NCBI GenBank assembly: GCA_000827205.1
Contig: KN832566.1
Span: 80,543-144,542 of the forward strand
Source: Plicaturopsis crispa FD-325 SS-3
Lineage: Eukaryota > Basidiomycota > Agaricomycetes > Amylocorticiales > Amylocorticiaceae
Direction of reading: 5' to 3'
Length of the DNA: 64,000 nucleotides
Part shown: positions 1-64,000 of the stretch, one piece after another
How the letters are laid out: each line of letters opens with the position of its first letter
Numbering within the stretch: position 1 is the first letter of the stretch
The notes under the pieces: generated by a model
Told to the model about the DNA's origin: nothing
The model's input: the letters and a program-made list of their open reading frames with translations, nothing else
Database searches by the model: none
Translations under genes and position numbers: made by a program

Positions 1-2
1 CC

Positions 3-1594
3 TCGCTCGCCGTGAGCCGTATCGAGAATCTGACCCAAAGCCTCATCCGCCAAGCCCTCTTGTCGCCCTCACGACTCGCCCTCACCGACCCGCCCGGCCA
101 CATCGACCGCTCCCAGTCGCAAGCCCAGCCCCGCACCCACAAGCCCGAGAAAGCGCTCCCCAGCAACCCTCCAAGTAGCAGTACCCACAGCACCCCGATC
201 CGCCGCGCCGCATCCGAGCAGCAACAGCCCCGTACCGAGTCCCCCGCGACGCCCTCCAAGACGGGCATGTTCTCTAACTTCCTGCGGCGCAAGAAGACTC
301 TGCCCGACACCCCTCCTCCCATAAGCACCGCTCCCCCTCCCGCTTCCGCGCCTGCTCGTGTCGAAGCGCCGCCGCCGACCCCGCCGAAGGACAAGACCAG
401 CTTTACCCGCGCGCGCGGTGCCTCTACGGCAGAGGCACCTGTGTACGCACCGCCGCAACACGACAACAATAGGTACCGTGCCCAAAGCCTCGCGGAGTTT
501 GGCGGTCGCCCGTCGGACGGGGAGGACTTTGTGGTCATCGCGCCCATGACCCTCCCCTCACAGCATGCGTCGTCGCACATCCGGTCGAAATGGGGGTCGG
601 AGAGTCCGGCACCGCTGGATCCACAGGAGAAGGCACGGCGGCGGCTAGAAGCGCAGCGACGCAGAGAGGAGGAGGAACGCGAGGCGGTGAGGGAAGAAGA
701 GGCTCGTCAGGCGAGGATCAAGAGGGAGAAGGCTGAGGTACTGCGACTGGAGCAGGAGGAGGAGAGGAAGCGGAGGGAGATATTGGAGGAGGAGCTGAGG
801 CACGCTGCTGCGGAGCGCAGGAGGAAGGAACGCGAGATCAAGGAGGCGGAGGAGAAGCGGATGCGGGAACTGCAGGAGAAGCGCCGGATCGACAAGGAGC
901 GCCGATTAGAGGAGGGGCGGCGCATGGAGCAGTGGCGGAGAGATCAGCAGCGCGTGGCAGAGGAGGCCGAGCGAAGGAAGGAGGCCCTTAGGAAGCAGGT
1001 GGAGGAGGATCGGAAGGCGCGTATAAAGGAGGTCGAAGCGAAGGTGAAGAAGACAAGGTGGGGTTCTGGCCCGGGTGTGGAGATGGCTGGGTGGGCCAGC
1101 GTGCAGACGGACGAGTCGTTGACATGGAGGAGACGCTACTTCAAGTTCAGCGGCTCGCAGTGCTTTTTCTACCGCAGCCCCCAGGTATGTGTGTCCATAC
1201 GGCTCCGCGTCACTGCCCTTCTGTGTTCGCGTTCGCTTCTGACTACCGTTTCACACCGCAGGATACTGCACAAGCCCTCGACACTCTTGAGCTCAAGCGC
1301 CGGGTGCGCGGCTTAAAGGAGTGGAACGAAGGGTACGAATACCTCGAGTCGATACCACATTCGTTTGCGATAGAATTCACGGACGGCCGCGGTCCGTGGG
1401 CAATGTTCTGCGATTCGGAGCAGGAGAAGGTACGTACTATCAATTCCGTTCCTGTTTGGGGCGCTTTGGATACCTTCTCTATGCGCTCGAGCATTGTCCA
1501 GAGTGTCGGCTCGTCCTTTTGTTCTCGGTGCTGACCCCTACTACCTCTTCAGATCGAGTTACTGGGGTATCTGCATCAAGCTGCCGGCTTATAG
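3..1594 (+). CDS. PH-domain protein with long coiled coil (5' partial)
   Basis: The reading frame is open from the left edge and its first in-frame initiator-like codon is a GTG at 12, so the real start lies outside the window. Exons read as 3-1184, 1262-1429 and 1553-1594, giving at least 463 residues. The first 200 residues are rich in Pro, Ser and Thr and look disordered. About residues 205-345 are an almost uninterrupted Glu/Arg/Lys heptad region, a long coiled coil. The last ~110 residues form a pleckstrin-homology domain: a Trp-rich start (TWRRRYFKF), a basic patch, and a closing helix (WAMFCDSEQEK, then IELLGYLHQAAGL). PH domains bind phosphoinositides or partner proteins, so a membrane-linked scaffold role is likely, but no specific orthologue is recognised. 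The PH domain is certain enough; the function is inference. Confidence 0.85.
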
Positions 1595-2206
1595 GAGACC
1601 ACTCTGGAGATACTTCGCCTGTGAAGGCTCATCTTGTCTGCTGTATATTTATATGTGTAGCACCGTCTCTACACTGCGTCGACGAGGAATGTTTCTGGCT
1701 TTTTTCATTATACCTACCTTACCTGTTGTGATCTGATTGATACCTTTGCCACCCTCATTACCCATTATCTGTAGTTATTCTTGTATCACATCCTAGCGAG
1801 GGAATTGGAGTCTTGTTCATCTTGGAATTGACGTTCAGCTATCCAATCTATCCTTCATGCATCGTGACTATACTTTCAGGACAACGCGTTTGCAAGAAAG
1901 CCCACGGGGAGGCGAAGCCATGGAGGAGGACTCAGCACTGGATGGAAATCGATCCACATGCGCGCACACAAATTGATGCCTGTCCAATGCTTCGAATCTC
2001 GTAGGCGTTGTTTGGTCTCAATGATTGAGGCAAACAAGCCACCCGCGGCCACCGACAATGCGTCGCGTCACGGTCAATGATTGAACGGTGAACGTTATAA
2101 ACAAGCCCTTATCTTCACCTTTGTACAATTCACAGTAGGATTATTCTAACTCCCTAACACTGTCCGGGAATGTAGAAATGTTACAATATTAACGTCCATG
2201 GATAAA
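1595..2206. other. Intergenic, no gene seen
   Basis: This stretch lies between the stop of the PH-domain gene and the stop of the convergent zinc-transporter gene. It should hold both 3' untranslated regions. Short open frames on both strands show no recognisable protein. Confidence 0.6.
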
Positions 2207-5200
2207 TCAGAGATACACCGGCCCTGTCTTCGCCTCCTCCACCTGTATCGTCAGCTCCTCCAGCCCCGATATCTTACTCCGCAACAGCGTATCTACACGC
2301 TCCACCACACGGTCTATGTTCGCGTATGTCACCCGCTTGCTCGAATGCGGGCCGGTGGGGTCATACGATGAGCGCGAGGGCGCTATTTGGATGTGAATGG
2401 AGCCGATAAGGCTGGACGCGTCTTTCGGCCAGAAGCGCGGCGCAGTGAAGGAAGACAGCCCCTCGACGTGGGGAAGCTGGATATGCGGCATGAGAATGGA
2501 ACGCATGGAACGAATGAAAACAGACTGACCTCCGATAGTGCCTTTTCAATACTGGTTTCGCGCTCCGCGACATCGAGACAGAGAACTTTTCCCGTGTCGA
2601 TGACCAGTGGAATAACGCTCGCTGCAATTAAAATGGCAATGAACAGTGAGGCGATAGGATCGAACCCTGTCCATCCATAGAACTGGATCAACAGCGTCGA
2701 GATAATCACCCCGACAGAGCCGAGCGTGTCCTTAATAAATCGTAAATACGGGTGCTAAAATCAAACGAGATATCGCTCACCGCCATGACGTGCAGAAAGA
2801 CGCCGCGCATGTTATGACTGTGCCCTTCGTGGCCATGCTCGTGCGCAGCATGGTCGTGGAGATTCGGTGCATGAAGGTTTGGCGCATGGCTCGACGTATG
2901 ATGAGCCTCGTAGTGGTCGTCGTGCCCAAAACGGTAGCTTGGCGTTATGGGCGACATTGTTTCGGCAATGTGGGGTGCGAGCAGCCGGGAGGGCGTGGCA
3001 AGGGGAGGGTGGTCATCGTGGTGGTCATGGCTATGACCATGATGGGACCCGTCGGGGGCGTGAATTAGGAGAGACGGGCCACGGAAATGTCGCTTGGGGC
3101 CCTTGTCAGGAGAGCCGGGGTCATGCGCTGCCCCGTCGTGGTTGTGTGAATGTGAGTGTAGAGGCTCTGGGGCATGGTGTATATGCGGGTCATCGTGTCC
3201 ACCATGAGAGTGGCCATGATCCTCATGCGAATGGCCGTGGTCATCATGCGAATGGCCGTGGTCATCATGTGAGTGGCCATGGTCATCATGCGAGTGCGAA
3301 TGAGAGGATGGATCAGGCTGTGAGTGAGAGTGCAAGTGCGATTCGTCATGAGAGTGCGAGTGTGAGTGGTGTTGAGGGATAGGATGTTGGTGCTCGGGCT
3401 CTGAATGGGAATGAGAGTGGTTGTGGTCTTCGTGATGCACATGTGAATGCTCAGAGTGATCTGAGTGTGGACTGTGCGTCTCCGTATGCGAATGCCCATG
3501 GGAGTGCGAATGTCCACCCTGTGCAATACTCGTTGGTCAAAGAAATATATGAATACCAAAGCAACTCACATGATGGTGACCACCCATAGCAAACATTCCG
3601 AAAAGGTTAACGGCTAGGCCTAATGAGCTCACTAGGAGGAGTTGGTTCGTGTTCATTTCCGGTGGTTCCATCCTGGTGAATCGGGCGTCAGTAAGGAATC
3701 TATCAAGCACTCGGTAAAAACCAACTTACAGGCGTTGAATGGCTTCAAACACGATGAAAATAGATATTAATATAAGGAAAATTCCGTTGGCAAAACCTGA
3801 TAATGTCTCGATACGGCCATATCTAGAGGATATCAGTTTCCGATGGTCAAACAACGATGAGAAAATCGTACCCATAGGTAAAGCGCTCATTTGGTGGCCA
3901 TGTCGCCATTACAGACGCGAACAGCCCCACACCGATAGCCATACAATCGAAAGCCATGTGGATAGCTTGCCCAATATGTCAGAACTCATGGCTCACCGAT
4001 GTGCAGAGAAACGGCCAAACGCACCATCCGAAATCAAGCCCAAGCTGTTCGTCCAAACCCCATAGAGCATCTGCACGAGCATATAGCACATGTTGAGCAT
4101 CAGGAAGTAGAATATCTTCCTCGACTCGGGGTTTGAGAGGATCGTCTTCATGTATGAGCGAATCAACCGTGACGTCGGTGTTCGGGGGGTCGCACCCAAA
4201 GTTGTCACATCCTGCGGATACATGCCTATTCAACATCATGAGCGTCTCCGGCTGCACGAAAAGAACGTCCGTCGGAGCCTACCGTAATATAGCAACGCCC
4301 CGACCGCGATGTCGGTCCAAGTGAAGGAGTCCGTGAAAAAGAAATAACCGACAAGCCCCCCAAGAACAAGCGCCGACGGGTAAGAGAGTATGAAATACTG
4401 ATTCCCAAAGTGTAGATTGCTGAGAGACCGAGTCGTCTTCGGCACGCGATAGAGTAGTGCGTATGCGAGGAATGGCAAAGCCGCCAAAGACTGAAGCGGG
4501 AGGGCTGGCGTCGGGGGCCAGTTGAGCTGTATTTATGAAATTAAATAACGGGAAAATATTCGTACAGCTCCACTTACGGCCATTTTCCGGATTGTGTAAA
4601 GCGGAATGCCTATGAGGGACGCGCCCAAAGTGGTAGCAGCAACGGTAAATGTTTGACCTAGGGTAGTGGAAAGAACGCCCTGAGTGTGGTCTAAGGCTGT
4701 AGACGATATTCCGTGGAATATGAGCATGGTGTGGCTAAGAAGCACCTCCCATAGCGGGCCCGAGGAGTAATGCAGCGAGGACCCAAATGACAGCAGAAAG
4801 GCGCCGCCCACAAGGAGCGGTTTCTGAACCTATTACGCTGTGAGTACGCATGATACTTGAGACAGCCATGCACATTACCGATGTGGGCTCCATGACCGCC
4901 GAGAACCATAGAGTTGAGAAATGAGTGAAAAGGACGACGCTATGAGGGGTTATTCAATGGGTTTCTCTGTTGAAGGGGCTGGCGAATCTTCGCACCGAGT
5001 GGTGGATAAGCGAAACAGGGCCGTAAAGAGACTAGACATCTGAACGAATAACAACAGCGATGCTAGCGCCAATGCCGACCACTTAAAACGACGCATATTA
5101 GTCAATTACCGGAATGCAACAACGCCATTGACACACCTCTATGTTCTTCCTCTTGGCTAGCTGTCCTGTCATTCCCTCCCATACAAGAACCACCAGTCCC

Positions 5201-5637
5201 CCGACGGCCAAGACACGCAGCACGGTCCAAAAGATGCCGACATTAAGATGGAGTAGCCAGTCCTTTCCAGCATGAAGAGCCGCGACGAGAACTAGGTTAG
5301 ACAGAAAGATCTGGGGCAGTAAAGCACTGGGTATGCTACGGAACGTCGCGTCAATATTGTTATATGACAGTTTACAGCGCCGGTGCGAGCGGTACGCACG
5401 ATTTTGACAGCACTTTGGCCGGTGCCAAACTTATCTTGCTCCGAGTCCTGGCATCTGGGGCATCCATCCTCCAAAGGACAGGCTGAAGAAATAACAAGGA
5501 GGGAAAAGAGCTAGAGCAAGCAATGCAAAGTTGAATCCGACGACGACAGCGAAATGGACGCCTTCACCTGACCTCGGTGCCAATAAACTTGCTGCTACCA
5601 ATAATTTAAGTACTGTACCGAGCCTGTGCAGATGCAA
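2207..5637 (-). CDS. MSC2: Zinc transporter of the CDF family, Msc2/ZnT5-like
   Basis: This is a cation-diffusion-facilitator that exchanges zinc for protons. The yeast relative Msc2 loads zinc into the ER and early secretory pathway. The N-terminal half holds many hydrophobic segments (about 5.6 down to 4.2 kb), the extended membrane region typical of Msc2/ZnT5. The CDF core follows: a first zinc-site motif H-x3-D (HMAFD, near 3.95 kb), and a second, HVMA-D, split by an intron between Ala and Asp near 2.75 kb. Between them sits a very His-rich cytosolic loop of over 200 residues (about 2.78-3.55 kb). The C-terminal domain ends at the stop at 2207. About ten introns interrupt it. The 5' end is uncertain: the first exon is open to 5637 without an ATG. 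ATGs at 5711 or 5717 joined through a very short intron (about 35 bases) would fit. Confidence 0.85.
3211..3294 (-). repeat. 21-base tandem repeat coding HDDHGHS
   Basis: Four head-to-tail 21-base units encode the heptapeptide His-Asp-Asp-His-Gly-His-Ser, with slight drift, inside the His-rich loop of the zinc transporter. The period is a multiple of three, so copy-number change would keep the frame and simply alter the number of zinc-binding His residues. Confidence 0.85.
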
Positions 5638-5817
5638 GCTCTCCTTCCTGGCTCACACCGAGGGTAATCAAATGGACCAAATGGAGTGCAGGATATACAG
5701 ATGAGCAACATCGACATCGAACCAAGCAAAAGGCAAAGCAGCAGAAAGCCCCAGAGATCTAGATACAGATAGATTAACGACCGGTCAAATTATGTACCCC
5801 TTCAAATCACCAATAGT

Positions 5818-8800
5818 CTACGCATTATACTGTGAAGCGAGGCTATACCATGCCGCGCTCAGATCCGGCACCGCGGGCGCAGCCATACCGTCTCCTTGAC
5901 CTTGGTATTGGTAGCCCTGGGATTGACCATAGGTCTCGAACCCAGCACCATAATAATATTGTCCCGATGAATCCATGGGTGGTATCGACGGCATAGAGGA
6001 GCCGGGGTATAATGGAACCTGACTCGCGTCGGGGTATTCTGGCATGACATGCGCTGCCGGATTCTGAGGGTACGAGGGAGGATAATTGAAAGTCTGGACG
6101 TGGCCATAGTCGTGCCAGGCTGTCAGAGAGGGATCGGGCTCATATTGACCGGGCATCTGAGTGGATGGCATGTGGGTGGGTATTGAGTTATGTATCGGAG
6201 GCGGAGGCGGCGAGTGCACGACGCTTGGCGAATGGTGGCTAGGCGGACTTAATCCAGTGTTCGGTGGTGAGGACGCGGGGGATGACGACGACTTGCGGGA
6301 CACCAGGCGCGCTGATCCTCCGAGGGCCGAAAACTCATCGGATTCGCTCTTGACACGCGACACGCTGGAAGACGTTAAGCGAGGCACTGGCTGTTGGCTC
6401 TCGCGGGCCCGGTCTTTGAGTCTCTGGAGAATGGGCTACAACGAATTATGAGAACCTTTGATAAGCGACGCAGAGAGCCCGCTCACCAGTATCTTTGCGG
6501 CATTAGGGTTCTCAGAGACCCTATTAAACAAGTTGTATGCAGAATCCAAATGTGATAACGCGGACGGCGCGATTGTCATCCGGGATTTCGTTGCAATTGA
6601 GCCAAGCACGATCTAGAAATCATTAACCCGTGTGTAGTCATATCAAGGGCAAATGCTTACCGCGCACGAGAAAACATGCGTGAAAAGGAACCACATGCGT
6701 TCAGTAAGTATTGGATATTGCGAATGCATGCTTTCAACGAGCCCAACACTAAAGAACAGTGAGCTATTGTAAAGGTGGAAAATCAAACCGGGGTACGTAC
6801 TATGAGCACGCTGTGGTGTATGCCGCTAGAACCGATTGAGCGTATTTATTGCCCAACGGATCCTCGGGATTCTCCTCGATCGCCCTTGCAAAAAATCCGC
6901 GATGCATGTAGAATATCGCTGCCCATGAATCAGCACACGTACGGTTGGTACTATGTTTACACGCAAACTTACTGATTTCCCGCATCGCCCAGGCAACATA
7001 TCGCTGCATAACGAGTTCTATTGGCGGCTGCTCTACCTGGGCATCAATGCCGACCTTGCTCCCACCAAAACCAGGAACCTGCAAGGAGGGCGGAATGTAA
7101 AATTCCTTTGTCTTCTTGTCGAGTTCAATGATCGTTTTATAAGGTAGTGGGCGTGCACCAAAGGCGCGGTCGTGTACTTCACTTTGACAAAGGGAGGCGA
7201 ATCGGTGTTTCCAGGCGAAATCTGTTCATGGCAATTGAGACGGTGAAAATAGGTCAACAGGAAGGACACGCACAGCTCATCTCGACTTCACCGCTCTCCT
7301 TTTTGACGGTGTCATATGCCATGGGTACGTCAACATGCATCATGCTGAACGACGGCGGCCTTCCGAATGTGAGGCTCTACAAAAGGTGCAACGATGAGGA
7401 GTCCGTTAATACGGCAGAGCATGGACGTGATTTACCTGCCACGAATCGTACGAGTATAGCTCCCAAAACACATGTCTGCGTCGCTGGGTTTCCTCGTCGT
7501 CGACTTTCCATCGTCCACTATCGCGGTCTGTAGGCATCGCATGTCAGCTTCCCCAAAGTTGTAGCGCGTAAGTGTGACTAACGGAGACCGATCTATGGAC
7601 AAGCGTCAGATCATTTCCCACTGAAAAATACGCCTGGTTTGACTCACACTCTGAGCAATCTTTACAGCGATCCCCATTATCACCCATCGCGGGCTATTGA
7701 TGTCCGCCAAGAACATAAAATGGCAAGTCAATACCTACGTCGACATGGCCGTATGTAGTTCAGTTCCTATCTCATGCGCAAAAATGAAAAAAGCGCTCAC
7801 GAGTGCTTGTATAGCGGTTATACTCTGCTCCTCCAGCACCGAGTCAAGCGACAAGGCGGCACGACCAAGCTGGTAGTACTGCATTGCCTCTTCTGAACGA
7901 GGCGGACTGTCATAATCGACCAGCGTCCCGGTTGCGAGGACCATATAGAGGACGGCAATCGTATGTGAGTCGACGGACTCCAGAGTAGGCGAAGCATCCT
8001 CGTTATAGATGCGATAGAGTATTCGCTGCTCGAACTCCGCCTCTGGTATTGGCATGTGTCTACCCCACAGGGCAAAGAGTTTGGTGATGCACGAATATAG
8101 GAGGGAGGAGGAATACTCACATAAATGCCGCTTGTCGATAATATATTTTGGCTTTGGCCTGGGCTACTGCGAAACTCGGGAGAAAGCCGAATACTGTTCC
8201 TCGCATGTCGTGGGCAGTCCTACTCGTGCTTGCGAACGGAAATGCGTGGCTTAGCCACGAGACATCATTTGCCACCGGAAAATCGGCGTCAGTGTTCTCG
8301 TCCTGCTCCTCTAGCGCCTCGTTCTGGAATATGTCATGAGTACGCCTTCAATGCTGCTGCCCAGTCACTGACCTGTAGTAAATACTGTGGGTAGTTAGTA
8401 AATTTCAACGTCAGAGAATACGAGGCGTGTCTCACCCATGAATTGGCAGTCGTCCCATAAAACGATGAACGGCCGCTTTCTGAAATAGATCTTGAATGAT
8501 TGAGTGAGAATGAAGTCACGGTTCCAAGGTGTCCCACACACTCACAAAGATCCTATGGCATCGGTGGCATCATCTGCCTCTGGTGCTGCTGGCTGTGGAG
8601 GGGGCGAAGCGCCTGTGCGCCCATCTCGCTCAAGTGGCCTCTTGATCTGTAATAATTCGTCGCTGAGAAGTGGGTGTCTGTCACGGGATAGCGACGACTG
8701 GGCTTGCGCCAGCCCGTCTTCCAGTTGCCTGACACGGTCGCATAGCTGAGCAATTTTCTCGTGGAGAACCTCTGTATTTGCGAGCACAAAACTTGGCAAA

Positions 8801-9342
8801 TCATGAGCAGCTAAACAGATGAAACGGCAAAACAGAAGCGACGTACCGGTTTCCTTTCCCTGTAGTGAGAGAACCTATTCGTTCAAAATCAAATCCCAAA
8901 ATCAAGGTGTCGGCTTGCTAGTGATTACCCACCCTCTGGGCATATTGCGGCGCAGCCCTACACCATAAGATGTCTGTTAATCAAATTAATCGCGCAAGAT
9001 ATAATGCAAGGGTCATGCCTTCTTCACACAATTGCTGGACAATCGGCGCGCAAGGTCACTCTGTGGCTCAAACTCTGCGTAACAAATGTGGACTCACCTA
9101 CAAGGAAAATTCCTAGAACATCTGTAGGGCGTTGATCAACTACATAGCCCAATTCCAAGCAGACTGGTATCGCGAACCTCAGCTTCAACCTACCAAAATG
9201 CCAAAATAAGCAGATGCGACGACCACGGAGTCAAGTAAGCCGACCTTCTGCACTCCGCGCACGATAGTGCTGTGTTTCTACGCTTGTTCCGAGCGGCAAG
9301 TGGCCCGGGATCCTCTTGATAGTCCAGCGACGACGAAAGCAT
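5818..9342 (-). CDS. Zn2Cys6 fungal transcription factor, copy 1
   Basis: This is a nuclear DNA-binding regulator. The start ATG at 9342 opens a short basic N-terminus and then the zinc cluster. The cluster has to be spliced from five exons: 9342-9245, 9189-9178, 9121-9098, 9034-9019 and 8957-8933. They join in frame to give all six cysteines with spacing C-x2-C-x6-C-x5-C-x2-C-x8-C. The fourth intron starts with GC rather than GT. A leucine-zipper-like coiled coil follows (LHEKIAQLCDRVRQLEDGL, about 8.75 kb), then the fungal-specific middle homology region (for example AVLYMVLATGTLVDYD, ALSLDSVLEEQSITAIQALV). A Ser/Pro/Tyr-rich tail ends at 5818. It is a clear paralogue of the gene at 13802-17279 on the same strand. 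Targets are unknown. Exons between the domains were not all resolved. Confidence 0.85.
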
Positions 9343-9824
9343 TCAAATTGGAAAGCGAACGAAAGAAAAAGTTGGTGCTCATGTACTGCTCAGGCGCTCA
9401 CAGGGACCACCTAATATTCACCTGGCGCGATGTAGCTAACATATGCCGACGCGGCACCGGTAGTTTCTGTAAATGCCGCCTAATTTTACGCAGATTTCCC
9501 CCCGATTTTTAATTTCCCCTTCTAAACGCAATTTTTTTTGCCCGATCGCGTTTTTCATTCTCTCTCTCGATCTTCAACATCGACGAGAAATCGTTCAACT
9601 TCGTCCTCATCGGTGAGTGTCCGCGTCTTGTTTCCCTTTTATGATGAGCCTTTTTAGATGACGAGTCTGAACCGTCTCAGTAAGGCTTCCTTACTGGGGC
9701 GCCCATGACGACTCCAATCAATATACCATTCATGCTTTTCTGAATTTTTCTCCTTCGACCGCGTCCATCTTGTTTCATCAAACCAGAACTGACAGAGCCC
9801 GTTATTTCTCACAGGTTCTTCTCC
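9343..9824. promoter_or_regulatory. Shared divergent promoter region
   Basis: About 480 bases separate the start of transcription factor copy 1 (minus) from the start of the Tsr4-like gene (plus). It must hold both promoters. The half nearer Tsr4 is pyrimidine-rich (about 9500-9600), which is common near fungal transcription starts. Confidence 0.55.
9613..9814 (+). other. Probable 5' UTR intron of the Tsr4-like gene
   Basis: A strong donor (GTGAGT at 9613) and a pyrimidine-rich acceptor (TTTCTCACAG ending at 9814) lie just before the start codon at 9825. This would remove about 200 bases, longer than the coding introns nearby. Confidence 0.5.
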
Positions 9825-11336
9825 ATGGGCTCGGTAACAAATGCGGAGGAGTGGTCAGATTCCGACGATGAGGTCGAGGCGGAGGTGGAAACTTCAGTGC
9901 TGCTGGGCGTGCCCGACGGTCACGTCGATGCTGCGGCAGATATCAGCGATGCCGCCGTGTCGCGCATCGGTGGCCATCCTGTACGCCCAGGTCTTGTCTG
10001 TGTATCGCGTGTTCTGTGTAGTTTGACTCAGCGTATAAAAGGCATTTCTCCCATCATCGGAGCCCTCCATAACAACTTCACAATGTAAGATATGCTCGTA
10101 CCCAATGGAGCTCTTAGTGCAGATGTGGTGTCCGTTCGAGGACAGCCCCATGGACAGGGCGCTGTACATCTGGGGATGCTCCCGCGGATCGTGTCAGAAG
10201 AAGGACGGAAGGTGAGTAAGTGCGCGCACTTGTGTGTCATATGTTGCTAATCATTTCAATCTGTTGCAGCGTGCGCGCGTGGCGCGGGCTCAGATACAAC
10301 GAGACATACGCCGCAAAGCTGGAGAAAAAATTAGCGCGAAGGAGAGCACATGAAGCTGCGAAGGCTAAAGCAATCGCGGCTGAGCAAGAAAAAGCTGCCG
10401 CCAAAAAATCAAATCCTTTTTCCGTGAGTTTTCCCATTTATTGTGTCCACAATGCCGACAAGATCTCACAACTCTCAGCAGATGCAAAACAACGCCGCAC
10501 CGAACCCATTCGGGATAGGTTCCCAGATCTTCGGTGGCGCCGCAGCGCCTTCAGCACCCCTACCACAAGATTCATTACAAGATGACGGTTCTGATGATGA
10601 TCAAACCGACTCGGAAAGCGACACCGACTCCTCCGAGGAATCATTGTTAACCGCGATGGCTGCTACCACGCTCTCCGAGTCGCCCTGGGCCGCAGCACCT
10701 GCCTATCCGGCCATGTACCTTTCGACATCGTCCGAATACATTCCTCCACCACCGAAGGCACCCAAAATATCCGCGGCTGCCCAGGTAGCAGACGTCGATG
10801 GCCCTGCCGGCGCCGAGCTCTATGAAAACTCGCTCGATGTGGACGAGGTCTTCGAACGCTTCATAAAGCGTGTGGGGTACGAGGGTGCGCAGTGCGTCCG
10901 ATATGAACTCAAAGGCACGCCGCTGCCCTTTGCCTCCGACAAACTCTTTCAGGAGCTTTTCCCCCTTCCCCCCGCGCCACCGCTGCCTGTCACAAAGCCG
11001 GCCTTCAAAGTCACCCCGCCGGCCAAACGCGCCTATACACCCCCGGTACGGCCCTGTCCGTACTGCGGTGCTGCGCGGGTATTCGAGTGCCAGATCATGC
11101 CGAACCTCATCAACGTCCTGAAAACGGAAGAAAACAATGTGCGGAAGAAATTAACGGATGACGAGCGGCGAAAACTCGTGGAGAGCGAGTTGAAAGGTGG
11201 GGTAGACCGAAATGGGATGGAGTGGGGGACCTGCATGATTTTTTCTTGCGAACGGGACTGTTGTATGACCGATGATGGTAAAGAGAGTAAGGAATGTTGG
11301 CGAGAGGAGGTTGTACTTATTCAGTGGGACGATTGA
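9825..11336 (+). CDS. TSR4: Tsr4 / PDCD2-family ribosome assembly chaperone
   Basis: Tsr4 in yeast and PDCD2 in animals are dedicated chaperones that bind nascent ribosomal protein uS5 (Rps2) and support 40S maturation. The start at 9825 gives an acidic N-terminus and the motif SRIGGHP. After an intron the expected AFLPSSEPS, a zinc-binding C-x2-C (CKIC), MELLVQMWCPF and the CSRGSCQKKDG segment follow. After the next intron comes VRAWRGLRYN and an Ala/Lys helix. The large last exon holds an acidic linker and the PDCD2 C-terminal domain: a CPYCG zinc motif, FECQIMPNLINVL, WGTCMIFSCERDC, ending EEVVLIQWDD. All family landmarks are present and length is normal. It is divergent from transcription factor copy 1. 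Its stop lies only 82 bases from the stop of the convergent siroheme gene. Confidence 0.93.
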
Positions 11337-11418
11337 TGTATGTTGCCTCTGTACGGAAGTGTATCCTTGACACCTATACTATGCATAACATGTACTTACT
11401 TAGCTGCTCGATCGATGA

Positions 11419-13326
11419 TCATAGATCATCCCAACCAGTCGAAACGCCTTCTCTAATTCTCCATCCTGCGCCACTAAGCCATCGTTCCACTCTGGATCTG
11501 TCCTTATCATCGTCATCGTCCTCGCCAAGAACGTCAACATCTCCCCCCTTCCACAGCGACAGAACAGCCCACCCGACGACGACCATTCCTGGCGGCCTTT
11601 GCTCCCCCATGCTCTCCAACGCAGCCAAAATGTTGCCTAGCGTACTCTCTAGTACTCGCTGATCAGGCATGCTGGCGCGCTCAATCACAGCAATCGGCGT
11701 ATGGGCAGGATACCGGACGCCACCTCTCTCACGGCCGCCACCATCTGCGCTGGTGAGAGCCTGGAGCACTTGCGCAAGCCGCGCAACACCCATGAGTATG
11801 AGCAGCGTCCGTCCGCGGTCGTAGCTAGGCAAGCGGACCTCCTTCCCGGCCCGGCCGACCCCCGTGCAGACGACGAATGATTCCGCGACGCCGCGCTGCG
11901 TAACGGGTATTCCCGCGAACATTGGGCCTGCGAGCGCAGACGATACGCCGGGGATGACGAGGGGCTCGTACCCGTGCGCACGGAAATAGAGCACCTCTTC
12001 GCCGGCCCGTCCGTAAACTATCGGGTCACCTTGCTTGAGCTAATAGACAAATTAGCAGTGTGAAGAAAAGAGACGAATCAATGAATGACATACGCGAACG
12101 ACAGTAAGACCCCGTTGAGCAGCCTCGATAGCAGCTTCCATCATCTCGGTCTGTGCGCCTTCAGCATTCCCAGGAAACTTCCGCGCAATGCGTACCTCGA
12201 CCGTCTTTGGGATGATAGCAAGCACGGCGGCAGGCACAAGCTTGTCGGAGAGCACGAGATCCGCGTGCTTGGTGAGCACAGTGTGTGTCGCAAGGGTAAG
12301 GAGAGATGGGTGTCCTGGACCAGACCCCACAAGGAGAATTTTTCCGTGACTCGGTGGAGTAACGGAGAGTGAGTGTCTTGAAGTAGCAATGTCGAGTTCG
12401 ACCGATGGGACCTTGGAAAAATAACCAGGTTCTGCCAATCCCCCTCCGCTCAAAATGCCCTTCATCTCTTCGTCTGTCATGGCGGACAGTTTTTCCAAGG
12501 GCCAATATTCGCTGACCTGGGCTACCCATTTCATGCGCCTCCGAGCGCTCTCGGTCGACGTCTCCGAAATCGTCCTGGATGGCACGGGTCGATTTGGGGT
12601 GGTCACGACCGTGTTGTCATCGTGTATCTCGTCCTCAGGAACGTCCGATGTACCACTGTCTGGTCCGACGATTTTTGCAAGGTCTCGCAACTGCGCGACC
12701 TTCTCCACGGCACCGCCGACTTCCTTCGGTAATCGTGCAACGATTTCACGCCGTACACGGCCAGCAAGTCTGCACCCTTTCCCGTTAGTAGTGACTCCCA
12801 CCTGCAATGGAGTACGCGACTCGGACGTGTCGGAAGTCGTGAAACGATGGGTAGCGGCAAATGTGAAGTCGCAGAGGTCCGGCATGTCGGTGGTATTGAC
12901 TGGAATGTTACGTGCGCGACAAGTCCGGTAGACGTGTTCCGCTGAGGCTCGCGTTCTGTGCTTGCCCACAGCACCAATTGTCGTGTCTGTTACACAGACA
13001 AGAGTGACATTTGTGGAGGCCTCGAGATAGGACTCCAAAAAATCGCGATCGTGCCCTAAGGATGTGGATGTGCCCGGGAGCGAATCCGTATCAACGATAG
13101 TTATTTCGTCGTGCTTAGCGCGCCATTTCAATTCATCGCAGGACTCTCCAATGCCTCCAGGGGCGAGTATGACGACCTCAGAGTCTGCTTCGAGCGCCGC
13201 GAAAGCACGAGAAGCGGCCAATGGTCCTGAACCTAGGATCAGCGTAGTTTTGTCCTGCATGCGGAAGGACAGCATTAAAGATGCCCCTCGCTGGGGTGGT
13301 GGAAAAACCGGTGCAACAGAGGCCAT
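11419..13326 (-). CDS. MET1: Siroheme synthesis enzyme: precorrin-2 dehydrogenase fused to uroporphyrinogen III methyltransferase
   Basis: It makes siroheme, the cofactor of sulfite and nitrite reductases. The N-terminal part has a Rossmann-type NAD site (TLILGSGPLAASRAF) as in the Met8/CysG dehydrogenase. The C-terminal part is the SAM-dependent uroporphyrinogen III methyltransferase, with ILLVGSGPGHPSLLTLAT, DLVLSDKLVP, the GDP-x-YGRAGEE loop, and VIPGVSSALAGPMFAGIPVTQRG. One intron (about 12040-12094) separates the two halves of the methyltransferase. The start at 13326 (MASVAPVF) is the first ATG after an in-frame stop. The domain order matches bacterial CysG, whereas yeast has separate Met8 and Met1. 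An acidic Asp run lies near the C-terminus. Whether the middle region has ferrochelatase activity cannot be judged here. Confidence 0.92.
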
Positions 13327-13801
13327 TCCAGAGGTTCTGAAGGTGTAGTAGGGTACGTTGACGCTGTTGAAGCTGAAGGCATATTCGGTACACAAAAATC
13401 AAAAAATGCTGCGAAACAGCTTGCGAGAGACTGGCGTCATTCGTACGACAGGGGCCAAGAAATGGCCCCTATCCGACCTTGACTTTGCAAGGAAATTGGC
13501 ATTGGCAAATCATACAGGTCGCTTTATAAATTATCGCACGCCCCACCTACCAGTGGTCCTACGAAGGACCCGTAATATGCAAGGCTTGAGTACGCAAGGA
13601 CTTGCAGGAGCGCATCCAAGTATTAGCAGCACGATCAATATTTAAACCAATCACACAGAAGGATAGCCGCGAAAATACAGTACGGTACAAAATAACGAGT
13701 AAGGGCACGTAAGTATACCAGCCTGACAGACTCCAAGATACATTGGGAAAACGACGGTAAAAGAAAAAGAGATATTACAGATGTTTCGTTCATTACTTCG
13801 C
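13327..13801. other. Intergenic, no gene seen
   Basis: This is the upstream region of the siroheme gene and the 3' flank of transcription factor copy 2, both on the minus strand. Only short open frames without recognisable content are present. Confidence 0.6.
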
Positions 13802-16800
13802 CTAGTTCATCGTGGTGAGCCCTGCAACAAAGTCATGCCAAGTGGTCTGCATATTTGCTTCTGGCGAGTGCGACTCCCGACGTTGTCCCTGTATGCTTTC
13901 CATCATCGGAGTGTACGCGTTGACGTTGCCATTCGAGCTCACAGCTTGGCCATAGTCATACACCGGGAAGTATTGGGGGAACACTTCCGAGTCGGCGACC
14001 ATGTCGGGACCCACGTTCACCTGGGGTAGCGGATGACGGTGCTCGTGATGCATGGGCTGTTCCTGCTGCTGGTAATGATACTGTGCAGCCTCCGGAGACA
14101 TGTACTGGGTGGGTACGCCAGAGAAGTTGTACATTGTCGGTGTGCCGTCCGGGTACGTCTCAGGGGACGACGATGGTGCCGGCATGCCCCGTTCAGGATT
14201 AGGAGTGGGCCCAAAGGTGCGCAGGTATTCGACGACACTCGGATGAACCGGATGTTGTTGCCCGTCGTAAGACGGGAGTGGTAGCGGCACAACGGGGTTC
14301 ATAGACGTTGGCGAGTGGTCGATGATAGCAGGTGGAGAGGGCGAGGTGTATTCCTTCTTGGCAACGAGACGAGTCTTGCCCCCCAAAGTCGACAATTCAT
14401 CGTCCTGGTCATCTGGCGTAAGAGGCTCTGGTGGGTACGCCGATCGAGCGCTAACCGGCGATTTGCCATTGCGGAACTCCGTAAGACTGTAATGTGCCTT
14501 TTCTTGAAGGCGAAGCATGATTGCCTATATGGACTCCTATAAGTTACTATGCACGCCTATGCACGGATGGTACTCACAAGGACTTTCTGTGCACGAAATC
14601 CAGGTGCCGCTTTGGAGAATAACTCACATGCTGAGTCTAGCTGAACCAGCGCCGACGGCGCTAAGCTCATCGATGGGCACCTGGTAACGATACTGCCCAA
14701 AACAATCTGGAGAGCATAATTGAGGATCAGATTATCAATGGTGTGGTGATAGACTTACAGCACACGAGAACATGTGTGTCCACAGAAACCACATTCGTTC
14801 GCTAGGTTCTTTGAGCTGGGCGTGCAAGTTGCGCATGAGTGCAATAAGCGACCCTGCGCTGCGGTATGCAGCGATCACGGACGTCCCGTACGGGCTACCA
14901 AGCGGATCCTTGGGGTGATCGCTCACTGCGCGCGCAAAGAAGCTCCGGTGAAGATAAAGTAGGTCTATAAATATTGATCGCGCTATGAGTAAAATGGTTA
15001 CTGTAACAGCTGATAGCTATACTCACTCATTTCTCGGAGGGCGAGAACGATGTGACGCTGGAGCGTTAGCGCAACACTCTCAGGGAATCCTCCAGGACGC
15101 GGCTGCGAGCTCCCAAATCCAGCAATTTGCAGGATCGGTGGGACGGGAAACAGTCGTACTTTTCGGTCGAGCTGAAGGATCGTTGTGTACGTTGGTGTCC
15201 GTGCGCCAAACGCCTGGTCGTGTACAAGTGTCATGCACTCGGATGTGAATTTGTGCTTCCATGCGTGGACTAGTTATTCGCACAGTGAGGTTATGATCAG
15301 AAACCCCCCAGAAAAGAACACGTACAACTTTGTTCATCCGAAGGCTCAGCAGGATGGGGCATTTTGCAATCCACATGAGCCAGAGAGAACGATGGTGGAC
15401 GACCAAAAGTGAGACACTGGGTTGAATAGAGGCATGAGGACGAAATCATGCTTTGCTTTCCCCTTTGGAACGCACCTGCCAAGAATCATAGGTGAACAAC
15501 TCCCAGAAAAGCTCCCGTCTCTTCTGAGTCTCGTCATCTTCTACTTTCCAGCGTCCACTATCGCGATCTGAACGGAGGGAACGCTCGAGTTAATATCCGA
15601 AGAAAGCAGGCAGCCTAGCAGCACTCAGAACTCACGGAGTCCGATCTACAAGGAATCTTTGTCAGGAGGTGGCTATACAGGTGACAATGAGGTTGAAGGC
15701 TCACACTCTGCGCCACCTTCACGGCAAGACCCATAATTGCCCACCTCGACCCAGAGCCTGTTCCATGGCGGTCCGCCAAGAAAAGGTAGAACGACATCAA
15801 GTACTGTGAATACCATATCGTCAAATGTCGGAGAAGTCGGGCTGGTAGAAAGACTCACGAGCGCCTGGACGGCATTGATAGTCGGTTCGTCAAATAAGGA
15901 GTCCCGGAAGAGTGCTGCGCGCGCGAGTTGATAGTACTTTTCCGCCTCAATTCCATACGATGTTTGGCGCTCGTCCATGAGGGTGCCGATTGCGAGAACC
16001 ATGAACATCAACGCCAATCGATGCGCGATTAGAGGGTCATCTGCGATGGGTGGTGCAGCCTGCGCAGCGTAAAATTGTGCATAGACCTCAGATGCGAACG
16101 CGTCAGGACTAATTGGGCTATACCTGTGTCGCCATTGACGTCAGCACATCTTCGTAAAGCTAGAAACTACGGCTACGTACATCCATGACGCACGATGATA
16201 GTATATGTCTCGCAAGTTTAGTGCCACCTCGGGCGACGGAAGGTACCAGTAAAGATTGGTAGTTCGGAGAGTCTCAAGATCGAGAGACGGGTGGTCTGGT
16301 GCAATGGGGAATGATGTACTCCGGCTGAGGACCTCAGGTGGTAGGATATCTTGAAGACTTGTTAGTCGTTCATCTGTTTCGTCCTCTTCTGGAAATTCAT
16401 TCTGGGAGCCGATGAGCGACAAGCCTAATCTCAAGTCCAAGAATGAATGAATACCTGTAGGAAATACTAGAAGTAGATGTGTAAGCAGTGCTTAGACAAG
16501 CTGAATAATAAACGTACCCATGAATTCGCGAAAGACCCAAAATATTTTGCACGACCTGTCATGCTGATAGATAAGGACCCAAACGAGTCGACGACGTCGG
16601 GGTTCGGGGGCTCTTCTGTGGGCGCGCTTGTAGTGGCATTTCGTGCTGAGGAGGCCTCCCGCTGCAGCGGGGCTTTGATGCGGAGTAATTCGTCGCTAAG
16701 AAGCGGGTGCCGTTCGGGCGTGATTTGCGAATGCGAACTTCGGAGCGCATCCTCCAGCTCTCGTACGCGAGTAGAAAGATTCGAGATGTGTTCGTGCAGC

Positions 16801-17279
16801 TCCTGTGTGGACGCGAGCACAAAACTGTGGAGAGAGTGAGTTGACTATGCCCCAAGAGCCCTGGATAGGTGATGATATTCACCGATTGCCCTGGCCGGTG
16901 GTGAGAGAGCCTACACGAGTCTTATTAGAGCTTCCAAGTTCTAGGTCCGCGTCAAATTCGATACTGACCATCAGGGCATATTTGACCACAGCCGCGCTTG
17001 ATGCAAGAGCCACAGGGTACAGACCTGTACTGATATTATTCCCGCCCACCACATCTATGTTGGACTGCATACGAACCGATCGCATTTCAGCTTCAACCTA
17101 AGACACCGATTAAAACATATTAGAAAAACAACTATGTGTTTCGCAGATCTCCCGATCTAAAACACTTGCCTTCTGCACTCCGCGCAGCTGAGGCGAGCAG
17201 CACCCTTGCGACGCTTTTTGGTGGCGCCCTCCACCAGGCCTGCGTTTTCGAGGCGCTTGAAGGAGTTCGGGGAGGACAT
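13802..17279 (-). CDS. Zn2Cys6 fungal transcription factor, copy 2
   Basis: Paralogue of the gene at 5818-9342 with the same domain order and length. The start at 17279 gives MSSPNSFKRLENAG, then a basic stretch and the zinc cluster. The cluster is built from three exons: 17279-17170, 17097-17077 (21 bases) and 17024-16969. Their sum shows six cysteines as C-x2-C-x6-C-x5-C-x2-C-x8-C (AEC, RRLKLK, VPCGSC, RGCGQICPDG). The first intron begins with GC (GCAAGT), so it is a GC-AG intron. Next come a coiled coil (LHEHISNLSTRVRELEDAL) and the shared HPLLSDELLRIKAPLQRE motif. The fungal-specific regulator domain follows (MVLAIGTLMDE, YYQLARAALFRDSLFDEPTI). The tail is rich in Pro, Tyr and His and ends at 13802. 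Targets are unknown. Confidence 0.87.
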
Positions 17280-19404
17280 GAAATACGAGGATGATGATGG
17301 CAGAGAACAAGAAGGGGCATAGCTCAAAAACACTGTGGGATTGGGAAACGAGTAAAGCAGTCGGTAAACTTGAAAGAAATCGAGATCCCCTGTCCCTATC
17401 TCAGATTGCTCCCGACGGAGGATGCCGTATACCGATCGTGGCTGTCCATTTTTTATTACTTTTCGATTCCGCGACTTGGACCAGCTCCGCGGCCTGTGTG
17501 GGGAATAGATTCGGACCTGTGTGTGGGCGCGCGCCCGCGATGGATTGGCTGAAACACAGCAGAGAGAGTGTAGAAATCCTGTGTGTTACCAGGTTTCGAG
17601 AGATCGCGGCGTTGCATGGGCGCTTGGACACTGGAGCGAGGTCTATCTTGGATCACCGTGAACTCTATGCCCTGCCTCTTTGAGCTATGATTCTTCACGG
17701 TCGAAGGGCCGGGAATCATACTTTCGGCCGCTACATCGCGGAATGCGACTGCAGCTTTCACTTGTCATTGCGTGATGTGTCCGGCATAGGGCAACGCAGC
17801 CTGAAGGCAAAGGGGAGTCATCATTGATATCCAAGAGCAAACTGCGGGGCAACTGTCTACGATTGAGGATCGGTCAGGGCTTACCTTTAACCTTCAGCCA
17901 CAACGCGAGAGACCTGACATTTTCCATATCAAAACGCCGAGCCCTGGCCATGCGGTCGACTTCCAATCTCTCGAGGAACGGTGCTTGGTAAGCCGGTCCG
18001 ATTCTCGTTATGTCGAGTGGTCATTAGGAGGACGGTAGCTTGGAGAAGACTTTGCATTACTGGGACGCGCAGGCAAAGAAGATCCGGCAAAGCGGCGGTG
18101 GCGCACTGTCGCACGACTGCAGGCCTTGGCGGAAGACACACCCTCCATTGTTTGTATTGAATCCCTGCAATCGCAGCCGGCAAGGTGACACTTACGTTCG
18201 TAAGCTCCTGAGATGCACATGAATCTGTCAGCGACCGGGACGAGGGACGCAACGCCTGCGCTCTAAAAGTACACGCTTGCCTGGAATAGCACTCGTCTAA
18301 CACCCTTCCGCCCTCCTTCCTCGAAGCAGCGCGTACGATAGGAACCAACATGGAACGTCGACGATCCCAGGCAAGCCGACATCAGAGAACGCAGACCCAC
18401 CCAGTGTTCCGGTTTCTGTTCTGCTGGATGATCCAATTTATCTCGTTTCCGTCAGTGGGCGCATGATAGGGAGAAGACCACTCACGACAAGCCTCTTCTG
18501 ACCGGGCGTTTACATGGATAGAGATGTAAGCCCAGCTAGAACATAATGGCTGGGGTACCCTGTCCGCAAATATATCAGGATCGCATGTTTAGCTAGTTCG
18601 TTTCTCGAGTTTTGCAGCATAGGACTCACAACGTGCAATGGTCGCCATCGGCATGTGTTCGCAACTGGCTATTACCTACTGTTCACAACCAAAACGTCTG
18701 ATGCCATGAGTGAATACTTGCGATTCGTGTAAATGGAGGCTGTCCGTAGCCTGGTGACACGTAGATTATCCCACTGCATAAGTGCCGAGGATCAGGCATA
18801 GTTGCGGGCATCGCGAGAGTTCTGCATCCTGATCACCGAGGAAGAGAACCTGAATGAGGCCGCGAGCGGCTGTGAACTGAAAACATGATGAGTTTGCCAT
18901 CGCCATGCTACAATATTGCGTGCTTACCCTGGAATGGCGCGCCAGTTTGCAAGCTTGCATTGTCAGATAGCATATTTGATAGGCTTATGGATAGCTGCGA
19001 CGCTGGACACGCAGCTATAGCTGACCGGTCAACGTGGATCCAAGCCGGTCCTTGCAAAGCCAAAATGAGACAAGCATAGCGGTAAAGATTTTCCCATTTT
19101 CAGGCAAGAAAGTCGATACAGATATGCAGAGAGGCCTGGTTTTATTTGGTATCTGTTGAGAAGGACCATGATTGCATGCAGTGGCAGATGAAAGCAAGGA
19201 GTGAACAAAAGTGACAAAAATTATTATAATATTAAACCGAGACCATAACTTGACACGTGACCGCGTACCCCATGATATTTAATTTTGACGAAATTCCCCG
19301 CATTAATTTCCAGCTCGATCACGACGGTACCGCCGTCGCCGTCGTCGACCTTGAAGTTTCTTGCTTTCTTGACCACATTGCACAACCTATTTGTTACAGG
19401 AGAA
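17280..19404. other. 2.1 kb without a supportable gene
   Basis: Open frames up to 140 codons occur on both strands (for example 17929-18351 minus, 17291-17683 plus). None shows a recognisable domain or consistent splicing. The stretch carries the upstream region of transcription factor copy 2 and of the hydratase gene. Confidence 0.5.
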
Positions 19405-20658
19405 ATGCTGCGACATGCTGGATACCGGTCGGTGGTGCTAGCCGCTAAGCCGCGGCGGTCTACTGCAGTCACATTTGGCCTCGGGAACCGTTCCATCTCG
19501 AACTCATCCCCGCCAGAGGCATTTCTGGAATCACTCGAGTATCCGGGTGTTACATGTCTATCGTTAAATAGGCCAAAAGCCAAGAACGCGATTTCCGTAC
19601 GGTTGCTCCAGGTATGATATATTTTGTTTTCGCAAGTTGACCATGTACTTATAGAACACGCTACAACGACCAGGAATTCCGTGATTGCTTGGAAACGGTG
19701 CAATTCGACAGTAGGTGAGTGTCCTCACAACTTTGCGCGAATAACGTCTTGTGTGCTTTCCGTCTAATTCTGTGTAGTGTCCGTACTCTCATCATCCGCT
19801 CCACGGCACCAGGCTCGTTCTGCGCAGGCGCCGATCTCGTAGAGCGGCGTACCATGTCACCTGTCCAAGTCGACAAGTTTCTATTGGATCTGCGCGCTGC
19901 ACTCGGTGCACTCGAGGCGCTCCCGGTACCCACCATCGCGGCCATTGACGGCCCTGCACTTGGCGGTGGCCTCGAATTGAGCCTCGCGTGTGATCTTCGT
20001 GTTGCCGGCGCGTAAATACCGTGCAGGATTATCAGCGCTTATATGCTGACCAGCGTTTATATACAGGCCACAGTGTGACGAAGATCGGCCTACCTGAGAC
20101 CGGCCTAGGAATTATTCCGGGCGCTGGCGGGACACAGCGCGCTACCCGTCTCCTTGGCCTCTCAAAAGCCAAGGACCTGATATTCACGGGCCGCATGCTG
20201 TCTGCTGCCGAAGCCTTTGAATGGGGTATTACTCTTACACGTAGACTCTCTCAGCTTGCGTAAACTGATCCTCATTTCTAGGTCTCGTCGACTACGTGTC
20301 GAGCGAGGGACAGTCGGCCTCTGACCGAGCAATAGAGTTAGCCCAAAGGATATCTGCCAACGGTCCGTATTATTCCGTTGTCTAGCTGCGCACATAGTCC
20401 GGTGTTTAATGCCGTTCAATCGTGACCAGCTCCTTTGGCTCTTCGTGCCGCAAAACAGGCCATTTCGAGAGCACCCGATCTCGCCCTGGAGTCCGGTATG
20501 CGTTTCCGCTACGGGAGATCTATCCGCGCTGATCCATGCTCCGCTTAGGCCTTGATTTCGAAAGAGCTTCGTACGAGGCCCTGTTGAAGAGTAAAGACCG
20601 GTTGGAGGCTCTCGAAGCATTCAAGGAGAAGAGGCGACCGGTCTTCAAAGGCGAATGA
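19405..20658 (+). CDS. Enoyl-CoA hydratase/isomerase, probably mitochondrial methylglutaconyl-CoA hydratase (AUH-like)
   Basis: Crotonase-fold enzyme that hydrates a double bond of an acyl-CoA. The start at 19405 gives a basic, Ser/Ala-rich leader ([20 protein letters not shown]) suited to mitochondrial import. Then follow the substrate-binding [11 protein letters not shown], the oxyanion-hole region ([15 protein letters not shown]), and the core [24 protein letters not shown]. After an intron come [26 protein letters not shown] and the catalytic-side helices. The C-terminus ([15 protein letters not shown]) resembles the AUH group, which acts in leucine breakdown. About six short introns. It could be another mitochondrial enoyl-CoA hydratase; the family is sure, the substrate is inference. 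Confidence 0.88.
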
Positions 20659-21299
20659 TCGCCTGTGCTCGGTTCGCCCAGATTATCATCTGTATGCTCT
20701 ATGTATTCAATTCGAGTGCTAGCCTCATCTGCACGATGGTCGAGCGCATAAGGTCCTATGTTGCACATACGGCGTCGACGGCGGGCTACAACCTTTACCA
20801 GTCGTCAAGACGTTCTCGACACTCAAGTACTCACCCTCGTCCCACTGAGCCTGCGGGAAAGCGATGGTCACACAAGACTACACATATTGTTTGTGCACCC
20901 TCTCAATGTCTGACCGGGACAGCTGTGTGATAGATACATGGTCCAATTTCTATGCATTGCGTTCTATGATACGTGTGACTCGCGATTGTACGCCGACTCA
21001 AACCTACACACTACGCCCATGAACAATGCAGTCTTGAAACGAGACGAGACGAAAGGTAATCCGGAACTGGGGTATGTGTTTGCGATACAGCAGGCGTAGG
21101 ATGCGAGATCCGAGGAATAAGTGGACGAACGAGAATGCAGACCAAAGAGAATGCGGACCAACGAAAATACTATTGCGTTATGCAGTGCGTATGGATAGGG
21201 AACGTGAACGTGAGTGGGTCGTGATTATAATGTATAAGTGGCCGCGGAAAGGATGGACATCGGAGGGCATGAGAATTTGACATGAAGGGATCTGGAGCG
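20659..21299. other. Intergenic, no gene seen
   Basis: Between the convergent stops of the hydratase and coiled-coil genes. It likely holds both 3' untranslated regions, with no recognisable open frame. Confidence 0.55.
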
Positions 21300-22832
21300 C
21301 TATGCACGCAGGGGCTGCGCCTTGTCGTGTATGGGCTGCGCCTCCCCGAGGTCCGACGAAGAGGACCCGCGGTTGCTCGTGCGTATCGTGACGGAATTCC
21401 GAGGCGGGCTATTTTCGGGGCTGATTGGCTCTGCGCTCTCGCCGCCGATGGAGGACGTGTCCGAGCCCCCGGTGAACGCGGGCTGTTGAACGTTCAGTCG
21501 GTCAGATGCGTTGGACGATGCTGTGGAAGAGACACTAGCTCGAGAGCTGAAGAAGCCGTTGAACTTCCTCGACAAAGGCGCCGGCGGAGGGGATGTATGG
21601 ACGTGCGCATGGTTCGTGATGTTATCTGCCTTCCATAGTTTGTTGAAACCCCAGGAAGACCCAGTCGACGGCCTCCTCGAGCGCGGCTCATCTTCCTCTC
21701 CTGTAGTCTCCGACGGCGGAGGTGGAAGCTTGATCGACTCGGAGGCGCCATCGCTGCCAACGGATGCCGACATGGAGACTTCGCCACCTACGCCGATACT
21801 GTTCTCCCCGATGAACTCCCGCAATGCCTTCACACACGTCTCGCTTGCCTCCCGTGCCTCGTTGGCTTCGGTCAACTCGTGCCGCGTGTCCGCAAGCTCG
21901 GCACGTGCAGCCTGTAGCTCCCGCCGCAGGGCCTCCACGGGATCGGGTGGCGCGAGCTCGAGCATCGACGGCCGTGCGAAGATACCAGAGAACCGCCGGG
22001 TAGCACTCGGTGGTGGACGAGTGGGCGTTGTTGCAGAAGGAGTCATGCTAGCACTGGCATTCGGTGAAGGAGTGCGAGGGAACGTCCATGTCTGTGCACT
22101 GGGACTGGCAGGGAAATCGGAATCTGATGTGCTGAAGCCAAGGCCTGGGCTAGCGTCGTTGACTGATGTTATGCGGCGGTGACCAGACATTCCCGACCCA
22201 GTGAGCGGGGTGAAGGAGGCGCGCTTGCTCGAGGACGGGCCGGTGGCAAACGTGCCTGCACGGCCTACGTCAATGGACATGGAGGACTGGCTACTCATAC
22301 GCCGATTCTCAGTCTGCAAACGCATAAGCCCGCGCCTAAATGTTGTTTAGTTAAGGTATTGATGATGGCCCAAATACGTTACTTACCTGCTTTCTTCGAC
22401 CTTATTGCGAAGCATGCTGATTGCATCTTCATCGTCTCTAATCTTAGCCTGTGCAGCTTGCAACTGCTCTTCCATAGACGTGCATTTGTCTGCTAGCAAC
22501 TGCATAGCGTCTTGTAGATTTGCTTCGCGCGAATGCGAGCCAGCTACAAGTGCAGCGAGGTCATCACGTTCCTTCGTAACGTCCTTAAGCTCTTCCCGGA
22601 GCTGGGAAACAATGGACACGAGAACATGAGTATCAAGCGACTGAGGACGGTTTCCGCTCGGCGCAGCGGGTGCGGCGGTGTCAGGGTGCGTTGTAGTGGC
22701 TGCTGCCGGCGTGGGTGGCTGCGACTCGTTATTGAGCTGGTGTTCGAGCTCGAGAGCGTGGTCGATCGAGTGTCGTCGGTCGACGTCGTCTGTTGCGCTG
22801 GGAAAAGTGTTCAGTTCTGGCTGAGCGGCCAT
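21300..22832 (-). CDS. Coiled-coil protein with Ser/Pro-rich regions, function unknown
   Basis: Two exons joined by a short intron near 22340-22385 give a protein of roughly 490 residues. Residues about 60-150 form a strong heptad coiled coil (LREELKDVTKERDDLAALV, LQAAQAKIRDDEDAISMLRN). A second coiled coil lies in the middle of exon 2 (VEALRRELQAARAELADTRHEL). The rest is low-complexity Ser/Thr/Pro sequence with motifs such as SSWGFNKLWKAD and SRKFNGFFSSRASVS, typical of disordered, phosphorylated scaffold proteins. No enzyme motif or membrane segment is visible, and no orthologue with a known role is recognised. Stop at 21300 and start at 22832 are clear. Confidence 0.8.
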
Positions 22833-23190
22833 CGTGGAAGTTGGAAAGAAAGAGTGGTTTACATGAACATATGTTTCGATGGCAGTGTTGTTGTTGAGCC
22901 CGCACGGCGCAGTTGGTCGCAGTCGACGACGGACAGCGCGATAGCCCCTATCTCGTTCCCTCGCAATAGCAGATCTCTGCCGTCCTCGACCACGCGGTCC
23001 TCATCATTGCACCTTGCAGTCGCCTTGCGAACAGATAAATGTGCAAAATGTACTTGATATCGATTATTTATACAGTATACAGGATCCATTTCTACTCCTT
23101 GAGTGTTCCGTATTCGTACACCCGGTTTAACTATCTTCAGAGATCGTCAGCATGAACAAAAAATATGAGTGGTGATAAGATTCGGCGTCC
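22833..23190. other. Intergenic, no gene seen
   Basis: Upstream region of the coiled-coil gene and 3' flank of the CCCH/Smr gene. A 76-codon minus-strand frame at 22859-23089 has no recognisable content. Confidence 0.5.
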
Positions 23191-26084
23191 TCAGGACGCA
23201 TGTGTGAGAGGGTCAACAACGATGATTCCGTCACGCTCGCTCCAGGGGTATCCCCACCGATGCACCCACTCCCGCACACCCGTCGCAAGCCGTGCACGCG
23301 ATGCGCCACGCGCCACGTCTTGTGTGCCGGTGTGTTTCTCCTCCCCAACGACAACGTATGCTACGGATGACAATTAGGATGTATGCCCAACGCTAAGCGA
23401 ACCACACTCACCAAGGCCGTAAAAGTGTTCCTGTTCGAGCTGCAAGGAACAATGAGAACATGAAATGCCAAAGATCAGGCCGGCACCCACCGCAAGCAAA
23501 AACTCCTCCAACACTTCGGTCGCCTCGTTGGAATGCAATCCATGAAGATCCAACATGCTCTCCGTTCTCTCTTCGGGAGTCAATTTCCCATCGCCAACCG
23601 TCCGACTGGCGATGCCTAGGCACACACCCAGCCCCCCTCCGCAGGACCGACCTCTGCTCGTCCTATCTCCGGGGTCATCAGACCACCCAGCATCTCGCGC
23701 CCTCACGGCCTGCTCCGTTACTTTCGCCCGCTCGCGCACCAGCCTCCCCGCCGCACCCGCCATCTCGGCGCCCATCTTCGCGTTCAAATCATGACCTTCT
23801 CTGCTGAACCGCTTCGCGGCCGCCCCGTCCCCGCGTCGCCAAGCGTCTGCCGCACGCGACAAGCACGCATTCCGTGCGGCGCCGAGCTGCAGTGCACGGG
23901 AGCGGTAGGCCATGTACAGCGCGTTCACGCTCTCGCCAGTTGGGAGTGTCGGCATCAACGATGGTTGGCGCAGCTTCAGTCGCGGCGACGAGCGTGGGGC
24001 AACGATGGCCGAGCGGTGGTGCAGAGATTCGGCAGACGGTCCCATTGCTTCGCGACGCGCAACGAGTGTTGGGTCATTAGCGTGCGATGGCAGGGAGGGG
24101 GACGGACCGGTAGGTGCACTGGCCGATTTCTTCACCGCAGCCGCGAAGCGCGTACGTCCTGGGTCCTGGTAAGATCGGTCATATCCTGGTGCACCACCAC
24201 GACGCGCTCCGTTTCCTTTGCCATTGTCCATTCCGAGCACAGGGAAATCATCCGGAGGAGGGCTGGAAGCAGTGCGGGGTATTGCGGCAGGGTTTATGTT
24301 CGCGCGGTTGATTGCTGCGGTGAGATGCGAAACGTCAACGTCTTTTGGTAGATGGTGTAGAAATTCGCAGTTTTCCGCCTTCGCACACGTCCCTCTCAGC
24401 CAGAAACGACACAGCGCCCGCTCGAGGTCATGGCTATTGAGTAGTTAGCGTATCGCCAAGCACAGACATTGCCAGTGCACCCACCTGAATCTGCAGTCGG
24501 CACGCAAGCACTCGCCTGCGACGAAGTACCGACACACCCTGTTTCCTCCTTGTACAGGACGCCCATTGACATACCGCGGTGAAGCCCCCCGCCCTGGCGC
24601 CGTGATAGGAACGCCGCCTCGTCCACCCGGACTCCCATCACGGGATACCAAGGTGACGCGCCCACCCATCTGTTGCATGCGAACACCCCCTCCTTGAGAG
24701 ACGGGTGGCAAAGCCCGGTCCACGAGCCAACCCATCGCACGCTCGAAATCATACCCGTTTGCTGCAAGCGCGTCTTCAAGTTCTGAGGGCGCGAGTGTCG
24801 AGCCGAATACGGAACTGAGCACATCGAAAGGCGTCATCCCATCAGTCAGCAACGCAGCGGCTTCCGCCTCCATGGCCGCCTGCTCCTCAGCTGAGGGAGG
24901 TGGCTGCGGCGACGCCTCACGGCTGAACTCGTCCGTGTCATACTGATAAGCCCCAAAGGGCATGGCATGTTCGAGCGCCCGTAGATCTTCGGGAGAAGAA
25001 TTCGACGAATTCGACCAGGGTGTGTCAAAGTCGGACACCGTGATCGAATGGAACGCGCGCTGTGCGGCTTGTGCCTTGGCTGCAAATGGATCGAACGGAT
25101 CCTCGTCATCCGATCCCTCTAGAGGACGCAAAGACGAGCGTAAGGACGAGTTAGGCGTCAGGGAGCGCGTCAGCAATGATTGGTCGGGCACGAGCGGCGC
25201 CGCTATCGCTAGATTGGAAGTGGCGCGCGGCGAGTTGTGTGCCCAAAGGTCTGGAGACGGCGTTTCCGCGCGCATCCCGGCAAACGAGCTTGGGTGCGAT
25301 GCCGCAGCGGAGAGCGGCCGCGGTATGGGCTTGAATTCGGACGCTTTGGCGTTCAGCAAACGCGGCGAAGAAAGCGGCGAGGAGGGAAGGCTGCTCGCGT
25401 ATTGTTGGGTAAACGCCGTCTGCGCATGCGATAGCGTAGGCGAAGCGTTCGGGGACTCGCTCTTGGCGGTCATGTACGAGGACGGCTGGCCAAGACCGGT
25501 ACTCAGCGGGGACGTCGCGGGAAAAGTGGGTCTACGAAAGACCATCGCGAGTGGGGAGCTAGGCGCAGAGTTTGGTGTATCAGGGCGGGCTGGGATTAGA
25601 CGCGTGCTGTGCGATGACGCGCGCGACGAGGGTCGTGAGATTGGACGACGCGTAGGCGTCAAGAAGAGGAATGGCACGCCTGCAACATCGTCCCTGTGTT
25701 TATGCATGAGATCCAACACATTCTGTTCGAGCTGTAGGGATTGTGTAAGAACGTGGCCGGTGACATGCAAGAGAAACGCACCGTGTCATCGTCCATGCCA
25801 TAGACTCCCTTGAGTAAATCCTTGAGCTCATCCTCGTGCTCTTCATCTAGAAGCCCGACGATCTTGCCCACGAACTCTGTCGTCACGCCGGAGAACTCGT
25901 CGCCAGTATCGTAGCTCTCGGGTGGTTTGTTTTGCCGCGCGATAGCAGACAGTTGAGCGCGTGTATGGGGAAACTTGGGAGGTGCATTGTAGGTGTCGCC
26001 ACCAGACAAAGAGCCAGAGTCAGAGAAAGACGAAGGGTCAAAAGCTGGCAGCGACGGAAGGGACAGTTTTGAAGTCGTCGCCAT
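23191..26084 (-). CDS. CCCH zinc-finger, UBA-like, DUF1771 and Smr domain protein
   Basis: Probable RNA-binding protein, possibly a nuclease or a translation quality-control factor (Smr proteins such as Cue2 cleave stalled mRNA). From the N-terminus: a helical segment (TEFVGKIVGLLDEEHEDELK); a long Ser/Pro-rich linker; a UBA/CUE-like fold (PFDVLSSVFGSTLAPSELED, then YDFERAMGWLVDRA); and tandem CCCH fingers (VCRYFVAGECLRADCRF, LCRFWLRGTCAKAENCEF). Near the end are the DUF1771 helices (about 23.9-23.7 kb) and the Smr domain with LDLHGLH. The second Smr motif reads GEEKHTG where the usual form is a Gly-rich T-G-x-H-S, so catalysis may be altered. Six or so exons; the start at 26084 follows a clear intergenic break. 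It resembles the plant CID-type and fungal Smr proteins. Confidence 0.87.
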
Positions 26085-26994
26085 CGTCGTCCTCGTCGAC
26101 GTCGACGTTGCGCACAGACCAGCTCAGGACCAACGACAACCGCTCTCAGCCGCTCCCCGGACTCCCGGACCAGGTTGATGATGTGTCAGCGTCGGCATCC
26201 GGGCCCCGGCCAAACCGGCGGGACTACAGCACTTGCCATTTCGGGTCGTGGATCCAGGCTTTCTTTCAGCATGTTTGCCGCACTCACATCTACCAGCTAT
26301 CCCAGCTTTGCTCGACAGAGACGACACGAGGGACTCTTGTAATTCTTGAGTAGGCATTGAATCTGCCTCTGGGCGGTGACCTGTGAGGGGGCGGACACGA
26401 CGAGAACATTACCGTCGAGACGCGTCCGAGTCGACTTTCGATATGATACCGACCTCAAGTTTCAAACCCCAAGTGCGCCGAAACATAGAACCAAAGCATT
26501 CACTTTTGTCCTCGGAATACGACGATGGTCCCCGACTCACTGTGTTTACAATGTTTACAACCTTATGGCCGCCCTGATTTACAGAGGAAACGTCTCGACT
26601 CATCTCTGCAGTACGGCCGTTGTCCGTGGCCATGCTCATAGCGTAAGTCCAGCTCGCCATTGACAGTATCTTCCGTGGCCGGGCAGTCCGACTCACTGTG
26701 TATTTTTGTGAGGTGCCAAGGTTAATGAATTACCCCTAATTCTACTTCAAGATTTCCGCCGCCCCCGTCGACGGCGACTTACATTATCCTGGGGTCTGAG
26801 ACAATTGGCGGAACCAAATCGTGTCGCTCGCGTCAATGGTCGCGGGGTATGAACCTAATTAACATCGTCGCCGACACTGGCTCACTTTCAATGACAGCGC
26901 ATTCCAGGAGATAAAACAAGGCCGCATGAACATTATCCACACCCTGGCTGACAGCAAAGCAAAATTGACTCCTTTCCGGAGGGATGCAATAGAG
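26085..26994. other. Upstream region of the CCCH/Smr gene, no gene seen
   Basis: About 0.9 kb between the CCCH/Smr start codon and the left end of the transposon. Open frames are under 100 codons and unrecognised. A 13-base string CCGACTCACTGTG near 26536 has a close copy near 26690. Confidence 0.5.
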
Positions 26995-27033
26995 TAGGAC
27001 CTATGATAGTCCCAATGGAGGTCACATACGGAG

Positions 27034-27129
27034 TCCGGACAAATTTTTGATTTTGAGCCCCGAAGGTTGGATATTTGTCCGGACAAATCGCCAAAATCTG
27101 ACAACAGGTCGGATATTTAGTCCGGACAA
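27034..27129 (+). repeat. Left subterminal repeat array, TCCGGACAA x3
   Basis: Copies at 27034-27042, 27078-27086 and 27121-27129, about 43 bases apart. Two extend upstream into a longer unit of the form GGTYGGATATTTxGTCCGGACAA. Repeated subterminal motifs are the usual binding sites of a transposase. Confidence 0.85.
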
Positions 27130-27156
27130 GCCAAATTGGCGCAGGAGATCGAATCC

Positions 27157-27945
27157 GCTGGGAGAGCATCCTCCAGAGCATGCTCTGGAGGATCGGCGTG
27201 TTCCGGCCTCTGATGGCTATCTTCGGTAATTTCGCCCTAGCCGATATCTCGGCATCAGTTCCGTGCCGCATGGCGCGCTTCCTTCTGCTACTCAACGCCG
27301 GTGGCACCGGCGCTGCTCGTCGTCCCCTCCCGAGCTCGTCGACTATTAGTACCTTTGAAATATGACTATATACTAAGGAGAGTAACTGAGACCTTAGTGC
27401 TTGAGTCTGCGAGCAAAAAGAGTGGCTTGTCGTGTATGCCGTTGCCGCTAATTGGTCTGGCGCGGATTACGTAAGCCGAATCGCCGCCCTCGAGACTCGC
27501 GCACGGAGTTGTGCAGGTGCGCGATACGCGCTGCCTGCCTCCCTCCGCACTCAGCGCTCAGAACGGCCCATAGACACGCCTTATAAAAATATCTAGCAGT
27601 TATAACCATGCATTTTGAACCCTTTCATAAAAGTAACGCGTTTTTTCAGTGCATAAGTCATCTGGAACTCAATATAATTAACATCGGGGGGTGCATCACA
27701 AGATTGCCTTAGTTAAGGACTCAAATACAAAGGGTGACATTCACTGAAAGGGCCACAGAGCTCAACGTCTGCGCAAGACCCTGAATACTTGGTATACGCG
27801 ACGAGCGCGTCGGCGACGACGCGGAAGACGCGATTTACGTTAACGGCGGGATCCCGATCGTTGGCAACATTGCCGAGAGCATGGATCTCGGTGCCGATCA
27901 TTCGAAGCATGCTCCAGAGCATGCTCTGGAGGATGCTCTCCCAGC
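27157..27945. repeat. Internal 34-base exact inverted repeat containing palindromes
   Basis: 27157-27190 is the exact reverse complement of 27912-27945. Each arm contains the 20-base perfect palindrome CTCCAGAGCATGCTCTGGAG. In the left copy the palindrome grows to 26 bases (27168-27193). Flanking sequence outside the arms is also inverted but diverged, including a TCCGGACAA copy at 27989. Confidence 0.88.
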
Positions 27946-28184
27946 AAACTCGATGTCCTCAATTGGCGCCACAGAGGTCTGATATTTGTCCGGACAACCT
28001 CCTTACACGGAAATTGTCCGCCTCCATATACGACCGATCGGCGGCTGGCTCGTGGTCCATCGACTTTTGTATGGAAAGCTGGCCAATTTGGGTCCTATCG
28101 GTACTTTGTACCTCCGTATTTACCCCGTTCTTATTATTTCTTAATGTCTTACTCGCCATCTGCAAAACGGGAAAACGCTCGCTT

Positions 28185-28669
28185 AGCTCTCAGCGCTCTC
28201 AGCGTTCTCAGCTGTTGTCAAGTCTGGCAGAGAGGTTGAGAACGAGCTGAGAGCGGTTGAGAGGTGCCACGTGGGCAAATCGTACCTTGATTCCTCGAAC
28301 ACTTCGACAGACATTTCCTCGCATCTACGCAGCTCAAGGGGTACAGCCCGCTAATCCAGGACTACATATTACACTCAAAATTTTCACGTACAGCGTGAGC
28401 ATAGTATCTAGGCAAATACACATGTAACAAAGTAAGGACATAAACGAGTACCGACTGCAAATGCTGTTTGTCTGAATCCAGCGGACACAATCGCAAAAAA
28501 CACTTTAGGACGAGAATATGATGGGATCGGGCGGCGAGGCAAATTAGCGAAGGGCACGAGGCAGTTGAGAGTGTTGAGAGCTGCTCTCAGCAGCTCTCAA
28601 TTCCGGGATGGTCGTTGAGAGAGCTGAGGAGCTGAGAGGCTTGTCAGCAGCTCTCAGACGCTCTCAGCC
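28185..28669. repeat. Clusters of CTCTCA/TGAGAG motifs in both orientations
   Basis: Two dense clusters, 28185-28264 and 28564-28669, each hold many copies of CTCTCA or its complement. The second has a perfect 12-base inverted repeat with a 3-base spacer at 28574-28600. They are about 300 bases apart inside the transposon and do not occur elsewhere in it. Confidence 0.8.
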
Positions 28670-28870
28670 ACCACGATTTTTTCCTGATGGCCGCTACACA
28701 TAGATCCGTAGATACTCATTGTGTTTCCTCCCGAGCTCTCCTCAATTCGGGGTAGACCACTCAAATGCATACTTGACCTAAGTAGAGCGTTAATGTGTGC
28801 TTACACCGCTTACGACAATATTCTGGGATTTTTCACGAATTTATTCGATTTTTAGATGTCTGATACGTAG

Positions 28871-28953
28871 TCCGGACAAGGCCATTTTTCCTTCGAGGTC
28901 GGATACATAGTCCGGACAAAATCTTCGGCACGTGCGGTTCAAAGTCCGGACAA
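28871..28953 (+). repeat. Right subterminal repeat array, TCCGGACAA x3
   Basis: Copies at 28871-28879, 28911-28919 and 28945-28953. The first two belong to the longer unit ending GATACxTAGTCCGGACAA. They run in the same orientation as the left array, not inverted. Confidence 0.85.
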
Positions 28954-29011
28954 ATTATATTCAATAATTTTTTTCAGTATGTGACCTCCATTGGGACTAT
29001 CATCGGTCCTA

Positions 29012-29492
29012 ATAGAGTCGGTCTATTCATAAATTTGCACCGCGTTGGTCTAATTTAGAAGGTCTCAGATGCGTATGTCTCTCGGAGACTCGATAGTCAT
29101 TGCGGTTTTATCATAATCCATCGCGACGTTTGGTATCTAGTTTTCGAGGTCTGTTGCATGTATATCTTATTATTTCAATACGCAGCTCCCCGCCTAATGT
29201 AGTGGTCATGTAGAACATCACGATATCATGCTCAACCGGGCAAGTGCAGCGCACCGAGGCGGCTTGTACTCGCGCAGTCGAAATCAGAATCTCCCCGCCG
29301 CCGCCGTCTACGTGCTCCACATTTCTATATATCTTACCAAATACCCGTCGAACCCTGCGCATCTGCTCCCGCTCCTCGGAACTGACTCCTTGCCAGCGGC
29401 TGCGTATAAAGCACCTCTCGACATGAAAAAACATACTCCTCCACAACTTCAACAACAACCGCCCCTAGACCTGGTGTCTTCAAACCTTCTCC
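29012..29492. promoter_or_regulatory. Promoter region of the orphan gene, with TATA box
   Basis: Starts with the right target duplication of the transposon. A TATAAA at 29405-29410 lies about 80 bases before the start codon at 29493. A shorter upstream frame starts at an ATG at 29424 (47 codons) and overlaps the main start out of frame, so it could act as an upstream open frame. Confidence 0.5.
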
Positions 29493-30548
29493 ATGAACTC
29501 CATTATCCACGATTTCGAAATGTTGCGTGGTGTTGGCAACGACGGCCTGGACTCAATGCCGGCTGAGCTAGCTGCCACACATCCCATCCCTTACGATTTT
29601 GAAATCGCCAGGCTCGACCCTTCACTCTCTGGGAGCGGATGGGGGGCTCAGAGCGACTTGGCCCGTGCACATTCTCCATCTCCTCCGCCCATCGTGTGGA
29701 TCTCGAAAGTACCTCTGCCATTCACTTCGCGACATTCCACCCGTGCGCACTCGCCGTCTCCTCCATCCGTGGCACCTCGCATGACGCGCAGCCCGTTTGA
29801 TTCGAAGGACTTCACACGTGCACGCTCGCCACCTCCTCCCGGCGGCGTAAGCATGTCTCGAAGCCCGTTTGCTTCGAAAGACTTCACCCGTGCTCGCTCG
29901 CCCCCTCCTCCGCCCATTGTACACATAGAGAGACTCTCTATTGCCTCAACGGGCTCGTCGTCTCGCGTAAGCTCTTCGATGACTCCTCCACGCTTCGTTA
30001 CTCATTCTCACATGTAGGACTCGATGGATACTCTCGTCGTTATGCAGCAACCCCTGCTGTATATAGCCAATCCAGACCCTAAGCCAAGAACGCAACCGAA
30101 GACCCTCCCTTCATCTTCGTCTGTTCATCTTAACCGGGATAGCTCGAGGGGAAACTCCAAGTCGATGAGAGACTCAAGGCCGGGTCGCTCGTCGAAAGCC
30201 CCACACAAGTTCGCCGGCCCTGGACCGGCACCAAAGCTCCCCCAGCAATCACCGCTGGTATGCTTCACAAGGATAGACTGGACTGGTGGCTCCGAATCCG
30301 AGAGGAATGCAAGGAGGCAACGTTTCAATATCGAAATCTCTCCGATGAGCTCCGTGAGCGATCTCAGGCTAGCGAGAGTTCCGACGACGACTGGCTCGCC
30401 CCTCGTCTCATCCAAGGTCACCGGCGGCCCTGGACCGGCGCCAGAGCTCTCTCGAGCATTGTCGTCTAGGCACTTCAGCCGGATAAACACCTCTAGATTT
30501 GGGAAGAAGACGAGGGATTGTTTCCCCATTCCCATCTCTGCGATGTAA
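29493..30548 (+). CDS. Orphan Pro/Ser-rich protein with repeats, one frame-preserving intron
   Basis: No known family is recognised. Two open frames of equal length (29493-30017 and 30024-30548) lie in the same frame, separated by one stop. A 51-base intron with donor GTAAGC at 29967 and acceptor TGTAG ending at 30017 removes that stop and keeps the frame, giving 334 residues. The first exon holds four copies of a proline motif (RAHSPSPPP, TRAHSPSPPS, TRARSPPPPG, TRARSPPPPP) spaced by SPFxSKDF segments. The second has two copies of GPGPAP about 75 residues apart and basic Ser-rich sequence. There is no signal peptide or membrane segment. It starts about 480 bases from a recent transposon and could be a young gene. 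The coding nature is inferred from frame, repeats and intron. Confidence 0.55.
29967..30017 (+). other. 51-base in-frame intron whose acceptor is a stop codon
   Basis: GT-AG intron of 17 codons. If it is retained, translation continues through it and stops at the TAG formed by its own last three bases, giving a 174-residue product. If removed, the full 334-residue protein results. Confidence 0.55.
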
Positions 30549-31130
30549 TTTTTGGACATTAGACGTTGGACATTGACTGTCATCGGGCACATTTACGATT
30601 CTAGTGCGCTTCCGGATAATGTGTATGTAGCAACTACTTGCAGACACGGCATATTGTATATGAACGCATATGAAACACCCTCTGTTAGACATTAATATTC
30701 AGCCGTTTGTGCATTAGAATTGAGGGTTCGCCTGTTGCATGAGTTCCATTGGGAGCCGGGAGAAGCAGCCTCATCGACGAAACAACGCCCCGAGGAATTT
30801 CTCGAGCCTGCGTAATTGCATTGAATGTCAGATAGCAGATGCGAGGTAAGATGTCTACAGTACAGTGATGCGGCCGTGAAAGGGGTACGACGATTTACGA
30901 GTGTGCAGTGTGCAGGGAAAACGATGGGACGAGAGCATAAGTAAACCCAAAAAGTCAGTGGACAAGGAACAACGAAAGAACTAAATAGTACGGGGCGAGC
31001 GGGAGGCGATTAAAAGCGCGTCGGAGTGTATCGGTATGTGTGTCGCCGCGGGGGTATAGCGTACGTCCAATGGACAGGCGTGGTTATGCGTCCACACCAC
31101 GCGTCCGATCCTAGTGAGAGCATATCGTGA
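30549..31130. other. Intergenic, no gene seen
   Basis: Between the convergent ends of the orphan gene and the Rho3 gene. Nothing recognisable on either strand. Confidence 0.6.
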
Positions 31131-32165
31131 TCAACATACAACGCAGTCGCCCGACCCCTTCGCACGCGTGCTGAGGGAGACCCGTGCAGCCTCATAGAAC
31201 ACTTCCGCGACGCCCCGGTTGTGCTTCGAGCTGCATTCTATTGAGATAGAAACAGCAGGAGTCAGTTTTCCCATCCTAGTAGAAAGGCGTCGTCAGGCCG
31301 TACCCAGATACCGTGATGCTCGTATTCGTCGGGCAACTGCAAGTCCCTCCTCGTATTGTACGGAATGCGTCCCGTATCTTGCTAGCCGTTCTCGGACCGT
31401 ACGGTCATCCCGGAGGTCACACTTTAGCGCTGAGTGATAGACTGTGAATGGCTGATTGGAAACAAGGGCGATATGTGATAGACATACCAACTAATACCAG
31501 CTGCAAGAGACGAGTCAGATCAGGGTAGCTTCGGTAACTAAGGATCATACCTTGACCCCGGGACAATATTCTAATATCTCGTCGAGCCACTGCGCAGCGG
31601 ATCTTAGAATAGGGCACAGTTGGAAAGACGGCGGTAACTGACCTTTGATTCAACGTTCTCTAATGATACTGGATTGTCAACCTAAGCCACTCGTCGAATC
31701 AGCTTATATGAATGGTGTCTTGCCGTATCAGGACTTGCCGAGAAACATATCATGATAACGTGGGTCTCCGCGTAGCTTAGAGAACGCAATCGGTCGAACT
31801 CCTCCTGTCCTGAATGGCCATGAGCCGCGACCCACAGACGAGAGGCAACAATGCTCACCAGCTGTATCCCAAAGACTAAGCTCGACCAGTTGATCATCGA
31901 CGTACAGATCGTGCACGTAATTCTCGAATACGGTTGGCTCGCTAGAGAAGGAGGAAAGGAGGAAAAAGCGCTTGTTGGTGTGGCCACGGGCAAAGAGCGG
32001 GGAACATGACGCACTAGACTTGGGTAAAGAACCCTCTTGTGAACACATTTAATAGAGATGTTTTTCCTGCCGAAAGCGGTGAGATATCGCCATAGAGGAC
32101 GCGATGGTAGGTGGCTCACCACAAGCACCATCCCCGCAAACGACGACCTTTCGTTGGATCTGCAT
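31131..32165 (-). CDS. RHO3: Rho3-type small GTPase
   Basis: A Rho GTPase that, in fungi, directs polarised exocytosis and actin organisation at growing tips. Joining exons gives about 195 residues. They start MQIQRKVVVCGDGACG with the P-loop G-x4-GKT/S completed across the first intron (KTSLLNVFTRG). Next come FFTQVY, the effector loop EPTVFENYVHD, the switch-II motif WDTAGQEEFDRLRSLSY, the nucleotide-base motif (ALKCDLRDD, a T/NKxD variant as usual in fungal Rho3), and ECSSKHNRGVAEVF. The C-terminus is a CAAX box, CVVC, for prenyl attachment to membrane. The intron at 31682-31738 is GC-AG. The donor after GTCTA near 32013 is needed to recover the VY of the effector region. Best match by memory is Rho3 rather than Rho1 or Cdc42. 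Confidence 0.92.
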
Positions 32166-32595
32166 TGGACTGTTTGAGGAAGCCGAGTAAATTCGAACAA
32201 GGCAAACGCACTGGTCTATTGCGACCAAACGCATTCTTTGCCGAGGAAGCCCCGCACATAGACATCACAGAATAAGACCAGTAGACAGCCACAGACCAAG
32301 AGCAAACGGGCGAAGCAAAGCGGTGTAGAGTGCAGCAGGTACCAGAAACTGGACGCGTCGGTCGCGGAAATTGAGCAACCCCACGTGGATTCGGCTGCTT
32401 TGCCACGCCCATTTATCAAGCTTAATTTTTGGCGCCACAAAGCAGTGAGCACCTAAAGCACCCTTAACACACCGTTCGCACGCAGTAGACAGGAGAGGGA
32501 AAGCATAACATCCATTAACACAAAAGACACAAGAGAGCGCGAATATTATATGTCGGAAAAATGTACTGGTAATAACGAGTGGAGGGCCTCGAGGC
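32166..32595. promoter_or_regulatory. Region between clathrin stop and Rho3 start
   Basis: 430 bases holding the clathrin 3' untranslated region and the Rho3 promoter, both minus strand. Open frames here are unrecognised. Confidence 0.5.
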
Positions 32596-35500
32596 TCAGA
32601 AGCCACCGAAACCAGTCATGGCCTGTTCACTGGCGTCAGGACATTCATAGCTTACGAAGACTGAGAGGTACTCACGGGAGCCATGCCTATGCCATTAGGT
32701 ATAGGAGGAGCCTGGCCAGCGAATCCATTGCCTTGTGTTAGTAGCAGTCGGTTTCCGAAACCACCAGGGTTGATGATGGGAGCTTCGGACTCGGCCTGCT
32801 CCTTTTGAGTGTCCTTTTTGGATCGCTCCTTCACCTCCTTCTCTAGTTGGGCCACCTGGAGGTACGACAAAACCGCATCAGCATTCCACAGTCATTGAGA
32901 AAACTCCCCCGAGTACGTACCTTTTCTACCAATGACCGCGACACCTGGATCTTGTATGGCATGTAGAAGTCGTTGAGGCCATGCTGCCATGAGAGCTCCT
33001 CCACAATGTCTGCCCGCAGAAGATCGAAGCAGATGAACAAGAGGGCTGCAAAGCACTCCTTGTTTCCAATGTCGACGAAGTACGATAATAGCTCTTCGGC
33101 GACCTCGGTAGACCCGGACGCTGCCGCAGTAACCATAGCATCCTTGTACAACTTGTCCTGCTTGGAAAGCGATATGGATTCTTCCCAGCGACCGTTTTTC
33201 TAGAATTGCAGAAGAGTCTTTAGTTTCGAGATACAGATAAGCCGCATGCTGAGAAGTTACCTTGTATATATGAGCGGCGAGACGTCTGAATTCAAGAAGT
33301 TCATGTCTCTCGAGGTCCTTCGCCAACCTGATGTTGTTGAAGTTATCGAAGCTGTCGATAGAGTCACGCAGTGTCTTGTAGTCTTCTTCCTCAATGAGCA
33401 GCTCATTGTAGGCATCGTTGACGGCCTCGATATTGAGCTATACAGTGCAACTGATTAGTGCTAATTTTGTATGGAAAGTAAGCTGCTTACATGTTGGACA
33501 GCGATGAGATATGACCGGATGAGGGGGAGATGCTCAATCTGGCGGAACATACGAACTACACGACTGTGGTCGATGCGAGGAATAAGTGCAGTGAGCAGGT
33601 CTGTCAGCAACGTTGGCTGCTCCTGGAGATAGAACGTCAAAGCCTTGTAGTAACTGTTGAACAATTGGTTAGATATGAGACGAAAGCTGTAAATTGTTCG
33701 GCGCACATCTCAACGTTGGCGGCCCGGACGATGACATCCTTGAACTGGTTGTGCTCCCAAGCATCCGACGAGCGCTCAATCATAGCCAAAGCCGCATTAT
33801 CCTATAGGACTGTTAGCAGGTTCACCGCTATTGATATGGAAGGTGACGCACGAATTCGTCATATTTGATGTATAGGAAAACGAGTTCTGGCCAGAGATGT
33901 GCTCTTTCTGCGGCTTTGATGACCTATGCGTAACGCAGATTAGAGCGAAATAACTTGAAAAGAAAAAAGGAACTCACCTTCGGGATGTTGATACGAGCAA
34001 CGAAGAGTTTGAGGTGCTCCATCACTGGGCGAGAAGTTCAGCAATGAAAGGATTAGAGGAGACAAGCTCGACGTACATTTCTGAGGCCTGTATTTGCTGT
34101 ACAGTATAGAGAGCTCCGTGAAGACACCCATCTAATAACAACATTAGGAGGGACACGAGACCAATTACAGGAAAACTTACATGTGCCCGCTCCAAACTCA
34201 GACCTGCTTCAAGTAGAGACAAAACCTCGTCGAAGTATCCTTTGCGCTCATAGATCTGCACCAAGGCGGGTAGCTCTTCCGCATGCACTATGATGTTAAG
34301 ACCGCAGATTTGCGCCTAGTTGTTGTAAGTTAGTAATGCCCCACTCAAGATAGACATATCATCATACCAGGCGGAACTCAGACTTTTCGATACATGCCGC
34401 GTGAACTTGCTTCCAGACCCTGCCAACCAGTCAGATATCACAACACGAATAATGAGGGCGGGGACATACTGGGTATTGCCTGCCTTCCTTGCACTCTCAA
34501 CAGCGGCCTGGTTCTCCCCGAGATATATGAGGGTAGTCGCAAGTCGTGCCCAGTTGGAAATACTGGAGAACAGGAGCTTCGCGGCCTGGTAGAGCTCGTC
34601 CTCGAAACATTTCTCGCCGACCTCTAAGATGTCCGCAACATTGGTCATGCCTAGGAAGTCCTCCATATCGTGCAGACGATCGGTCTTGGCGTACGCATAT
34701 GCGAGTTCTGTGTCGATCTTGGGTTCGCGAAGACTCTTCCGTGCCATTTGCAGATACCGGACGAGGTCATCGTGCTTGCCCGCGCGATTCGAGATTTCAA
34801 TAACCTCGGCGAAGTTCGAGGGGTCCTCAGCCTTGATATACGAGTCTAGAAAAAGCGGTTAGCAGCAATACCTCGGTCTGGGCGGGGTACTTACCAATTG
34901 CATCCTTGATACGCAGGCCGTCGAGCTGAGCCTTAGCCAAACGACTCCATACTTCGGGTCGGTTGACCTTGTTCGCGTAGTCCAAGCCACGGTCAATCGA
35001 GACAATGTGCTCGACCAACACGTTGATGGCCAGAGCATGCTCGTCGTATTTCTTGTAGATGGTGAGCGCCTCCTCGTACAGCCCGTGCTCAGTCGCGATC
35101 TTCGCGATCTCGGCAGCGTCGTAGTTCTGCAACTTGTTGATGTAACCAACAACCTTGCCCTTGTCCGCACGGATAGCCGTCAACAAGAGAAGGTTCTGCA
35201 AGTTCTTGTTATCGCTGAACGGCGAGGGCTCAATAATGATCTTCTCGAGCAGCTCGATAAGCTCTATAGGAAGGTCGGCAGAGAGGAACGCCTTGACAGT
35301 GATGGAGACATCGTCGGGGTCAGTGCACTCAGGAAGTGCGGTCGAGGTGATCTGTCACCTAGTAAGCACCATACATATGTGACACAATTTGCAATAAATA
35401 CCTGGTCAATGAGTTGGCGACGGTGCAAGTTGTCCGCAGCTAGAACCTGCGCCCAAAGGTCGGGTTGGCGGCGTTTTACAAGGTAACGAGCTTGATGCTT

Positions 35501-38500
35501 GAACATGGAGTTGTCGTTGGTGAGGGCGATCAACTCATCATCACAGAATCCTTTCGCGTAGGCGATGAAAGCCAGGGCTGGTTCCCGAGCCTCGCAGAAC
35601 TTTCCTACGACCAACGGCTCATACAGCTAGATATGAAAATCTGTTAGACATGAAAGGCCACACGTATTCCCGCCGCACTCACGTTGTTCTCCTTCAAGAA
35701 TTGTTCAGGGTTGTTGTTGCTGTCGATGTAGATCTTTCCTAGAGCATTGTAGACAGCAGGATCCGTGCTACCTGCCTGAACGCGAGCCTCGAGCCAGGGA
35801 AGGATCAGCTTCAGCCTGTTCCGTTGCTCGACTTCGTGGACGAGCTCATCGATGAGGAAGTTTCCAGTCACAGACGCCAGCAAGCCCTTGATAGTAGTCT
35901 CGTCGCAATCGACATCGAGAAGACCACCAATGACCTGCGGAGTGCGGACAGAATTGACACGCTGCACGTATACCTCGATGAATTTCGTGAGGCCATTCTG
36001 GTACAGATACAAGACAAGGTCGTGGACGAAGTCGAATCGATCGCAGACAATGATGAGAGGGAGTTGGTCTTGGAGCTTGGCCTCCTTGAGGAAGTTCTTG
36101 ACCTTCTCCGGGTTGTAGAAGTTGCTCTCACGGCAGATACGTTCTACCTCGCGGATTTGACCAGTACGAGTAGCCGCCTGGATATACTTGAAATGGACTT
36201 CCGAATCCTCGCTGAGGTTGACGATAGAGCCGAGGTAGTAGTATAGACCTATCAAACATATGAGAAAGACACCAATCGTCGGAGAATGTGGGGTATACCT
36301 TCGAAAGTCTTGAATGATTCAAACATTTCGATGAGCTTGACGGGACCGAGAATGTCTGAGTACTTGGTGGCGATCTGGATGACAACCTGAAGGTTCTGGC
36401 GGATGTTGACGCGAAGCATCTCTTGTAAGCAGGCCATAGATTGCTCAGTCGTGAGACGGCTAAAGTAGTTGACGAGCCACTGCAGAAGTTGCAACTCGGT
36501 TAGTCTATGCGCAGAGGAGAGAATGTGCGGCATACCTCTGGCTGCAGGACATTCGTGTGCACGATTGCACGTTTAATGTCCGCGAGATCCTCGTAGTGCT
36601 CGAGGGCCTATGGAAGGGTCGTCAGCTGCGTTTACAGGTAGAGATATGATGAAAAGGCTCACTCGTTGGAGCAAGCCTGCCTTCTCGCAAAGGTTTGCAA
36701 TGCGAGGGCGATCGTAGTGAGTGAACATCTCGTTGCCGAGAATGGCATCCGCAACTTGGGGGGCGTGCACCAAGTTCATCTCGAGGAGTCGCGTCTGCAA
36801 GTGACCCTGCTCAGGCTTGTTGTCCTTGAGCGCGTCGAGCAGGAATGATGTCGCAGGCTGGATCATGTTCTGAGACATGAAGATGTCTACCACGCGTTCG
36901 ACGTCGACGAGCGGTCCGGATTCTTCGCCCACAAGCTGTGCCGCGAATTCCGCTCCTTTCTCCGGGTTGGTGCGCATGATATGCTGCAAGAGGCCAACGT
37001 AGTCAGGAGTATAACCGACTTTCTTCGAGTAGAGCACGATCTTGTCCGTCTGGCCGGTCTCTGCGAAGCAAGCAATGACCTTGTTAGGGACATTTGCTCG
37101 CAGATAGACGCTGAGAGCGAGTGTCATATCATGCAGGCGAACGATATCTCCCAATTCTTCACTGCATGTGAGCTACAAGAATGATCAAGATCAAGTCTTT
37201 GATACAAAGATGGCGAGCACCGCTGACCTTGTTCTCCTTCAACCATTTCTCCAATAACTGTTTACGGCCCTGTTGTAGCACAGGTCGCGCGAGTTCAACA
37301 GATTCAAGATGGTTAAGTTCGCCCTTCTCGAGGAGGATACCGAAGTATTGGAGGATCGGTGATAGACCACCAGGTGGTGCAGGAGCATTCTTGAATGACT
37401 CAATGATCGCGGCCGTGCGCAAGATACCCTAAGACATGTACTTAGTATTGCATCCATTATAAGCGTTTCAATTGACATACCCGTGGCGAGTTTGCCGCAA
37501 TCTTCGCTGCCTCGCCAAATTGACCAGCCTGGAACAGTTGTTGGTATTGTTTCACGTATAAATCGTCGGCCCCCGGGAGGTTTGCACGGCTCGCAAGCTT
37601 GAACGCAAGCTCTGTATTGTTCAGCGTGCCCAAGATGTACGGGATGATTGTCTGCTCGTCAACGTTGACGCTCAGAACCTGGCCCTTCTTGTTGACTCCA
37701 ATGATACCGTTGGTCGCCTCATGCTCCGCAGTCACGAAAATGGTCTCGCCAGAGATACGGTTCATGTACACACACGCGCCTGTCTCCAGGTCGTACAAGT
37801 GGATGAAACCAAACTTCGTGACGAGGTAGACGATGCCGTGTTTCTTGGAGACTTGCATCGCGACGGGGAAATCGTTGACAGCCTCGGGAGGGAAATATAC
37901 ATCCACGGCCTTCTTCACGAAAGGAGGATCAGGAGCGGTGTGATCAATCTCGACGACGTGTAGCTAAACAGATCGTTAGAGGGCGAAGAGCACACTACTA
38001 GCAAAGATACATACCTTCGCACCCGTTGCCGTCCGCACGGCAAACGAGAACAACTTCGTGGGTTTCTGGTGGCCGTCCTGCTTGATTTCTGCGAACGCCG
38101 CGGCGTGACCCTCGATAGGTTGGCTGACCCCCCGATCCCTGCTGTATAGCTGCATCGCACCCTTCACCTTAAATGCTGACGGGTTCGTCGTGTTGCCCGC
38201 AATGCCGATAAGCACAAGCCACTTTTCGTCCGGGGTGACGCGGTAGTTGATAATTTGCGCGCCGGAGAGGGTTGCGTGCCGGTCGAATATTTTCTGGGGG
38301 GTGGACGTGGAGTCCGCGATAGTCCAATGGTACACCGACGAGTCGGTGACCATGCCGATAGTAGTGTCCGAGACCCACTTCCAAAATACAATGTCTTCGT
38401 TGCTGACATGAGACTTGACCTTTTGCTTCGTTTCAATGTTAAAGATTTGGAGCGTCCGGCCAGCTAGTACGCGTGAAATCGCGATGTAAGCATGTAATAA

Positions 38501-38969
38501 GGTCCAACACATGGATTAACACACCCTTCAACGCCAATATCTTTTGGTGTCTAGGTCGTTGTCAGGCGATACCACCTCGTTCAAGAAGCAAAGTGTACCT
38601 ACGGGTGCATGATTGCAGACTCTGCGGTAATAGGTCGTCGCAGGACATTATTGGCGTCGGCAAGGTCGATGATAACAACCTGGGGGTGGATGTAAGCGTC
38701 TCGGCAACATCGACGGCCCTCTGAGCGACCGTCCAAAACAAAGCTTCAAACGCACCTGGTTCTGCTCGTTCACTTTCTCCCGCACACATATGAAGTGGTC
38801 GGATTCGAGCGTCAAATTCTGTACAAAATGGCATGTGTGAGATACTTGCACGTCGGATGCGCAGCGCCAGCGTGTACGCGTCACGAACCTGGAACGAGAT
38901 AGAGGCCGGCTGTACACCGATGCTGGACAGCTGCAGGTGCTCGCAGAACGCAATGGGCTTGTCTCCCAT
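32596..38969 (-). CDS. CHC1: Clathrin heavy chain
   Basis: Triskelion leg of the clathrin coat that shapes vesicles at the trans-Golgi, endosomes and plasma membrane. The start at 38969 reads [21 protein letters not shown], the conserved N-terminus. The first ~330 residues are the seven-bladed beta-propeller (for example [16 protein letters not shown], and [23 protein letters not shown]). The rest is the repeated alpha-zigzag of the leg (for example [25 protein letters not shown], and [24 protein letters not shown] segments). The trimerisation region lies near the end ([20 protein letters not shown]). The last exon is very short: after donor GTGAGT at 32675-32680 it adds AMTGFGGF and stops at 32596. 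Roughly twenty short introns. Length about 1,680 residues is normal. Housekeeping gene. Confidence 0.96.
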
Positions 38970-39247
38970 GGTGAAATATAGTAGAGAGGTAAGGGGAGGA
39001 GGAGGGAAATAGGGCAGTCGTTGATGAACGGAAACTTGGAGTTGGCCAACCCAGGCGACGCGACCAAAGCTAACAAATAAGACCAAATTACACTGCCGCC
39101 ACTTGACTTTGGCACACCGTCTTGCAAGTGCCTCTGCCGGACGCGTTCGCCAGAATTTCGTGAGGTTTCAGATCGGTCTCTACCAGGCCAAATAACCCAT
39201 TCTAAGCTAGCAGGTCTACACGTATAATTTTAACTCGTATTGTCCTT

Positions 39248-40364
39248 CTACTCCTCAGCCAATGCAAGCGCTTGCTCGAGGTCGTCCTCCTCCGAAATCA
39301 GGGCCGTAGCGGGAAGCGCAGCTCCGTAGTAAATACGCTGTATGACAATAGCTAATAGAAGAGAGTGGTAAGTATGAAACACTCAAGTATGCGTAAGGAA
39401 GGCCTCACCAAAATCGATAGATAGCTGAAATAACGAGCACAACTTGAATTGCAGCGGAGAATGCTGGAGGAAGAAGTACACGGATCTGTTTGGGGCGGAT
39501 TGAGTGACAGAGAACCACGGAATTCAATGTGCGAAGGCGTACTTGAATGAATCACCTCCCACCCATCCTACCAGGGTAGACAGACGGAAACCGTAAAGTG
39601 ACCGTTGCTTGTAATTACTGTATATAACACGTCAGGTTTGTCCGTGCAAACACGCAAGAACCCACATACCTGATTAGCTGCGGAATTGGTAGCGTACTCT
39701 CCAGTCCAAGAGCAACAAATCCCAGGATAGCCACAAATGTTTCCGACCGTCCAAATATTAAGAATAAGATCGCCTGGCAAAGTCTACTCTGTCTCAAAAC
39801 ACCATAATTCCAAGATGAGTATGGCCACATACATTAATCCTGCGAGAAACTCGATGTATTGCGTATACGTGGGCCATTGCCAGAAGGACAGGGGCCGCCG
39901 TGACGTCCCTAAATTCTCGGGAGAAACAAATGGCTTGTAGAGTATGCAAATATACAACAGCGCAAGCTACAGCGACATAGCTCAGTAAGCACCAAAGGTA
40001 CATAGATGTGTCGTACCTGGGCCAATATCATCAGAACAGACTGCATCAGCAGTGCGAACTCGAATCGGTTCCCCAGCCAGAAGAAACATCGTGTAATATT
40101 GGCTATCAAGCTGGGGGTACAGTTGTCAGTCTAGTTAGCGTGTATGCATATCATTTCACTCACAGAATTGCGCAAACGTCACGGGAAAACCCTGTAGAGT
40201 CCCTACGCAACAGCACCGACGTTCAGTTCAGTACGCGCGCTTGGGAAGGAGCCGGACGTTACGCGCTTTTTCTTGATGATGGATGCAGCTTGGTCTGCAT
40301 AGACAAGAGGAGGCCCTACAGCCATCCCAACTGATGCAACGGTCGAAAGCCATGTCGGAACCAT
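39248..40364 (-). CDS. PQ-loop repeat membrane protein (SLC66A2/PQLC1-like)
   Basis: Seven-helix membrane protein of the PQ-loop family; the SLC66A2/Any1 group acts in endosome-Golgi lipid and membrane handling. The start at 40364 reads MVPTWLSTVASVGMAVGPPLVYADQ, the first PQ-loop helix pair. A second PQ motif is clear (VAILGFVALGLESTLPIPQ). It continues into the cytosolic-side signature NYKQRSLYGFRLSTLVGWVGGD. Then follow FFLQHSPLQFKLCSLFQLSIDF and the end AIVIQRIYYG, with an acidic tail. Stop at 39248. These landmarks in this order match the PQLC1 group. About eight short introns. Most frames in between are hydrophobic. Confidence 0.87.
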
Positions 40365-41586
40365 GGCTACTAGAGGGAGAGATACAAGGTACGTGGACGT
40401 CGCGACTGGTTAAAGACGTTCGCGCTGCAGACATCATGCCGCTGCGTACCTAACTCTGCTTATGTCAGCATCCTCTCTGCGAATCCTTCAACTTGCAGCT
40501 CTCAATTGCTTCGATGCGACTTCGATGGCTCTTTTGCTTCACGTTCACTACAGCGGTGCCAAAACTTTCGGGTTCGTGCTGGATTCTCCAACAAAACTGA
40601 CGATTCCAATTTGCGGGCCATGGAATTTTTATTGTGTTTCTTCGACTCAGATGTTTGCTCAATGCTGGTGCTTGACTTCGGATTAGACTTGGCATAACGT
40701 TGGAGAGTATGTCCTAGAGCACCGGCGTAAACATAACATATCAAGAGAGAAGCGTACGCCTTTCCCGACGCATAAACCGAGATTGCATCGTGAGTGTTAT
40801 ATCAGTACAAGGGCCTATTACTTATGTCTCCGCGGCTCCGTGACGAGCAAAGCAATTTGAAAGAGCCTCCACTCGCGGATCGCTTTTACTACCTGTAAGG
40901 CTGTATTCCCGTGCAGAAACTTACCGTCCATCTCGTGCATGTGTCTACCGTGCGTCTGTCTGCGTTTGCCAGCTGATTTGCGGATTCACATGGGCTCCGC
41001 AATCTTCCGACCGAGCAACGCGGGACATATACGATAAATGCAGCAACACTTCCACTGTGCTCAATCATGCTACCCCGGACGAGTGAGAAGTAATGAGGGC
41101 CCCTGGTCTACCGTGACTGGGGCATATTTGTGCAATAGCTTTATAGAAGCAACTGAGACTTTCGAGATTTATTTCTCCGCGCCCGCGCTTGCACAGGAAT
41201 CTTGATACAACGCAGCAGGACGATCGTGACATAGATATTGATTCGTTTCTGCAGCCAAGCCGTAGCCTACTGTAGTGCTTGGATTTCAGCAACGCGTTAC
41301 ATGCAAAAAATGACCAAGAAAATGACGGGTTCTGATTGGCTGACACCAACACTACAGTTGCCCAATTGAGCGAGAACACGATCAGGTGAAACCTGATTCC
41401 GTCGACGGTTGCCCGACCCACAACTCGGCGAGTCGGACTCCGTCGTATCTCCAAAAGTGCACCATGCCTTACCAGACATCGCCCCAGTACCTCATCGAGT
41501 CCGGATAAACACTCGACTATACTCGTAGTCACTGCCCAAGTCAATAACGAGTTCCAGCTGTATACCCCAGTCTCTAATCCGCCGAA
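40365..41586. other. 1.2 kb between divergent genes, no gene seen
   Basis: It separates the PQ-loop gene (minus) from the L-serine dehydratase gene (plus) and must hold both promoters. The longest frame (41065-41544 minus, 159 codons) has no recognisable domain. Confidence 0.55.
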
Positions 41587-44488
<2,902 letters not shown>

Positions 44489-44907
44489 TCTTGGTTCTTC
44501 TCAACGACCGTTTTTCCTTGGAGTTATTATGCTGGAATCTACTCAGCCCTAGATGCGTAGTTGTCTTCCTCTGTTCTGTATACTGCTTTCGATGGTTTTC
44601 CAGTGCCCTGCTATGATATTCATGACATATAATACGCATGCGTGTAGTTGCTCCGCGCAGCCCAATGAAACGTATCGTAGTACCAGCGCTATCCCTAGCT
44701 TCACTTCGCGTTCAATGATAAAACGCAAAAAATGTGATTCAACAAACTAAAACGACGCGTACATACAAGTGATAAAATAGTAGTATGTCAATGACCTTAG
44801 GAATCTAATAATTGTACCTACGATCGTACATCTTTCTAGCAGCGCAATGCCTCGTAAGTAGCGCATATGGTATACGGCGACAAAGTTACAGGCTCTAGGG
44901 GATGGAT
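44489..44907. other. Intergenic, no gene seen
   Basis: Between the convergent ends of the serine dehydratase and terpene synthase genes; AT-richer than the genes and without recognisable frames. Confidence 0.6.
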
Positions 44908-46042
44908 TCAAAGGTTAAGCTCGTGCAGTCTGTACCTTTTCACCGATGAATGGAACGCTATGTATCCTTTACAGAATTGCTTGAATGCCCGCAAAGCTGG
45001 CTCGTGAGGTGCCAATATATGCACGACGTTATCGTACGCGGTAACGACCTCATCCTCGACAAGGCGAAGGGCTTCTTTCTTGGATATGTTCCGACTCTTG
45101 GCGATCAACGAAACTTGGTTGTCGTCCTCGCCCGCGTCTTCCTCTTTGTAGAAAGAGAGTAAATCACTAAGAGCACTTCAGCCGCTTGTCTGAACGTCGT
45201 AGGAGCAAACGCAACTCACTTTCCGCTATTGATGAAAATGACCATGTCACGGATACCCTGGGCGTAGGCTCGGAGAGGAACGTCTACGGGAAAGATCCAG
45301 ACTACACATGCCTCTCCAGTTCCGGACATTCTACGAGAAAATTCCGGCCAGTTCTTGGCATGGGGGTCCAGCTACCAGTAAGGTACGTAGTCAGCGCCCT
45401 CACGTCTGAAATTATAAGTCGAGATCGAGTACCGTCATGCCTTGTGTCTCATGCTCGAGTAGTAACGCAGTAATGAAGTCGAGAGCAGAGCTCACTACGA
45501 TGTTGGCAGGGATACGTCCCTTTTCCTGATTTCAGTGTGGTGCGAGAGGCAGAATGGTATCAGACTCACGAAATACTCTGGGAGTCGTACCAAGAGGTCC
45601 GCGAGGTCATCGAGGACCTTGTCCTTCTGGGGCTGTCTGCATATAAACCGCTCGTTGAACTCCGAAACAGCGCTAACGTCTTTGCTGAAAGCGTCGTCGG
45701 CATACAGTACGTAAGCGGCGTATAGGCACACAAGGATTCGACCCCGCATGTCTGGAAGATGTCCGTAGGACGTGGTGGCCATCGTGACGCCAAGACGGAT
45801 ATAGGGTCCTTCGATCGATTGCGGGCCCTCCATGGAATAGCCCAGACGATCCCCTTCTGCGCGAGTCGCAGCCTCGAACTCGTAGTCATACGGCTGACGG
45901 GTGTACGGGATTTGGCACCGCGTAAGGAAGGATGTGATGACATCCCGCGTGTCTTGCAGGTTTCCAGTAAGAGCCTGTATGAGAAGAAAGACAAAGAGAT
46001 TGAGACCATGCAGAGGGTATAAAAATATGGGCGTACCGTCAT
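44908..46042 (-). CDS. Sesquiterpene synthase, trichodiene-synthase (TRI5) family
   Basis: Class I terpene cyclase that turns farnesyl diphosphate into a sesquiterpene. The first exon is only six bases (ATG ACG, 46042-46037), followed by a 62-base intron; then LTGNLQDTRDVITSFLTRC. The usual motifs follow: GVTMATTSYGHL, the Asp-rich metal site YADDAFSKD, FNERF, LLVRLPEYF. The second metal-binding triad reads N-D-L-L-S-F-Y-K-E-E (NSE type), completed across an intron near 45.2 kb. The end is YIAFHSSVKRYRLHELNL, matching the basidiomycete branch of TRI5-like enzymes. About 300 residues. There is no P450, oxidase or transporter beside it, so it is probably a lone synthase. The product cannot be predicted. 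Confidence 0.92.
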
Positions 46043-47394
46043 CGTATTGACCTCGGAGTGTTTTCGGTAAGTCCTGCAGTGGCGACGAGCGTTCACTTGG
46101 AGGGAAGGCTGTCCAGCCTAGTGAGCGCAAGATCTCTTCTTAAATGTTTAGTGAGTGAATCTAATCAATCCATCTTTTCGCAATCATGCAGAGAAATCTA
46201 CGGAAACGGTGCCAATGAGGAATTACGGGTTAGCGCACAACATACAGGATCGTCGACTGTATATGCTTACGGATATACAGAAGATATCGATATCGACAGC
46301 GTGCTGATCTCGGGGTTTGAACGCTGGGACCTGCTGGGACGTCGTGACGGTGACGGTGAGTTTCTCTTCAGTCTGGTAGGAGGCGTAGCTTCCACAAACG
46401 AGTCAACTCGTATATGTTTCACTCGGATTCCGAAAAACTCACTGCGAGCGCTTGAGCACGAGCAGAGGTACGCCGACTCCATTTCACAAGTACAGCACCT
46501 GCAGCGATGGCGAGATCAGCTTGGTGGCTACATGTGCACAGCCTGAATTGAAGATAGTAACACTGACGCATATGAAAGGAGATATGAAAGGTACCAGCTT
46601 GTATCATGCTGACTTGCACTGCATAGTCAGAGCCCAGAGTAGGTATGTGGCGTTGATAAATTTGTTGGAATGATCCGTCTTGATTCCCGACAGGCCTTCT
46701 TTGCGGACCGCAACAGTAGTCAACTTGACACTGGACAGGGCCTCGTGATTTTGTGCGAGCAATGTGCGAGCCTTTTCTTCAGGTCGGGCCACTTAGGAGT
46801 CGGGATTACCTGCGAGTCTCCTGCATATCTTGGCGGTTGCAATTTCGCACCCTTTGACAAAGCTTTCACGGCTTTGCGGCGTACTTAATCCCATTTGGCC
46901 CGGAACTTGGCTTGTAGCTGCTCGTTCGTCGAGGTGTACCCAGGATGTACCATCTCTTGCGCGGTTGCAGCCGTCCGTCTTCAAGCCACTATGAAGTCGA
47001 CTATCTGAGTCTCCTTGCGATATCGCTGCCAATGGGCGAAACTTGGGTAGTATGAGCTGATGATAAGGAAGGGTTTGTAGTGAGACCAGCGACTGACCAG
47101 CGCAAACAAGACGGAAGCACATACTTTACTCCGTCGCCAGGACTACTTGTAGGCACTGCATACTTGCTGCATACTAGGAAGTGACGGTATCGCTCGTGCC
47201 CGCACCGGCCCTCGTTCATTTACCGCTCATTAGGAATTTAGAAAGAAGCACTCGCAGCGATGGCGAGATGCTGCACTGCGGGCCCCGAGAACCGTTTGCG
47301 GAAAGTGGTCCCTGTCGACCGTCGCGCAACGCTCACTGGAGCTTTCAAGTTCGACTTTTACAGTAAGTACTGTTGATAACTCACAGGGCCAACA
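46043..47394. other. 1.35 kb with unresolved minus-strand frames
   Basis: No gene is recognised. On the minus strand an ATG at 47219 opens a 30-residue stretch. A possible intron (donor GTAAAG near 47129) would join it to a longer frame (about 47061-46793). A further open frame runs to 46604. Start of this frame and of the SET gene (47395) would be 175 bases apart and divergent, which would suit a real small gene. However, no domain or repeatable splice plan is visible, so it is not called. Confidence 0.3.
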
Positions 47395-49772
47395 ATGTCA
47401 AGCCAGTATGTACAATTATTTGTACGTCTACTTGTCGATATACCGCATTCTCATGCTTTTACAGCATAGCTGCCCTGCTAGAATGGTGTGCTGCCAACGG
47501 CATCCGCATAGATCCGCGCCTGGAAATCAAAGCAACGCGCGAAAGGTCACTCGGTGTATTCGTACGCGCGCTAGGCCCCACGGACGCGACGGAAGCATAC
47601 ATCCCTCAAAATACGACGCGTGAGTTCTGCAATTTTGTGCTGGGGATGTATCCTTAAGTGACCACTCGCACGCCAAGTCGTGCACATCCCCAAGCGGGCA
47701 GTCCTTTCAGTGCGTTCGTGTGTGCTGTCAGCACACATACCCCAGGCGCCATACGGACACGAAGCGCATCTTGCGCTTTCTCTTGCACTTTACTGCGAAT
47801 TGTGAGTGTCTATACATATGATATAGCGTCATGGCCACTAACCAAACTAGACTGCGAGGCGAGGAGTCTCCTTGGTATGGTTACGTCCAGTCCCTTCCTG
47901 TGATACCCGTGGACATCGCGCTATTGTGGGGTGAGGATGCCCACATCTGTCCTACGTCTCAGTCACCCTCCGACAGTGGCGGTGACAATCTGGACACAGA
48001 GCACCGCGTAGATAGTATTGACGCACGTCAATGGATCAAGGGGACGGAGGTTGAGAAACAGCTTCGCTCACCAGGAGGGGGTTTACTGGTACAGCCTTTC
48101 CTAAGTCGACCGTTAAGTTTTTTTCGTCGCTGCATCGCTGAGGATCTTTACAGGAAGAGGCGCACAATTACTATCGCCTCACAGTTGAGCCTCTTGTTAA
48201 CGCACAACTCGGTACAAGGCCCAGCATCGGAGGATTCCTCCATGCCTACTCCCTGGTATCCTCACGCGCCTTTCTCGTAGATGCTTATCACGGGCTGGCT
48301 ATGGTCCCTATCGCCGACGCGTAGGTCCGCGTTGACATTCGACTCCTCCATTCAATTCACGCCAGCTTTCTTTGGGCATTGTAGCTTCAATCATTCACAA
48401 GAAAATCAAGTACATCTCGAGGTAGGTGCCACTCCACTCTTGGAATGTAGACAACTGCGTTCAAATTGTACCGCGTTGCCCACCTCCCACCTCCTCCACG
48501 TCCTGGAGGCGAGCTATCTGTCCGATACCTCATGGTGCCTGTTTCTCTACCAGACAGGGTATATTGCGAGCCGATGAGACGACAACTGATGACTCTTATT
48601 TTGGGTTTCTGTAATTTACAGAGCGATTTTGACGTTTGCGCTACGTGCGGATCGTTCGACGAGTGCCCCCACGACGAAGACGACGACGATCTCGCAGCAC
48701 GACCCCCTACGTCGATGCAACCCGTCTCTAGTACCTCGGACTCGGAGACAGTTGATATGGTGTCCAACCTGCCTATTCTGGTCCCAGCCTCAGATCGACC
48801 CGACGCGCAGACGGAGGTCTTCAATACGTACGGCGCCCGGCTGAGCAATGCTACGCTTCTCGCAAGATACGGGTTCTTGTTAGAGGGGAATGAGTGGGAT
48901 AGGATTGAATGGGGCTGGGCAGAACTGCTGGAAGTCGTGCGAAGAAAACGAGACGAGGGGGAAGAGGCGGCGCGGAGCTTCGTGCACAGGTATCGCGCGA
49001 TGGTGGCGGCCTGGCCCGCCTGGGAGGGATGGGAAGGTTCTGAGCTCGTGTACGAGCCTTCACTGGATGATACGGGAAGCCGTTCGACACTGGAACGTCG
49101 AGATCCGGCCGACATCGAAGTGGCGGGACGGGAACGAGAACTTCAAGCCAATATCAATGCGGACGGAAAAGTCTCGCATCATCTCTGGATATTCTGCGCA
49201 ATGCTAGCTGGGTTCATGGACAACGTTACGAAGGATGATCTGCGTCGTATAGCGGAAAAGTTATTGGAGTCCGAACAAGGGAATGAGGTCGACGAAGACG
49301 TTGGCCTCTCCGTACACGGCGGGATCTGGACGGCGAGCGGAGAAGAGAGCTTTCCTTCTATAGACCTGCGAACACAAGATGCACCAGATAGCCAAGGCCA
49401 AATAGAGGGACCACACCAGAAGTCAGCGCTAGACGAGACGTGCCGCGCAGTTGACTGGCTGTGTCGGGCTCGTTTGCAAAGTCACAAAGGTGGAAAGCTC
49501 AGCACTGAAGCGATGTGTAGCATGATCGACGTACGTTCGAGTCCCAAGAAGTTGCTGCGCCATGGTTTGGCCTTCACGATATCCTGAAACTGACGCACTG
49601 CTTCCAGGGACTTCCGCCAGGAAGGCGCTTGACGCGATTGGCGATGCTGCAAGTTCTCGGAGAATGTTCGCTGTTGGAAAGTTGTATAGCTGGATGGCGG
49701 GATATCAGGGAGAACTTGTCCGTGCGCACCCCTTTGCCTACGATGCGTCATGGCAAGGTCATCATGGCCTAA
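47395..49772 (+). CDS. SET-domain protein lysine methyltransferase (RLSMT/Rkm-like)
   Basis: SAM-dependent methyltransferase of the group with an insert-split SET domain followed by a Rubisco-LSMT-type substrate-binding domain. Fungal members methylate ribosomal proteins or other non-histone targets. The first exon codes MSS plus two bases, joined to HIAALLEWCAANGIRIDPRLEIKATRERSLGVFV. Then come LVHIPKRAVLSV, ESPWYGYVQSLP and WIKGTEVEKQL, the family's inserted region. The SET core SRAFLVDAYHGLAMVPIADAFNHS has the SAM-binding NHS. The catalytic-side motif is NTYGARLSNATLLARYGF. A long C-terminal helical domain follows, and the last exon begins GLPPGRRLTRLAML and stops at 49772. A CATCG/ECPHDEDDDD segment near 48.65 kb looks like a small insert. 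The exact substrate is unknown. Confidence 0.9.
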
Positions 49773-49878
49773 AAAATTCCGGGGGACATTCATGAGTAAA
49801 TGAAACGCGGCTTGAAAGATAGGACTGCAATTGGTCTGATGGGCGCAGTACATGGAACGTGGAACACGGTGATGGCCT

Positions 49879-51148
49879 TTAGCTGGGAACGACGAGAGCT
49901 GAAGACACTTCCAGATGCTTGACGGCTGATTCGCGCAATTCCCGTACTATTTCCTGGCGAATGCGAAATCCGTGAACAAACGCCCAATAATATTTCTCTC
50001 GTAACTCACCTGTGCTGGCTTGATAGCGTCGACGAGGCCCACTCCAGCACCGGCCCAAATCACAACCCCGTCAAGATCGCCGTCTTTGGCCCGTTGAGAT
50101 GCGTTGCGCATCAATTCTTCATCACTAGCGCCGCTTTCAGCCTCATCGACCATCTTGTTTCTAATGCCCCTGCCATCGATACCATCGGGCCAGCCCATCG
50201 TGCCTCTGGCACGGTCAAACGCCATGGATCGTAGCGTCGACGTAGCCGTCGCTGATACGAGTGCCTGCTTTTGGGCTTCCGAATACAGGCTCTCAGGCGT
50301 GGCCAAGAACCGTGTTCCGAGAACCGCCCCCGAGGCGCCCAATGTTAACATGGCGGCAACCTGTGCACCATTTGACAGGCCCCCTGCAGCGAGAATTGGG
50401 GGTGCATCGTCGGGAAGTGCGGCCAGGATCGAGGGAATCAGGACGTTTAATGGTGGAGCGGAGGCGTAACCGTGTCCTCCGGACTCAGAGCCTAGGGCAG
50501 GGCTATAGTCAGCGTGAGATGAATTTCAGACGGAATATGAAATACCCTGAGCTACTACAACGTCCACTTTCCAGTCGTTAACAGCAACGAGGGCTTGTTC
50601 TACCGTGCCGATCTGCGCGAAGATGGCCGTCTTGGGCTCTCTGCCTGATCGTCGGTCGTGCTCGCGCACTAAGTTAATCCATTTGCCCAAGTCTCGACCG
50701 CAACTCAGCCAGACTGCCTTGACTCCTTCATCGAGAACCAGTGTCAATTGTTCCCAGACATTAGAGCCTGGTTCTTCCATGAGCCATCCTAGAGCGCCTA
50801 CTCCGATGGGAAGTCGGTCCGACGGTGAGAGGGACAATGCTCTACGGGCTAATTCTAGTTCGCCTTTAAGCTTTTCTGCAGATTGACGGTAACCTTCGTG
50901 GAGAGCATCAGATAATCATTCACACTGTTTAGAATAAACAGAAAGCCCACCGATTGCTAAAAAGCCTAGCCCGCCAGCTGCAGTAACCTCCCCAGCGAGA
51001 GCTCCTCCGCTGCCGTTCGCCATACATGCTGACACGATAGGCAGGCGCAAATCTGAGGGAAGATTGCATTATTAGGAGCTACACGTGTAATTTCGTGGTT
51101 AGAATGCTCACCGAGGAGACGAGTGAGTTTAGTACCAATGCGCGACAT
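49879..51148 (-). CDS. Nitronate monooxygenase (2-nitropropane dioxygenase family)
   Basis: FMN-dependent TIM-barrel enzyme that oxidises alkyl nitronates such as propionate 3-nitronate. The start at 51148 reads MSRIGTKLTRLLG. After an intron come DLRLPIVSACMANGSGGALAGE and VTAAGGLGFLAIG, the first strands with the FMN site. The middle holds RLPIGVGALGWL and AQIGTVEQALVAVNDWKVD. The family signature follows across an intron, with a Gly-Gly-His-Gly (SESGGHGYASAPPLNVL), then ILAAGGLSNGAQVAAMLTLG and GAVLGTRFLATPES. The end is a VWAGAGVGLVD-type segment and a short helix, with the stop at 49879. It is convergent with the SET gene, 106 bases away. Fungal relatives often detoxify plant nitro compounds; that role here is inference. 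Confidence 0.9.
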
Positions 51149-51632
51149 GGCCAATCGAAATCAACTTGAAGCCAATGAAGTTGCAAAACACTGCAATGTT
51201 ACGCTTCAGCGTCCCGGGTTGCATTTACTTATAGCAAAATTCAGAGCGCTGCATGACTCACCGGTGTCGACGCCCGCGTATTCAGATGGTGTCCGACGAT
51301 ATCACGCTCAGAGTGTTTCTGGAGCCTGGTGACGCGATTCAGCCTTCAAGTTCGGCCGACGCTGCGAAGCCAAATTCGTCAATTCCTTCGCAAAAGTCTT
51401 CAGGAGACCATATGGACGCCTCAGTCAATGAAGGAAAGGCAGGCAGAGTTTGTCGAGGTCGCATATACGGTGTAGGAATTATTGCCTGAAGTCATCGCGA
51501 AATCTGGACTCGGTCAGGGGATTCTGCAGCCACATTTCTGTTTGGCCGAGCTTGACTGTGGCGTCAAAGGAACTCTAATCGTCCTCGACGCTCTTTGCTC
51601 ATTCCGCTCGTCTTCGACAAATCTTGCCCATC
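51149..51632. promoter_or_regulatory. Shared region between nitronate monooxygenase and SmB
   Basis: Divergent promoters of the two genes. A 78-codon plus frame at 51253-51489 (from 51286: MVSDDITLRVFLEPGDAIQ) overlaps this region and is unrecognised. Confidence 0.5.
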
Positions 51633-52353
51633 ATGGTATGTTATCAGTGCATACAGCTCTCAGAACAATGCATCTGACCATCCACTGTTTTTTTCATAGC
51701 CCCCTCCCAAATCCAAAGGCGGAAAAATGCTCAGTCTCATCAACTGGAGACTAAAAGTCACGATCAACGATGGACGTGCTCTTACTGGCCAAATGCTTGC
51801 TTTCGATCGGCATATGAACTTGGTACTGGCCGATTGCGAGGAGTTCAGGCGCGTACGACCGAAGAAGAAGCCCGGAGAGGAGACGGCGCCCGAGCAGGAA
51901 ATGAAGCGGACATTGGGGCTGGTTATATTGCGCGGTGAGACGGTCGTTAGCTTGAGTGTGGAGGGCCCGCCTCCAGTGGTCGATGACGATAAAAAGAATG
52001 TGGTGCGTAACCTGATTGGATTGGACACAATCGGTAATGGTGGATTACTGATCTTCCCGTGGTGTGTAGCTGCCCGTTGGACCAGGACGCGGTATGCCCG
52101 CCGGCCGTGGAATGGGTATGATGCCCCCTAGTGCGTCCTAATGAGAATTCTAATGCATGAAGTCGCGTTGCTAACGAAGAGTGAATCTTCTATAGTGGGT
52201 CCTCCCGGTTCGGTAGGGCGTCCCCCGATGCCTTTTGCTCCTCCAGGTATGCAGGGACCCCCTCCTGGCTTCCGGCCACCCGGTTTCCCTGGAGGCCCCC
52301 CTGGAATGCCTTTCCCACCCCCTCCCGGGTTTGGTGGACCTCCTCCCGGGTAA
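51633..52353 (+). CDS. SMB1: Spliceosomal Sm protein B (SmB/SmB')
   Basis: Core subunit of the seven-member Sm ring on U1, U2, U4 and U5 snRNAs. Exon 1 is only the start codon (ATG at 51633-51635), followed by a GTATGT donor. Exon 2 starts at 51700 with PPPKSKGGKMLSLINWRLKV. Sm motif 1 (INDGRALTGQMLAFDRHMNLVLADCEEFR) and Sm motif 2 (LGLVILRGETVVSLSVEGPP) follow. After two more introns the tail is the expected Gly/Pro/Met-rich repeat (GPGRGMPAGRGMGMMPP, then PPGMQGPPPGFRPPGFPGG), ending at 52353. Length near 190 residues fits. The ATG-only exon matters for annotation: predictors often start at the Met of KMLSL instead. Confidence 0.93.
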
Positions 52354-55300
52354 TGTAATCAACTTTTCTCCTCGAACAATTATCTTACCGTTCTCTTCTC
52401 GCTACCCTAGCTTCCAAGCCCCTCCTCAATGAACGCCTTTGTAACGGTTGTATTTTACTCGAGACTGTGTGACTACGACGATGTCAAGACAAACAGGCTC
52501 TTCAAAAGCCGGCGATGGTGAAGCGAGGCGGTAGGTTCTGCGATGTCCTGCGACTTCTTCCCCCAAAGGTTTGTAAACATGTCCAGCGTTGTTGATGTGG
52601 GACCCTGGCGATGTTTAATGATCAAGTGCTTTACTTACCTCTTGACTTGCGTGCCCTGTCTTCTACCATTGATTGGATCTTCTCTGTCACCGCTGGAGAA
52701 CAGTCAGGGTCTGACCAGGCATCAGCTGCTGTCCTTGTACCCCTTTGGACGTGGCAAGTTAAGCTTTCGAAACTCTCGCGAACATTGGAACTTGGACCGT
52801 GGGTCCTGGTACGCGTCTACTGCTCACCGCCACCATCTTTGTAGGACCAGCTGTTTCCCAAATGCGGTATCCCGAGGCTGGCGGGGCTCCATCTCCCCCG
52901 TATCTGGCCCTCTTCACATCCTTGCATTGACACGCGCCTACAGACACTGCCAGAACTCGCGTTTCTAGCGGTCATCTCGCCTTTCCACAGTGAGTTTGCC
53001 GTTGCGCTTTCACACAACTTCACGCCTTCTATCCACCCTCGGGTGTTCCCATTTTCGAATACCAGGGCGCTATGCATTGATTCTACCAAGGCAGGGTCCA
53101 AATATCGAGATGCTGCTCCGGGCTTCCACTGCGTGGTATCCTGCTGCATTGATCGGTGTGAAAGGCGTGACAGTGTAGCACTGGCCGCGAAAAGGAAATG
53201 CCGGGCGGACGATGGGATATGCTCCCCTGCCTTCACTGGACAACGTGGCCTTCGTGCTGTCGAATGTGGTGACGGGCGTATGTATCGAGTACGTCCTTGC
53301 AGGATGCTTAACCGTTAACGCTGAGTTTCACTGACTTCTGTCAGAAAGGACGGTAGACGAGGGTTCTGGGCCCGGCTGAACAAGGCTCCTAGTCGGTTAG
53401 CGTACTGGCTCACGACATGTCAGAATTCAGTTAGACTAGGGGACAATCGTGAAATTCTTTTCGGTCCCGACATAAACTCAACGCCAGGATCGCGCCCGGA
53501 CGCCTTGCGGTTAAGAAATGTCTGTAAACACTCATTTTGAAGCCTGATATCCACATATTTCCTTAATTGACACGCAGCATTGCAGGGAACGGGCGTCTGC
53601 GGCGGTCGATCGCCCCAGCTCATGAGTGTTCTGGGGTCATGTTCGCAACATCGCTAGGCGCCTTCATGAGATTTCGTCGTAGGCCCACAACGACCAGGCC
53701 CATCATGCCGAAAAGGCGGTACCGCGGTTTAATATGCAGACCGTGCCAGCCTGCCGTTGCTCCAACGGTTGCCTTAGTTGGTGCCGACTGCGAGCACGAC
53801 TTCAAGTTGATATCATCCAGATTAAGCTCAACAGCATCCCGACAGTCCGAACGTCTCGGGAACAGCCATTCGCGCTGTCACCTGTGCACATTGTATACGC
53901 TGTGTGATACAATCACTCTTACTGCTCGCGATGAGGAGTTGGACCTGACAAAATTGACGGTACATTTCGATGCCGAGGCGTCAGCGCACCGCAGTCAGCC
54001 TCTGCGCGGGTGAGTTCTTCGTAGCGCTTCCGACCTACTTACAAGAACTGATGCCTACTTTTAGTACAACGCACTGAGAGCTAATCAAGAAAAATCTCAG
54101 TGCTCCCGGCGGAACACGTCAACTGGCCTGTCAGACAGCGTTGTCAAGCTTCCGCCCCAGGCTTTCGCGGACAGAAATGGGATAGCTCGCGGGTGAGTCA
54201 TTACTGTGCATCAGCACCGTCCTGCGTGTAACCTTACCCCCAGGGCTCAGGTACTCCGGAAGGGCCGTCGCTGGAAGTCGACCCTCCCGCCCGACGCACC
54301 CTCCCCCGACGGGCGATGATAAAAAATTCTCGTGAACCGTGATATGTCAAAACTATTCCGGGCAGCGTTGATCCTCGGCATTCGCGCAGCAGCCGCGACT
54401 TGTCACGACCTGCGCATGGCTAGCAAATAATTCACCGCACGACATGGGACAGGGCGCACTCGAGTCGAATTGACGCGATGACAGGATGCGAGATTCAAGT
54501 ATTCGCGGGAGACGCATGCGCACAGTTGCGCTGGGACCAAAGTCCATGCGCGGGACCAAGGGTGCCTGGCATAAGACCCACGCGGGGACGAAAAGGGAGA
54601 AAACGCGCGGAACTATTCGAGGATTTGGCGACAATTATGCTGGATTGGGGGAGCGTGCGCCCAGGGGACGGCGCGGACGCGGAATCAAAAAGTACGCAGG
54701 GCGGCGCATCAGGAGGTGTGCGTGGAATGTCCGACTCGGCGATCTCGTTCTCGTCGCGCACGTTGGCCGGCCTACCTACGATGGCTCGTGTTGTTCTATT
54801 CCTTTGGGGCTCCAGCACATCGACTAGCATGTCTTTAGCACTCATAGATTGGCAAATTCCGAAGGAGATACGAGCGAGGAAGAAGTCCGAAATATCCTCG
54901 AGCTCCCCACGTCGCGACCTTGCGAAAGCTCAGAACGTGAACCACGCAATTCTCCCCAAACCCGATCCATCGGAGTTGCACACGCGAAACGCTGCACGAG
55001 AAACCTCGAGAAACACGATCATCACCCATCCTTAGCATCGCGTTATCATCTCTGACCTGCCACCGCCAGGGGAGCGATAAGTACCAGTGCAGACGGAAGC
55101 AAAACAAAAATTTGTATCCACTCGATCGAAAGACATCAGAGGATATCATCCAGGTACAAGTCCTCATCTTGGCGTGTACCCAACGCCTGACGATTGCTGC
55201 CCGTATTCGGTGCGTCCTTCGAAACACCGTGATACGAGGCTAAGATAAGTCCCCTCGTATAACGCCACCCTTCCCACTGTCGCTCCACCGCGTTCTTTCT

Positions 55301-55828
55301 GTGTTGCCACCTACTGGGAGGGTTCCAGCAATCGTAAGTAAACTTGGAACGTCCGAACTCTCGTATCGGCGAAGAAAAAAACCGTGCCCGGACTAAGTGC
55401 GATGCTAGAACTCAGAACCCACAGAACTTGGTTGTCTATCGCGATACGCCTTCGGCGCAGCAGGCTTACAAGGCTCCCGTCGCACGATCACACCTGAAAA
55501 TAGCACCTAAAAACAGTCTGAGCCATTCGGTGGACGGGTAATTATACAACTACAAGCGAAAAATCTATGTGTATATGTATGCTCTGAGCCAATAAATGAG
55601 TGAGCGAATTGCTCGATAGTCCATTTTACGGGTTGAGGGTTGAGGGGGGATAAGATGCAGCATGGTAAAGAGGGAACGTGTGTGTAGCAATGCGAAGGGG
55701 GCAAACAAATGTGGCGGGTAAAAGGGTAAATGGAATGAACGGTTGCGCGAATGGAGGGAAGGGCGTGAGCGCGGTGTATACGCGTTTTTGAGGGTTTCGG
55801 GGGTTTCGTGGGGGGTCATATAAACAGG
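52354..55828. other. 3.5 kb without a supportable gene
   Basis: Several open frames of 60-185 codons exist on both strands (52543-52968 plus, 52817-53236 minus, 53567-54013 plus, 54478-55035 plus). None has a recognisable domain. One plus-strand stretch (about 52764-52928, TATIFVGPAVSQMRYPEAGG) reads like part of a real protein, and a second open stretch follows in another frame (about 52925-53318). No start or splice plan links them. They could be remnants of a decayed gene. The right part (55.1-55.8 kb) is featureless 3' flank of the Ecl1-type gene. Confidence 0.45.
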
Positions 55829-56992
55829 TCAGGCGACAGCACGCGAGGGCTTGCGCCCACGGTTCCGGAAGGCAGGGTGTTCCTGCACACTTAGCTGCGG
55901 TGCTAAGTGGTGCCCGAGCGGGAACGCGAGTCTGCGCGACCATGGCCGCTGCGAGCCGTCCGGGTCGATGAATTCCTCCTCCTTCTCTGCCGCAGATCCG
56001 CGGTGGATCGGTTTCGAGGAGCTCGCAATCCAGTCCATGTCGTCGAGCAACGAATCGGGCACAGACGAGGACGCAGAGCCGAGTGAGTCCGACGAGTCAT
56101 CGTACGGCGGCACAGAGGAGGGGAGGGGTAGTGGTGCTGTCGGGTGATGGGTAGCAATAACGGTGAACGGGCGTTCTGTCGAGCTCTTGCTGGTCGTCTG
56201 AGCATCAGAAAGACGGGCGGCTTTCATAGACTTGCGGTCGTGCAAGTGCGGCGACGGTGCGCACCAGGAGCGCACCTGGGTTGCGAATGTGTCGAACACG
56301 GAAGATCTGGGGTCTACGGGCGGAGTGGTCGGACAAGGGGATGATGGTGCCGTCGACGACGGCTCGCAATAAGACCGCGCCGCGTGGGCGAGCGCCTCCA
56401 TATGCTGCTGCGGCGTCGTCACAGGAAGCGAGGGGCATGGTCGCTCGGGCTGAGGCGTGGACATGCACAATGTGGGTGGCATCGGTCGGCGCTGGGCGTG
56501 GAGCAGCTTCGGTGTGCTAATCGTCTTCACGACTCGTGGGCGAGCTTTCGAGGGCGGCTGCGGTGGTGAAGCTAATGGCGAGGAGCATCGTGTGGAGATC
56601 GAGTTGACGCGTGAGGGTGGAGTGGGGACAGAGACAGGTGGGCCTGCGGGAACTGCGCGTGCCCATGCGCGGATTCCTGCGTCGCCCTTTCCGTGCCATT
56701 CAATAGGGGACTGCGCATCCGCGACGTCAATCACGACGCTGCGGTCAGAGTCGTCCGCAAGAAACAGATCCTCTGGGACTGCGTCGCAATCCGACGGTAG
56801 GACGCGGGGGGCAGGCGGAGCCGCGGAGGACGACGCGTGCTCGGGTTGGTCTAGGGCAAAACAGTGCTGCGAGCAGTAGGGCTTAGAGCCCGACTAAAAT
56901 TTTAAATGACTGGTGTTAGTGGCTGTAAATGTGACATGGGGTGCAGCACTCACAATCCGCTTGCTGCATCGAAGGCACCACTCGGTGTCCAT
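55829..56992 (-). CDS. Protein with Ecl1-type zinc motif and long disordered tail
   Basis: The first exon (ATG at 56992) and the second join to WCLRCSKRI-SGSKPYCSQHC, a C-x2-C ... C-x3-C zinc motif like that of fission-yeast Ecl1-3. These are small proteins that extend chronological lifespan and respond to nutrient and metal stress. After it, about 320 residues are low-complexity Ser/Pro/Thr with short acidic patches (DLFLADDSDRSVVIDVADAQ, LLDDMDWIASSS). The last ~45 residues are basic (RRLAFPLGHHL, NRGRKPSRAVA). Yeast Ecl proteins are only about 80-90 residues, so this is a long version, as in other basidiomycetes as far as I recall. One intron of about 60 bases. The family call rests on the short motif only. 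Confidence 0.72.
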
Positions 56993-57112
56993 TTTCGCGA
57001 TGGGGGAAACCTGAGACAAGACTGGGGAAACGTAGGGCGTTGTTTTGGAGAGGAACGGACGGTGGGGGGACGAGGAGGAGGAGGAGGACGGCGGAGGGAA
57101 AGGCGACTTGAC

Positions 57113-57120
57113 TTTATATA
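57113..57120 (-). promoter_or_regulatory. TATA box of the Ecl1-type gene
   Basis: TATATAAA on the minus strand, 121 bases before the start codon at 56992; GA-rich sequence (CT-rich on the coding strand) lies between them. Confidence 0.5.
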
Positions 57121-57170
57121 AGGAGCGCCCACAGAACTCTCGAATGAGCGCAAACACGCCCAAACTGCTC

Positions 57171-57214
57171 GATCTCAGATCGCGAATATTGATTATTTTG
57201 CACGATCTGAGATC
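57171..57214. repeat. Perfect 12-base inverted repeat, 20-base spacer
   Basis: GATCTCAGATCG at 57171-57182 and its exact reverse complement at 57203-57214, with an AT-rich spacer. It sits about 180-220 bases upstream of the Ecl1-type start codon, just beyond its TATA box, so it could be an operator for a dimeric regulator. Confidence 0.75.
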
Positions 57215-60200
57215 CTGTCCAGATTTCATTTTAATTCCGGTTTGCATAAATTTTAATTGTGCACAATATCCTCTTTGGGCAAGGGCCCTGAGGACGCCCG
57301 CTTTTCCCGGTCCTGCCAAGAAACCTCCGCTCGACAGCCAGCGCGTTCGCTTGCAGTGAAAGCAACGTCTCTTCATACTTTTTTCTCGTTCAGACTTGAA
57401 ATCGTCGGGCAAAACAGGGCAGACGAGTCGAGGGCGCAAAGGGGAGTCGGCGGACAGAAGCTTATCATCGAGCGTGTGTGGGCCTCTCTATATCCGGTGT
57501 TCTTACCCCGGCTTCCTCTTCTCTCTCTCCTGATCTCCAAAGGGCCCCCTGAACTTACACATATCGCTTGCCTCTCTCAGCTTTGCCTCTGACTCTGAAA
57601 ATTTTCATTCAGAGCCCTGCTTCAGAGCGGCTTCTCCCTCGTTCGTGACACTCAGGGCATTCACACATTCTTCGTTAAAATAAGTATAGTGACTCATTGC
57701 CTGTCGATCGTGAAACCAGAAAGAAAGATGCCAGACTTTGCCCCAACCATCAAATCCCGCTCGGTGACTTCGAGATCACAATGCGCCTGCGCTCTGCTGC
57801 TTCACGCGAACATCACGCCACCCAAGCCCCACATGCGCAGCACGCTCACAACTCTCTAATAGCACAAATTGCGCTTGGCCGCCGCATTGTCGTACGCGCC
57901 GCTGACTGTACGGCGGGAGGGTCGACCACGCAGCGGCTAGTTCGATGGTACATAGTACATACGTATTCATTACAGCGAGGCGCGCCTGGTCTTCACACGC
58001 AAACACCGACCCTTTGAAATAAAAAAAACCGTCGATCGCATTAATTGATCAGTCAAGTCATATCCTGTCGTGAACGATCGCGACGCGTGCCCCGCTATGC
58101 CCTAATGTCGCCTAGCAGCAGCGACCTCCTTGGTTTTCGGCATGCGACTTGTCAGCATCATGGAGGCGCACCGGCATTCCAGCTGCTACCCGGCGTGCGC
58201 CCAAGCCCCGTATGTCTCGCGAGGCAATCATCGCGCCGAGTCAGATGCCCGACGTCGGTGTTCCCGCGCCTTGGCTCCATTTTAGTGGCGGTTCCCTCCC
58301 CCCAAGGCCCCATCGAGCCCAGCGCCCGTATGGCGGACACGCGAAACTCTATCCGCGACATAGGTGGAGGAAGTTCCGCCCGTCATAAGCTTTGCAGTCC
58401 TGGATATGGCTGTGGACTTTGGGGATTTCGGGACGCGATAGTCGCATATGTTGCCCCTTTTACCAGAGCACCGGGAGAGCAGTCCAGACTCGAGGGGTGT
58501 ACGACCTGGGACGTTCAGGGCAGTGCCGCCACTGTGCCATGGATACTCGCCTCGTACGACGCCGTGTCGTGTATGGGGATCGCCGTCCATTCCAGTTTGT
58601 TACACGATTCGATGGATCGCCCAAATAGTATGGAGACACGGCTCTCCGGTATGCGCTCGACGGCACCGCAAAACAATCGTATCAGAACTCGCGTCATCGC
58701 CACCGCACTGTGAAACCTAGCGGAGGAAGAAAGAAGTCGTCAAAAGATAAGTGAAGCCTACATGAGCGCAGCGCCGTCGACCATATCATCGTGGAATGGA
58801 GGAAGCAGCAGGAATCGGCGGAAATCATTCGCGGAATGCCTATCATCGTAAACGGGTCGTGGAACACGACATGGAACGTGGGTATCATCACCGAATGCAC
58901 GAAAATGGGCACAACGACGCATAAAAGGGAGGCGCAGAACCGCAGGCGTGCGATCGACGCTGCTGTAATAAGCCTAAGCGGAGACGGAAACATGCCAATG
59001 CCGTTGTGGCGTCGATAAAGAAGGCGAAGGGGGGACGCACACCGGGCGGAAGTTCGTGTATGTATGTACAATTATAGGCGAGCAAACATAGACAGATTCT
59101 AGCCACTCTCGCATAAGGACGCTCGCACGCAAAGCGAAGACAAGAGCACACGCACGGGAGAAGAAGCACAATACATACGTACGTCGAGACGGGAGTCGTT
59201 CGCCTGGGAATAAGCCTATAGCCTGTGTGCACGTGCAGGGCGAGGAAGACAAGAAAGGGGGGGCGTAGTGGTGGGTATAGTTCAGGATCACGGGCATGCA
59301 CAAAGCCGTAAGATGGCAGGGGAGGGTCGGTAGACTTCAGATGGGCGCGTACGGTGTAGCATGCTCGACGAGGAAGCATCGAAGGCCTAAAGGGTCGGCG
59401 GAGGGCGGATGCGGTTACACCTCCATAGATAGATTGTGGCCAGGCGCCGACGCGACGCAACTCGACTGGTCCACACAAAGACGACGTGTAGACGCGATGT
59501 CGCACGCCCGCTTCCTTCGTGATGTGTGAGCGCCTGGGAGCGCTGAGTAGTGGGGCACAGATCGCGTTCGCAACGATGAAAGTAAGATTTAATTATGGCG
59601 GGGCCCTTCCGTAAATGAACGAAGGGGGTCCGAATGCGTAATCCGACCGTGGAGAAGAACAAAAGGCGCATGACGAGATCGCCGAGAGGCGATAAAACGA
59701 CTTAGACGAGTACCGCCAGACAGCAATCGGCAGCCTGGCCCAGACACGTCAGAGTACGGCCATGATCGGACGGCGGCCTTCAACGCTGCCATCGCCACCA
59801 TCAGTTGTATTGTCGGGAGTAGAGAATCGAGGCGCATACGAGACCTGCACTTCTTGGCTCGTTGCCCCCAAAGCAGGACGCCGTCGATGCGCTGGCGGCT
59901 GGTGTGGGAGGCAAAGGGATGGCACCAAAATGCAGGGCCGAGGTTTCCTTGCAGTACTGTGTGCGTGACGTAGGTGGTTGCATAAAACCACCGTCGATTC
60001 GTGATAGAATGTTTTCCCCTGATCGTGGTGGAATGCAACGACGATAAGTGAACGCTACACCCCAAGACCGGAGCTCAATGAAAATCCAATGGGCGGTCCA
60101 GATTTTCGGTGGCCGCTGTGTGTATTGACGGATTTCCTGTGGTGCGCCACTGGAAGCCTACGGTAAGCAAGATCTACGGACTCCAATGGCTCGCCCGTCG

Positions 60201-60411
60201 TTTCGCCAATGGGCCTGCAATGCCGACATGCCGGGCGAGATTTGGCGAGATCGTGTTCCTATTCCGGTCAATCAGCCCCTGTATGCACTTGGAGAGAATT
60301 GTTATCTGAACGATCGCGCTCGCCTGTGTAAGCTTTGAAGCTTTGAAGTTTTGAAGACGAGTCGTTGTGCGAATGTTGTTCAAACCCTAGACATGAGCAC
60401 TATGCACTCTA
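57215..60411. other. 3.2 kb without a supportable gene
   Basis: Open frames of 100-220 codons occur on both strands (57697-58017 and 58045-58713 plus; 58888-59505 and 59589-60065 minus) but overlap each other and show no domain or splice pattern. Near 60331 a short direct repeat (AGCTTTGA, twice, then AGTTTTGA) precedes the transposase gene. The left end of that transposon may lie in this stretch but was not found. Confidence 0.45.
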
Positions 60412-63400
60412 ATGAGACGCAGAACATCTCCCATGGCTTCAACTACGAGCAGTGTACGTTCAACCAGCCGTTCAAAGTCCATGATCATTTCTGATGAAGT
60501 GAGTTTGGCAGTCTTCATGCAAAACAGGCAGCGGCAATGGCGTTGCATTATATGCGACAACCGTGAATTTGAGCCTCTTAGCAAAGCGTTGCGTCACGAG
60601 GACACGGAGGCTCATATCGTCAGAGTTCGACGCCTTAATCGCTCAGATCGAGTGTGTGTGAACACAGTCTCCGAATCGGTCAACCATTTCACACCGTCCG
60701 AGTCCGCTGTCCAGCCTCTCTCCGATGGTGGCGAACGCTTTCTGTCGCAAGGCACAGGGGAGTATACAGAGCCACCAATCCTCTTGTACGAACACGAGCC
60801 TCCGCCGAACCTCGAAAATCTCTTCGATCGCGTTCGAGGATTCAACACGATTTGTGGTCCCGCCCTTCCTGAAGACGACCCACAGCAAATCTACGACAAT
60901 TGGGGCGGTGAGCTGGGAGATTCAAGACCGGATCATCCAGATATCGACGATTTCGGCGAACCGCGCCTCGAGCCTGAAGGAGACGACGACCAAGATCTTG
61001 GAGAGCTCAGTCCCCAGCCTTGTGCGGGTGACGCACCGGCGGCTGCGGCGGCAGCAGCGGCAGGTTTTCCTCTCCCCGAGGCAGGTCAGGCGCTCGATTG
61101 ATGTATCATTGAGTACCTAACTCATTTCGTTCTGAACAGATCTGCTGAGCAACCTTGACGGCAGTCTCGCCGCTCAGTCCGAGGACGAGTGGTGGCCATG
61201 GCCGAACAAACAGGTAATATCATTGTCACTAGTATCTACATTTCACACGACTAACACTTTACAACATGCAAAGGAGGCGTTACTCGACATAATGGGCGCG
61301 TTTCCACGGGCGCTTTTTTCGGAATCCGAGTTAAAGGCGACGACGTGGTACGCCAAGAAGCTTGGAATGCCCAATGTGCCGTCCGCGACTCAGGTTAAGA
61401 ACCACCGCGAAGCGGTGCATGCAATCACTGGTATTACTACCCATACGGTCGACGGAAAGCTCGGGAACACGTTCGCGTTCAACGACTGGAAGGAGATCCT
61501 TGCACATGTAAGTGTAACAGCTTCAATCTTACAAAAAGTAGTGTTGATAGATCAGTAAAAACGTGCAGGAGTGGGCGAATCCGCTTGTTCGTAAGCATAT
61601 CAAGACATATGCCGAGGATATTGACGACTCGTTCGATGGGGCCTACCACGGCGAGAAATGGCGGCATCTGGTGGACGGCAACCTCGCAGGTCCAATGGCC
61701 CGTGCCATCGACGGCAAGGACTATTTCGTCGAAGAACCGGCTATGGCCAACATCAACGAGCTCGCGGACGTTGGGCCTGTCATGCCAGTGCGCTGGTTCA
61801 AACGGAATGGGCAAATATGGGCCCAGGCTCATCACCTCCGTCTCCGTCCGACGGGCGATGCATATGTCATTGACGCTCGGAAAGAAGGGTACATAGAGTT
61901 ACCTCTCACCGCATTCTTCCTGTCTATCACGGAGCTCGAGGACGCTGCATGCCAGCAACGATATAACCTACCTCCCCAGGTTATAGCAGGTACCGTTCGC
62001 ATTATTCTGTATGAATGGTTCAAGGCATACTCATATGTATTCATAGGCATCCTGACAAGCGAGATCGAACCATTAGTACCATGGAATCGGCCGGTTCGAA
62101 ATCGCTGGCGAGCGATCGCAAAAGGGAGACGGATACATGTTGTGCCGTTGTGGTTTTACTGTGACGATACGTCTGGTAATACCTCGAAAAAATGGAACAA
62201 GCACAACTCCATTCTATTCACGCTCGCCGGGCTCCCTCGAGAGCATTCGCAACTCCTGTATAACGTTCATTTTATCTCGACCTCGAATCTTTCATCGCCT
62301 TTAGAGATGATGGAGCCGATAGTCGAGAGCCTCGAGTGAGTTCTTCCTCCGGGCTTATGTATTGCATATTTCTCAAGTAAAGTGAATCGCATTGACAGGG
62401 AAGCCTCCGATGAAGGTCTCGAGGTGTGGGATTGTGATTCCAACGAGGAGGTTCTACTCCTCCCATGGGCCCTCGCATTTCAAGGTGACAACCCAATGCA
62501 AAGTGAATTTGCATCTCATATAGGGATGCAGGGCAAATGCTACTGCCGGGTGTGCCATGCGAAAGGCACGGACAAAGATCGTGCACCAGGACGAGCGGGA
62601 GAAATCAGCCGTATTGACGACTTTACAAAAGTGAGTGCGCTATGTCTAGGCTGTTCTTTTTGCTTATCCGTTCTCCAGGCTGGTCCGCCTCGAAACAAGG
62701 ACGAGACTATCGAGAGCTTAGAGGCTCAGCTCAAGCGTGCATTCGATGGAGCCCCGAGTGCTGTCGACACACTCGCCACAGACAGTGGTGCTAAAGACAA
62801 GTATTTTCAGCATTATGTCGATAAGCTACAGAACATCTGTAACGAGGTGCGCGACCGGCAGAAGCATGTCCCGCCAAGACCTGGGCTATCAAAGGCCGAA
62901 GAACTGAGGGAGCACCTTGCGGAGGTACGCGCTGCTCTCCCAGATAATTTATTCAACCCTGTTCTACGCTTGCGAGGTACGCTTCAAGTCGGTTCCCATT
63001 GCGCGCGCTATCAGGATTCAGCGCTAACGTTTCCGTCAGATTTTGACCCCCACCGTGACACGCCTGTCGAAATTCTGCATGTCATTCTTCTCGGAATTGT
63101 CAAGTACTGGTGGCGCGACGCTGTGTCACGTTCGACGACTGCGCAAAAGGAGTTACTCAAGACACGCCTCTCCGATGTTAATATTGCGGGGTTGGAGATT
63201 TCGCGACCGCGTGGTCACACGCTGGTACATTACGCTGGCTCCTTAGTCGGTCGCGATTTCCGTGTCATCTTGCAGGTTGCCCCCGCTGTCTTGCATGGCA
63301 TCATTCCGGACGTTCATTATGAGGCTTGGCTAGCTCTCTGTCGTCTGACGCCTCTCGTCTTTCAGCCAGTGATTACCAACCTGCCTGCTTACTTGGTGCG

Positions 63401-64000
63401 CGTTATCTTTTCCACTTGCTGTCGGTGCAGTAGTTAATATCGAGGTTGCTTATCATTCTTTAGGAGAAACTTGAGAGCAGAATTCGCGATTTTTTGGCCG
63501 CTACCGCTCTATGGACCACGCAGTGGTTCAATAAACCCAAGTTCCATCTTCTGGTGCATTTGCCCTTCCACATTCGCCTTTTCGGGCCTCCCATTCTCTT
63601 CGCCACCGAGACGTTCGAGTCCTATAATTTTGTAATCCGCCTCCGCAGTATCCTCTCCAATCGCCGTGCACCTAGCACCGATATAGCTCATTCGTTTAAC
63701 CACCTGCACGCGGTTCGACATCTTGTTAGCGGTGGATTTGTGGTCATTAGTGATGACCATTGTGCCTCCTTGGGCATGCCTCGAAGGCGTCAGGCGGGGC
63801 CTGGTGTGCGTGCTCTGCTAGAGGATGATCAGTTTTTGGACTTCATGTGTATGTCCGGTGTCATGCAAAACAGCTCAAAAACGGGTAAGCAAACCAGGGT
63901 TGTTCGTTTTTGGTGTAACTGAAGCAAATCTATAGGTCATTTCGTTCCAATGCCTCGCATGCCCGCCTGTGCGTGGTCAGACACGATCGCTTTTCGCAGC
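60412..64000 (+). CDS. Large DNA transposase, tnp2/CACTA-like (3' end beyond window)
   Basis: DNA transposon gene of a type found in many copies in mushroom genomes. The start at 60412 leads to a C2H2-like finger (C45-x2-C48-x13-H62-x5-H68). An acidic linker follows, then, after introns at 61085-61139 and from 61214, EALLDIMGAFPRALFS and the YHGEKW region. The core has FYCDDTSGNTSKKWNKHNSI, LPREHSQLLYNVHFISTSN, and GDNPMQSEFASHIG followed by a Cys cluster (CYCRVCHAKG). Next is D-x-P-x-EILHVILLGIVKYWWRD, which resembles the D-x-MH motif of tnp2 transposases. After it come NKPKFHLLVHLPFHIRLFG and ATETFESYNFVIRLRS. Eight or so introns splice cleanly and no disabling change was seen, so it may be intact. 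The gene continues past 64000. The superfamily (CACTA or the related KDZ/Plavaka groups) is a best guess. Confidence 0.85.

Follow-up and report, generated by a model that had tools for sequence, protein, structure and literature searches.

A zinc cluster divided among five predicted exons in a Zn2Cys6 regulator from an intron-dense gene family of Plicaturopsis crispa

The gene called copy 1, one of two sister genes in a 64,000-nucleotide stretch of Plicaturopsis crispa FD-325 SS-3 contig KN832566.1 (hereafter the window), very likely encodes a Zn2Cys6 (Gal4-type) regulator with a Fungal_trans domain, intact and of an ordinary kind; it belongs to an intron-dense family, and its cluster exons are most likely spliced constitutively. 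Joining five exons of copy 1 gives the Zn2Cys6 cluster SCAECRRLKLRCSRNFPCSNCVKKGCAAICPE with the reading frame intact, and 16 paralogues have a layout alike in kind. The full joined product of the pieces from 9342 to 8933 is MLSSSLDYQEDPGPLAARNKRRNTALSCAECRRLKLRCSRNFPCSNCVKKGCAAICPE. We consider this splicing model very probably right. The exons and introns of the cluster are as follows, in window coordinates, with L numbers denoting other loci of the same genome that are described below.

9245..9342, (-), exon 1: 98 nt; start codon, basic stretch, and cysteines 1 and 2 (CAEC)
9190..9244, (-), intron 1: 55 nt, GT-AG; position common to 15 of the 16 other family genes
9178..9189, (-), exon 2: 12-nt microexon, (R)LKL(R), without cysteine; a 13-nt counterpart in L062 and L063
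9122..9177, (-), intron 2: 56 nt, GT-AG; 1 base off the L062/L063 position
9098..9121, (-), exon 3: 24-nt microexon; cysteines 3 and 4 (CSRNFPC)
9035..9097, (-), intron 3: 63 nt, GT-AG; position equal to that of L051 and L053
9019..9034, (-), exon 4: 16-nt microexon; cysteine 5 (NCVKK)
8958..9018, (-), intron 4: 61 nt, GC-AG (GCATGA); 1 base off the L051-L054 position
8933..8957, (-), exon 5: 25-nt microexon; the extra and the last cysteine (GCAAICPE)

A sequence-only reading of this DNA had proposed the same five exons, separated by introns of 55, 56, 63 and 61 nt, and it is borne out both by the splice, which yields a Zn_clus domain, and by an aligner that returned the same junctions. Where that reading counted three microexons, four of the five pieces (12, 24, 16 and 25 nt) fall within the usual limit of 30 nt or less. 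It had also expected one or two cysteines on every exon, but exon 2 has none and encodes a basic R-L-K-L-R. Splicing does restore the cluster as anticipated, although with seven cysteines (C-x2-C-x6-C-x5-C-x2-C-x4-C-x3-C) rather than six at normal spacing. Zn2Cys6 clusters as a class are spaced C-x2-C-x6-C-x5..12-C-x2-C-x6..8-C, and copy 1 conforms as C-x2-C-x6-C-x5-C-x2-C-x8-C plus one extra cysteine. Alignment with HAP1 places the last copy 1 cysteine at ligand six and the extra cysteine opposite a valine. A TGA lies in frame directly before the ATG at 9342, so that exon 1 has no upstream extension unless through another junction.

The junctions were evaluated using a purpose-written splice-aware protein-to-DNA aligner that permits GT-AG or GC-AG introns at a penalty. 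Given a generic 37-residue cluster query and no junctions beforehand, the aligner picked exactly those listed above for copy 1, and with the copy 2 protein as query it returned identical cluster junctions, the alignment then running on through the gene. The copy 1 cluster scored 128.2, as compared with a mean of 10.4 (sd 6.4, maximum 31.6) for 300 dinucleotide shuffles. The window was also cut into 212 tiles covering both strands (700 nt, step 600, so that some genes may be divided between tiles); apart from copy 2, at 160.0, and copy 1, none of them scored above 43.0. The N-terminal 58 residues of spliced copy 1 match Pfam Zn_clus (PF00172) with 29.4 bits against a cut-off of 21. A permissive search can turn up tiny exons, and the microexons could be accidental matches, with the true gene beginning downstream and having no cluster. 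The distance of the copy 1 score from both the shuffles and the remaining tiles, together with paralogue junctions at the same or neighboring bases, leaves that reading with next to no probability.

Three other models were rejected. An unspliced reading of the cluster scored 8.0 versus 128.2. A GT-only model for intron 4, in which GC donors were made prohibitive, dropped the score to 93.4 with the loss of three residues. An introner-like origin of introns 3 and 4 was likewise discarded, there being no second genomic copy of either; each found only itself when searched against its own genome, in a search that skips common words, and these single copies give no sign of recent copying. In splice-site strength, the GC donor of intron 4 lies at the 8th percentile, the GT donor of intron 1 at the 16th, and the acceptor of intron 6 at the 2nd of 224 predicted family introns, a yardstick that is itself aligner-predicted (copy 2 by hand) and in which 11 of the 224 are GC introns, some of them doubtful.

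The gene model beyond the cluster includes further microexons.

5818..9342, (-), copy 1 gene model: 20 exons, 822 residues, stop at 5818-5820
8847..8874, (-), exon 6: 28-nt microexon GSLTTGKGNR; size and place kept in 10 of the 17 family genes (L061 unreadable there)
8546..8791, (-), exon 7: begins with a likely dimerization stretch, VLHEKIAQLCDRVRQLED, a putative coiled coil
8373..8384, (-), exon 9: 12-nt microexon YLLQ; also 12 nt in copy 2, L050, L057, L058 and L060
7583..7592, (-), exon 13: 10-nt microexon IGL(H); 10 nt in 15 other family genes too

Over its first 627 residues copy 1 matches Zn_clus with 24.9 bits (cut-off 21), and a Fungal_trans domain (PF04082, 81.4 bits) occupies residues 262-416. 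All 19 predicted introns span 48-66 bases, a length at which the splicing machinery can recognize the introns themselves, such that tiny exons pose no special problem. We propose that copy 1 is transcribed and that intron definition most likely joins its cluster exons constitutively, giving a protein that would adopt a binuclear zinc-cluster fold, dimerize through the coiled coil that follows, and bind DNA.

The sister gene, copy 2, is located in the same window.

13802..17279, (-), copy 2: 16 exons, 870 residues; three cluster introns, the first with a GC donor
15636-15645, (-), the IGLH 10-nt exon of copy 2

The exon ends of copy 2 were placed by hand from splice signals; for the cluster, the aligner arrived at the same junctions on its own. 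Its GC-AG cluster intron (window 17098-17169) has the near-consensus donor GCAAGT. In a tree of 16 family proteins copies 1 and 2 are sisters (support 96/95), with 49.9% identity over 591 columns. The 12-nt and 24-nt exons are both missing from copy 2, and the more fragmented state of copy 1 reflects intron gain or loss after the two split. Between the two copies an ORF at window 11419-11994 (-) has a tetrapyrrole methylase domain (PF00590, 63.8 bits), and the reading upstream of it presumably resembles a siroheme synthase gene. Another ORF, at 10443-11336 (+), has a PDCD2 C-terminal domain (PF04194, 103.5 bits).

Comparison of copies 1 and 2 over 805 codons gave a pN of 0.384 and a pS of 0.801, showing that silent sites had come close to saturation while the protein was conserved. 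For the cluster, pN was 0.26 versus a pS of 0.47 with copy 2 and 0.19 versus 1.01 with L062, and pN was below pS in 15 of 15 cluster comparisons (L058, with a longer cluster, was left out). These values bear on whether copy 1 is degenerating and its cluster no longer splices properly. Copy 1 does have the most fragmented cluster of the 17, the low-ranking GC donor and intron 6 acceptor, and a serine in place of aspartate after cysteine 3, the sole case among the 17 family clusters. Nonetheless, 822 residues are open across 20 exons to the stop, every cysteine is kept, and pN lies below pS, albeit as a pairwise value that alone is no proof of present-day constraint on copy 1. We give decay very little probability, and an intact gene remains our preferred reading.

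The family was assembled by searching the genome with copy 2. The 60 matches, grouped by eye, correspond to copies 1 and 2 and to 18 further places, 17 of which were fetched; the 18th (C1:3300405) is L008/L012, with an uninterrupted cluster scoring 109.0. We define the family as 17 genes, namely 15 fetched loci with cluster scores of at least 130 (L049-L063) plus copies 1 and 2. Set aside were L064 and L065 (cluster scores 86.6 and 41.8), and C4:1613672 (L011, 105.6) was left out of the family count. There are at least 17 paralogues, and possibly more, since 68 of 84 candidates were scored in the copy 2 search. L061, which contains 816 N, was excluded from the tree and the density count and kept for cluster counts. 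L061 (C9:1157100-1161700) and L060 (C23:139900-144400) lie on different contigs and have near-identical clusters with the same cluster intron layout; the pair is a recent duplicate or a second haplotype.

Fragmentation of the zinc cluster is a property of the whole family. Each of the 17 genes has between two and five introns within the 111-nt cluster stretch (two in one gene, three in nine, four in six, and five in copy 1 alone), and each has at least one internal cluster exon of 30 nt or less, such exons making up 26 of 41 family-wide; these exon counts rest on full-length alignments. Uninterrupted clusters in L004, L006 and L008/L012 show that this is a trait of the family and not of every zinc cluster in this genome. 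Introns are concentrated in the cluster-coding stretch, a hot spot with 31 per kb as opposed to 6.8 per kb elsewhere in the 16 genes other than L061; it takes 55 of their 243 introns, with 615 codons compared. All 17 family clusters have the seventh cysteine, which lies five residues beyond cysteine 5, although the loci were gathered with family queries carrying it, which favors shared residues of this type.

All five copy 1 cluster junctions lie within one base of a junction in some paralogue. The junction within the CR|R codon falls at the same base in 16 of the 17 genes and is 3 bases off in L049. Counting cluster nucleotides, the copy 1 junction at 38 corresponds to 39 in L062 and L063, that at 62 is also found in L051 and L053, that at 78 corresponds to 79 in L051-L054, and that at 103 is present in 13 of the 17 genes, copy 1 among them. 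Several neighboring positions in the family are 1-4 bases apart (23/26, 38/39, 47/51, 58/62 and 75/77/78/79). One L052 intron lies 4 bases off the L051/L053 position, which may be a choice of the aligner. These near-coincidences raise intron sliding or parallel gain, and the closely spaced intron positions of the family are natural material for studies of gain, loss and sliding. Microexons also occur outside the cluster. The 12-nt YLLQ exon is found in 6 of 17 family genes (L061 being unreadable there), and the frame-breaking 10-nt IGLH exon of the Fungal_trans domain in 16 of 17; such broad sharing of the 10-nt exon argues for routine microexon inclusion.

We have computed the products of exon skipping in copy 1. 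The 12- and 24-nt exons preserve the frame while those of 16, 25 and 28 nt do not. Skipping the 12-nt exon leaves 818 residues and skipping the 24-nt exon leaves 814, and N-termini without exon 2 or without exon 3 matched no Pfam family, Zn_clus included, at E values up to 0.1. In this respect the sequence-only reading holds, in that it had predicted an intact frame and lost DNA binding for both. Among the 13 skipping patterns computed, six leave the frame intact, namely loss of exon 2, of exon 3 or of the two together, and of the blocks 2-6, 3-6 and 4-6; skipping exon 4, 5 or 6 alone leads to an early stop.

That reading went further and suggested a splice switch between active and inactive forms. 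With the 12- or 24-nt exon included, copy 1 would be a DNA-binding regulator; with it skipped, it would be an in-frame non-binder acting as a dominant-negative partner or in another role, comparable to Xlr2 of Trichoderma (PMC11121469). The frame-keeping skips and the accompanying loss of the Zn_clus match are compatible with such a switch, as are the weak donors of introns 1 and 4, on account of which inclusion may be inefficient. There are also precedents: Xlr2 itself, the codon-sized microexons of a Tuber gene family with alternative splicing, as cited in PMC4986451, and the 1,527 exon-skipping events, alongside 7,851 alternative splice sites, within coding regions in a second, junction-based analysis of Schizophyllum commune, according to PMC5034255. 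However, in the same report exon skipping makes up only 1% of coding-region events in the main analysis, and 64% of events are not frame-neutral (PMC5034255). In Xlr2 itself no reads joined exons 1 and 3 (PMC11121469), so that this precedent is not one of simple in-frame skipping. Cluster exon sizes also vary among the paralogues; the 12-nt exon has its 13-nt counterpart in L062 and L063 and none in copy 2, which is without the 24-nt exon as well. Frame-preserving lengths account for 11 of 41 internal cluster exons family-wide and 7 of the 26 no longer than 30 nt; multiples of three are at, or below, the chance frequency. The switch is thus unsupported by the varying layout, by frame-preserving lengths and by copy 2, and we regard it as improbable. 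Its extension, in which copy 1 is a basidiomycete microexon switch producing both the complete regulator and a partner that stays in frame but does not bind DNA, with paralogues differing in their switch points, strikes us as quite improbable. Constitutive joining of the cluster exons is still the reading that we favor.

Retention of introns was considered in the same way. If any one of introns 1-6 is retained singly, translation would end early, after 45-82 residues, in all six cases. The amount of active regulator could be set by inefficient splicing or retention, either at intron 1 or at the GC-AG intron 4 with its weak donor; intron retention is the form that alternative splicing usually takes in fungi. 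Retention is the commonest event in Schizophyllum commune, as described in PMC5034255, and has been described in a Zn2Cys6 gene (PMC8396895). Against this, any short intron tends to give an early stop when retained, and the copy 2 cluster also has a GC donor, one that is close to the consensus. Level control of this type is possible, if unlikely; under the constitutive model, occasional mis-splicing by retention of any of the first six introns would most likely just lower output. For wider context, 741 Cryptococcus genes are listed as alternatively spliced, exon skipping and intron retention included (PMC3990503).

The main value of these observations lies in the annotation of zinc-cluster regulators whose clusters are split. 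When the genome was searched in six frames for Zn_clus at E values up to 0.001, the 23 matches included none of the 17 family genes, and such regulators may consequently be recorded without a DNA-binding domain. Copy 1 was likewise not recovered when its own cluster was the query in an exon-by-exon genome search. As both searches miss it, copy 1 is overlooked by searches of raw DNA. Mis-annotated 5' regions of Zn2Cys6 genes are reported for Aspergillus (PMC8396895), with like errors in Trichoderma (PMC11121469). These mis-annotations, and microexons in basidiomycete gene families, are already described in the accounts given by PMC8396895 and PMC1184071.

Copy 1 can be compared with several known systems. 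The solved clusters of HAP1/CYP1, LEU3, PUT3, PPR1 and LAC9 have the same cysteine pattern and the same basic stretch between cysteines 2 and 3, and the matches of copy 1 to solved structures have modest E-values, the best being 1.9e-4. The alignment with HAP1 continues past the cluster towards the dimerization region, and the extra cysteine, five residues after cysteine 5, sets copy 1 apart from HAP1 with its valine. In Phanerochaete chrysosporium, likewise a basidiomycete, the P450 genes also combine small introns (45-55 bp) with microexons (2-10 residues) across a large gene family, as presented in PMC1184071. These P450s differ in being an enzyme family, and alternative splicing was observed for CYP63 (PMC1184071). 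A one-nucleotide exon is described in a Fusarium P450 (PMC12940212).

A close parallel in design is Xlr2 of Trichoderma virens, also a Zn2Cys6 and Fungal_trans protein whose zinc cluster is completed by a microexon, as described in PMC11121469. That exon is 20 nt long, encodes PCRRCE with two cysteines, is conserved in the genus, and is missed by most annotations; a frame-preserving length is usual for microexons, although the 20-nt Xlr2 exon itself does not have one (PMC11121469). Xlr2 is an ascomycete gene, regulated by glucose, with a single microexon in the account of PMC11121469, whereas copy 1 has four predicted microexons of 12, 24, 16 and 25 nt, all within the zinc cluster. Copy 1 also differs in that its fragmentation extends to an entire set of paralogues.
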